From Candidatus Hydrogenedentota bacterium (lineage in GTDB: Bacteria > Hydrogenedentota > Hydrogenedentia > Hydrogenedentales > CAITNO01), in contig JAAYBR010000073.1 of assembly GCA_012730045.1 (NCBI GenBank), positions 1 through 41,639 on the forward strand: a DNA stretch of 41,639 nt. Direction: 5' to 3'. The notes below the pieces were generated by a model. That model was not told where the DNA came from, searched no databases, and was given only the letters and a program-made list of their open reading frames with translations. A program made the translations under genes and the position numbers. Positions 1-41,639 of this stretch are shown here, piece by piece (position 1 is the stretch's first letter; the number at the start of each line of letters is the position of its first letter).

Positions 1-39
1 CGGCTGCCTCCATCCCCCAAACCACGCGCCCCTGGAATC

Positions 40-57
40 GCCAGGCTCCAGCCTGGC
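40..57. repeat. Short GC-rich hairpin
   Basis: Eight-base arms (40-47 and 50-57, GCCAGGCT against AGCCTGGC) are separated by two bases. It lies in the gene-free first 287 bases, which hold only this hairpin and the two repeats listed separately. I see no promoter or coding signal there. Whether it is a terminator for a gene outside the window cannot be told. Confidence 0.4.
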
Positions 58-170
58 CTCTTGGGTTCTTCCGCGCGGGCCTGTTCGCTCCGTGTTTCCC
101 CGAAAGCCAAGGGGGAGCTTGGCGATCCCGGGGGCGCGGCCTCTCCAGCGAACCCGGTACTTTCTTAGCA

Positions 171-204
171 GGGAGCGAAGCGACCGAAGCGACCTCGTTC
201 CCGG
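171..204. repeat. Dispersed GAGCGAAGCGA-type repeat, half copy
   Basis: This stretch carries the core GAGCGAAGCGACCGAAGC followed by CTCGTTCCCGG. The same core and the CTCGTTCCCG tail recur at about 18472-18509 and 22318-22352 in this window. Elements with this core are known as short intergenic repeats in many unrelated bacteria. Here only one arm is present. No coding potential is seen. Confidence 0.6.
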
Positions 205-216
205 CAGGACAACGGC

Positions 217-294
217 AAAGTAGACGCGGCATCCTGCCGCGTTCTTCAGGTCGAGGGAAGGCCCAAGAACACGGCAGGATGCCGTGTCTACTTT
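217..294. repeat. Long inverted repeat ending inside the xylanase gene
   Basis: Arms 217-246 and 265-294 are 30 bases each and complementary except at two positions. They are separated by an 18-base loop. Each arm contains its own small dyad around CGGCATCCTGCCG. The right arm contains the TAG stop of the GH10 gene (288-290, minus strand), so the element forms the very 3' end of that gene and could fold as a terminator-like or RNA-stabilising hairpin. No T-tract follows. Confidence 0.75.
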
Positions 295-1571
295 TCGGGC
301 GTTCCCAGGGTGACCTCCACGCGGGCGGGCGCGTCTCCGATGGCCGCCGCGTGTTCCTGAGCGCCGAGGTGGATCCGGTAGGCGCCCTTGAAGCCCCGCA
401 CGGTCAGTTCGCCGTTCGCGTCCGTGACCCCCTCCACATCGGTCCACCACTCGCGGAAAACGAGCTCCCGGTAGACCGCCAGATTCGGCTTCTCCGTCCA
501 GTCCTTCCTGAACAGGGCGGCCTGCGGGCGCCAGTGGGCGCCCTCCCAGAACCCCCAGAACACGAAGCCGGTGCAGGCGGGGTGGCTGAAGGCGGCCGTC
601 ATAAAGTCCCGGGTGAAGGAGGACTGAACAGTTTCGTCCGCGAAGTCGGCGTCGAATTCGGTGACCACGATGGGCAGCCCGAAGCGCGCGAAGGTGTCAA
701 AGGTCTTGAGGACACCCTCGGGATTGGCCCTGACACGTTGGAAATGGCTTTGGAACCCGATGCCCTCCAGCGGCGCCCCGGCGGCGAGCAGGTCACCAAT
801 GATCTGCGCGTATTTTTCTGGGATTCCGGGCTCATACGGCTCCACAACGTTGTACTCGTTGACAAACAGGCGGCAGGACGGCGGGAGGACCGCCCGGGCG
901 CGGACGAACCACTCCTTCATGGCGTCCGGCCCCAGTACGCGGGTCACGGCGTCGAAATGCGCCGGTTCGTTGACAACGTCCCACTCGTAAACGAAGTCTT
1001 TGGTGAAGGCGGCCAGCTCGTCCACATGCTCCAGGATGCGCCGCTGCAGGGCGGCGGGATCGGCCGCGAGGGCCTCCCCTTCGGGCAGGAGATACTGCCA
1101 GTCCGGCCACGCCAGCGCGTGTCCCCGGACGCGGAAGCCGTTTTCCTTGAGCCAGACCAGCGCGGCGCGCGTGTTCTCGCGCGAGAAGGACGGGCCATAG
1201 GCCCCGTGCCACGCGTTCCACTTCAGGTCGTTCTCCAGGACCGCGCAGTTGAACAAGGCGCGGAGGTGCTGCCGGTAGGTCTCGTTCTCCGGCCCGTCCC
1301 CCGTCAGGCGGCCGGCGGGCACGCAGGTGCCCCACGGGAACGCGTGGCGGGTCATGGCCACCCGGACAGGGCGTCCGGCGGCGGGTTTTCCGGCATCGTC
1401 CACCACACGGACCACCAGATCCCCCATCCGCGTCTCGGCGATGCGTTTCCGGGCCTCAACGCGCCAGGGCTCCTCCCCGTCCGCCGCCTGCGGCTGGGCG
1501 AAACCGGGGAGGGCCGCGGCGCAAAGGAGTGCAGCGGCGGCCGCAGTCCGCAGAAGCAGGCATTGGCACAT
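288..1571 (-). CDS. Secreted GH10 endo-1,4-beta-xylanase
   Basis: Predicted 427-residue retaining endo-xylanase of glycoside hydrolase family 10, cutting beta-1,4-xylan outside the cytoplasm. A signal peptide with an Ala/Leu core ends near GFAQ. An N-terminal beta segment is followed by the TIM barrel. The acid/base Glu lies in WDVVNEP (about residue 202) and the nucleophile Glu in VVTEFD (about 305). The HALAW motif before them is also typical of the family. A roughly 50-residue C-terminal beta segment follows the barrel. ATG at 1571 is used here, but AAGGAG lies 18 bases upstream of it and only 9 bases upstream of an in-frame TTG at 1580, so TTG is a real alternative. The gene diverges from the ThuA-like gene, and its stop lies inside an inverted repeat. 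Confidence 0.93.
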   Translation of the reverse strand: MCQCLLLRTAAAAALLCAAALPGFAQPQAADGEEPWRVEARKRIAETRMGDLVVRVVDDAGKPAAGRPVRVAMTRHAFPWGTCVPAGRLTGDGPENETYRQHLRALFNCAVLENDLKWNAWHGAYGPSFSRENTRAALVWLKENGFRVRGHALAWPDWQYLLPEGEALAADPAALQRRILEHVDELAAFTKDFVYEWDVVNEPAHFDAVTRVLGPDAMKEWFVRARAVLPPSCRLFVNEYNVVEPYEPGIPEKYAQIIGDLLAAGAPLEGIGFQSHFQRVRANPEGVLKTFDTFARFGLPIVVTEFDADFADETVQSSFTRDFMTAAFSHPACTGFVFWGFWEGAHWRPQAALFRKDWTEKPNLAVYRELVFREWWTDVEGVTDANGELTVRGFKGAYRIHLGAQEHAAAIGDAPARVEVTLGTPEK

Positions 1572-1636
1572 ACTTGGCAAGGGACGGGTCTCCTTTGGAG
1601 GTCCAGGTGGGTGTCCGGGCTGAAAGCGACCGCTGT

Positions 1637-1642
1637 AGTATA
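1637..1642 (-). promoter_or_regulatory. Candidate -10 box for the xylanase
   Basis: TATACT is read on the minus strand, 66 bases before the ATG. No convincing -35 is seen at 16-18 bases, so only the -10 element is claimed. It lies close to the opposing ThuA promoter candidate, which would put both genes under one divergent control region. Confidence 0.35.
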
Positions 1643-1671
1643 CGCAATCCTCCAGGGGCGGCATGTCCCGC

Positions 1672-1701
1672 TTGTCGCGCGGCCGCCGGTTTCATTATTA
1701 T
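1672..1701 (+). promoter_or_regulatory. Candidate sigma70 promoter of the ThuA-like gene
   Basis: TTGTCG at 1672-1677 and TATTAT at 1696-1701 are separated by 18 bases (4/6 and 5/6 to consensus). This predicts a start near 1708 and a leader of about 70 bases. It is the only AT-rich spot in the divergent gap. Confidence 0.4.
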
Positions 1702-1779
1702 CCTCTCCGGCGCGGGCGGCTGGCCCGCCCCCGGCGTTCCGGACGGGCAAGGCCGGGGAACAACAGAAGGATTCACGCG

Positions 1780-2550
1780 ATGGGCAGCAGGAAGGTGTAC
1801 GCCGTTCTCCTGGCGATGGTGGCGGTGTCGCTGGGCGCAGGGCTGTTTTTCGGGCACGCGGCGGAGGCGAAGTCGGCGAAGCGGTGCGTGGTGGTGTGGT
1901 CGGAGGGGACGGCGGGCACGGATGTGTACCCGAAGGACATCAACGGGGCCATCGCCGAGGGGCTGGGCTCGCTGGAGGGCTGGGAAGTCGTGGTGGCGGG
2001 CATCAAGGATCCGGAGCAGGGGCTGCCCGACAAGCTGCTCAAGCGGGCCGATGTACTCATCTGGTGGGGCCACAAGCGGCACGGGATCGTGCGCGACAAG
2101 CTGGTGGAGAAGATTGTGAAGCGGGTGAAGGAGGACGGCATGGGGTTCATCTCCCTGCACTCCTCCCATTTTGCCAAGCCGAACAAGGCGCTCATGGGCA
2201 CCGAGTGCTCGTGGGGCGCGTATGAGGGCGACTCCACCACGCTGAAGGTCACGGTGAAGGACCCGAACCACCCGATCGCGAAGGGCGTGAAGGAGTTCAC
2301 CATTGACCACAGCGAGCGGTACAGCGAGCCCTACGCGGTGCCGGAGCCCGAGGCGGTGCCCTTCGAGGGGGTCCACACGCTGAAGGACGGGCGCGAGGAC
2401 CCCTCGCGCATCGGTCTCTGCTGGACCGTCGGCAAGGGAAAGTTCTTCTACTTCCAGGCGGGCCACGAGACGAACCCGGTGTACTTTGACGAGAACGTGC
2501 GCCAGATCATGCGCAACGCCGTGGAGTGGGCCGCCCCGGCGAAGAAGTGA
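1780..2550 (+). CDS. Secreted ThuA-like domain protein
   Basis: A 256-residue protein with an N-terminal signal peptide (hydrophobic run after MGSRKVY) and one ThuA-like domain (Pfam ThuA, glutamine-amidotransferase-like fold). Supporting segments are the VVVWSEGT strand, the WWGHKRH segment after a predicted domain core, GMGFISLHSSH, the HPIAKGV motif and the C-terminal GKFFYFQAGHETNP strand before VEWAAP. These are the usual landmarks of the family. The founding member is a trehalose-utilisation protein of rhizobia whose partner makes 3-keto-trehalose. The exact reaction of secreted relatives is not settled. The start is ATG 1780 with GAAGG nine bases upstream. Its context beside xylanase and oxidoreductase genes suits sugar catabolism. 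Confidence 0.88.
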   Translation: MGSRKVYAVLLAMVAVSLGAGLFFGHAAEAKSAKRCVVVWSEGTAGTDVYPKDINGAIAEGLGSLEGWEVVVAGIKDPEQGLPDKLLKRADVLIWWGHKRHGIVRDKLVEKIVKRVKEDGMGFISLHSSHFAKPNKALMGTECSWGAYEGDSTTLKVTVKDPNHPIAKGVKEFTIDHSERYSEPYAVPEPEAVPFEGVHTLKDGREDPSRIGLCWTVGKGKFFYFQAGHETNPVYFDENVRQIMRNAVEWAAPAKK

Positions 2551-2565
2551 CCGGGAGGGGCCGGG

Positions 2566-2768
2566 TCACAGAACGGCCTTGTCCCTGAAAAACGCCCACA
2601 CCGTTTCGCTTGCGGAGAAGTCGCGGGCCGCGCGGCCCACGATCCAGCGGGGATAGTCGGGCCCGCCGCCGGGCCAGGTGTGCCCGCCGCCCTCCACGAT
2701 GCACAGCTCCACGTCGGCCGCGCAGCCCGTGAATGCCACGCGCCGTATCTGCCGGCCGCGCGGGTTCA
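2566..2768 (-). pseudogene. C-terminal remnant of a PHB-depolymerase/LpqC-type esterase
   Basis: About 67 codons ending at TGA 2566-2568 read as the C-terminus of an alpha/beta-hydrolase esterase of the polyhydroxybutyrate depolymerase/feruloyl esterase type. They include FTGCAADVELCIVEGGGHTWPGG, given here as its two parts FTGCAADVELCIVE and GGGHTWPGG, then FSASETVWAFF. GGGHTWPGG carries the catalytic His. The resemblance starts at about the LysE stop codon. Upstream, the same frame is only the shadow of the LysE gene, so the Ser nucleophile (GxSxG) and about 240 residues are missing. No start codon or ribosome site fits. I read it as a truncated gene left by a deletion or rearrangement. Confidence 0.72.
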
Positions 2769-3386
2769 GGGTGCGGACAGCAGTTCCACCGCGTTCCACA
2801 GCAATAATACCGCGAACCCGGCCATCAGCGCCCCCAGCCCCCGCATGACCCGCCGGTAGCCCCTGCCGGTGAGGAAGCGCCGGGAGCTGCCCGCCGACAC
2901 GGCGATGACCATTTTCGCCGCCACGATGGACAGGCAGAACCCCGCGACAAAGGCGGCGGCGGCCGGGGCGGAGCGTTCCCATCCCCTCAGGACCATCGGC
3001 CCGCCCACGGTCAGCCAGAAGAGATAGGGATGCGGACTCAGGAAGTTCACCAGCACCCCCTTGGCCAGCGAGCGGGGCGCGCCCCTCTCCCCTTCCGCGA
3101 TCTCGTAGCCCGTGGTGCGCATTCCCTCATAGGCGAGATAGGCGACGACCACGGCCCCAAGCAGCGATATTCCGCCGAGAACCGTCTTATACCCCGCTAT
3201 CCGGGTCAGCACGAGCACCGACAGAAGGATGACCGGCGTGTCGGTCAGGAGCGGTGCCAGGGCCGTTTTCATCCCCTCGCGCACCCCGTGCCGCATGGCT
3301 TGCGAGACCACGAGGGCGAACAGTGGCCCGGGCGAAAACCCGGCCGAAAGGCCCAGCACGATTCCGGATGTGAGGAAGGCGAGCAT
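2766..3386 (-). CDS. LysE/RhtB family amino-acid exporter
   Basis: A 206-residue inner-membrane protein with about six hydrophobic segments. The family signature near the N-terminus, GFSPGPLFALVVSQAMRHG, is followed by a conserved Thr/Asp-containing second helix (LLTDTPVIL). FLSPHPYLFWL in the middle is also typical. LysE/RhtB proteins export amino acids or related small molecules using the proton gradient. The substrate here cannot be told. The length matches the family. ATG 3386 has no Shine-Dalgarno and lies only 8 bases from a -10 box, suggesting a leaderless mRNA. Its stop abuts the esterase remnant. It is the only transporter in the window and has no sugar-related neighbour partner. Confidence 0.9.
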   Translation of the reverse strand: MLAFLTSGIVLGLSAGFSPGPLFALVVSQAMRHGVREGMKTALAPLLTDTPVILLSVLVLTRIAGYKTVLGGISLLGAVVVAYLAYEGMRTTGYEIAEGERGAPRSLAKGVLVNFLSPHPYLFWLTVGGPMVLRGWERSAPAAAAFVAGFCLSIVAAKMVIAVSAGSSRRFLTGRGYRRVMRGLGALMAGFAVLLLWNAVELLSAP

Positions 3387-3394
3387 GGGCCGGT

Positions 3395-3423
3395 ATTAGA
3401 CACCACCGATTCTCGGGAATCAA
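3395..3423 (-). promoter_or_regulatory. Promoter of the LysE gene, near-leaderless
   Basis: On the minus strand TTGATT (3418-3423), a 17-base spacer and TCTAAT (3395-3400) form a sigma70-type promoter (4/6 and 5/6). The -10 ends 8 bases before ATG 3386, so transcription would start at or next to the start codon. This agrees with the absence of a ribosome-binding site. Confidence 0.5.
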
Positions 3424-3580
3424 GCCCCACATTGCATCGGCGGGCGGGGAAGGTTCATCATGGGGCCGCCGGACGGTCTGGCGGGCATGGTCCCGCGGAC
3501 GCCCCCTGAGCGCGTTTCGGGAGGACGAAAAGGCCGGGGGCTTCCAGCGTGCGGCGGGGCTCCCCAAAGAGGACTTGACG

Positions 3581-4771
3581 ATGCAACACCCATTTTCCCG
3601 GAGAGATTTTGTGAGGGGGGCCGCCGCGCTTGGCGCGATGGCCGCGGCGGGCGCCGCGGAGGAGAAGCCCATCCAGGGCTTTGAGGACACGGCGAGCAAC
3701 ACGGTGAAGAACCGGGTGTGGGAGCCGGTGTCGGACCGGAAGGTCCGGGTGGGCATCGTGGGCTACGGCCTGTGCCGGTTCGGCGCGGCCTTCGGGTTCC
3801 AGGACCACCCGAATGTCGAGGTGGTTGCCGTGAGCGACCTGTTCCCAGACCGGTGCGCCGAACTCGCGCGCGCGTGCCGGTGCGCGAAGACCTACCCCTC
3901 GCTGGAGGAGCTGGTGAAGGATCCGGACATCGAGGCGGTGTTTCTGGCCACGGACGCGCCCAGCCACTGCCGGCACGCCATCGAGGTGCTGAACCACGGC
4001 AAGCATGTCGGTTCGGCGGTGCCGGCGGTCTACGGGTCGCTGGAGGACGCGGACCGGCTGCACGCGGCCGTGAAGGCCTCGGGGCTGAACTACATGATGT
4101 TCGAGACGAGCGCGTTCCATGACGACTGTTACGCCATGCGGGTGATCCACCGGGCGGGCGGTTTCGGCGAGCTGGTGTACAGCGAGGGCGAGTATTTCCA
4201 CTACGTCGAGAAGCCGCTGGACTCGTACAAGGACTGGCGGAAGGGCTCCCCGCCCCTGTGGTACCCGACGCACGCCACGGCCTATCACGTCTGTGTGTCC
4301 GGCGGCGGGTTCACGGAGGTCTCCTGCTTCGGCATGCCGAGCAAGATGCCGTACCTGGCCTCGGGCGACAACGCCTACAAGAACATCTTCGGCACGGAGG
4401 TCGCGCTGCTGCGCACCACCGAGGGCGGCATGGCGCGGATGACCATGAGCAAGGACACGGCGGGCCACAACGGGGAGGTGGGCCGCGTGCGCGGGCAGAA
4501 GGGCTCCATGACCGGCATGGTCTACGACGGGCTCGCGGACATCTCGTCGCTGGAGCTTGCCAAGCCGCCCCTGCCCCCGGGGGTGGAGGCGGGCGGCCAC
4601 GGCGGGTCCCACGGCTACCTCTGCGAGGAGTTCGTCACGTCCATCCTCCAGGGGCGGACGCCCCTGGTCAACATCGCCTGGGCGCTCAACATGACCGTGG
4701 CGGGCATCGTGGCCCACAGCTCCGCGCTGAAGGACGGCGAGCTGATGAAGGTGCCGGTGTACACCCTCTGA
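3581..4771 (+). CDS. Gfo/Idh/MocA-type oxidoreductase, Tat signal, atypical motif
   Basis: A 396-residue protein with a twin-arginine signal (FSRRDFVRGAAALGA) and an N-terminal Rossmann fold (VRVGIVGYG, then VVAVSDLF). This is followed by the Gfo/Idh/MocA alpha/beta domain. Family members oxidise or reduce sugar hydroxyls with tightly bound NAD(P), and Tat export lets the cofactor be loaded first. The usual EKP motif, whose Lys helps catalysis, is replaced: after GKHV the chain reads GSAVPAVYG. ATG 3581 has GAGG 8 bases upstream; a TTG two codons earlier is unlikely. The gene is monocistronic and converges on the hydrolase operon. It could be a true dehydrogenase with altered chemistry or a non-redox member, and I cannot say which. 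Confidence 0.87.
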   Translation: MQHPFSRRDFVRGAAALGAMAAAGAAEEKPIQGFEDTASNTVKNRVWEPVSDRKVRVGIVGYGLCRFGAAFGFQDHPNVEVVAVSDLFPDRCAELARACRCAKTYPSLEELVKDPDIEAVFLATDAPSHCRHAIEVLNHGKHVGSAVPAVYGSLEDADRLHAAVKASGLNYMMFETSAFHDDCYAMRVIHRAGGFGELVYSEGEYFHYVEKPLDSYKDWRKGSPPLWYPTHATAYHVCVSGGGFTEVSCFGMPSKMPYLASGDNAYKNIFGTEVALLRTTEGGMARMTMSKDTAGHNGEVGRVRGQKGSMTGMVYDGLADISSLELAKPPLPPGVEAGGHGGSHGYLCEEFVTSILQGRTPLVNIAWALNMTVAGIVAHSSALKDGELMKVPVYTL

Positions 4772-4788
4772 ACGCCTCTCCCTGCAGG

Positions 4789-6189
4789 CTACTCCCGGGG
4801 GATCACGGCGGCGGCCCAGTTGCCCGGTCCGGGCGCGGTGATTTCCCGTTTTGCGCCGCCTTCCAGCGGCTGGACGGGCCCCCATTCGCCCGTGGCGATG
4901 TCTATCCAGTGCGCGCTCATTTGCCCGGCGGCGGTTGAGAGATCCAGCGTCACTTTTCCCCCGGCGGGGAAATAGAGGGCGTAGGCCTTTCCCGGATCTG
5001 CGGCCAGGTAGGCCGCGTTTTGTTCGCGGTCCGACAGCAGCCCGTTCGCCGCATGAACGGACCAGAGGGGAATCTTGGACTCCAGTTTCCGGACAGCGCG
5101 GAGACACGCCACGGCCTTGTCGTTGAGGCCCAGCCCCGAGTCGGGCCGGTGGAACCGCGCCGCGGCCGCGCCCGCCAGCACATGGTGCCAGAAACGCTCA
5201 ATGCCGTCCTGGTCGGTGTGGCCGAACTTGTTGCCGTCGGCGCCGTAGGTTTTGATGGTGTTCATGGGCCGGGGATGGCCGGACAGATATTCCCGGGCAA
5301 AGAGGAAGTTGTCCCAGTGCTTCTCACCGCTGATGTGGTTGTTCTGGGACACGTCCACGAAGTCGTAGCGCTCCGGGTGGTCGAAGGTGCGCCTGTGGAC
5401 GTCGTCCGTGAGCTTCCAGTTGTCCCACATCTCCGTGACGAAGACGGTCCGCCCCTTTTTCGCCGCGCGCGCCTTGATGAACTCCGCCCAGTAGCGCCCC
5501 CACTCCTCCTCGCCGCTGGTCTCGTTGTCCATGCAGTAGAGCACATTGCCCCGGCGCAGGGTGTGCTCCAGCATCTTCTCCACGAAACGCTGCTGGTACT
5601 TCAGGACGGCCGTGTTGTTCCGCTGGTTCGGCGTGGTGAAGAAGAAGGGCTGGCGGTTCGCCCCCGGATGGTCGGGGTAGCGCTCCGCAAACCCGGACTC
5701 CTCGTAGCTGTAATTGACGTTGTTCTTCGGGTTGTACGGGTGGATTTGCCAGCGGTCCGCTCCGCCGGTGTCGGTATAGTCGAACCGGTCCCACACCTCG
5801 ATCTGGACGATGACGCCGCGCTTTTCCGTCTCGCGCAGCATCCGCTCGAAGCGGTCCCAGTACTCCCGGTTCCACTTGCCGAGGTCGTACTTTCCGTCCT
5901 TCCCCTGTTTGAAGGGGTAGACCTCGAAGCCCTTGTCCTTCCGGTCGCTCATGGTGTTACGGATGAGATTTCCCCCCGCCGCCGCCAGCCGGTCCAGCTG
6001 TTCGATCAGCTCCTTTTCCGGCCATTGGAACAGGTTGTCGTCGTCGCTGCCGCCGACGAGCAGCACGGGTTTGTCCTGGCACGCCCAGTACCAGGGGCTA
6101 TCCCCCCAGGGATGGATGCCCTCATCGGCGCAGCAGGGAAAGGACAGCATCAGAGCGGCCAGCGGCCAGGTGGAAAGAAGGTGTTTCAT
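4789..6189 (-). CDS. Secreted TIM-barrel glycoside hydrolase-like protein
   Basis: A 466-residue protein with a signal peptide (MKHLLSTWPLAALMLSFPCC). The body looks like a (beta/alpha)8 glycosidase: DKPVLLVGGSDDDNLFQW near the N-terminus, VIVQIEVWDRFDY, then MDNETSGEEEW and FVTEMWDNW. The last two sit where clan GH-A enzymes keep acid/base and nucleophile Glu, so Glu in DNETSG and Glu in VTEM are candidates. The C-terminal 100 residues resemble a small beta domain (YALYFPAGGKVTLDLS). It may belong near the DUF4038/GH140-like group, but I cannot assign a family or substrate. ATG 6189 lies 20 bases after the DUF5107-TPR gene, so the two are likely co-transcribed. Confidence 0.75.
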   Translation of the reverse strand: MKHLLSTWPLAALMLSFPCCADEGIHPWGDSPWYWACQDKPVLLVGGSDDDNLFQWPEKELIEQLDRLAAAGGNLIRNTMSDRKDKGFEVYPFKQGKDGKYDLGKWNREYWDRFERMLRETEKRGVIVQIEVWDRFDYTDTGGADRWQIHPYNPKNNVNYSYEESGFAERYPDHPGANRQPFFFTTPNQRNNTAVLKYQQRFVEKMLEHTLRRGNVLYCMDNETSGEEEWGRYWAEFIKARAAKKGRTVFVTEMWDNWKLTDDVHRRTFDHPERYDFVDVSQNNHISGEKHWDNFLFAREYLSGHPRPMNTIKTYGADGNKFGHTDQDGIERFWHHVLAGAAAARFHRPDSGLGLNDKAVACLRAVRKLESKIPLWSVHAANGLLSDREQNAAYLAADPGKAYALYFPAGGKVTLDLSTAAGQMSAHWIDIATGEWGPVQPLEGGAKREITAPGPGNWAAAVIPRE

Positions 6190-6208
6190 GGGGTTGCCTT
6201 TTCCGGGG

Positions 6209-9200
6209 TCATTTCTCCAGAGACACAAGCATGAGTTTCGGGTCCACAGCGAGCGGGTCCACCTCCAGGGCCTTCTCGAAACAGGCGCGGGCCTGTTCAT
6301 TGTCTCCGAGGCCGAGGTGGCCGAGGCCCTGGAGGTAATGGGAAGACACCCGCAGGTCCTTGCGGGCAAGCTCGCGCTCGAGCAGGAAGGTGCGGCCCGT
6401 GTGCTCCTCCTCCACCGTCACGGTGATGTTGCGGCCGTCCTTGGCGGGGGCCAGCCGCTTTTCGCCGTCCTCGATGAGCTGGCGGAAGCGCTTCTCGATC
6501 TCGTCCGCGTTGTGGCCCAGCTCGCGCGCGGCGAGGGCCTTGAAGTAGCCGATTTCGGGGAAGTCGCCCGCGCCCCAGCCCTGCGGGGGCGTGTAGTCGA
6601 GCATGGCGGTGAAATGGCCGCGCGCTGTCTCGGCGTCGCCGGCGAGGCGCTGGTTGACGCCGAGGTAGTAGTGGGCGATGCCGGTCTTTCCGTCGCGCTC
6701 GGCCTCGAGGTTGGCGGGGAACTCCATCGCCTTGAGGAACAGGGCCCCGGCCTCCCGGTGGCGGCCCGCGTTCATCTCCCCGATGCCCTTTTGCAGGTGG
6801 GCGTCGAACCAGTGGACGTGCGGGTTGAAGGTGGCGCCCTCCTCGATGTGGTAGCGCATGGCGGTGAGGAGTTCGATGGCGCGGTCATACTCGCCCCGGA
6901 AGACCGCCAGCTTCACCTCCATGAGCTGGATGTCCACGATGTCCTTTCCCATTTCCCCGTACTCGGCGAGGAACTCCGCAAGCTGCTCCGGCGTCAGGCT
7001 CGCGTAGGACATGTAGAGGTCCGCCTCGGCGAAGTAGCGCTTCTGCTTCGGGTCGAGGGAGATGGCCGTCATGATGTTGTCCAGCGCCTCCGGGAGCAGG
7101 CCGAGGTGGTTGGCCTGGAGGTAGGCGAGGTTGCGGTGGACGACGGCGTCCTTGAATCCGTTGTCCAGCGCGGCCTGCCAGCAGGCGACCGCCTCGGCGT
7201 GCCGGTAATTGGCGAGCAGGTTGCCCAGCAGGTAGTGCGCCTTCGCGTTCGTGGGGTTCTTGGACAGGGCGAAGCGCAGCGCGCGCTCGGACTCCTCGCC
7301 GTAGGGGAAGCACAGGTCAATGGGCAGGCCGGCTGCCTTCTCCAGGGCAGTGGCCGCCGCCTCTCCCCTGCTCGCGCGGTCCAGATAGAGCGCGTGATGG
7401 TAATGTGTCATCGGGTTCGCGGACAGCGCGGCGTCCGGCGCCGCCGCCGAGAGGCCCATGAGCTCCACCGCTTCGCTGAAGCATCCGGCGGCGGCGTGGC
7501 GCGCCGCTGTCTCGATGTAGTTGTAGGGTTCATTGCGCAGGCAGCGAAAGAGCTGGGTCGCCCACTCCCCCGCCGTCTTCCCCGTGTCGGCGGTGTCGGC
7601 TAGGAGGCGCAGCTCGTTCATCGCGGGGAAGCAGAGCGGGTCCACTTCCAGCGCCTGGCGGGCGGTCTCCGCGGCGGCGGCGGCATTGCCGAGCGTCCGC
7701 AGGACGAGCGCCTTGACGCAGAGCGCCTCGACGTTCTGCGTGTTGGCGCGGACCGCGCGCTCGGCGTTGTCCAGCGCCTTTTCCAGGTTGCCGCGCGCGG
7801 CCTCCGCCTGCGCGGCGAGGGTGTACCCCGCCGAGGTCCACGGGTAGTCCCAGGTGGCGCGGTAGAGCAGCTCCAGCGCGTCGTCGGTGCGGCCCTGCCG
7901 CAGGCGGCACACGCCGAGGTAGAAGAGCGCGGTGGCGTCCTGCGCCTTCTTGTGGTTGTCCGTGACCACACCCACGGCACGCGCGAGGTGCTCCTCGGCC
8001 TTGTCCAGCTCGCCGCGTTTCAGGAACACGAGCCCGATCTGGGTGTTGGCGGGCACATGGTCCGGCTCCAGGGCGAGGGCGGCCGCATAGTATTTCATGC
8101 AGTCGAAGTTGGTGTTTCCAAACTGCTCCAGCTTGAGCCCCGCGTAGAAAAGCTCCTGCGCTGTCTTGTATTCGCGCGGGTCCAGCGGGTCCCGGTACAC
8201 CTCCGGGAACGGCTCGTTTTTCGCGGGCTGCTTCTGCCATGCGAGCAGTTCCCGGCCCTCCGCGTCGAGCACCTGCACCCGCAGCTCCTCCAGGCTCTCC
8301 GCACCGCCCGCAGACGCCTCGCGCTTGTAGGGGTTTTCCGGAGAGAGGTCCGCGGTGTCGGTGAAAACGGTGGCGTCGCCGCGCCGCAGCACGATCTGGA
8401 CGCCTTGGAACGCCGCCGTGGCATTGAGCTGGATCCCCGCCAGGCCCTCTTTCAGGTCCAGGTTGAGGGCGAAGTCGCGGGTGGCCTCCTTGATGCCGTC
8501 CAGCCCCTTGATCCCATAGAGGTACATGTCGCCGTACTTTGTCTCGAAGGGGGCGACAAAGTTGTAGTCCGGCTGGTTGTCCGAGTAGAAGCCCATCATC
8601 AGCTCGGCGTAGGGCCCGTCCTCGTCCGTGAGCTTCGTGTCCCACACCTCCTGCACCTCGTTCTTCCCCCAGTTCCAGAGTTTTTTCCCCTTGAAGATGC
8701 GGTGGTCGCCGACGAGGGCGATGCCCGCGCCCTTTCCGTGGTCAATGCCGGCCATGAAGTCCTGCGCGGTCTTGGTGACAAAGAACGACACGGGCTGGCG
8801 GGTTTCCTTCCACCACGAGAGGTCCTCGCCCTTCGTGTAGTCCACGGACTGGTACACCTGGTTCAGCACGGGCCACCGGGTGAACTCCGTGACGTAGTGG
8901 AAGTTCATCATCTCCACGTCCGGCGGGAAGACAAACTGGTAGCTATCGTTCACATGGACCGCCACGTTGGCGAAGCACAGCGCGGGGTATTCGTAGGGCG
9001 TCACGTTCATGCTCTTGAACGTGATTTTCACGTACGCCTTCCCCGGTTCCAGCGTCATGCCCGTGAGCCAGCGCGTCTGGCTGCGCTTCTCGTACTCGCC
9101 GACCCAGACCGTCTTGCCGCCGTCCGGGTTCTCCACGACCGTGTGGTCCACGTCAATGAGGCTGGTCGCCCGGTGGTGGTGCGGCGTGTTCCACTCCACC

Positions 9201-9592
9201 CCGCCGGAGGTCCACGCGCCGAGGGTGCCGATGAGCGCGGGCTTCACCACGCGGTTGTTGTAGACGATCTGGTAGCCGTTGGTCTTGTCCACGGCGTAGT
9301 ACAGCCGCCCGCCCATCTCCGGCGTGACGCAGAGTTTCAGGTACTCGTTCTCCAGGACGACGGCCCGGTACTCGCGGTCCGCCTTCTCCGCCGACTGCAC
9401 CCCGTAGAACGGGTACGGGTAGACATGCTTTTCCGCGAGCTGCACCTCCTCCGGCCGGAAAAACAGCGGAATCCGGTCCGGCGCCTCCGCCGGATAGGTG
9501 GGGAGCACCATCGTCTCCTCCGACACCGACACCTGCGCGGAGCACAGGGTGCCGGTGGAGACCAGGGCAAGAAACAGCAGCGTCGCGGCCAT
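6209..9592 (-). CDS. Secreted DUF5107 and TPR-repeat protein
   Basis: A 1127-residue protein in which a signal peptide (MAATLLFLALVSTGTLCSAQ) is followed by a DUF5107 domain (about residues 30-360). That domain has a mutarotase-like beta sandwich, with ENEYLKLCVTPEMGGRLYYAVDK and GTLGAWTSGGVEWN as landmarks, quoted here as family-typical. A long array of tetratricopeptide repeats fills about 470-1120, for example the ALEPDHVPANTQIGLVFLKRG and DNEQARACFEKALEVDPLA segments. DUF5107-TPR proteins are common in glycan-degrading Bacteroidetes and planctomycetes. Catalysis is unproven; carbohydrate binding or processing in the periplasm is the reasonable guess. ATG 9592 has GGAAGGA 8 bases upstream and a strong promoter. 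It is the first gene of an operon with the TIM-barrel protein. Confidence 0.88.
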   Translation of the reverse strand: MAATLLFLALVSTGTLCSAQVSVSEETMVLPTYPAEAPDRIPLFFRPEEVQLAEKHVYPYPFYGVQSAEKADREYRAVVLENEYLKLCVTPEMGGRLYYAVDKTNGYQIVYNNRVVKPALIGTLGAWTSGGVEWNTPHHHRATSLIDVDHTVVENPDGGKTVWVGEYEKRSQTRWLTGMTLEPGKAYVKITFKSMNVTPYEYPALCFANVAVHVNDSYQFVFPPDVEMMNFHYVTEFTRWPVLNQVYQSVDYTKGEDLSWWKETRQPVSFFVTKTAQDFMAGIDHGKGAGIALVGDHRIFKGKKLWNWGKNEVQEVWDTKLTDEDGPYAELMMGFYSDNQPDYNFVAPFETKYGDMYLYGIKGLDGIKEATRDFALNLDLKEGLAGIQLNATAAFQGVQIVLRRGDATVFTDTADLSPENPYKREASAGGAESLEELRVQVLDAEGRELLAWQKQPAKNEPFPEVYRDPLDPREYKTAQELFYAGLKLEQFGNTNFDCMKYYAAALALEPDHVPANTQIGLVFLKRGELDKAEEHLARAVGVVTDNHKKAQDATALFYLGVCRLRQGRTDDALELLYRATWDYPWTSAGYTLAAQAEAARGNLEKALDNAERAVRANTQNVEALCVKALVLRTLGNAAAAAETARQALEVDPLCFPAMNELRLLADTADTGKTAGEWATQLFRCLRNEPYNYIETAARHAAAGCFSEAVELMGLSAAAPDAALSANPMTHYHHALYLDRASRGEAAATALEKAAGLPIDLCFPYGEESERALRFALSKNPTNAKAHYLLGNLLANYRHAEAVACWQAALDNGFKDAVVHRNLAYLQANHLGLLPEALDNIMTAISLDPKQKRYFAEADLYMSYASLTPEQLAEFLAEYGEMGKDIVDIQLMEVKLAVFRGEYDRAIELLTAMRYHIEEGATFNPHVHWFDAHLQKGIGEMNAGRHREAGALFLKAMEFPANLEAERDGKTGIAHYYLGVNQRLAGDAETARGHFTAMLDYTPPQGWGAGDFPEIGYFKALAARELGHNADEIEKRFRQLIEDGEKRLAPAKDGRNITVTVEEEHTGRTFLLERELARKDLRVSSHYLQGLGHLGLGDNEQARACFEKALEVDPLAVDPKLMLVSLEK

Positions 9593-9620
9593 GGGGCGGT
9601 TCCTTCCAGGTTGAAGGGGC

Positions 9621-9650
9621 ATTATTCCGGCGGCGGAACGGGGATGTCAA
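9621..9650 (-). promoter_or_regulatory. Strong sigma70 promoter of the DUF5107-TPR operon
   Basis: On the minus strand TTGACA (9645-9650, perfect) lies 18 bases from AATAAT (9621-9626, 5/6), with a predicted leader of about 22 bases. The -35 sits in a 16-base block (9640-9655) that recurs around the -35 of the beta-helix gene. A 6-bp dyad (GTTGCA/TGCAAC, 9671-9690) lies just upstream and could bind an activator. Confidence 0.6.
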
Positions 9651-9655
9651 CCGGC

Positions 9656-10111
9656 ACGGGGGCGCCACTTGTTGCAGTGCGCCGTGCAACGGGAAACAAT
9701 GGCTCCTTGACAGGAAGACCAGAATTGGACAGAGTTGGGCGGGAGTTGAGTTCGGAGACCAAGGGGCGTGGTGACAGCAAGGACTGTCGTCAAGGAGTCG
9801 GTTTCAATGTGGGTGAGCTCCTCATTTGTCGCCGCCGTGCTCGTTCTTGTCGGCGCGTTCTCTGACCGCCAGGAAGCCCCCGATTCCGCAGTGGAGACTG
9901 AGATGTCCGACGTTGTAGCCGTCATTGACGGCACGAACGACAACCTTGCTGCGTCCACGAAATTCCCCCGTGCGACGAGTGCGGGGTTCCTTCTCTTGGG
10001 CCTCCGGATGGTTCCAATTCTTGGGGCGCTGCTGTGCGTGTGGGTTAGCGCCGCTGGCGCGGACAACGTTCCGGAGCGCGCAAACAGACGAATATCCCGA
10101 AGGCGTAAGGC
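9656..10111. other. Gene-free stretch, lower GC than surroundings
   Basis: About 450 bases lie between the operon promoter and the end of the propeller gene. One sampled 60-base line (9721-9780) is 57 percent GC, clearly below the neighbouring genes. Open frames exist on both strands, but their translations show no recognisable domain, no good ribosome site and, on the minus strand, a Ser/Thr-rich composition unlike the neighbours. Apart from the dyad at 9671-9690 I see no structure. It may be decayed or acquired DNA. Confidence 0.4.
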
Positions 10112-11239
10112 TCAGGGGTTCCCGCCCGGGCCGGGGATGTGGAGGCTGGCGCAGCCCGGCCGTGTGGGGACCACCTTTTCGCACACCACGCCCCACATAT
10201 CCCAGCCGCCGTCTATATAGTTGTCGTTCGTGGGGCGTCCGCAGGCCTGCACAAAGAGGTGCCATTTTTCCCCGATCTGGTACAGCGCGGGCGTGGCGAC
10301 ATGGTAGAGCGTGCTGTCGCCGTAGAGCCCCCGCCACTGCGTCTGGAGCATGGTGTCCAGGTCCAGCTGCGTCCATCCCCGGACGGGGTCCGTGCTGACT
10401 GCCAGTCCGGGCCGCCACCGCTTCCCGTGCTCCACCCCCACCTCGATGCAGAGGACATAGGTGTTGTCCACTTTCAGAATCTGGTGCCACTCGTAGTAGG
10501 CGTTCGGCGTGGACGCGAAAATCTGGCCCATGCCGCGCGGGTCCGCGCCGTTGAACTGCCGCGTCCAGCGCCTGCCGTCCTGCGAGGTCGCCAGCCGGAT
10601 GCCGGGCAGGACGCCGTCCCGGCCGCGGTAGGAGTAGTACATGTACCAGTCCCAGCGGTTTTCACGGGCGTTCCACTCCCGCATCACGGCCGCCTGGGAG
10701 GCCATCTCCTCATGATAGGGGGCTGCGGGTTCCGGGGCCAGCACCGGGGCGTCGCCCTGCCGGACGATGTTTTCGGGGGTGATGCCGGAGTACCCGTCCT
10801 CCCCCGCCGGACAGACCGCCAGACCGATCCGGTCCTGCACCGTGCCCGTGGTGCCGGAGTAGTAAATGTAGTAGGCGTCCTCCTCGGGGAGGTAGAGGAC
10901 CGTGTCCAGCCGGATGCTTCCCGAGTCCCAGCCCGTTGTGGCGGGTGTGAAGACAGGGTTCGCGGCGTCCTGGTGCCAGGTGAGCGGGTCGCCTGCCTCG
11001 GCCCACGCCTTGCCGACGGCCGCCGTGTTCCGGTTTGACGCGGGCACGGCCCCGTAGAACATGACCAGCCTTTCCGGCACCTTCGGGTTGGGCAGGATGC
11101 ACGGCTCCTCAATCTGCTGGGACATCCACGCGCTGTCCGCGCGGGACAGGATGCGCTTTCCGACCACGGTGTCCGGACCGGCGGCCGCGGCCGCCGTGCA
11201 GAGACCGGCCAGCAGGCCCAGGACAATGAGACGGGGCAT
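10112..11239 (-). CDS. Secreted five-bladed beta-propeller, GH43/GH32/GH130-like
   Basis: A 375-residue protein. The signal peptide (MPRLIVLGLLAGLCTAAAAAG) is followed by repeated propeller-blade segments such as EEPCILPNPKVPERLVMFYG, WDSGSIRLDTVLYLPEEDAYYIYYSG, IRLATSQDGRRWTRQ and LAVSTDPVRGW. Alternating short blades with W-x-Y/Y-Y-S patterns and the SxDG-xxW turns are what furanosidase and phosphorylase five-bladed propellers show. I cannot pick out a full catalytic triad, so substrate and even activity are open. ATG 11239 has GGAGGA 6-7 bases upstream. It follows the beta-helix gene by 47 bases and likely shares its transcript. Confidence 0.7.
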   Translation of the reverse strand: MPRLIVLGLLAGLCTAAAAAGPDTVVGKRILSRADSAWMSQQIEEPCILPNPKVPERLVMFYGAVPASNRNTAAVGKAWAEAGDPLTWHQDAANPVFTPATTGWDSGSIRLDTVLYLPEEDAYYIYYSGTTGTVQDRIGLAVCPAGEDGYSGITPENIVRQGDAPVLAPEPAAPYHEEMASQAAVMREWNARENRWDWYMYYSYRGRDGVLPGIRLATSQDGRRWTRQFNGADPRGMGQIFASTPNAYYEWHQILKVDNTYVLCIEVGVEHGKRWRPGLAVSTDPVRGWTQLDLDTMLQTQWRGLYGDSTLYHVATPALYQIGEKWHLFVQACGRPTNDNYIDGGWDMWGVVCEKVVPTRPGCASLHIPGPGGNP

Positions 11240-11286
11240 CCGTATTCCTCCGCGGCGCCTCCGGGGCGGACGCGCCGTGCGCCAGT

Positions 11287-13554
11287 TCATTTTTTCGGCC
11301 AGACTTTCACGGAGAGGTCCCCGCCTTGGGGCAGTTCAAAGGGGCCTGGGAAGGGGTTGTCGAGGTTTCGCTTGGCGCCGAAGTGGTCGGTGTCCACCGT
11401 GAGCGGCGAGCCGTCGCGGTTCTCGTAGGGGAGGTCCGGCACGACGGCTTTGCCGAGGCGTTCGGTGGTCACGGGCTTGCGGGGGTTCTCCTGGGCCCAG
11501 ACGGCGTCGAGTTTGCCCTCCAGCCAGACCTCGCCGTCCTTTTCCACGAGGCGGAACGCCGGGTCGAAATCCTTCACGATCAGCGGGTTCTTCTCGCCCT
11601 TCGCGGGGCGCGCGCCGTCGAGGTGGACGTTGTCCTCGATGAACATGGGCAGCCGGGCCTTGTCATACACGCGGAGGCTGGCGCGGCCCGTGAGGAGGTT
11701 GTTGAGGAAGCGGTCGTCCCCGGCGGGGTTGTCGTGGAGGCCGGCGACCTCGGTGGAATGGGCCTTGTGGAACGGCGTGAGGCGCGCGTCGTACTCGTTC
11801 ATGCGGAAGTCGCCGGTGAAGAGGTTGTGCGCGTAGGCGCCGCCGCGCGACACGTCGAGGAGGGACTCGGCGGAGAGGAAGAGGTTGTTGTCCACGACGA
11901 AGGGGCCGTGGTCCACCTCCATGAAGAGGTCCCGGCCGTTGTCGTGGAAGAGGTTCGAAGTGACGCGGGCGCCCTGGGCCATCCAGTCGAGCCAGACGCC
12001 GAGGCAGGTGCGGTGGATGTGGTTGTCCTGGATGACGACGTCAATGGCGCCGTGGAGCTTGATGCCCGCCATCTCGGCGCCGGTGAACAGCGCGCGGATG
12101 TGGATGTCGTGGATGTGGTTGCCCGTGATGGTGCTGAAGACCGCGCCGAGACTGCCCACGATGCCCGTCTGCTCGCAGTGGGAGATGTGGTTGTTGCGGA
12201 CGACGTGGTGGCCGATGTTCTCGCCGCTCCAGCCGCGGGCGGTGGCCCGCTCGATGGTCTTGACGTAGCCCTCGGCGGTGTCGGCGGAGGTGTTGTCAAA
12301 CTCGTCGCCGTGCTTGCCCAGGGCGACGCCGCAGCACACGGAGTGGCTGATGGTGTTGTTCTCAATGACCCAGCCTTTGCTCCAGTTCGTGCCGATGATC
12401 GCGATCTGCTCGGCCGTCGGGGGCGCCCACTGCGTGGCGGCCTGGCACAGGGTGAAGCCGCGCACGGTGAGGTAGTTCCTGCCCGTCTCCTTCGGGTAGA
12501 ACACGGCGCGGCGCACGTTGATCTCCGTCAGGCGCTCGTTGGGGTTGACATCTTTGAACTGCGCCCAGATCGTCGTGGTGTCGGCGTCCACCCGCGCTTT
12601 CCACAGGCGCGGCTCCTGCTCCACGGGGCGCGCGTTCCTGCTCTTGAAAACGAGGAAGACGGTCTTCTTCCCCTCCTGCGGGACGATGTCGGCCTTGAAG
12701 GTGCGCCAGTCCTGCCACTCGCCCGTGTTGGGCACGGGCCGCGTGCCGATGAGCGCGCCGTCCGGCGCGTCCAGCCGCAGCTCGATGATGCCGCCCGACG
12801 AGGCCGACGCCGCGCGGATGTCCAGCACCGACGTTCCCTTTCCGAAATCCACGCCCTCGTACTTCAGCCAGTGGCCGTGCTGGATGAACCCCACGCACTC
12901 GCCGCCCTCGGAGCAGGGCGCGTTCTGCGTGCCGTTCTTCGCCGTGAACGCCGTGCCCGGAATCTTGTCCCCGCCCTTCGGCTGGAGCCATGCCACGTTC
13001 AGGAGGTATTCCAGCCCCGCCTGCTGGAGCCATGCGGGGACCGTGCCCGCCGGGGCCAGCGCCTCGTCCAGCGTGGCCGCCTCAATGAGCCATTCGCCGT
13101 CGAGATAGACCGCGCCGGTGTGATGTTCCCGGTCCTTCGGGGTGAACCAGTCGCCGCGGATGAGGTCCGCGTAGGGGTTGTAATCCCCGAAGAGGCTGTT
13201 GGGCACCGTCACCTTCCAGGTGTCGTTCTGGACCTTTTCCCAGCCTGTGACCGCCTCCGACCCCTTCACCGCCACCTTTTCCCCAGGGGCCGCCTGGTAG
13301 GTGATGCGCTTGGCGTCCGACTCGCCCCCGCGTGGCGGGTTCACCCACTCGCGGTAGACCCCCTCATGCACCGTGACCGTGTCCCCCGGCTGCGCCAGCG
13401 CGGCGGCGGCGGAAATGGTCCGCAACGGCGCGGCGGCCGATCCGTCGTTCGTGTCATTGCCCGTGACGGCAACATGGTACTCGCGGTCCGCTGCGGCGTT
13501 GAGGCACAGCGCGGCGGTGAGGCTGAGCAGGCAGGCGGGGAACGCGGTCTTCAT
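11287..13554 (-). CDS. Secreted parallel beta-helix protein with CBM6-like module
   Basis: A 755-residue protein with a signal peptide (MKTAFPACLLSLTAALCLNAAA). A DUF1565-type start (YHVAVTGNDTNDGS, then LAQPGDTVTVHEGVYREW) comes next. About residues 215-320 look like a CBM6-type beta sandwich (GFIQHGHWLKYEGVDFGKG, then RLDAPDGALIGTRPVPNTG). About residues 380-620 are right-handed beta-helix coils with repeating N-N-I/H turns (VIENNTISHS, VVRNNHISHCEQTGIVG, VIQDNHIHRTC). Such proteins act as polysaccharide lyases or hydrolases on pectic or other uronate-rich glycans. The exact family is not visible. ATG 13554 has AGGAG 10 bases upstream and a near-consensus promoter. It is the first gene of a two-gene operon. 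Confidence 0.85.
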   Translation of the reverse strand: MKTAFPACLLSLTAALCLNAAADREYHVAVTGNDTNDGSAAAPLRTISAAAALAQPGDTVTVHEGVYREWVNPPRGGESDAKRITYQAAPGEKVAVKGSEAVTGWEKVQNDTWKVTVPNSLFGDYNPYADLIRGDWFTPKDREHHTGAVYLDGEWLIEAATLDEALAPAGTVPAWLQQAGLEYLLNVAWLQPKGGDKIPGTAFTAKNGTQNAPCSEGGECVGFIQHGHWLKYEGVDFGKGTSVLDIRAASASSGGIIELRLDAPDGALIGTRPVPNTGEWQDWRTFKADIVPQEGKKTVFLVFKSRNARPVEQEPRLWKARVDADTTTIWAQFKDVNPNERLTEINVRRAVFYPKETGRNYLTVRGFTLCQAATQWAPPTAEQIAIIGTNWSKGWVIENNTISHSVCCGVALGKHGDEFDNTSADTAEGYVKTIERATARGWSGENIGHHVVRNNHISHCEQTGIVGSLGAVFSTITGNHIHDIHIRALFTGAEMAGIKLHGAIDVVIQDNHIHRTCLGVWLDWMAQGARVTSNLFHDNGRDLFMEVDHGPFVVDNNLFLSAESLLDVSRGGAYAHNLFTGDFRMNEYDARLTPFHKAHSTEVAGLHDNPAGDDRFLNNLLTGRASLRVYDKARLPMFIEDNVHLDGARPAKGEKNPLIVKDFDPAFRLVEKDGEVWLEGKLDAVWAQENPRKPVTTERLGKAVVPDLPYENRDGSPLTVDTDHFGAKRNLDNPFPGPFELPQGGDLSVKVWPKK

Positions 13555-13578
13555 GGGGCGGGTCTCCTGATTGCGGCT

Positions 13579-13607
13579 AGAATAATGAAGGAAGCGGGGG
13601 TTGTCAA
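13579..13607 (-). promoter_or_regulatory. Near-consensus sigma70 promoter of the beta-helix operon
   Basis: On the minus strand TTGACA (13602-13607, perfect), a 17-base spacer and TATTCT (13579-13584, 4/6) precede ATG 13554 with a leader of about 17 bases. The block 13597-13612 around the -35 matches 15 of 16 positions around the DUF5107 promoter. Confidence 0.65.
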
Positions 13608-13626
13608 CCGGCGCGCGGTGGTGGAC

Positions 13627-13662
13627 GAGATGGACGGGATGGACCCGATGGACGCGATGGAC
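13627..13662. repeat. Four 9-bp tandem units
   Basis: Four exact-length units ending in GATGGAC with variable first two bases (GA, GG, CC, GC) run from 13627 to 13662. A degenerate fifth copy lies just before. They occupy the gap between the beta-helix promoter and the isomerase gene, which otherwise holds the palindrome and direct repeats listed next. No gene is seen. Confidence 0.7.
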
Positions 13663-13674
13663 AAGGAAGAATCG

Positions 13675-13704
13675 GACGGATCGGTCGGATCCGACCGATC
13701 CGTC
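13675..13704. repeat. Perfect 30-bp palindrome
   Basis: The 30 bases are their own reverse complement, centred on GGATCC at 13687-13692. They are built from GACGGATCGGTCGG-type words related to the following GTCGGACAAGTCGGACGGGTC stretch. Sequence like this suggests a short intergenic repeat family with a GGACGGATC-type unit rather than a single operator. Confidence 0.8.
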
Positions 13705-13764
13705 GGATATTCCCCGGAGTCGGACAAGTCGGACGGGTCAGACCTGTCCCCTGCTCTTCCCCTC

Positions 13765-13790
13765 GACCCTAAACCCCCGACCCTAAACCC
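13765..13790. repeat. Two 12-bp direct repeats, GACCCTAAACCC
   Basis: Identical copies lie at 13765-13776 and 13779-13790, separated by CC. They immediately precede the candidate promoter of the isomerase gene, where they could be a regulator site, or simply part of the repeat cluster. Confidence 0.55.
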
Positions 13791-13802
13791 TGCCCCCGCG
13801 CC

Positions 13803-13831
13803 TTGCGCAGAGCGCCTCCTTTCGGTACACT
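13803..13831 (+). promoter_or_regulatory. Weak candidate promoter of the isomerase gene
   Basis: TTGCGC (13803-13808), a 17-base spacer and TACACT (13826-13831) match 3/6 and 4/6. Spacing and distance to the start are right, but the match is modest. Confidence 0.3.
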
Positions 13832-13872
13832 GTCGGTTCGGCCATGAAGGCCGCAACATGGAGGTGTTTTCC

Positions 13873-14727
13873 GTGAAAAAACAGTCGGTTGATCAGATCG
13901 GGGTGTGCAGTTGGTCGCTTCAGGCGGCGGGGCCAAAGGAATTGGCGGAGAAGGTGAACGCCCTCGGGCTGAAGAAGGTGCAGATGGGCCTGACGCCGCA
14001 CCGGGATGATCCGGGCGCGCTGGACGGGGTGCAGGAAATCCTCGCCGCCGCGGGGATTGAGATTGTGTCGGGCATGTACTCGACCGTCGGCGAGGACTAC
14101 ACGACCCCGGCCACGATCCGCGTGACGGGCGGCGTGGTGCCGGACGCGCACTGGGAGGAGAACCTGCGGCTGGCGCGGGTCACCGCCGCGACGGCGGGGA
14201 AGATGGGCCTGACCTGTGCGAACGCCCATGCGGGGTTCCTGCCCCACGACCCGGCGGACCCGACGTTTGAGAAGCTCTGCGGGCGCGTGGTGACGCTGGC
14301 GGAGGTCTTCGGGGAGCACGGCGTGACGCTGCTCATGGAGACGGGGCAGGAGTCGGCGGAGACGCTGCTGGCCTTCCTCGCCGAGATGCACGGGCGCGGC
14401 GCGAAGAACATCGCCGTGAACTTCGACCCGGCGAACATGATCCTGTACGACATGGACGACCCGATTGACGCGCTGCGCGCGCTGGTGCCGCACGTGCGCC
14501 AGGTCCACGTGAAGGACGCCAAGCGCACGAAGGTCAAGGGCGACTGGGGCGAGGAGGTGGTCGTCGGCACCGGCGAGGTGGACTGGGTCGCCTTCGTCCG
14601 CATCCTCGCCGAGGCAAACTTCGAGGGCGGCTACATCTTCGAGCGCGAGGCCGGCAGCGACCGCGTCGGCGACATCGCCAAAGGCATCACCGCCCTCACG
14701 GCGGCCATCAACGAGGTAAACGGGTAG
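13873..14727 (+). CDS. Sugar phosphate isomerase/epimerase (AP endonuclease 2 fold)
   Basis: A 284-residue TIM-barrel protein of the xylose-isomerase-like family, cytoplasmic (no signal). It opens with IGVCSWSLQAAG. Probable metal ligands are Glu in LLMETGQES, Asp in VNFDPANMILY, His in VHVKDAKR, and a late Glu in the IFEREAG strand. Family members isomerise or epimerise sugars and inositols, and relatives act in 3-keto-sugar routes. GTG 13873 has GGAGG 8 bases upstream and gives the N-terminus MKKQSVDQIG. An in-frame ATG at 13858 with weaker GAAGG is the alternative and would add five residues. It stands alone between two minus-strand clusters. Confidence 0.88.
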   Translation: MKKQSVDQIGVCSWSLQAAGPKELAEKVNALGLKKVQMGLTPHRDDPGALDGVQEILAAAGIEIVSGMYSTVGEDYTTPATIRVTGGVVPDAHWEENLRLARVTAATAGKMGLTCANAHAGFLPHDPADPTFEKLCGRVVTLAEVFGEHGVTLLMETGQESAETLLAFLAEMHGRGAKNIAVNFDPANMILYDMDDPIDALRALVPHVRQVHVKDAKRTKVKGDWGEEVVVGTGEVDWVAFVRILAEANFEGGYIFEREAGSDRVGDIAKGITALTAAINEVNG

Positions 14728-14800
14728 CTCCTGTCTCTCCGGTGGGGCACCCTCAGCAGCAACTCCTGTACCGGCATTCCTGACCATTCGGCACCATCTT

Positions 14801-14926
14801 GGTCCCCCCTTGAGGGGGGTGGTTCGCGGGAGCGAACCGGGGGATGTTCCGGGGTTCGGGGCTGTGCCCGGACAGAAGAACATCCCCCGGCCGCGAAGAC
14901 GCGGCCACCCCCCTCAAGGGGGGACC
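14801..14926. repeat. Nested inverted repeat with paired inner hairpins
   Basis: The outer arms pair perfectly: 14801-14822 with 14905-14926, and 14837-14849 with 14878-14890. Each side carries a CCCCCC-TTGA-GGGGGG hairpin. Between the paired parts each arm has a different 14-base hairpin: TTCGC/GCGAA at 14823-14836 and CCGCG/CGCGG at 14891-14904. It fills most of the 230-base gap between the convergent isomerase and cytochrome genes and could stop transcription both ways. Confidence 0.8.
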
Positions 14927-14956
14927 TAAGATCGGTCGGCCTTCTGCCACAGGCCG

Positions 14957-17900
14957 CTAACGATCAATCCCTGCGGGCTTCCGTCCGATGACCCGGGTCC
15001 AGGCCGGGCGGTCGAGGGACTGGAGGTCGCGGCGCGGGTCTTTCCAGGCCTTGGCTGCGGCATCGCGGGCCAGGGCGCGCACTTTCCGGTAGTCGGGGTC
15101 GGTGCGCCCTGTGTAGACCTTCTTCCCGCAGGCGCCGCCGAGGGGCGCGGTGAGGAAGCGGCTGCGACCGGGGCGTTCCAGGTCAATCCAGTCCGTCCGG
15201 CTGATCTTCTCCACCTCATGGCATTCCACGCAGCGGCGTTCGTGGACGCCGCGCAGGGCGGCGGCGAGGGCTTTGTCCTGGGCGGGGTCGTAGGCCGGGC
15301 GTGCGGGACGCTTGTCCACAAAGCGGTCGTGATAGGGCGCGTTGGCGTCTATCCACATGGCCAGCCGCAGCCGCTCGTCGGCGGACAGGCCGACCTCCCC
15401 TTTGTGCGTGGCGTCGTCGAGGGCGGTGAACAGTCTGCTCTTGCGCGCGCCGTAGGCGAGGGGCGGCGTGATGCTGGCATCCTGCGCCCGCGCGGGGGAC
15501 AACGACACGAGCCCGTTCGTGATGATGGTCTCGAAGGCCCGGTTGTAGCCATAGCCGGGGATTTCCTCGTCGTGGGAGGTGAGGCCGCCGGAGAAGTCCA
15601 GCCCGCCCGCCGGGGTGAGGCCGTCGTGGCACCGGACGCAGTGGGCGTCGAGCACGGGCTGGATGTCGCGCAGGAAACTCACGGGCCGGTCCCCCCAGGG
15701 CGCGGGGAGCATGCCGGCCGGGGCCGCCGCCAGGGCCGCGCCGGAGCGCGCGGGCGGCAGCACCTGCGAGCCCGCGCGGGTCTCGTGGCAGCCCACGCAG
15801 CCGCGCAGTTCCCCGGGCTGGAAGCTTATGAACGAGCGCATGCGGCGCAGTTCCAGGCGGTCCTTGTCGAGGAGCTGGAAGTACACCGCCGTGTCGGCGG
15901 GCACGCGGAAGTGGGCGCTGCCGTCCGACTGCACGGGCACGTCGCCGAGGATGCGGACGGGGGTCCAGTTGGTGAGGTTTTTCCACTCCGCGCCGGGGCC
16001 GCCGTAGCGGTGGTCCTCGCCGTAGCGGTGGCCGCCCCGCGCGTTGTCATAGGGCCAGCCGACGGGCTCGGCGACGCGGAGGTAGCGCACGTCCTCCGGG
16101 GCGATCCCCTCGCTGCCCTGGGCGACGTTCTTGATGTGGCATTCCGCGTATTCTTTTTCCGTGTCCACCAGCTCGGGGAGCGCCGTGGGCAGGGGGCGCG
16201 GCCGCAGGGGCACGGGGTCGAAGCACGACAGCGCCGGGTCGCGGTAGATCAGCTCCTTGTTCCCATGCACGTCCACGAGATAGAGGCCGTATCCGGCGGG
16301 CTCGCCGGGGGTGTCGCTGTGGCTGAACGCGGCGAGGAAGGTCTGCTCCGAGAGCGCCCAGGGGGTGCTGTAGAATCCCGCCGGGTCGTCGGTGCCGCCC
16401 TCGGGCACGGGCACGCCGTCCATGCCGCCCTCGGGCGGCAGGAGGCGCGGGCTGACGATGCCGATGCCCTGCGGCTCGTTCACCCCCCGGCCGTGGTCCA
16501 CGAGGATGAGCGGGCCGACGGGGAGGGTGTGGTGGCCCGCCGCGATGGCGACGAGTTTCGTGCTTCCCGGAATGGACCGCGCGTCCTCAACGGCCCACGG
16601 GTTGGGAAAATGCTGCTTGAAGAGCGCGTCTGCCCCGGTGCCGTCGGGGCGGATGATCCAGACGGACTGGATGAGGGCCCAGCTCCGCTCGTGGTACTCC
16701 CAGCGGGTGTAGGCAATGAGGCCGTTGTCGAGGGTGTTGGGCAGGTAGTCCCCGTCCTTGTTGGCGCTCATGCGGCGGATGCCGCTTCCGTCGGGGCGCA
16801 TGACGTAGAGGTTGCAGCTCGTCTCGTCCTTGTCGTACTCGTTGCACTGGAGCGACGTGCCGCAGCGCTCGGAGACGAAGACGATGTCTCCGTTCGGGGC
16901 GTAGGCGGGGTCCAGATCGCTCCACTCGCCGAAACTGAGCTGGCGCAGGAGGTGGTCGCGGAGGCCCAGCTCAAACAGATGGATGGGTTCCTCCTCCCGG
17001 CGGAGGCGGTAACTCTGGGTGCGGTCCAGCCAGCCCTCCGGCGGTTCTTCGCTCCGCGCGCGGGCGTAGCCGAAGACCACCCGGTCCCCCTCGAACCACA
17101 GGTCCATGCCGTGGACATGGCCCGGTCCCAGCGCACCGTTGAGCAGGTTTCGGAGCCCCGCGACGGGCTGGTCGGGGGCGTCCGCGGGGGGCTCGGCCAG
17201 GGCGGCGAAGAGGGGCGCGCCGTCCGTGGACGGCTCCAGCACGCAGAGGTCGCCGCCGGGGCGCGACACCCAGGGCATGTGGTTGAGGCAGATGTCGGGA
17301 TAGGTCTCCTGCGTGTGCCGCTTGAGGAAGATCATGCGGTCGAAATCGAGCAGCGGGTCGGCCAGCACGAGCCCGCGCACGGTCCAGCGGGTCTCCAGAT
17401 AGAGGGCGCGCAGGGCGTCCGCCGGGGTGTCCGCGGGCAGGGCGGCCAGCCGCGCCTCCAGCGCGTCGAGACGCCGCAGGCGTTCGGTGATCTCCACGCC
17501 CTGCTCCTGGAGCCGTGCGGCGAGTTCCCGGCCCCGCCGCAGGTGGGTGGCGGTGGGATACGCGGGCGGTCCGGCGGTCTTGACGGTGGACCATTGACTG
17601 AGACTGCTCTGGTTGGCTGGTTTTCCCAGGGCAATGTTTTCCGCGTCCTTCCCCGCAGCGTACACCTCCACCTCGTCAAGATGGAGGAAGATGGGCGCGG
17701 GACTGGGGATGGTCAGGCGGAGGAACCGCGCGGCCGGCGGCTGGGCCCCAAAGGTCACCGTCAGCGGGGCCGCGCCGCTGATGCCCCCGAAATGCCGTCC
17801 CTGGTTGTCGTGGAGCAGCGTCCAGTTCTTGCCGTCGGGGGAGGCGAAAATCTGGAGCGTGTCGGCGTTGTGCAGGCCCGGGGCGTAGTCCAGCCGGTTG

Positions 17901-18223
17901 AACACCACGATCCGCCCGATCAGCGTCTCCGCGCCCAGGTCCACCTGCCACCACGGATTCGGCTCCTGGCCCGTGTGGAAGGCGTAGGCGCCGTTTTTGA
18001 CGCCGTCGCACGCGCCCGCCGCGTCGGCGGCCGGGGTGAGGGGCTGCCGGAGGCCGTCCAGCCAGTCCTTTTCCACGAGGGCGCGCAGTTCGCCCGCTGT
18101 CAGCATGGCGCGGGACGGCGACGTGAACGCGGGCACGGGGGGCAGCGGCGGGCGGGCGTCCGCGGCGTGGGCGAGGGCGCACAGCAGGGTCAGGACCAAG
18201 GCGGGAATGAGGCCGGTCTTCAC
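14957..18223 (-). CDS. Triheme c-type cytochrome, HZS-alpha-like, with discoidin domain
   Basis: A 1088-residue secreted protein. Signal peptide MKTGLIPALVLTLLCALAHA; F5/8 type C (discoidin)-like domain at about 70-190 (WWQVDLGAETLIGRIVVFNR); a central propeller (DLDPAYAPNGDIVFVSERCG, LYVMRPDGSGIRRMS) resembling the middle domain of hydrazine synthase alpha; and CxxCH heme sites near 809 (CVGCH), 862 (CVRCH) and 998 (CVECH). HZS-alpha-like proteins are common in planctomycete and related genomes that are not anammox, so hydrazine synthesis is not implied. Oxidation of a bound carbohydrate is a possibility only. GTG 18223 has AGGAG 7 bases upstream and a promoter. Its larger paralogue lies directly upstream. 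Confidence 0.87.
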   Translation of the reverse strand: MKTGLIPALVLTLLCALAHAADARPPLPPVPAFTSPSRAMLTAGELRALVEKDWLDGLRQPLTPAADAAGACDGVKNGAYAFHTGQEPNPWWQVDLGAETLIGRIVVFNRLDYAPGLHNADTLQIFASPDGKNWTLLHDNQGRHFGGISGAAPLTVTFGAQPPAARFLRLTIPSPAPIFLHLDEVEVYAAGKDAENIALGKPANQSSLSQWSTVKTAGPPAYPTATHLRRGRELAARLQEQGVEITERLRRLDALEARLAALPADTPADALRALYLETRWTVRGLVLADPLLDFDRMIFLKRHTQETYPDICLNHMPWVSRPGGDLCVLEPSTDGAPLFAALAEPPADAPDQPVAGLRNLLNGALGPGHVHGMDLWFEGDRVVFGYARARSEEPPEGWLDRTQSYRLRREEEPIHLFELGLRDHLLRQLSFGEWSDLDPAYAPNGDIVFVSERCGTSLQCNEYDKDETSCNLYVMRPDGSGIRRMSANKDGDYLPNTLDNGLIAYTRWEYHERSWALIQSVWIIRPDGTGADALFKQHFPNPWAVEDARSIPGSTKLVAIAAGHHTLPVGPLILVDHGRGVNEPQGIGIVSPRLLPPEGGMDGVPVPEGGTDDPAGFYSTPWALSEQTFLAAFSHSDTPGEPAGYGLYLVDVHGNKELIYRDPALSCFDPVPLRPRPLPTALPELVDTEKEYAECHIKNVAQGSEGIAPEDVRYLRVAEPVGWPYDNARGGHRYGEDHRYGGPGAEWKNLTNWTPVRILGDVPVQSDGSAHFRVPADTAVYFQLLDKDRLELRRMRSFISFQPGELRGCVGCHETRAGSQVLPPARSGAALAAAPAGMLPAPWGDRPVSFLRDIQPVLDAHCVRCHDGLTPAGGLDFSGGLTSHDEEIPGYGYNRAFETIITNGLVSLSPARAQDASITPPLAYGARKSRLFTALDDATHKGEVGLSADERLRLAMWIDANAPYHDRFVDKRPARPAYDPAQDKALAAALRGVHERRCVECHEVEKISRTDWIDLERPGRSRFLTAPLGGACGKKVYTGRTDPDYRKVRALARDAAAKAWKDPRRDLQSLDRPAWTRVIGRKPAGIDR

Positions 18224-18245
18224 GGGGAGTCTCCTGTGTCCCGAT

Positions 18246-18274
18246 AGGATAGCGGACCCGCGCGGCGGGGTCAA
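18246..18274 (-). promoter_or_regulatory. Promoter of the triheme cytochrome gene
   Basis: On the minus strand TTGACC (18269-18274, 5/6), a 17-base spacer and TATCCT (18246-18251, 4/6) precede the GTG start by a short leader. The gene therefore need not depend on the upstream paralogue. Confidence 0.55.
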
Positions 18275-18410
18275 TGAACCTGAATCATTGGACAGGAAAA
18301 TATCCAGTCGCGTTTCCAGGAGAAAGAGCTTGTGATTCAGGGGTTCGGGCAACCGCCGCAGGGAATGAACGTGTCACCCGTGTGTTCAGGGGACCGGAGA
18401 CCTTCCGACA

Positions 18411-18509
18411 AGAGGTTGCCGCGTCGGCCGGGGCGGCCTCCTCGCAATGACCGTGGAAACACCCGTCATTGCGAAAGAGCGAAGCGACTGAAGCAATCTC
18501 GTTCCCGCC
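18411..18509. repeat. GAGCGAAGCGA-type inverted repeat, diverged arms
   Basis: CTCGCAATGAC ends the left arm (18411-18451). GTCATTGCGA opens the right arm (18465-18509), which continues with GAGCGAAGCGACTGAAGCAATCTC. The pairing is good near the centre and decays outward, as in old copies of this repeat type. Together with the promoter it accounts for the 330-base gap; no gene is seen there. Confidence 0.65.
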
Positions 18510-18553
18510 ACGATCCGACTCCAGGCATGCCTGTTTCGGCAACTTGGGAACGG

Positions 18554-21500
18554 TCAGTCCACGGGGCCGGGGCGGGGGATGACCGGGGCGTTTTCAATCT
18601 GCGGGCGGACGGCGAGCCAGTCCACGCCCTGGAAGACGGGGTCGGGGATCTGGCGCACCTCCTCGTCGCCGAGGTAGGGGCAGATGGCGTCCACCCAGGC
18701 GATGAGGCGCTGGCGGCTGGTCTCGTCCACCTTCACGCCGTAGTGCTTCCCGCTGGAGACCATCTCCACGAGCGGGCTCCGGTAGGACAGGCTGGTCATG
18801 GGCTCGGGGGTGGCGTAGGCTTTTGGGTCGCGCTGGTCGTAGGCCTCGACCATCATCACGCCGGCGATACCGAAGCCCGGTTCGGGGTTTTCCGGCGGGG
18901 TGTACGGCGCGCCCCAGGCCGGACGGCCGATGAGGGTCATGTAGGGCTCCGAGAAGCTGGGCGGGCTGGGCCGCTCGGTGGTGTCGAAGACCTTGCGCCC
19001 CTCCCCTTCCCCCTCGTGGCATTCGGCGCAGTAGCGGTCGAGCAGGGGCCGGACATAGCGGGCGTAGCTCACCGTGGCGTCCTTCCACGGCGGCGGGGTG
19101 ATGGACCGGGGAGCGGCGGCGGTGGCCAGGGCCTTGGCCGCCACCTGCGGTGTCCGGCTGTGGGATTCGTGGCAGCCGAGGCAGCCCCGGCTCTCCCCCG
19201 GCATGACCCCCACGAAGCTGCGCATGGTCTGGAGGGCGCGGAAGTCGCCGTCGAGGAGCTGGAAATGGAGGGCCTGCCCGGCGGGGGCCTCGAAGGAGAC
19301 CGAGCCGTCCTCCTCGATGGGCACGGTGCCGATGATCCGCTTGACGCCCTCCGACTGCACGGCGGAGACCACGGGCCCGGTGGAGATGTACGGGCGCTTG
19401 TGCCAGTAGGTGTAGGTCTTCGGGTCAATCTGGAGGATGCGCAGGTACTTCGCCTTCCCGCGCAGCGCCTCCGGGGCGTTCTGGTAGACGTTGTTGCTGT
19501 AGATGACGCCGGGCTTCGGGGCGCCCCGGTTCTCCGCCGTCGGCCAGGCCACGTGGTCCGCCAGCACGGGCGGCACGGGCCGCGGCTTCAGGGGCATGGC
19601 GTGAAAGACGTTGTGGACGCCCTCGTAGACCAGCTCCCGGTTGCCGTCCACGTCCATCAGGTACAGGCGGAATTTGCCGTCCCGCTGGGCGGACACTAAA
19701 AAGTCCTTCTCGCTGAGGGGATAGGGCGAGTAATAGGCGGGGTAGCTCCCCGAGGCGTGGTAGCGGGGCGACTCCACGGGGTCCACGGGGCCGTTGCCGG
19801 ACTCCGGCCATTCGACATCGGCGGTGACCTTTGTGAGGCCGTCGGGGAAGTTGAACCCCTTGTCGGGGTCCACGATGCCGACGGACCCGGCGAACCAGTC
19901 GTGGTGCGCGCTGCCGGTGAACAGGACGCGGCGGCTGCCGGGGATGGCGCGGGCGTCCTTCATGAGGTCCGGCCACACGCTCTGGTTGCCCCAGAAGGTG
20001 ACCGCCTGCGTTCCGTCGGGGTGGGAGGTCCAGAGGGACTGGGCGCGCCAGAGCGGCTTGTCGGTGTACTCCCAGCGGGTGTAGACGACCCGCCCGTCGT
20101 TCATCACCGACGGCAGGTAGTCCGGCTCGTTGCTGTGGGAGATGATGTAGAGGTTCCGCCCGTCGGCGTCGGCGCGGGCCAGTTCGAAGGAGTTGGTCGG
20201 CGGCATGCACCGGACGTAGTTGTTGCCCCGCGTGGTCGGGAAGACAATGTGGCCGTCGGGCGTGTAGACGGGGTCCACGTCGTCGTAGGGGCCGTCGGTG
20301 AGCTGCCGCAGGCCCGAACCGTCCACGTTGATCTCGTAGAGGTGGAACGACTTCTCATTGTGCGGCTTGAAGCAGAAGAGGACCTTTTGCGCGTCGAAGG
20401 ACAGGTCAGGCCGCCAGAAGGACCCGTGCAGGGGCGCCTGCGGCATGAGCTGGCGCACGTTTCCGCCGGGGTGCAGCCCCTTCAGCGCGAGGAGGCGTCC
20501 GCCGGGCACGGCCATGTATCCGAGGCGGTGGCGGGTCTCATGCCGCCATTCGGAGCCCTGCGGGTACGGCATGTCCACCAGCAGGATTTCATCGAAGTCC
20601 AGCAGGGGGTTGCTGAACAGAAGGACGCGCTTGGCTTCCCGGACCGCCAGATAGAGGTCGCGCTCGTCCCCTTTCCCCTGCGCGGCTCTTCGTTCCAGAG
20701 CCGCCAGTTCCGCCAGTTCCCTGGCGTGGTCGCCCGGGATGCGGGCGGCGAGGTCGCGGGCCCACTGGATTTCCTCGCGGATGCGCGTCTTGAGCGGAAC
20801 GCCCTCCGCCTGGTGCATCCAGTCCCGCACCAGGGCGTCGCGGGCCTCCTCCGGCGTGAGGGCGCGGGTCTCGGGGGTTTCCGGGGTGACAAACGGCGCG
20901 ACGGGCTCGCTGACGCGGGGGCGGAAGGCGACCCTCGGCCCCATGGCGAGCACCAGCTCCAGCCACTCGGGGGAGGTGTGGGCGGCGTCCCCCTGCGCGG
21001 CCAGGGCGTCATACCTCGCCTTCAGGGCGTCGGCCTCGCGCCACTGGTCCCGCGCTTCCGGGGTCTGGCGGGACCACTGGTCCTCCGTGAGGGGCTTGTA
21101 TTCCAGGAGCAGCTCCGCCAGGGCGGCGGCGCGCTCCACGAGCACACGGTTGTCGGGGTCCCGCAGGCAGGCCACCGCGGGAACGCCCGCATAGTCCGCA
21201 AAGGCCGCGCATTCCTCCGGGAAATCCGCCCGGAGTCTTCGGGCCAGCGCGTTTTGCAGGTCCGCGTCCATCGGCGGCGCGGCGGAGGTGATTCTTGAGC
21301 GGACATCCGCGAAGGTTTCCGCAAAGGAGTCCCGCCGGGTGTAGACGGCCGCCGCCGCGGCGTCCAGGCGCGCCGTGCGGGCCGCCAGCAGGTCGTTTCC
21401 GTGGGTGAACAGGGCGCGAATGTCGGAACGGGAGAGGGCCCCGTTGTAGATGCGCAGGTCGTCCATCTCGCCCTGGAAATGCTCGTTGGTTCCCCCGCTG

Positions 21501-22153
21501 GAACCGATGAAGGCGGGCTGGCCATGGGCGGAGGCGATCCGGCCCCGGCGTTCCAGGGAGCCCCGTTCCTTGCCGTCAAGGAAAACCCGCAGAAAACGTC
21601 CGTCGAAGGTGGCCGCGCAGTGGTGCCACGCGCCGTCCAGCACGGCGCCCGGGTCAACAGCCGCGTCGCATTCCATGTACCCGCCCACGTTGAGGCCGAA
21701 GGAGAGGATTTCCCCGCCCTGCTGGAACGAGAACAGGATGCGGTCGTCCCCGTTCTCCTGGCGGAAGAGTTCGCGGTATCCGCCGAGGTCCGACGGGCGC
21801 ACCCACACGGAGAGGGACAGGGCGCGCATGCGGGGCTGCCCAAAGGCGGGCACACGCAGGGCGTGGGTGTTCTGGAGAGCGACGGCATCGCCGTAGACGC
21901 CCCGGCCCGCCGCCATGCCGCCGGTCGCCTGCGCGGCGAGCTCCGCGCTTCCCGACACATCGGAAAGAACGCCCTCCGCAGCGCCGCTGTCAAAGGTCCA
22001 GTGCGCGAGGAGGGGCGTGTCGAGGGACGGCGGGGTGTCCGCAGCGGGCTCGCCAAGGGCGGCGCAGGAAAGGAGGACGGCTAGGGCCGCGCAGGGAATC
22101 CAGGAGGGGTGTTTGGAAGTCATCATTGCGTACCGCCCAAGTGTTTCGTCCAT
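18554..22153 (-). CDS. Diheme c-type cytochrome, HZS-alpha-like, with LamG domain
   Basis: A 1199-residue secreted protein, paralogue of the next gene downstream. A hydrophobic signal with a possible lipobox (AVLLSCAALG) is followed by a LamG/concanavalin-like domain at about 45-250 (LLAHWTFDSGAAEG, LSLSVWVRPSDLGGY, GEMDDLRIYNGALS). A coiled segment and the propeller of the hydrazine-synthase-alpha-like type come next (VDPVYTPDGHIVFPTTRGNN). Heme sites are CLGCH near 991 and CAECH near 1042. ATG 22153 has GGAGG 11 bases upstream; ATG pairs at 22126/22123 lack one. The different N-terminal binding domains of the two paralogues suggest different targets. The redox partner and reaction are unknown. 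Confidence 0.86.
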   Translation of the reverse strand: MDETLGRYAMMTSKHPSWIPCAALAVLLSCAALGEPAADTPPSLDTPLLAHWTFDSGAAEGVLSDVSGSAELAAQATGGMAAGRGVYGDAVALQNTHALRVPAFGQPRMRALSLSVWVRPSDLGGYRELFRQENGDDRILFSFQQGGEILSFGLNVGGYMECDAAVDPGAVLDGAWHHCAATFDGRFLRVFLDGKERGSLERRGRIASAHGQPAFIGSSGGTNEHFQGEMDDLRIYNGALSRSDIRALFTHGNDLLAARTARLDAAAAAVYTRRDSFAETFADVRSRITSAAPPMDADLQNALARRLRADFPEECAAFADYAGVPAVACLRDPDNRVLVERAAALAELLLEYKPLTEDQWSRQTPEARDQWREADALKARYDALAAQGDAAHTSPEWLELVLAMGPRVAFRPRVSEPVAPFVTPETPETRALTPEEARDALVRDWMHQAEGVPLKTRIREEIQWARDLAARIPGDHARELAELAALERRAAQGKGDERDLYLAVREAKRVLLFSNPLLDFDEILLVDMPYPQGSEWRHETRHRLGYMAVPGGRLLALKGLHPGGNVRQLMPQAPLHGSFWRPDLSFDAQKVLFCFKPHNEKSFHLYEINVDGSGLRQLTDGPYDDVDPVYTPDGHIVFPTTRGNNYVRCMPPTNSFELARADADGRNLYIISHSNEPDYLPSVMNDGRVVYTRWEYTDKPLWRAQSLWTSHPDGTQAVTFWGNQSVWPDLMKDARAIPGSRRVLFTGSAHHDWFAGSVGIVDPDKGFNFPDGLTKVTADVEWPESGNGPVDPVESPRYHASGSYPAYYSPYPLSEKDFLVSAQRDGKFRLYLMDVDGNRELVYEGVHNVFHAMPLKPRPVPPVLADHVAWPTAENRGAPKPGVIYSNNVYQNAPEALRGKAKYLRILQIDPKTYTYWHKRPYISTGPVVSAVQSEGVKRIIGTVPIEEDGSVSFEAPAGQALHFQLLDGDFRALQTMRSFVGVMPGESRGCLGCHESHSRTPQVAAKALATAAAPRSITPPPWKDATVSYARYVRPLLDRYCAECHEGEGEGRKVFDTTERPSPPSFSEPYMTLIGRPAWGAPYTPPENPEPGFGIAGVMMVEAYDQRDPKAYATPEPMTSLSYRSPLVEMVSSGKHYGVKVDETSRQRLIAWVDAICPYLGDEEVRQIPDPVFQGVDWLAVRPQIENAPVIPRPGPVD

Positions 22154-22243
22154 TGTTCCACGGACCTCCGGTGAAAGTCCACTGTGAATGGAATGGATGG
22201 CGTCGGGAGTCAGGGAAAGACGGGCGATTCCCGGAGGCTTTCC

Positions 22244-22351
22244 GGGAACGAGATGGCGTCGCTTCGCTCGCCATGACGGCTTGGACGACGGCCTTGTGAT
22301 GACCCGGGCGTCAACGCGTCATGGCGAGCGAAGCGACGCCATCTCGTTCCC
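22244..22351. repeat. Perfect 34-bp inverted repeat of the GAGCGAAGCGA type
   Basis: Arms 22244-22277 and 22318-22351 are exactly complementary, with a 40-base loop. They contain GCGAGCGAAGCGACGCCATC and the CTCGTTCCC tail shared with 171-204 and 18472-18509. Perfect arms indicate a recent copy. It lies in the 310-base divergent gap, which holds no gene. Confidence 0.85.
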
Positions 22352-22428
22352 GCCGCCGCGTGTCCCCCCACACGTCTTTCCGCTGGCCGGGCACAGTACA
22401 GTGTGTGCAAATTCCCCTCGCCGGTCGG

Positions 22429-22434
22429 TACGAT
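22429..22434 (+). promoter_or_regulatory. Candidate -10 box of the GH-A glycosidase
   Basis: TACGAT lies 29 bases before ATG 22464. The hexamer 17 bases upstream (TGCAAA) is a poor -35, so this is tentative. Confidence 0.25.
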
Positions 22435-22463
22435 AGGGCGCACACCCACAGGATGGAGCAGGC

Positions 22464-23954
22464 ATGAGCGGATTTTGGAATGTTGTCTGTCTTTTCGCAG
22501 GGACGCTGGCGTTTTGCCTTGGGCCGCAGGCAGTCTCCCGGGCTCAGGAGGCTTCCGCCCCGGTCACGGTGACCTTCGCGGCGCAGGCGAACCGGCATCC
22601 GGTGTCGGGATTCGGCGGGGAATGGGACCCGCATTTCTGGACGGAGCGCAACGGCCGCCGCGGCTGCGATGAGGCGGCGTGGCGGGCGCTGACGGACCGC
22701 ATCCGCGGCATGGGGGTGTCCCGCGTGCGCACGTCGGTGCTGCCGGACTGGTATGAGCCGGAAAACGACAACGCGGACCCGGCGGTTACGGACGGCGCGG
22801 CGTTCACCTGGGACAGCGAGCAGATGCTTTCGCTGCGCCGCCAGCTCGACTTCTGCCAGGAGGCGGGCATCCGGGTCACGCTGACCTGGTGGTGCGCCCC
22901 CGCGCGGATTGCGGGCGGGAGGCCCTACTGGCTGGGCTTTGCCGGGTCGAAGCAGTGGTGCTCCGCGCCGAACGACGCGGCGGAGTGCGCGGAGAACATC
23001 GCCGCCGTCCTCCGGCACCTCGTGGTGGACCGGGGCTACTCCTGCATAGACGCGTTCACCTTCATGAACGAGCCGGACTGGACCTATCTGAACGACGAGA
23101 ACCGGGTGGATTTCGGGCATTACGCGGAGGTGTGCCGGGCGATCCATGAGCGGCTGGTCCGCGAGGGGTTGCGGGACCGGCTGGAGCTGGACCTCGCCGA
23201 TGACAGCTCGCACCGGGGATGGCTCCAGCAGACCGCCGGGGCCCTGGGCGGGGTGTCGGACCGGCTGAACGCCCACAGTTATGTGTTCTCCTGCGGGGAT
23301 TCCGGTTATGCGCCGGCCATGCGGGTCTGGGTGCGGGACCGGGTGGCGTGGAGCGGCGCCCTCCCCTTTTCCGTCAATGAGCTGGGCACCCGGCATGTCC
23401 AGGGGGCCTACACGGCCACGGACATTGAGACCTTCGAGCGCGGGTTCTGCGTCGCCCAGTTCGCCCTGCTTGGGCTGAACGAGGGCATGACGGGCGCCCT
23501 GTTCTGGGGGCTGCACGACCAGTATTACTACGACGGGAACCCGGAGGACGGGAGCAACGGCGGGCTGATGAAGACGAACCTCATGGCCTATGCCGACGAG
23601 GGGTGGCGCATGCGCCCCGCCGGGGAGGCCTGGTCGCTGGTGTGCCGGGCCGCGCCGCGCGGCGCGCGGGCGCATGCCGGCGCGTCGGACAGTCCCGAGG
23701 TGGACGGTGTGGCGCTGGTGCCGCCGGACGGCGGGGGCGTGAACCTGCTGCTGGTGAACCGGGCCGCTGCGGCGCGGAAGGTCGCGCTGCGCGGGATTCC
23801 GGGGGGTGCGGTTCCCCTGGAGAAGGCGGAGGTCAGCGCCTTTGGCCGCAACGGCGCCTCCGGTCCCGAGACGCGGGTGTGGACGGAGACAACGGGGCTT
23901 GAGCTGCCCCCGGAGACGTTCCTGCTGGTGCGCCTTTCCGGGCCGAAGAAGTGA
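22464..23954 (+). CDS. Secreted clan GH-A glycosidase, GH30/GH39-like
   Basis: A 496-residue protein with a signal peptide ending near SRAQ. A TIM barrel opens with VSGFGGEWDPHFW. The acid/base Glu is predicted at 203 in FTFMNEPDW and the nucleophile Glu at 306 in FSVNELGTRH. The last 90 residues form a beta domain (GVNLLLVNRAAAARKVALRG) like those flanking GH30 and GH39 barrels. Retaining hydrolysis of beta-glycosides such as xylosides, fucosides or glucosides would fit. The family and substrate are not decidable by eye. ATG 22464 has GGAG 6 bases upstream. It converges on the sulfatase gene with a 16-base gap. Confidence 0.8.
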   Translation: MSGFWNVVCLFAGTLAFCLGPQAVSRAQEASAPVTVTFAAQANRHPVSGFGGEWDPHFWTERNGRRGCDEAAWRALTDRIRGMGVSRVRTSVLPDWYEPENDNADPAVTDGAAFTWDSEQMLSLRRQLDFCQEAGIRVTLTWWCAPARIAGGRPYWLGFAGSKQWCSAPNDAAECAENIAAVLRHLVVDRGYSCIDAFTFMNEPDWTYLNDENRVDFGHYAEVCRAIHERLVREGLRDRLELDLADDSSHRGWLQQTAGALGGVSDRLNAHSYVFSCGDSGYAPAMRVWVRDRVAWSGALPFSVNELGTRHVQGAYTATDIETFERGFCVAQFALLGLNEGMTGALFWGLHDQYYYDGNPEDGSNGGLMKTNLMAYADEGWRMRPAGEAWSLVCRAAPRGARAHAGASDSPEVDGVALVPPDGGGVNLLLVNRAAAARKVALRGIPGGAVPLEKAEVSAFGRNGASGPETRVWTETTGLELPPETFLLVRLSGPKK

Positions 23955-23970
23955 GCCTCCCAACAGGGGA

Positions 23971-25545
23971 CTAGTTGGCGGCATCCTCTTCGGGCACGCG
24001 GTACTGTTCCCGGAGCCGGGCGAGTTCCGACTTCAGCGCGGCGACCTGGTCCGCATAGTCCGGGTTGGCGTACTGGTTCTTCATTTCCTGGGGGTCTTTT
24101 TCGAGGTCGTAGAACTCCCACTCGCCGAGGGTGTGGAAATGGGCGAGTTTATAGCGGTCGGTGCGCACCCCGTAGTGCTTGTAGACGTTGTGAACCTTTC
24201 CCTCCCCCTCGAAGTACTGGTAATAGAGGGAGCTGCGCCAGTTGGCGGGCTGTTCACCCCTCATGAGGGGCACGAGGCTGAGGCCCTGCATGGTTTCCGG
24301 CACCGGGACGCCCGCGATGGCGAGGAAGGTCTCGGCCATGTCGAGGTTCTGGACCAGGCTGCCGGCGCTGGAGCCGGGCTGGATGACGCCGGGCCACTGG
24401 GCGACCAGGGGCGTCCGGAAGGACTCCTCGTAGATGAAGCGCTTGTCAAACCATCCGTGCTCGCCGAGGTAGAAGCTTTGGTCGGAGGAGTAGAAGACGA
24501 CGGTGTTTCTGTCAAGGCCGCTTTTTTCGAGGTAGTCCAGGACCCTGCCGACGTTGTCATCCACCGAGCGGATGCACCGCAGATAGTCCTGCATGTACTG
24601 CTGGTACTTCCAGCGGACCAGCGCCTCGCCCTGGAGGTCGCCCGTCTCATACTCCTGTTTCCGGCGGGCATAGGCGGCGTCCCAGGCGGCGCGCTGCTCC
24701 CCGGTCATGCGCCCGCAGGTGCGCTTCCACGAGCCCATGTCCTCCTTGGGGATTTCATCCCCCCACACCTTGAGGTCGGAGGTGACGCGCATGGTCTTCT
24801 CGATGGACATGTCCTGCTCGCGGGCGGCGGTGCCCCGGCCGGCGTAGTCGTCGAACAGGGTGGGCGGCTCGGGGATTTCCACGTCGTTGAAGTCGTTGAG
24901 ATGGTCGGGGCCGGGCTCCCATTCGCGGTGGGGGGCCTTGTGCTGGATCATGACCATGAACGGCTTCTGCGGGTCCCGCCGGTGCTGCATCCAGTCAAGG
25001 GCCTTGTCCGTGATGATGTCCGTGACGTAGCCCGCCTCCCGTTTCGTGCCCTGTGCGGACTGGAAGTCCGGGTTGTAATAGCAGCCCTGGCCGGGGAGGA
25101 TTTCCCAGGCGTCGAAGCCGGTGGGGTCCGTTTCCAGGTGCCATTTTCCGTAGACGGCGGTCTGGTAGCCCGCCTGCTGGAGCAGTTTCGGGAAGGTCTG
25201 CTGGCTGCCGTCGAATCGGTCGCCGTTCTGGCGGAACCCGTTAAGGTGGCTGTGGAGCCCCGTGAGGATCACCGCGCGGCAGGGGCCGCACAGGGAGTTG
25301 GTGACGAAGCTGTTCCGGAAAATCATGCCGTTCTGGGCGATGCGGTCAATGTTCGGCGTGGGCGCGATTGTGCTCAGGGGGCCGCCGTAGGCGCTGACGG
25401 CCTTCTGGGCGTGGTCGTCGCTGAATATCCACACAATGTTGGGGCACCGGGCCTCGGCACAGGCGGAGTTGCGGGTGGTGGCGGCGGCCAGCGCGGCGGT
25501 CGCGCCGGCGGCGGCCTGTTGCATGAACGCGCGTCGTGAAATCAT
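23971..25545 (-). CDS. Exported sulfatase, CGPCR active-site motif
   Basis: A 524-residue type I sulfatase with a Tat-like start ([14 protein letters not shown]). Metal ligands are in SDDHAQ (43-46). The formylglycine site is Cys86 in CGPCR, followed by [14 protein letters not shown] and [18 protein letters not shown], later in the chain, are family-typical. The C-x-P-x-R core needed for maturation is intact, although the usual Ser at the fourth place is Cys. Such enzymes remove sulfate from sulfated glycans in the periplasm. No formylglycine-generating enzyme is in the window. ATG 25545 has GGAG about 9 bases upstream. It is third in the DUF1080 operon, 24 bases after the propeller gene. Confidence 0.92.
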
Positions 25546-25568
25546 GGTCGGAATCTCCGTAGGCAGGA

Positions 25569-26519
25569 CTAATGAAGAACTTCGCCCTTGAGCGGGTCGC
25601 CGGGAACGTCGAGGATCTGGACGCTGGACACGGTCTTCATGGTGGCGTGGTCCTGGAAGGTCCAGACGACCTTCTTCTCGGGGGTGACCTCAATGAGGTG
25701 GGGGGCCTTGCCGAACTCGCCGTGGCCCACCCAGTTGGAGAGGACGGTGTTGCCGTTGGGGAGGCGGTGGAAGCCCGTCAGGAACTTCAGGGAGATTCCG
25801 GGCAGCTCGTCATGGGTGATTTTCCAGACGACTTTCCCGTCCCGGTCCGCCTCGAAGAACCATGCCTCCTTCTTCATGTCGCCGCAGGCGACCAGCGTGT
25901 GGCCGTTGTCCAGGCGGACGGCGCTGTGGGGGCCGCCGGCGGCGGGGATTTCGGCGACCACGGTTCCCTTGGGGTCGTACTCGCGCACCACCTCGTCGGC
26001 ATAGAGACAGACGAGGTAGTTGCCGTTGGCGAGCTTGCGGGCGTTGCGCATGTAGGCGTGGCCGCCGTCCGTGCCCTCGGGCAGGATGCGCAGCTCGAAC
26101 ACGACAGCGCCGGCGGGGTTCACCTCGATCAGGCGGCCGGCGTTGCACTCGCCGATGAAGGTGTTCCCGCCCTCCAGGCGCTGGCACGCGTACACCTCGC
26201 TCTTGGACTCGTAGGAGAAGACGGTTTTCTTGTCCCGGTCCACCTCCAGCACGCCGTGGCCGGTGTTGAAGAGCAGGTTGCCGTTCGGCAGCGCCCACAG
26301 GTCGTTGCAGGTGCCCGTGGCGTACTCCCACTCCACTTTTCCGTCCGCGCCGACGATAAACACCTTGTTCCCCGAGTAGTCCGTGCAGGCGAAGCGGTGG
26401 CCCGGTCCTGTCTGGACGGGGGGCTGCGCATGGGCGGCGAGACAGAAGACGACCAGCGCGGCGAACAGGGGCGCGCCGGCGAAAAACAGACGGATGGAAA
26501 GGGACGATGCGCGTTTCAT
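25569..26519 (-). CDS. Secreted beta-propeller protein, arylsulfotransferase/NHL-like
   Basis: A 316-residue protein with a signal peptide ([21 protein letters not shown]). Six or so blade repeats each end in an LxNGNxL-type turn: [54 protein letters not shown]. The GKVEWEY, GKVVWKI and KKVVWTF strands match PQQ- or ASST-like propellers. No enzyme residues are apparent, so it is likely a binding or scaffolding protein. ATG 26519 has GAAGG 8 bases upstream. It is the middle gene of the operon, with gaps of 15 and 24 bases. Confidence 0.78.
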
Positions 26520-26534
26520 GTGTTTGCCTTCTTC

Positions 26535-27119
26535 CTACTTCAGTTCGGTGATGAAGACGTTGCGAAAGCGGTGCTGGCCCCCGGTGGGCACTTCGGCCTG
26601 GAAGGCGATGAAACCGCTGGCGGGGCCCTCAAGCCCCTTCGCCTTCCAGGCGGGCTTGCCGTTGATTTCCAGTTCTAGGGCGTCGCCCTTCACCGTGAGC
26701 TTGAAGGTGTTCCACTCATGCGCCTTGATGAGTCCCTCGCTCTTCGCGCCCTCGATCCCCTCCACGTTGCCCTCCATGCCCTTGCGGAGGTTGGCCTGGT
26801 ACTTCGGCGGCCAGACCTTGTTCTTCGGAACGGAGTCGTAGCGGAAGTAGACGCCGCTGTCCCAGTTGTCCTCCGCCAGCGCCTTCCACTCGAACTCCAG
26901 CACGAAGTCGGCGTACTGCTTCTCGCTCTGGACCAGCCCGTTCCCGTCCTGGATCAGGATGTCGCCGTTGTCCACGGCGGCCTCGCACTTTTCCACGGTC
27001 CATCCGGTGAGGTCCTTGCCGTTGAACAGGGAGACGCGCTCCCCGCCGGACGGGGCCGCGGCGGCAACCAGCGAAACGAGCAGGACTGCGGGCAGGAGAC
27101 GGGCGAAAACGGACTTCAT
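26535..27119 (-). CDS. DUF1080 protein (3-keto-disaccharide hydrolase type)
   Basis: A 194-residue protein. The signal peptide (MKSVFARLLPAVLLVSLVAAAA) leads into one DUF1080 domain: VSLFNGKDLTGWTVEK, FVLEFEWKALAEDNWDSGVYFR, HEWNTFKLTVKGDALELEINGK and the final FRNVFITEL strand. Some members hydrolyse 3-keto-disaccharides made by Gfo/Idh/MocA dehydrogenases, and the Pfam family is named for that. Others may only bind glycans. ATG 27119 has GGAG 8 bases upstream; a GTG three codons earlier would leave no spacing. It is first in the operon with the propeller and sulfatase, under the minus-strand promoter at 27195-27223. Confidence 0.9.
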   Translation of the reverse strand: MKSVFARLLPAVLLVSLVAAAAPSGGERVSLFNGKDLTGWTVEKCEAAVDNGDILIQDGNGLVQSEKQYADFVLEFEWKALAEDNWDSGVYFRYDSVPKNKVWPPKYQANLRKGMEGNVEGIEGAKSEGLIKAHEWNTFKLTVKGDALELEINGKPAWKAKGLEGPASGFIAFQAEVPTGGQHRFRNVFITELK

Positions 27120-27194
27120 TGATCTCACTCCAAGGGTTGGACGCTGTTTCCCGGTCGGTTACGGCCCTCCGGGGGGGTGACACATCGAAACCAT

Positions 27195-27223
27195 ACGATA
27201 CCGGGCGCCCCCGCGCTTTTCAA
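27195..27223 (-). promoter_or_regulatory. Promoter of the DUF1080-sulfatase operon
   Basis: On the minus strand TTGAAA (27218-27223, 5/6), a 17-base spacer and TATCGT (27195-27200, 4/6) drive leftward transcription. The -35 overlaps that of the opposing GH78 promoter and lies inside the dyad at 27211-27229. Confidence 0.5.
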
Positions 27224-27229
27224 GCGCGG
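27211..27229. promoter_or_regulatory. Dyad operator candidate between divergent operons
   Basis: CCGCGCTT and AAGCGCGG are perfect 8-bp arms around a TTC centre. The dyad covers the -35 hexamers of both divergent promoters, so a bound protein could switch both operons together. No regulator gene is in the window. Confidence 0.5.
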
Positions 27230-27245
27230 CGGGGCGTGATATAGT
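27217..27245 (+). promoter_or_regulatory. Extended -10 promoter of the GH78-GH32 operon
   Basis: TTTTCA (27217-27222), a 17-base spacer and TATAGT (27240-27245, 5/6) are preceded by TGA, giving an extended -10. The predicted leader is about 27 bases. Confidence 0.55.
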
Positions 27246-27278
27246 CTTCCCCGGCACACAGGCGCCGGGGAACCAGCC

Positions 27279-29900
27279 ATGACAGTCCTGCTTCTGATGA
27301 TCAGCCAGTTCGCCGCAGGGGCCGCCGCGCCCGCGCATCTTGGGGATGCCCTGACGCGGGACACTTGGGGGCTGCATGCGTTTGAGCAAAGCGACTGGCG
27401 CCCCCACCTTCTGGACCTTGCCCCCGCGCGGTGGGTGTGGATGCCCTCCACGCGGACCCTTTCAAACACCTTTGTCCTGTTCCGCCGGGAAATTGACTTG
27501 GACACCGTTCCGGTGCGGGCGAGGGGATTCATCTCCGCAGACAGCCGGTACCGGCTGACAGTTAACGGAAAGCGGGTCCAGTGGGGCCCCGCGCCGTGCG
27601 ATCCGCGTCACCTGGACGCGGACCCCATGGACATCGCCCCGCTTCTTCTTCCGGGGAAGAATGTCCTGGGGGTTGAGGTGCTGCACTACGGCCTGGGCGA
27701 CGGCACCTGGCCTGCGGGAAAACCCGGGATGCTCTTTCATCTTGTTCTGGAGTTTCCGGACGGGACCACCCGGTCCGTGGTCTCCGACGGGGACTGGCGG
27801 TGCATGATTGACCGGGCGCACCCCCCGGGGCAGCACAAGCGCTGGTTCCTCCGGGCGCTTCAGGAGGAATATGACGCCCGTCTTCACCCCGAGGGATGGG
27901 ACACGCCGGGCTATGCCCCCGGGGAAGAGTGGTGTCCGGCCATGCCCCTGGAATGCCCGCCGGACAAGCCGGCCGCATGCAGCCACTACGACGGCAACGA
28001 CCTTCTGGACCGGGTCCGGGAAGACGACGCCTCCCTGCGTGTCCGCGAAATCCCGCTGATCACGGAGCCGCTGGTGTCCGCGAAGGGGCTTGCCAACTCG
28101 GGGCGGATTCTCTGGCACCGCGACCCGCGGGACTGGTTCGACATGCGCGTGCCGGACTCCTTCACGGTGGACCGCACCCCCGTGGCCGTGCCCACCGCGG
28201 ACGGAACCGGGGTCACCCTTCCGGCGACCGGCGACCGCGAGGGCGTTTTCGCCACCTTTGAGTTCAACGAGCACATCGTCGGCTGGCCGCAGTTCAGCCT
28301 TGACGCGCCCGAGGGCGCCGTGGTGGAGCTGATGGTGCAGGAATCCCACGCCCCGGACGGTCCCGCGTGGCTCGACACGCATTTCTACGCCTGGACCCGC
28401 TTCATCTGCCGGGAAGGGGTCAACACCTTTGAACCCTTTGACTACGAGTCCTTTCGCTGGATACAGCTCCATGTGCGCAACGCGAACCGCCCCGTCACCG
28501 TTTCGGCGGTGGGGGCGCGGCGCCGTCTCTTTCCCTGGCCGAACCCGGCGCGGGTGAAATGCTCGGACCCGGCCCTCCAGCGGCTGTTTGACGCGACGGT
28601 GAACACCCTGAACAACAGCGCCCTGGACGTGGCGGTGGACGGCATGGGCCGCGAGCGGCAGCAGTACAGCGGCGACGGCAGCCCGCAGCTCTTCGCCATC
28701 CGCCAGACCTTCGGCGAGACCCGCCTTCCGCAGCGGTTCCTGCGCACGTTCAGCGAGGGGCAGTCGCCCGAGGGATATTTCATGGACTGCTGGCCGGCGT
28801 TCGACCGGCTGGCCCGGGTCCAGCAGAAGCAGATTCAGGGGGCCTACTGGGGCCCGCTCCTTGACCACGGCGTGGGGTTCGTTTTCGACTGCTGGAACCA
28901 CTATCTGGAAACCGGGGACCGAGACGGGGTGGCGGAGGCGTATCCGCGCCTGCTGCGGTTTGCGGACTATCTCGCCGCGCTGCGCGGGGGCGACGGCCTG
29001 CTGCCGGTGGAGAATCTCGGCATCCCCACGGTCTGGATGGACCATCTGGCATTCAAGAAGCCGTCGCACAAGCAGTGCGCGTTCAACCTCTACGCCGCCG
29101 CCATGTACCGCCATGCCCTCTGCCCCCTCGCCGCCGCCTTTGGCGACCAGGACAAGGCGCTGGAATGCGGGCGCATAGGCGATGAACTGCTGGCCGCCGC
29201 CACAGAGCGGTTCTGGGACGCGGAGCGGGGGATTTTCGTGGACAACCTTCCTTTCCTGGCGGAGGAGGGCGCCGTTCGCCTCTCCGACCGGACGCTGGCG
29301 ATGTCCATCCTGTTCGTCCAATGTCCCGGGGGAGACGCCGACGCGGCGCTCCGGGCGCTGGTGGAGTGCCCTCCGGAACTGGGGCTGTCCTATCCCGCAA
29401 ACGCGCACTGGCGGTACTGGGCGCTGGCAAGGCGGGGACGGGCCGATGTGGTGGTGTCGGAATTCCGGACCAAATGGGCGACCATGGGCTCCGTGCTGCT
29501 AAATAACACGCTTCAGGAAATGTGGGAGGCCCCTGCGGACTCCACGGCGGAGTGGAGCCATTGCCCCGTGGTGCCGCTGTATTTCCTTCACATGGACATT
29601 GCGGGCATCCGGGCGACCTCGCCGGGGTTTGCCACCTGTGATGTGCGCCCGCAGTTGGGGGACATCGGGGATTTGGAGGTGGTCACGCACACAGTGCTTG
29701 GACCCTTTGAGCTTAAGGCCGAGGCGGACGACGGGGGCCATGAAGTGACCCTGTCGGTCCCGGAGGGGTGCGAGGCGACTCTGGTGCTTCCGGAAGGGGC
29801 GCGCTGTTCGCTTCCCCCTGCGGACAGCGCGCAACGGTTCGGGTTTGCCTGTTACCGCCTGCGGGCCGGAGAGAAGAATGTCTTCCGCGTTCCCCGATGA
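27279..29900 (+). CDS. GH78 alpha-L-rhamnosidase
   Basis: An 873-residue inverting rhamnosidase-type enzyme. The N-terminal beta domains carry WVWMPSTRTLSNTFVLFRR and FISADSRYRLTVNGKRVQWG. The (alpha/alpha)6 barrel begins near 425. The acid site is DGMGRERQQYSGDG (about 454-467), matching the D-x-x-x-RE...GD pattern of GH78. A late NNTLQEMWEAP holds the probable base Glu. A C-terminal beta domain ends the chain. A short hydrophobic start (MTVLLLMISQFAAGAAAPAH) suggests export. It would release rhamnose from pectic rhamnogalacturonan, ulvan-like or plant glycosides. ATG 27279 has GGGGAA upstream. It is first of four co-directional genes. Confidence 0.88.
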   Translation: MTVLLLMISQFAAGAAAPAHLGDALTRDTWGLHAFEQSDWRPHLLDLAPARWVWMPSTRTLSNTFVLFRREIDLDTVPVRARGFISADSRYRLTVNGKRVQWGPAPCDPRHLDADPMDIAPLLLPGKNVLGVEVLHYGLGDGTWPAGKPGMLFHLVLEFPDGTTRSVVSDGDWRCMIDRAHPPGQHKRWFLRALQEEYDARLHPEGWDTPGYAPGEEWCPAMPLECPPDKPAACSHYDGNDLLDRVREDDASLRVREIPLITEPLVSAKGLANSGRILWHRDPRDWFDMRVPDSFTVDRTPVAVPTADGTGVTLPATGDREGVFATFEFNEHIVGWPQFSLDAPEGAVVELMVQESHAPDGPAWLDTHFYAWTRFICREGVNTFEPFDYESFRWIQLHVRNANRPVTVSAVGARRRLFPWPNPARVKCSDPALQRLFDATVNTLNNSALDVAVDGMGRERQQYSGDGSPQLFAIRQTFGETRLPQRFLRTFSEGQSPEGYFMDCWPAFDRLARVQQKQIQGAYWGPLLDHGVGFVFDCWNHYLETGDRDGVAEAYPRLLRFADYLAALRGGDGLLPVENLGIPTVWMDHLAFKKPSHKQCAFNLYAAAMYRHALCPLAAAFGDQDKALECGRIGDELLAAATERFWDAERGIFVDNLPFLAEEGAVRLSDRTLAMSILFVQCPGGDADAALRALVECPPELGLSYPANAHWRYWALARRGRADVVVSEFRTKWATMGSVLLNNTLQEMWEAPADSTAEWSHCPVVPLYFLHMDIAGIRATSPGFATCDVRPQLGDIGDLEVVTHTVLGPFELKAEADDGGHEVTLSVPEGCEATLVLPEGARCSLPPADSAQRFGFACYRLRAGEKNVFRVPR

Positions 29901-29951
29901 CAGTGTGGGCATCGCCGGGCACGTTTCAGGCGCGGCAGAAGGATTGTTTGC

Positions 29952-30938
29952 ATGAACCATGTGGAGCGTTTCCGTGCGGTGATGGCCCGGCAGCCCGTGG
30001 ACCGGCTTCCCCGGTGGGAATGGGCGATGTGGTGGGACAAGACCATCGAGCGGTGGCACGGTGAGGGGCTGCCCCCGTCCCTCACGGACATCTTCGAGAT
30101 TCATGAGTGGTTCGGGCTGGACCCGTACAAGCAGTTCTGGTTCAGCACGACCCAGCCCACCATCGAGGCGGCCCAGCACCATGTCGAGGGCGTTGTGTCG
30201 GACATGGACGACTATCTGCGCGTGAAGCCCAGCTTTTTCCCGGACCATTCGGAGGCCATCCGGGGGATGGAGGCGTGGGCGGCGCGGCAGGCGCGGGGCG
30301 ACGCGGTGGTCTGGATCACCCTCGAGGGCTTCTTCTGGTTCCCGCGCACGCTCATGGGTTTCGTCAAGCTCATGTACGCCTTCATCGAGGACGCCGAGCT
30401 GATCCATGCCATCAACCGGGATTTGCTGGCGTTCAACCTGGACATATTGGAGAAGGTGGAGCGAAGCTGCGTGCCCACCTTCCTGACCCTCGCAGAGGAC
30501 ATGTCCTTCAACAAGGGCCCCATGATCGGCGAGGGGCTGTTCGACGAGTTTATCGCCCCGTATTACCGTCCCCTCCTCGCCCGGGTGAAGGAGATGGGCA
30601 TGCTTACCATCGTGGACACGGACGGCGATGTTACGGCCATGGTGCCCTGGCTGGAGGGCGCGGGGGTGGAGGGGGTGCTGCCGCTGGAGCGGCAGGCGGG
30701 GGTGGACGGCATGGCGTTGCGGCGGCAGTTTCCGGAGTTCGCCCTGGTCGGCCATTATGACAAGATGGTGATGCCCCACGGGGAAGCCGCCATGCGCGCG
30801 GAGTTTGAGCGGCTGGTGCCCCTCATGAAGACCGGCGGGTTTATCCCCAGTGTGGACCACCAGACCCCGCCGGGGGTCTCGTTGGAGCAGTACCGGGTGT
30901 ACCTGCGGCTGCTCGAAGAGTACACGAAGATGGCCTGA
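29952..30938 (+). CDS. Uroporphyrinogen decarboxylase-like (URO-D family) protein
   Basis: A 328-residue cytoplasmic TIM-barrel protein of the URO-D/methylcobalamin methyltransferase superfamily, as shown by [64 protein letters not shown] and [11 protein letters not shown]. True HemE is longer and has conserved N-terminal Arg residues not obvious here. Members scattered in saccharolytic operons of planctomycete-like bacteria have no assigned reaction, and decarboxylation or methyl transfer are the known chemistries of the fold. ATG 29952 has GAAGG 9 bases upstream. Its position between GH78 and fructokinase genes is unusual for a tetrapyrrole enzyme and argues for a carbohydrate-linked or demethylating role. 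Confidence 0.83.
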
Positions 30939-30960
30939 ACGCGCCGAAAGGAGAATGTTT

Positions 30961-31860
30961 GTGTCGGTATATGGCGGAATAGAGGCGGGAGGAACCAAGT
31001 TTGTGTGCGCCGTGGGCACGGGGCCGGATGATCTGCGCGACGAGATCCGGTTTCCCACCACCTCGCCGGAGGAGTGCATCGGAACGTCCGTGGCGTTTTT
31101 CCGGGAGATGGCGGCGAAGCACGGCGGGCTCGATGCGGTGGGGATCGCCTCGTTTGGTCCGGTGGACCCCGCCCCCTCCTCCCCCACTTTCGGCCACATC
31201 ACAACGACGCCGAAACCGGGCTGGGCGCACACCGATCTGGCGGGGCCCGTTGCTGGGGCGTTGGGGGTGCCCGTGGGGTTTGACACGGATGTGAACGGCG
31301 CGGCGCTGGGCGAGTTCCGCTGGGGCGCCGCGCGGGGGCTGGACACCTTTGTGTATATCACCGTCGGCACAGGGATCGGCGGCGGCGCGATGGTGAACGG
31401 CGGGCTGGTGCACGGCCTGATGCACCCGGAGATGGGCCATGTGTTCCCACCCCATGACCGGACGGAGGACCCCTTTGAGGGGATGTGCCCCTACCACAAG
31501 GACTGCCTGGAGGGGCTGGCCTCCGGTCCGGCGATTGAGCGGCGCTGGGGTGCCCGGGCGGAAACCCTCCCCCCCGGCCACCCCGCATGGGACTTGGAAG
31601 CAAAATACCTGGCCCACGGCATCGTGCCGCAGATTTACATCCTCTCCCCGCAGCGTGTTATCCTCGGCGGCGGGGTCATGGAGCAGACGCACCTGTTCCC
31701 AAAGGTGCGCCGCCAGGTCCGGGAGATTCTGAACGGGTACATTCAGGCCCGGGTTCTTCTGGAGGACATGGACAATTACATTGTGCCGCCGGGGCTGGGC
31801 AACCGCGCCGGTGTGCTGGGCGCGGTGGCGCTGGCCCAACGGGCTGCCGGAACGGACTGA
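30961..31860 (+). CDS. ROK family fructokinase (YdhR-like)
   Basis: A 299-residue cytoplasmic sugar kinase using ATP to make, most likely, fructose 6-phosphate. The ROK phosphate loop is [10 protein letters not shown] (5-14). The catalytic Asp is at about 110 in [11 protein letters not shown], followed by VGTGIGGG. The zinc-type cluster is GHVFPPH, then CPYHKDC (His/Cys ligands) and [11 protein letters not shown], diagnostic of Bacillus YdhR-like fructokinases. GTG 30961 lies 7 bases after AAAGGAG; the ATG at 30955 is too close to it to be used. Placed directly before the GH32 gene, it would phosphorylate the fructose that enzyme releases. Confidence 0.92.
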
Positions 31861-31880
31861 AACAAGGAGGCCGAAAGATC

Positions 31881-34010
31881 ATGGGAAGAGGAACTGTTGC
31901 AGTGCTGGTTGCCGCCGTCTGCTGTTGCGGGGCCGCCTTCGGTGCGGACACGGTATTCGCGGATTTCGAGGCGAAGGACTACGGCGACTGGAAGGCGGAG
32001 GGCGAGGCCTTTGGAACCGGTCCGGCGCGGGGGACGCTTGACCAGCAGATGGAGGTGTCGGGGTTCAAAGGAAAGCGGCTGGTTAACTCGTTCCACCAGG
32101 GCGACGGCGCCACAGGCACACTGACCTCTCCGGCGTTCACCATTGAACGCCCGCACATCAGTTTCCTCATCGGCGGCGGAAAGCACCCCGGCGAGACCTG
32201 CGTCAATCTGCTGGTCGGCGGGGAGGTTGTGCGGACCGCCACGGGGCCCAACGACAAGCCCGGCGGCAGCGAGCGCCTGCGCTGGCAGTCGTGGGACGTG
32301 CGCGACCTCGCGGGAAAAAAGGCGGTGATCCAGATCGTGGACAGCCGGACGGACGGATGGGGCCACATCAACGTGGACCACATCGTGTTGGGAGACGAGC
32401 CGATGACTTCCGAGCGGAAACGGGAAATCAGGGTGGAGAACAGCCTGCTGAACCTGCCCGTCAAGAACGGCGCGCCGAAAGTCCTGCTCCGCCTGCTCCG
32501 GGGTGCGGAGATCCTCCGCGAATACGAGATCGAGCTGGCGGAGAAGGATCCCGACTTCTGGGCTTCCGTGGACGTCGCGCCGTACAAGGGCGAAACGCTG
32601 ACCCTCTGGTCTGACGGGCTGGAGTCCGACGCCGGGCTGAACCTCATCACGCCGGGCGACAGCCTGATCGGCGGCGAGAACCTCTACCAGGAGAAGCTGC
32701 GGCCGCAGTTCCACTTCTCGCCGCAGCGGGGCTGGAACAACGACCCGAACGGGCTGGTGTGGCACGCGGGCGAGTACCACCTGTTCTTCCAGCACAACCC
32801 GGTGGGGTGGAACTGGGGCAACATGACCTGGGGTCATGCGGTGAGCAAGGACCTCGTGCGCTGGACCGAACTGGGCGACGCCATCCATCCGGACGCGCTG
32901 GGCACCGTCTTCTCCGGGTCGGCGGTGGTGGACCACGCGAACACGACCGGCTTCCAGACCGGCGACGAGCCGCCGATGGTGTGCGTGTATACGGCGGCGG
33001 GCGGCACGGGGCGCTGGTCGGAGAATGTCCCCTTCACGCAGGCACTGGCGTACAGCAACGACCGGGGCCGCACTTGGGCGAAATATGAGGGAAACCCCGT
33101 GCAGGGGCACATCGTGGGGGGCAACCGTGACCCCAAGGCCTTCTGGCATGCCCCCTCCGGCTGCTGGGTCATTGTGCTGTTCCTCGACGGGAAGCGCATG
33201 GGCATCTTCAACTCCCCCGACCTCAAGACCTGGACCCTGCAGAGTGAGCTGGAGTCCTTTTTCGAGTGCCCCGAACTGTTTGAACTGCCTGTGGACGGGG
33301 ACAAGGGAAAGGCCAAATGGGTGCTCTACGGGGCGTCCGGCGAGTATTTCACCGGCGCGTTCGACGGCAAAATCTTCACCCCCGACGGCCCCGCCCTCCC
33401 CTTCAACTTCGGCAACTGCTTCTACGCGTCGCAGACGTACAACAACTTCCCGGCCGAGGACGGCCGGCGCGTCCAGATTGCCTGGGGCACTGTCGGCGAC
33501 AAAAGCATGCCCTTCAACCAGATGATGGACTTCCCCGTGGAGCTGACCCTGCGCTCCACCCCCGAAGGGCCGCGCCTGTGCGCGTGGCCGGTCCGCGAGA
33601 TCGCCTCGCTCTATGCGCGGGAAAACCGATGGACCGGGGCCGTGCCCGGAGGCGAGCTTCCCCTGGCGGTCTCCGGCGACTGCCTGGACATCGAGGCGGT
33701 CTTTGAGGCCGCCGGCGCGGGTGAACTGGGATTTGACGTTCGCGGCGTGAAGGTCGCCTATGACGTTGAGAAGGGCCAGCTCGCCTGCGGCGACAAGACC
33801 GCCCAGGTGGCCCTGGAGGACGGGAAACTGGCGCTCCGGCTGCTGGTGGACCGCCTGTCCATCGAGGTCTTCGCGCAGAACGGCCTCGTCTACATGCCCA
33901 TGGGCGTTCATTTCGACGAAGACAACCAGAAACTCGACTTCGTGAAGGGGGCGAACACCCACATCGAATCACTGGCCGTCCGGTCGCTCAAGTCCGCGTG
34001 GGCCCGGTAG
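31881..34010 (+). CDS. Secreted GH32 levanase/fructan beta-fructosidase
   Basis: A 709-residue protein. The signal peptide (MGRGTVAVLVAAVCCCGAAFG) is followed by an extra N-terminal beta region at about 25-260 (GATGTLTSPAFTIERPHISFLIGGG), as in many levanases. The five-bladed GH32 propeller carries nucleophile Asp288 in WNNDPNG, transition-state Asp417 in GNRDPKAFW and acid/base Glu462 in FECPELFEL. A C-terminal beta sandwich follows (about 610-709, LLVDRLSIEVFAQNG). It hydrolyses levan, inulin or sucrose to fructose outside the cytoplasm. ATG 31881 has AAGGAGG 10 bases upstream. It is last in the operon; the next gene converges 13 bases on. Confidence 0.95.
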   Translation: MGRGTVAVLVAAVCCCGAAFGADTVFADFEAKDYGDWKAEGEAFGTGPARGTLDQQMEVSGFKGKRLVNSFHQGDGATGTLTSPAFTIERPHISFLIGGGKHPGETCVNLLVGGEVVRTATGPNDKPGGSERLRWQSWDVRDLAGKKAVIQIVDSRTDGWGHINVDHIVLGDEPMTSERKREIRVENSLLNLPVKNGAPKVLLRLLRGAEILREYEIELAEKDPDFWASVDVAPYKGETLTLWSDGLESDAGLNLITPGDSLIGGENLYQEKLRPQFHFSPQRGWNNDPNGLVWHAGEYHLFFQHNPVGWNWGNMTWGHAVSKDLVRWTELGDAIHPDALGTVFSGSAVVDHANTTGFQTGDEPPMVCVYTAAGGTGRWSENVPFTQALAYSNDRGRTWAKYEGNPVQGHIVGGNRDPKAFWHAPSGCWVIVLFLDGKRMGIFNSPDLKTWTLQSELESFFECPELFELPVDGDKGKAKWVLYGASGEYFTGAFDGKIFTPDGPALPFNFGNCFYASQTYNNFPAEDGRRVQIAWGTVGDKSMPFNQMMDFPVELTLRSTPEGPRLCAWPVREIASLYARENRWTGAVPGGELPLAVSGDCLDIEAVFEAAGAGELGFDVRGVKVAYDVEKGQLACGDKTAQVALEDGKLALRLLVDRLSIEVFAQNGLVYMPMGVHFDEDNQKLDFVKGANTHIESLAVRSLKSAWAR

Positions 34011-34023
34011 CCGGGGCGTTTCA

Positions 34024-34716
34024 TCAGAGCAGCACAGCGCCGGTGATGGAGATGCCCGCCACGGCGGCCAGAAACATGCCGAGATAGGCCCATCCCAGGA
34101 TGCCGCCCCACGGAAAGACCTCGTGGAAAAGGCGCGCCTGCACGATGATCACCGGCATCCGGATCAAATCCCACAGGCCGAAGGCCTCCGTCACGCCGGG
34201 GGCGATCCAGAACTTGCCCTCCTCCCCGGAGGGGATGTAAGAGACCAGGTAATACGTTCCGTCCTGCGGGAGCCGGACCTGTTCGCCCTCAAACTGCCAG
34301 TCCACGGTGCCGGTAAACTCCTCGTTGAACACCGTCGGCGTCTGGCCGTCGGTGGTGAACAGCAGGGCCCCCATGCCCGCGGGAATGGCGAAGGGCAGCC
34401 CCGTGGCGGCCGGGAGCCCGGGTCCCAGCAGGGCCGTGGCCGGGCGCACACCGGCGTACCGGTCCAGTTTCGGCAGGCCCATCTGAAAATCCAGCGTCTG
34501 CCCGGCCTTCCCGTCAAAAGTGAGCCAGAGGAGTTCCTGGACCGGCTTGGCGTGGTGGTAGGCCACCCGGCTGACGGAGATGTCCTTGATAAAATGGGCC
34601 GTTTCGGCGTCCGTCGGCCCGCCGTTGATGACGACCGGATTGTGCGCCCAGGCCGTCCCGCCCGCCAGCGCTGCCAGGGCGCACAGCGCCCCAAATCCTG
34701 TGAGCCCGCCTTTCAT
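34024..34716 (-). CDS. Unknown secreted protein with C-terminal membrane anchor
   Basis: A 230-residue protein, not recognised. It has a signal peptide (GFGALCALAALAGGTAWAHN), a soluble region of about 150 residues (TAHFIKDISVSRVAYHHAKPV, LLFTTDGQTPTVFNEEF, GTYYLVSYIPSGEEGKFWIAPG) and one C-terminal membrane helix (GWAYLGMFLAAVAGISITGAVLL). That is a type I topology with the body outside. The WIAPGVTEAF and LWDLIRMP segments just before the helix look conserved-type. ATG 34716 has GGGAGG 7-8 bases upstream and a -10 box at 34739-34744. Divergent from the oxidoreductase and convergent with GH32; nothing in the context fixes a role. Confidence 0.72.
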   Translation of the reverse strand: MKGGLTGFGALCALAALAGGTAWAHNPVVINGGPTDAETAHFIKDISVSRVAYHHAKPVQELLWLTFDGKAGQTLDFQMGLPKLDRYAGVRPATALLGPGLPAATGLPFAIPAGMGALLFTTDGQTPTVFNEEFTGTVDWQFEGEQVRLPQDGTYYLVSYIPSGEEGKFWIAPGVTEAFGLWDLIRMPVIIVQARLFHEVFPWGGILGWAYLGMFLAAVAGISITGAVLL

Positions 34717-34738
34717 CTTAACACCTCCCAGTTCACGA

Positions 34739-34744
34739 AGTATA
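34739..34744 (-). promoter_or_regulatory. -10 box of the unknown membrane protein
   Basis: TATACT (5/6) is read on the minus strand 23 bases before ATG 34716, giving a leader of about 16 bases. No good -35 is visible. Confidence 0.4.
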
Positions 34745-34790
34745 ACCGAAAAAACGGCGTGTCCATTCCGGGAAGATGCCTGTCGCGGCG

Positions 34791-34799
34791 TGCTATGAT
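34791..34799 (+). promoter_or_regulatory. Extended -10 of the oxidoreductase-isomerase operon
   Basis: TGCTATGAT is a TGn-TATGAT extended -10, which can work without a -35. None is evident upstream. The predicted leader is about 62 bases. Confidence 0.45.
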
Positions 34800-34868
34800 G
34801 GCGGGGGGCGGTGGCCCGCGCTTCCGGACGGCGGCCGCCGCGCAACCAAGCAACGCAAGGAGTTGATC

Positions 34869-36200
34869 ATGAAGATCCCCCGCCGTTCCTTCCTTAAACA
34901 GGTTTCCGCCCTCTCCGCGGCCCCGTTCATCCTGCCGTCCCATATCTGGGCCGCCGACGCAAAGCCCAACGACCTCATAACCATCGGTTTCATCGGCACG
35001 GGCAAGCAGGGCCGCTACCTGATGGAGGCCTTCCTCCAGCACAAACGCTGCCGGGTGGTGGCGGTGTGCGACGTGGACACCACGCGCCGCGAGGACACGC
35101 GGCAGCGCGCGGCGGACTACTACGCGAAGAAGTCCGACAGCGCGGCGGAGTGCCCTTCTTACACGGATTTCCGCGAGGTCATCGCACGCGACGACATTGA
35201 CGCGGTGTGCATCGCGACGCCCGACCACTGGCACGCCATTCCCACGCTGGCCGCCCTGGCCGCCGGCAAGGACGTCTACTGCGAGAAACCCCTCACCCAC
35301 AACATCCATGAGGCGGTGTCGGTGATCAAGGCCGTGAAGGAGCACGGGCGCGTGCTCCAGACGGGGTCCATGCAGCGGTCCATGGCCGAGTTCCGCGTGG
35401 CCTGCGAGCTGGTGCGCAACGGCGCCATCGGCGAGATCAGCCGGGTGGAGTGCAGTTTCGGGCCTCCCGGTGTGCCCTGCGACCTGCCGGAGGAGGACAT
35501 GGAGCCCGGGCTGGACTGGGAAATGTGGGTCGGCCCCGGCCCGATGCGGCCGTACAGCTCCGTGCTGAGCCCGCGCGGCATCCACGACCACTTCCCCGAC
35601 TGGCGCGATTACAAGGAATACGGCGGCGGCATGGTCTGCGACTGGGGCGCCCACCACGTGGACATCGCCCAGTGGGGCCTGGGCATGGACGAGAGCGGCC
35701 CCGACGCCGTCACCCCGCCGGAGGACCCGAACGCCATGAGCGGCGCGGTGCTGCACTATGGCGACAAGATAACCCTCATTCACACCGACGGCTACGGCGC
35801 GCACTTCTTCGGCAGCGAGGGCGAGGTCAAGGTGAACCGGGGCCGCTTCGAGTTCTGGCGCGACGGCAAGAAGATCGCCGGATTCACCAACCGCGAGGAT
35901 GGCGGCTCCCTCGGGTCCGCCGTCAGCTTCGTGGAGAAGGAGTGGCTGAAAGACGCCAAGGTGAGGCTGTACGAGAGCGGCGACCACATCCGGAACTTCC
36001 TGGACTGCGTTGAGTCGCGCAAGCGCCCCGTCACCAACGAGGAGGTCGGCGGCCGCAGCGCCACCTGCTGCCACCTGTTCAACCAGGCCTACTACAACCA
36101 TTCGGCGATCAAGTGGCTGCCGAAGGAGATGGACTTCGCCCCCGGAAGCGGCGATCCCAAGTGGCTGACCCGCGACTACCGCAGCCCCTGGAGCGTGTGA
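34869..36200 (+). CDS. Gfo/Idh/MocA family oxidoreductase with Tat signal
   Basis: A 443-residue protein with a Tat signal (IPRRSFLKQVSALSAAPFILPS) and a Rossmann fold (ITIGFIGTGKQGRYL, VVAVCDVD). The canonical GKDVYCEKPLTHN supplies the catalytic Lys. The later GGGMVCDWGAHHVDIAQWGLG segment is typical of the planctomycete/Bacteroidetes periplasmic subgroup near GH109. Such enzymes oxidise glycoside hydroxyls, some giving 3-keto products, or cleave glycosides by redox elimination. ATG 34869 has AAGGAG 7 bases upstream. It lies 29 bases before the Tat-exported isomerase, implying a shared transcript and compartment. Confidence 0.92.
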   Translation: MKIPRRSFLKQVSALSAAPFILPSHIWAADAKPNDLITIGFIGTGKQGRYLMEAFLQHKRCRVVAVCDVDTTRREDTRQRAADYYAKKSDSAAECPSYTDFREVIARDDIDAVCIATPDHWHAIPTLAALAAGKDVYCEKPLTHNIHEAVSVIKAVKEHGRVLQTGSMQRSMAEFRVACELVRNGAIGEISRVECSFGPPGVPCDLPEEDMEPGLDWEMWVGPGPMRPYSSVLSPRGIHDHFPDWRDYKEYGGGMVCDWGAHHVDIAQWGLGMDESGPDAVTPPEDPNAMSGAVLHYGDKITLIHTDGYGAHFFGSEGEVKVNRGRFEFWRDGKKIAGFTNREDGGSLGSAVSFVEKEWLKDAKVRLYESGDHIRNFLDCVESRKRPVTNEEVGGRSATCCHLFNQAYYNHSAIKWLPKEMDFAPGSGDPKWLTRDYRSPWSV

Positions 36201-36229
36201 CCGCCGCGAAAACGGCAGGGAGAGCAGCC

Positions 36230-37108
36230 ATGGAAGAGAAAAAGGGCGTGTCCCGCCGCGCGTTTCTGGGCGCCTCCGTCGCCTCCGGGGCGGCGGTGAC
36301 CGCCGCGGGCGCGCTGGGTGCCGCCGCGCCGGCGCGGGCGGCGGGCGCGGACCGGATCGCCTTTGTCACGGCGAACCTGGTGGCCCAGGTGACGGACTGG
36401 CGTTTTGAGCTGGCCCAGTGGGGCGAGCAGCACAAGAAGACCGTGGCCGCCACGGACGAGGCGGCCTGGCGCGCCGTCTGCGCGGAGATCGCCTCGCACG
36501 GGTTCAAGGCCGTGGAGGTGTGGGAGGCCCACGCCGCGCCCGAGGTCATGGACAAGAAGCGCTGCGCCGCGTGGAAAGCAGCCCTGGACGACAACGGCCT
36601 TCAGGCCATCGGCTACGGCGGCGCGTTCGGCCGCAAGACGGTGGACATCTGCCTGGCGCTCGGCATTCCGCAGATCAACGGCGGAATGGGCGACCTCACG
36701 CCCGATCTGGCGACGGCCCTGTGCAAGGAAACAGGGGTGCGCTTCAACCTGGAGAACCACCCGCAGAAAACGGCCAAGGAGCTGCTCGACCTCATCGGCG
36801 GCGGTAACGAATGGCTGGGCGTCTGCGCGGACACCGGCTGGTTCGGCACGCAGGGGGTTTCGGGACCGGACATCATCCGCGAACTTGGGCCCCTTGTGCG
36901 CCACACCCATCTGAAGGACGTCAAGGCCGCCGGGGCGCACCGCACCTGCCTGCTGGGCGAGGGCGCCGCCCGCGTGGAGGAGTGCATGGCGGCGCTGAAG
37001 GGTGCCGGGTATTCCGGGTGGTATTCCTGGGAGGACGAGCCCGAGGACCGGAATCCCTTCGAGTCTGCGGCGCGAAACCGGCAGTGGATTGCCGCGCGCC
37101 TGAAGTGA
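36230..37108 (+). CDS. Sugar phosphate isomerase/epimerase-like, Tat signal
   Basis: A 292-residue TIM-barrel protein of the xylose-isomerase-like/AP endonuclease 2 family, with a Tat signal (VSRRAFLGASVASGAAVTAAG) ending near ARAAG. The barrel shows EIASHGFKAVEVWEAH, RFNLENHPQKTAKELLDL with a Glu metal ligand, VCADTGWFGTQG and RHTHLKDVKAAG with a His ligand. Export means the substrate is not phosphorylated despite the family name. An epimerase, isomerase or keto-sugar processing role fits. ATG 36230 has GGGAG upstream. It is paired with the Gfo/Idh/MocA gene, a frequent arrangement in keto-sugar routes. Confidence 0.88.
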   Translation: MEEKKGVSRRAFLGASVASGAAVTAAGALGAAAPARAAGADRIAFVTANLVAQVTDWRFELAQWGEQHKKTVAATDEAAWRAVCAEIASHGFKAVEVWEAHAAPEVMDKKRCAAWKAALDDNGLQAIGYGGAFGRKTVDICLALGIPQINGGMGDLTPDLATALCKETGVRFNLENHPQKTAKELLDLIGGGNEWLGVCADTGWFGTQGVSGPDIIRELGPLVRHTHLKDVKAAGAHRTCLLGEGAARVEECMAALKGAGYSGWYSWEDEPEDRNPFESAARNRQWIAARLK

Positions 37109-37313
37109 TTTTTGGGCGCGTCGGGGCCCCGGTTTGATGCCCGCCGCGCAGACATTGGAAAACGCGCCCGGAATGGTTGTATTCTTGACAAAGGCGCGGG
37201 GGCCGGAGGACGTCCAGCCGGGGGCGTCTTGGCAGAGGGTGGCGGCGGCGTCTCCGGGAGCGTCCGTTGGTTGTGTGACAGCGCATGGTGACGGGTGGTT
37301 TGAGGAGTGCTGA

Positions 37314-38198
37314 ATGGCGATGCGTAACATTCCTGGGTACGCCGGCGCGGCGGGCGGGCTGGTGTCGTTTATCCTGGATCTCGTCGGGCTCGTCATCAAC
37401 CGCGGGGCGGGGGCCGCGGATCTTCGGGGGAAGATCTCCCTGCTCGACAACGATGAGCTGCTTCTTGTTTGGGAGCCGGAACTCCGCACCATCCGGATCA
37501 AGAAGGAGGAGGACGCCTGGTACAGTTTCGAGGCGCAGTATGGAAGGGGCTCCCCCCAGGTCACCGACGCCTTTGTAGCCTGGCAGGAAAAACTCTACGC
37601 CTACATTGAGCAGGAGAAGGAGCGCTTTCTCCAGCGGCGCAGGGGTTCGATTGAGGGCCTGGAGAGGCTGCTTCGCTCCGGCGCGCGGACAGTCGTCGTC
37701 ACAAAGGGCGCAAAACCCTACACGCAGAAATGCTTCGACCTGACGGGGCTCTCGCCCTTCGTCAGCGAAATCTACTCCCCCCCCCCCGGAAAACGCCGCA
37801 AGCGGTTCGGGGACGCCGTCCTCGCGCACGGGGTCCGGAACGCCGTCCAGTGCGCGCGCGACGTGGTCGTTGTCGGCCACGACATTGAGAAGGACATGGC
37901 CTGGGACATTGTCCCCGCGCGCGACAACCCCGCGGGGGATCCGGCCCCCGTCTTCATCCTCTTCGACACCTTCAAGTACAACCGGCCCGTGAAGGCCCCG
38001 CTGGACGCGCTCCCGGAGATTGTCGAGCTCCTCGCGCGGAAGGGAAAGGGCGACTTTCTGCGCGGGTTCAGGGTGCTCGCCCTGCGCGGCGGCGGAAAGA
38101 CGAAGGGCTACCTGTTCAGCACGACGTATTACGAGGACCCCAAGCGCAGGGACAAGGTGCGCATTCCCATCGTCTACGACATTCACACGCGGGAATAG
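37314..38198 (+). CDS. Degenerate HAD-like protein of unknown function
   Basis: A 294-residue protein. The middle looks like a haloacid dehalogenase core: TVVVTKGAKPYTQK (about 126-139) at motif II and VVVVGHDIEKDMAWD (185-198) at motif IV. The N-terminal FILDLVGLVIN (19-29) resembles motif I but has Val where the second Asp of DxD should be, so phosphatase activity is doubtful. About 90-112 is charged and may form a coiled coil. An 11-C tract (37777-37787) lies in frame within codons 155-158. ATG 37314 has AGGAG 6 bases upstream. A TTGACA at 37185-37190 in the upstream gap lacks a -10. It could be a pseudo-enzyme. Confidence 0.6.
   Translation: MAMRNIPGYAGAAGGLVSFILDLVGLVINRGAGAADLRGKISLLDNDELLLVWEPELRTIRIKKEEDAWYSFEAQYGRGSPQVTDAFVAWQEKLYAYIEQEKERFLQRRRGSIEGLERLLRSGARTVVVTKGAKPYTQKCFDLTGLSPFVSEIYSPPPGKRRKRFGDAVLAHGVRNAVQCARDVVVVGHDIEKDMAWDIVPARDNPAGDPAPVFILFDTFKYNRPVKAPLDALPEIVELLARKGKGDFLRGFRVLALRGGGKTKGYLFSTTYYEDPKRRDKVRIPIVYDIHTRE
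37777..37787 (+). repeat. Eleven-C homopolymer inside a coding region
   Basis: Eleven consecutive C fall in frame between Ser155 and Gly159 of the HAD-like protein. Gain or loss of one C would shift the frame and remove motif IV. As written the frame is open to its stop. Confidence 0.85.
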
Positions 38199-38381
38199 CC
38201 GGTTTCGTTTGCCCCCAAAACCTCACCAGGGCAGCTTCGGGTTCGGATGCGGTGTTCTCAAGAGGATGTCGGGCCCATGCCACCGGCATCATCTTTCAGA
38301 CGCGGCATTCCGGCCTTGAAATGCCCCGGGGGGATGTCTGTTTTGGGGGTGCCGCACGGGGGGGGAGAATGCCGGGCACAC

Positions 38382-39851
38382 CTACCTGGCGATGGTCTGG
38401 AACCCCCTTTTCAGCAGTTCGCTGTGGTGCTCGACAACTTTGCGGTTCTCCGCCGCGTCCGCGACGTTGGTGTTCTCGTCCGCGTCACTCTCGTGGTCGT
38501 AAAGTTCCCGCGCCCGGACTTCCTTTTCGCCGATGCGGCGCCACTCCGTGTAGCGGTGCCGGTCGGTGCGCACGGAGTAGCCCATGACCGTCCCCCGGGG
38601 ATACTGACTGTAGGCCGCCTCCTTCCAGGGCCTTTCGGGATCATCGAGCAGGGGCGCCAGACTCGTGCCCTCAAGATGCCCCGGTTTCTCCAGGCCTGCC
38701 AGATCGCACAGCGTGGGGTAAATGTCCACAAATTCAGTGAGCGCCCGCGTGCGCCGGCCCGCCGCCTTCATGCCCGGCGCGCTGACCAGCAGCGTTGAGC
38801 GCGTGTCCAGTTCAAAATTCGTGTGCTTGCACCACATTCCGTGCTCGCCCAGTTTCCAGCCGTGGTCGCCCCAGAGCGCCACAATGGTGTTGTCGCGGAG
38901 GTTCAGGCGGTCCAGCTCATCGAGCACGCGGCCGACCTGCGCGTCCGCGTAGGACACGCAGGCGCGGTAACCGTGAATCAGCCGGCGCGCCAGGTCATCC
39001 GGCAGGGGGCCGCTTGCCGGGATTCCGTGGTATCCGCGCAGTTCGCCCCAGTCCGTGAGCGCCTCTTTGGGCGCGTCTTTCGGGGCGAAGGGGTTGCCGG
39101 CCGGGCGGATGTCCTCCTCCCGGTACAGATCCCAGTATTTCCTGGGCGCGTTGAACGGCAGGTGCGGCTTGTGGAATCCGACGGCCAGAAAGAAGGGCTG
39201 GTCCTGGAGGCGGTTCAACTCCTCCACCGCCCGGTCGGCGGCCAGGCCGTCCTCATAGGCGTTGTCCGGAACATCGGCGCATTCAAAGGCGGGCCCCATG
39301 CCCTTCCGGCTGGCTTCGGGATGCTTCCCATCATACTCCCGGACCAGGGCGGCCGCCCCGGGGGTGAGGTATCCCCTTCCCGCCCATTGCCCTTTGGCGT
39401 GGAAGGCCTCCCGGCTCCAGCCCCGTTTTTCGTCGCTCTTGTGGTGGTAGATTTTTCCGATGGAGACGGCCTCGTATCCGTTGTTGAGGAAGTGCCGGTT
39501 CACCGGCAGGGCGCCGGGCACATGCTTGTACAGCGGGCCGCAACGAAACATTTCCCCCTTGTCGGGGCGGTATCCGCTCAGCAGGCTGGCGCGGGAGGCC
39601 ATGCAGATGGACTGCTGGCAGTAGGCGCGCTCAAAAACCATCCCCCGGGCCGCCAGCCGGTCCATGTTCGGCGTGAGCACCCCGCGGTGCCCGTAGCAGC
39701 CCAGATGCGGGCGCAGGTCGTCCACGGCGATGAAAAGGATGTTTCTCCTTCGGGGCGGGGCGGCGGCCCCGGCGCGCCCCGGGGCGCAGGCAACGAGGGT
39801 TGCGAGCGCGGCGGCCATGAATTCGCGTCGGCGGAGGGCGTGTGCGGCCAT
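38382..39851 (-). CDS. Exported sulfatase, iduronate-2-sulfatase-like, CMASR motif
   Basis: A 489-residue sulfatase with a Tat-like start (LRRREFMAAALATLVACAPG), whose LVAC could also serve as a lipobox. Metal residues are in FIAVDDLRPHLGCYG. The formylglycine site is Cys83 in ICMASRASLLSGYRPD, a C-x-A-x-R form instead of C-x-P-x-R. VGFHKPHLPFNAPRKYWDLY and WGDHGWKLGEHGMWCKHTNFE are hallmarks of the iduronate-2-sulfatase group. It would desulfate uronic-acid glycans in the periplasm. ATG 39851 has only a weak GAGA site and follows the dehydratase gene by 85 bases. C-x-A-x-R sites are known in sulfatases matured by anaerobic enzymes, so maturation may differ from the other sulfatase here. Confidence 0.92.
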   Translation of the reverse strand: MAAHALRRREFMAAALATLVACAPGRAGAAAPPRRRNILFIAVDDLRPHLGCYGHRGVLTPNMDRLAARGMVFERAYCQQSICMASRASLLSGYRPDKGEMFRCGPLYKHVPGALPVNRHFLNNGYEAVSIGKIYHHKSDEKRGWSREAFHAKGQWAGRGYLTPGAAALVREYDGKHPEASRKGMGPAFECADVPDNAYEDGLAADRAVEELNRLQDQPFFLAVGFHKPHLPFNAPRKYWDLYREEDIRPAGNPFAPKDAPKEALTDWGELRGYHGIPASGPLPDDLARRLIHGYRACVSYADAQVGRVLDELDRLNLRDNTIVALWGDHGWKLGEHGMWCKHTNFELDTRSTLLVSAPGMKAAGRRTRALTEFVDIYPTLCDLAGLEKPGHLEGTSLAPLLDDPERPWKEAAYSQYPRGTVMGYSVRTDRHRYTEWRRIGEKEVRARELYDHESDADENTNVADAAENRKVVEHHSELLKRGFQTIAR

Positions 39852-39936
39852 TTCTGCGGTCTCTTTCGGCGGGTGTGCGGGCACGGCTCCGGCATGCATG
39901 TCTTGGGGCGCCGGCCCGGGCAAATGAATTCCAGGA

Positions 39937-41625
39937 TTACAGGAAATCCATGTCGGCCCCGAGATGCGCCTGCTGCACATGTTCCACATACAGTTTGTGC
40001 CAGCCCCGTTCGGGTGCTGGAGGCGCGGTCAAACGCCGCCTCCGTTCCTGCAGTGTCTCCGGTTCCACAAGCAGGTCAATGCGGCGTTCCCCGACATTGA
40101 GTTCAATGAGGTCACCGCTTTGGACCAGCGCCAGCGCGCCGCCCACGGCCGCCTCGGGGGAGCAATGCAGCACCACAGTTCCGTAGGCGGTGCCGCTCAT
40201 GCGGGCGTCGGACACCCGCACCATGTCCCTGACGCCCCGCGCGGCCAGATATTTCGGTATGGGCAGAGAAGCGGCCTCGGGCATGCCGGCGCCCACTGGA
40301 CCACAGTTGCGCAACACCAGCACATGCTCGGGCGTGATGGCCAGGGCGGGATCGTCTATGCGCTGCGCGTCTTCGGCGGACTCAAACACGACAGCGGGCC
40401 CGCGGTGGCTCATCAGCGCGGGGCTTGCCGCCGCCGCTTTGATCACCGCGCCGTCGGGCGCCAGTGACCCGCGCAGCACCGCCAGCGCGCCTGTGGGGCC
40501 AAGCGGCTTGTCCAGTGTCCGAATGGTGGTCTGCCAGTCTCCGGGGGGCGGCGCGTCTTTCAGCAGTTCCCCCATGGTTTTTCCGGCAATGGTGCGCGCG
40601 CCAGGCTGAAGCAGCGGCTCCAGGGCCTTAAGCAGCACCGGCACGCCGCCCGCCCGGTGCAGGTCCTCCATATAGCCTGTTCCCGCAGGTTTGCAGTCAA
40701 CCAGCAACGGCGTGTTTCGCGCCACAGCATCAAAATCATCCAACTCCAGGGCTGTCCCGGCGCGGCGGGCAATGGCCAGCAGATGCACAATCGCGTTGGT
40801 GGAGCCCCCCAGCGCCGTCAACACCGTTATGGCGTTCAGGAAAGATTCGCGGCTCAGGATCTCCGACGGGCGAACACCCTGTTTCGCCAGCCGGACGGCG
40901 CAGCGTCCCGATTCCACACAATTGAGCAGCCGCTCTCCGGTGGGATGGGGCGGCGTCGCACCCCCGGGAAGCATCAGGCCAAGGGCCTCCGTCACGGCGG
41001 CCATGGTTGACGCCGTGCCCATCACCATGCAGGAGCCGCCGGTGGCGCAAAGGGAGCGCTCCACTTCCTGGATTTCCGCCTCCGTCAGTTCCCCCGCTCG
41101 GTACTGCGCCCAAAAACGGCGGCAGTCGGTGCAGGCGCCCAGACGCTGCCCGCGCCAGGAACCGGTAAACATCGGCCCCGACACCACGCTGATCATGGGG
41201 ATATTGGCGGATATGGCGCCCATCAGCTGGGCGGGCACGGTTTTGTCGCAGCCGCCCAGCAGCACCACCGCATCCATGGGCTGCGCGCGGATCATCTCCT
41301 CGGTGTCCATGGCCGCAAGATTGCGGAAAAGCATGGTCGTCGGCGCCGTAAGGATTTCGTGCAGGGAAATGGTGGGAAACGCCAGCGGCAGCCCGCCCGC
41401 CTCGAGAACGCCGCGCTTGACTGCCTGAACCATTTCCCGCATCTGGCGGTGACAGGTGTTGTAGTCGGAGGACGTGTCCACGATGCCGACGATGGGCCGG
41501 TCAAGGTCCACCCGGTCATAACCCGCCGACGTCAAAAATGCACGGCGCATGTATTTGCTGAACTCACGGTCACTGTAACTGGTCAGATTCCGGTTTATGC
41601 CGTACTGGTCGTCATTTTCTGGCAC
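39937..41625 (-). CDS. IlvD/Edd family dehydratase, probable pentonate (L-arabonate/D-xylonate) type
   Basis: A 562-residue cytoplasmic iron-sulfur dehydratase that removes water from a sugar acid to give the 2-keto-3-deoxy acid. Candidate cluster Cys are 58 (YNTCHRQM), 126 (GGCDKTVPAQLMG) and 199 (GGSCMVMGTASTMAA). GACTDCRRFWAQYRAGE is typical of the pentonate branch rather than of IlvD in branched-chain synthesis. The late RVSDARMSGTAYG holds the catalytic Ser region. Without the rest of a pathway, the substrate (arabonate, xylonate or rhamnonate) is a guess; xylan and rhamnoside enzymes nearby make all plausible. GTG 41625 has GAGG 6 bases upstream, 14 bases from the window end. Confidence 0.88.
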   Translation of the reverse strand: MPENDDQYGINRNLTSYSDREFSKYMRRAFLTSAGYDRVDLDRPIVGIVDTSSDYNTCHRQMREMVQAVKRGVLEAGGLPLAFPTISLHEILTAPTTMLFRNLAAMDTEEMIRAQPMDAVVLLGGCDKTVPAQLMGAISANIPMISVVSGPMFTGSWRGQRLGACTDCRRFWAQYRAGELTEAEIQEVERSLCATGGSCMVMGTASTMAAVTEALGLMLPGGATPPHPTGERLLNCVESGRCAVRLAKQGVRPSEILSRESFLNAITVLTALGGSTNAIVHLLAIARRAGTALELDDFDAVARNTPLLVDCKPAGTGYMEDLHRAGGVPVLLKALEPLLQPGARTIAGKTMGELLKDAPPPGDWQTTIRTLDKPLGPTGALAVLRGSLAPDGAVIKAAAASPALMSHRGPAVVFESAEDAQRIDDPALAITPEHVLVLRNCGPVGAGMPEAASLPIPKYLAARGVRDMVRVSDARMSGTAYGTVVLHCSPEAAVGGALALVQSGDLIELNVGERRIDLLVEPETLQERRRRLTAPPAPERGWHKLYVEHVQQAHLGADMDFL

Positions 41626-41639
41626 AGCGCACCTCTTTA

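Follow-up and report, generated by a model that had tools for sequence, protein, structure and literature searches.

Two neighbouring genes encoding homologues of hydrazine synthase alpha in a Candidatus Hydrogenedentota genome

Organisation of the locus and distribution of its genes

The window, which is the whole stretch of 41,639 nucleotides that was analysed, contains two neighbouring genes (A and B) that are separated by 330 bp and are both carried on the minus strand (Table 1). An earlier note on this DNA gave the positions and sizes of the two open reading frames, their front domains, and their numbers of CxxCH sites (three and two, respectively), and our analysis confirmed each of these features. 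For A, the 1088-residue form begins with the GTG codon at position 18223, which has an AGGAG motif upstream, whereas the open reading frame with a TTG start reaches position 18352. In the TTG numbering, the CxxCH sites of A are located at residues 852, 905 and 1041, while those of B are located at residues 991 and 1042.

Table 1. Features of genes A and B, with positions numbered from the first nucleotide of the window.
Feature	Position	Strand	Details
Gene A, 1088 aa	14957..18223	minus	signal peptide, discoidin front, helical spacer, beta-propeller, HZS_alpha domain, three CxxCH
A: F5/8 type C (discoidin) domain	17702..18025	minus	2.9e-12
A: Cys503 of propeller, invariant	16844..16846	minus	alignment
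A: HZS_alpha domain PF18582	15782..16012	minus	8.1e-23, 81 bits
A: CxxCH 1, equivalent to HZS heme alpha-I	15785..15799	minus	
A: CxxCH 2, equivalent to HZS heme alpha-II	15626..15640	minus	
A: His983, predicted distal ligand of heme II	15404..15406	minus	sequence alignment
A: CxxCH 3, within C-terminal extension	15218..15232	minus	
Gene B, 1199 aa	18554..22153	minus	signal peptide, LamG front, helical spacer, propeller, HZS_alpha domain, two CxxCH
B: Laminin_G_3 (LamG) domain	21404..22021	minus	7.3e-27; fold match to AbnA domain 4, TMt 0.76
B: beta-propeller	19574..20608 (approximate bounds)	minus	~74% mean pairwise identity among orthologues
B: Cys649 of propeller, invariant	20207..20209	minus	alignment
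B: HZS_alpha domain PF18582	19166..19459	minus	2e-23, 83 bits
B: CxxCH 1, equivalent to HZS heme alpha-I	19169..19183	minus	
B: CxxCH 2, equivalent to HZS heme alpha-II	19016..19030	minus	
B: His1137, predicted distal ligand of heme II	18743..18745	minus	aligns <=1 residue from HZS alpha-His772

The two proteins share 32% identity over their cores and fall into separate clades of a FastTree tree, indicating that they are distant paralogues that did not arise by a recent duplication. Orthologues of A (62-93% identity) are present in 8 of the 20 relatives from the same order that were searched, where they reside on contigs other than those carrying B. Thus, the tandem described earlier exists in the window but is a local arrangement that is not conserved in relatives. 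A conserved operon of A and B was ruled out, given that the orthologues are unlinked elsewhere and that the neighbours of B vary. The same lack of linkage leaves the earlier proposal of an undescribed system unsupported if this is taken to mean a dedicated two-gene system. The gap between the genes (18224-18553) carries an apparent palindromic repeat (CGCAATGACGG...TCATTGCGAGGAGGCC), and a gene on the same strand at 6209-9622 of the window encodes a protein of 1137 residues with DUF5107 and TPR domains.

Orthologues of B at 48-69% identity were retained at 80 of the 220 loci found. The closest are from Candidatus Hydrogenedentota, and others are from metagenome-assembled genomes (MAGs) labelled Planctomycetota, Verrucomicrobia, Kiritimatiellia, Lentisphaerae and Armatimonadetes, several of which appear from their isolate names to originate from termite guts. 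In nearly all loci, the match begins inside the LamG domain. Six orthologues (L019, L021, L025, L028, L037 and L063) are 200-350 residues longer than the others.

The host genome carries 15 HZS_alpha genes, including A and B. Discoidin fronts are present in two of the other 13, and a C-terminal FGE-sulfatase domain in three. Another three-heme gene (L114:5433-10454, host contig C84) is directly preceded by a cytochrome c assembly gene (PF01578).

Relationship to hydrazine synthase alpha

Hydrazine synthase (HZS) is the hydrazine-making enzyme of ammonium-oxidising bacteria and, to our knowledge, is considered almost exclusive to anammox bacteria. The matches of A and B to PF18582 far exceed the cut-off of 26.6 bits. 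Moreover, a profile built from the 15 paralogues of the host, when compared by hmmsearch with PDB sequences, yields HZS alpha (5c2v) as its top match (2.2e-42). The predicted structure of B (pLDDT 87.9) likewise has 5c2v_A as its top Foldseek match (1.5e-25, 838 columns, TMt 0.62). The same chain is the top match for the weak, low-confidence model of A (4.6e-24, TMt 0.61), which was built from a thin alignment (pLDDT 61.5) and is too weak to judge the discoidin front. The likeness to HZS alpha, which had been assigned earlier to a propeller-like middle domain, therefore stands and extends over the whole core in both sequence and fold. However, PF18582 is not the propeller, but a beta-rich block that follows the propeller and ends in the first CxxCH. 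In addition to the whole-core fold and PF18582, A and B share with HZS alpha from Kuenenia stuttgartiensis (5c2v/5c2w) two CxxCH sites in the same order and place, and a distal His near alpha-His772.

Both of these CxxCH sites are invariant among the 15 host paralogues and 54 aligned homologues, the latter comprising 49 B orthologues and five other members. The same is true for the propeller Cys (C649 in B, C503 in A). The profile alignment holding Cys649 of B does not extend to the HZS zinc ligand Cys303 in either of two profile searches. The predicted distal His of heme II (H1137 in B, H983 in A), which in the sequence alignment lies no more than one residue from alpha-His772 in both proteins, is found in 15 of 15 paralogues and 51 of 54 homologues, and both an HH pair and a Met upstream of the first CxxCH (residue 977 of B) are near-invariant. 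The third CxxCH of A is retained in all A orthologues that cover the region. Homology to HZS alpha and strict conservation of the heme sites, on which the earlier reading of these proteins depended, are therefore both borne out.

The heme alpha-I site reads CLGCHESHSR in B and CVGCHETRAG in A. Neither carries a Tyr at the position of the alpha-Tyr591 ligand, which in HZS alpha is located four residues after the CxxCH His. This absence makes hydrazine synthesis unlikely, and judging from these residues A and B probably do not make hydrazine. The two proteins also differ from HZS alpha by their extra N-terminal domains, helical spacer and many paralogues, by the third heme of A, and by scores (38.5 and 53 bits) that are far below the NCBIfam HZS equivalog cut-off of 800 bits.

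Homologues of HZS alpha outside anammox bacteria were reported in 2025, and the Tyr ligand of heme alpha-I is likewise missing from others of these, according to PMC12758564. The non-anammox HZS-like clusters (clades I-IV) described there resemble A and B in that their alphas lack Tyr591, and they often include an adjacent fused beta-gamma gene. In contrast, clade I is described in the same text as lacking alpha-His772, whereas a His is conserved close to this position in the family of A and B.

A candidate beta-gamma partner

The beta and gamma genes of the HZS complex are located in the same cluster as alpha, whereas no beta-gamma gene is present in the window or near A or B in the host. A single fused beta-gamma homologue (G000:C31:113518-115383) is located on another contig of the host genome, where it adjoins two other alpha genes. 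It consists of a propeller and a MauG/peroxidase-like diheme domain, and it matches the beta and gamma chains of 5c2v at 1.8e-35 and 1.1e-23, respectively. Judged by spacing only, it has no Cys around the site where a counterpart of gamma-Cys165 would be expected.

The main new evidence is the linkage between alpha and beta-gamma genes. Among 20 genomes, including that of the host, beta-gamma is present in 14 of 15 that carry alpha and in none of five that do not (Fisher 4e-4), the one alpha-positive exception (G013) having no beta-gamma match at 1e-25. Relatives mostly carry one beta-gamma copy per 4-18 alphas. Across several phyla, beta-gamma is found in 48 of 50 B-bearing genomes compared to 19 of 146 other Planctomycetota (Fisher p ~1e-27), in a comparison that ignores kinship, scores controls on 8 candidates per genome versus 25, and involves sets of different phylum make-up. 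Alpha genes from several clades are neighbours of 11 of 20 beta-gamma genes. B directly adjoins beta-gamma in three contigs that resemble termite-gut MAGs (L077, L080 and L082), while no A orthologue is directly beside beta-gamma among the loci examined.

This co-occurrence and adjacency suggest that a partner is shared. We assign a probability of roughly one half to the explanation that A and B are secreted, exchangeable alpha-type subunits of HZS-like heme complexes that work with a common fused beta-gamma protein. Each alpha would supply a beta-propeller, a heme-I site, a second heme whose distal His is conserved, and an N-terminal binding domain of its own, to which A would add a third heme. 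A single beta-gamma module could serve several such alphas, with the front domain deciding where the complex docks and the hemes forming an electron path that joins the docked substrate or partner to the diheme site of beta-gamma. The observed basis is the fold, the conservation of heme motifs, the number of paralogues, and the linkage of alpha and beta-gamma genes, both across genomes and locally. From these we infer a physical complex, the exchangeability of its alphas, the direction of electron flow and the nature of the ligand. The cytochrome c assembly gene beside the three-heme paralogue is consistent with this explanation. However, the distance of beta-gamma from both A and B in the host, the lack of adjacency for A orthologues, the alpha to beta-gamma ratios of up to 18:1, the exception of G013, and the unequal scoring, phyla and kinship of the control genomes all weigh against it.

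More tentatively, these proteins may represent a plug-in enzyme class, present in several phyla, in which a scarce HZS-like beta-gamma diheme module is common to many alphas, each with a recognition front (LamG or discoidin) or a fused FGE-type domain, and carries out non-anammox heme chemistry on docked polymers. If so, such heme chemistry would extend across many uncultured bacteria. A widespread modular alpha-beta-gamma scaffold with exchangeable fronts would also reveal a possible function of the ancestral complex. The partnership with beta-gamma makes the idea directly testable.

Alternative functions and comparison with known systems

It is also conceivable, but doubtful, that the fronts bind glycans and that the hemes provide a route for electrons, either in oxidative attack or in the respiration of sugar-derived electrons. 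Structure comparison shows a likeness between the LamG front of B and domain 4 of the arabinanase AbnA, and this front keeps conserved polar residues. Going by fold resemblance and these residues, the front domain may bind carbohydrate, and a glycan is a possible target for A and B. The window also contains rhamnosidase, GH32, GH120-like and sulfatase genes. The number of HZS_alpha genes correlates with that of sulfatase genes in the host's family (rho 0.81, or 0.63 after genome size is taken into account, permutation p 0.014), but the correlation vanishes over the whole order. Polysaccharide genes do not recur beside B (79 loci), a sulfatase is present at 5 of 80 B loci, and none occurs in the 196 kb of sequence that surrounds the other 13 host paralogues. 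Thus, no recurrent sulfatase or glycoside hydrolase partner was found across B loci and the surroundings of the host paralogues, and the specific link to polysaccharide genes drawn in the earlier note is unsupported. In addition, the architecture of B is constant over phyla and habitats, unlike that of substrate-specific carbohydrate-binding modules (CBMs). The host has no heme-copper oxidase (COX1), and therefore the oxidative glycan attack envisaged in that note looks unlikely in its O2-driven form, although a cytochrome bd gene is present.

A related case is that of the planctomycete-specific cytochromes PSCyt1-3 with CBM domains (PMC5615132). Like A and B, these are paralogue-rich PVC cytochromes, some of which are fused to LamG or discoidin domains, and their carbohydrate role is a proposal only (PMC5615132). 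However, their heme domains differ from those of A and B, and PSCyt1 (PF07635) has no match in the host genome. This domain is abundant in two relatives with few or no HZS_alpha genes, and its trend against HZS_alpha over the order is not significant.

Somewhat less probable still is that A and B are stand-alone secreted multiheme cytochromes for respiratory or extracellular electron transfer, in which the alpha fold is only a heme scaffold and the co-occurrence with beta-gamma reflects common lineage and habitat. Such a relay would agree with heme I lacking its Tyr ligand and with an almost invariant Met upstream of the first CxxCH that could serve as an axial ligand, as well as with the many paralogues and the distance of beta-gamma from A and B. 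However, core conservation (~74% in the propeller) is far above what is expected for a passive relay, the invariant Cys and the conserved His-His motif also speak against it, and beta-gamma co-occurs in several phyla and directly adjoins B. Finally, A and B are most improbable as alpha subunits of a genuine hydrazine synthase or of a different enzyme that forms N-N bonds, despite the 5c2v-like fold and heme order and the beta-gamma homologue in the genome, given the low equivalog scores (38-53 bits), the lack of the Tyr591 and, by spacing, gamma-Cys165 equivalents, and the argument that non-anammox homologues are unable to make hydrazine (PMC12758564).

The observation of A and B is real and well conserved, and relatives are already known. 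LamG domains and carbohydrate are not mentioned in the main text of PMC12758564, and FGE fusions, discoidin fusions and expanded alpha sets were not found in its available text. Literature on Hydrogenedentota and on HZS homologues in Verrucomicrobia or termites yielded nothing on these proteins. Within these sources, as far as their text is available, we found no earlier description of the front-domain fusions or of the pattern of many alphas and few beta-gammas.

Two further observations concern the surroundings of beta-gamma genes. The alphas with an FGE-sulfatase (SUMF1-like) C-terminus, represented in the host by L104:6159-9797, L105:14005-17244 and L106:8121-11999, are frequent beta-gamma neighbours. 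A RidA-like (L-PSP, chorismatase-like) gene (L105:8275-9387) adjoins beta-gamma in host contig C31 and is also present at 6 of 20 beta-gamma loci (L145, L146, L149, L152, L153 and L160), where it might be involved in handling a reactive product.
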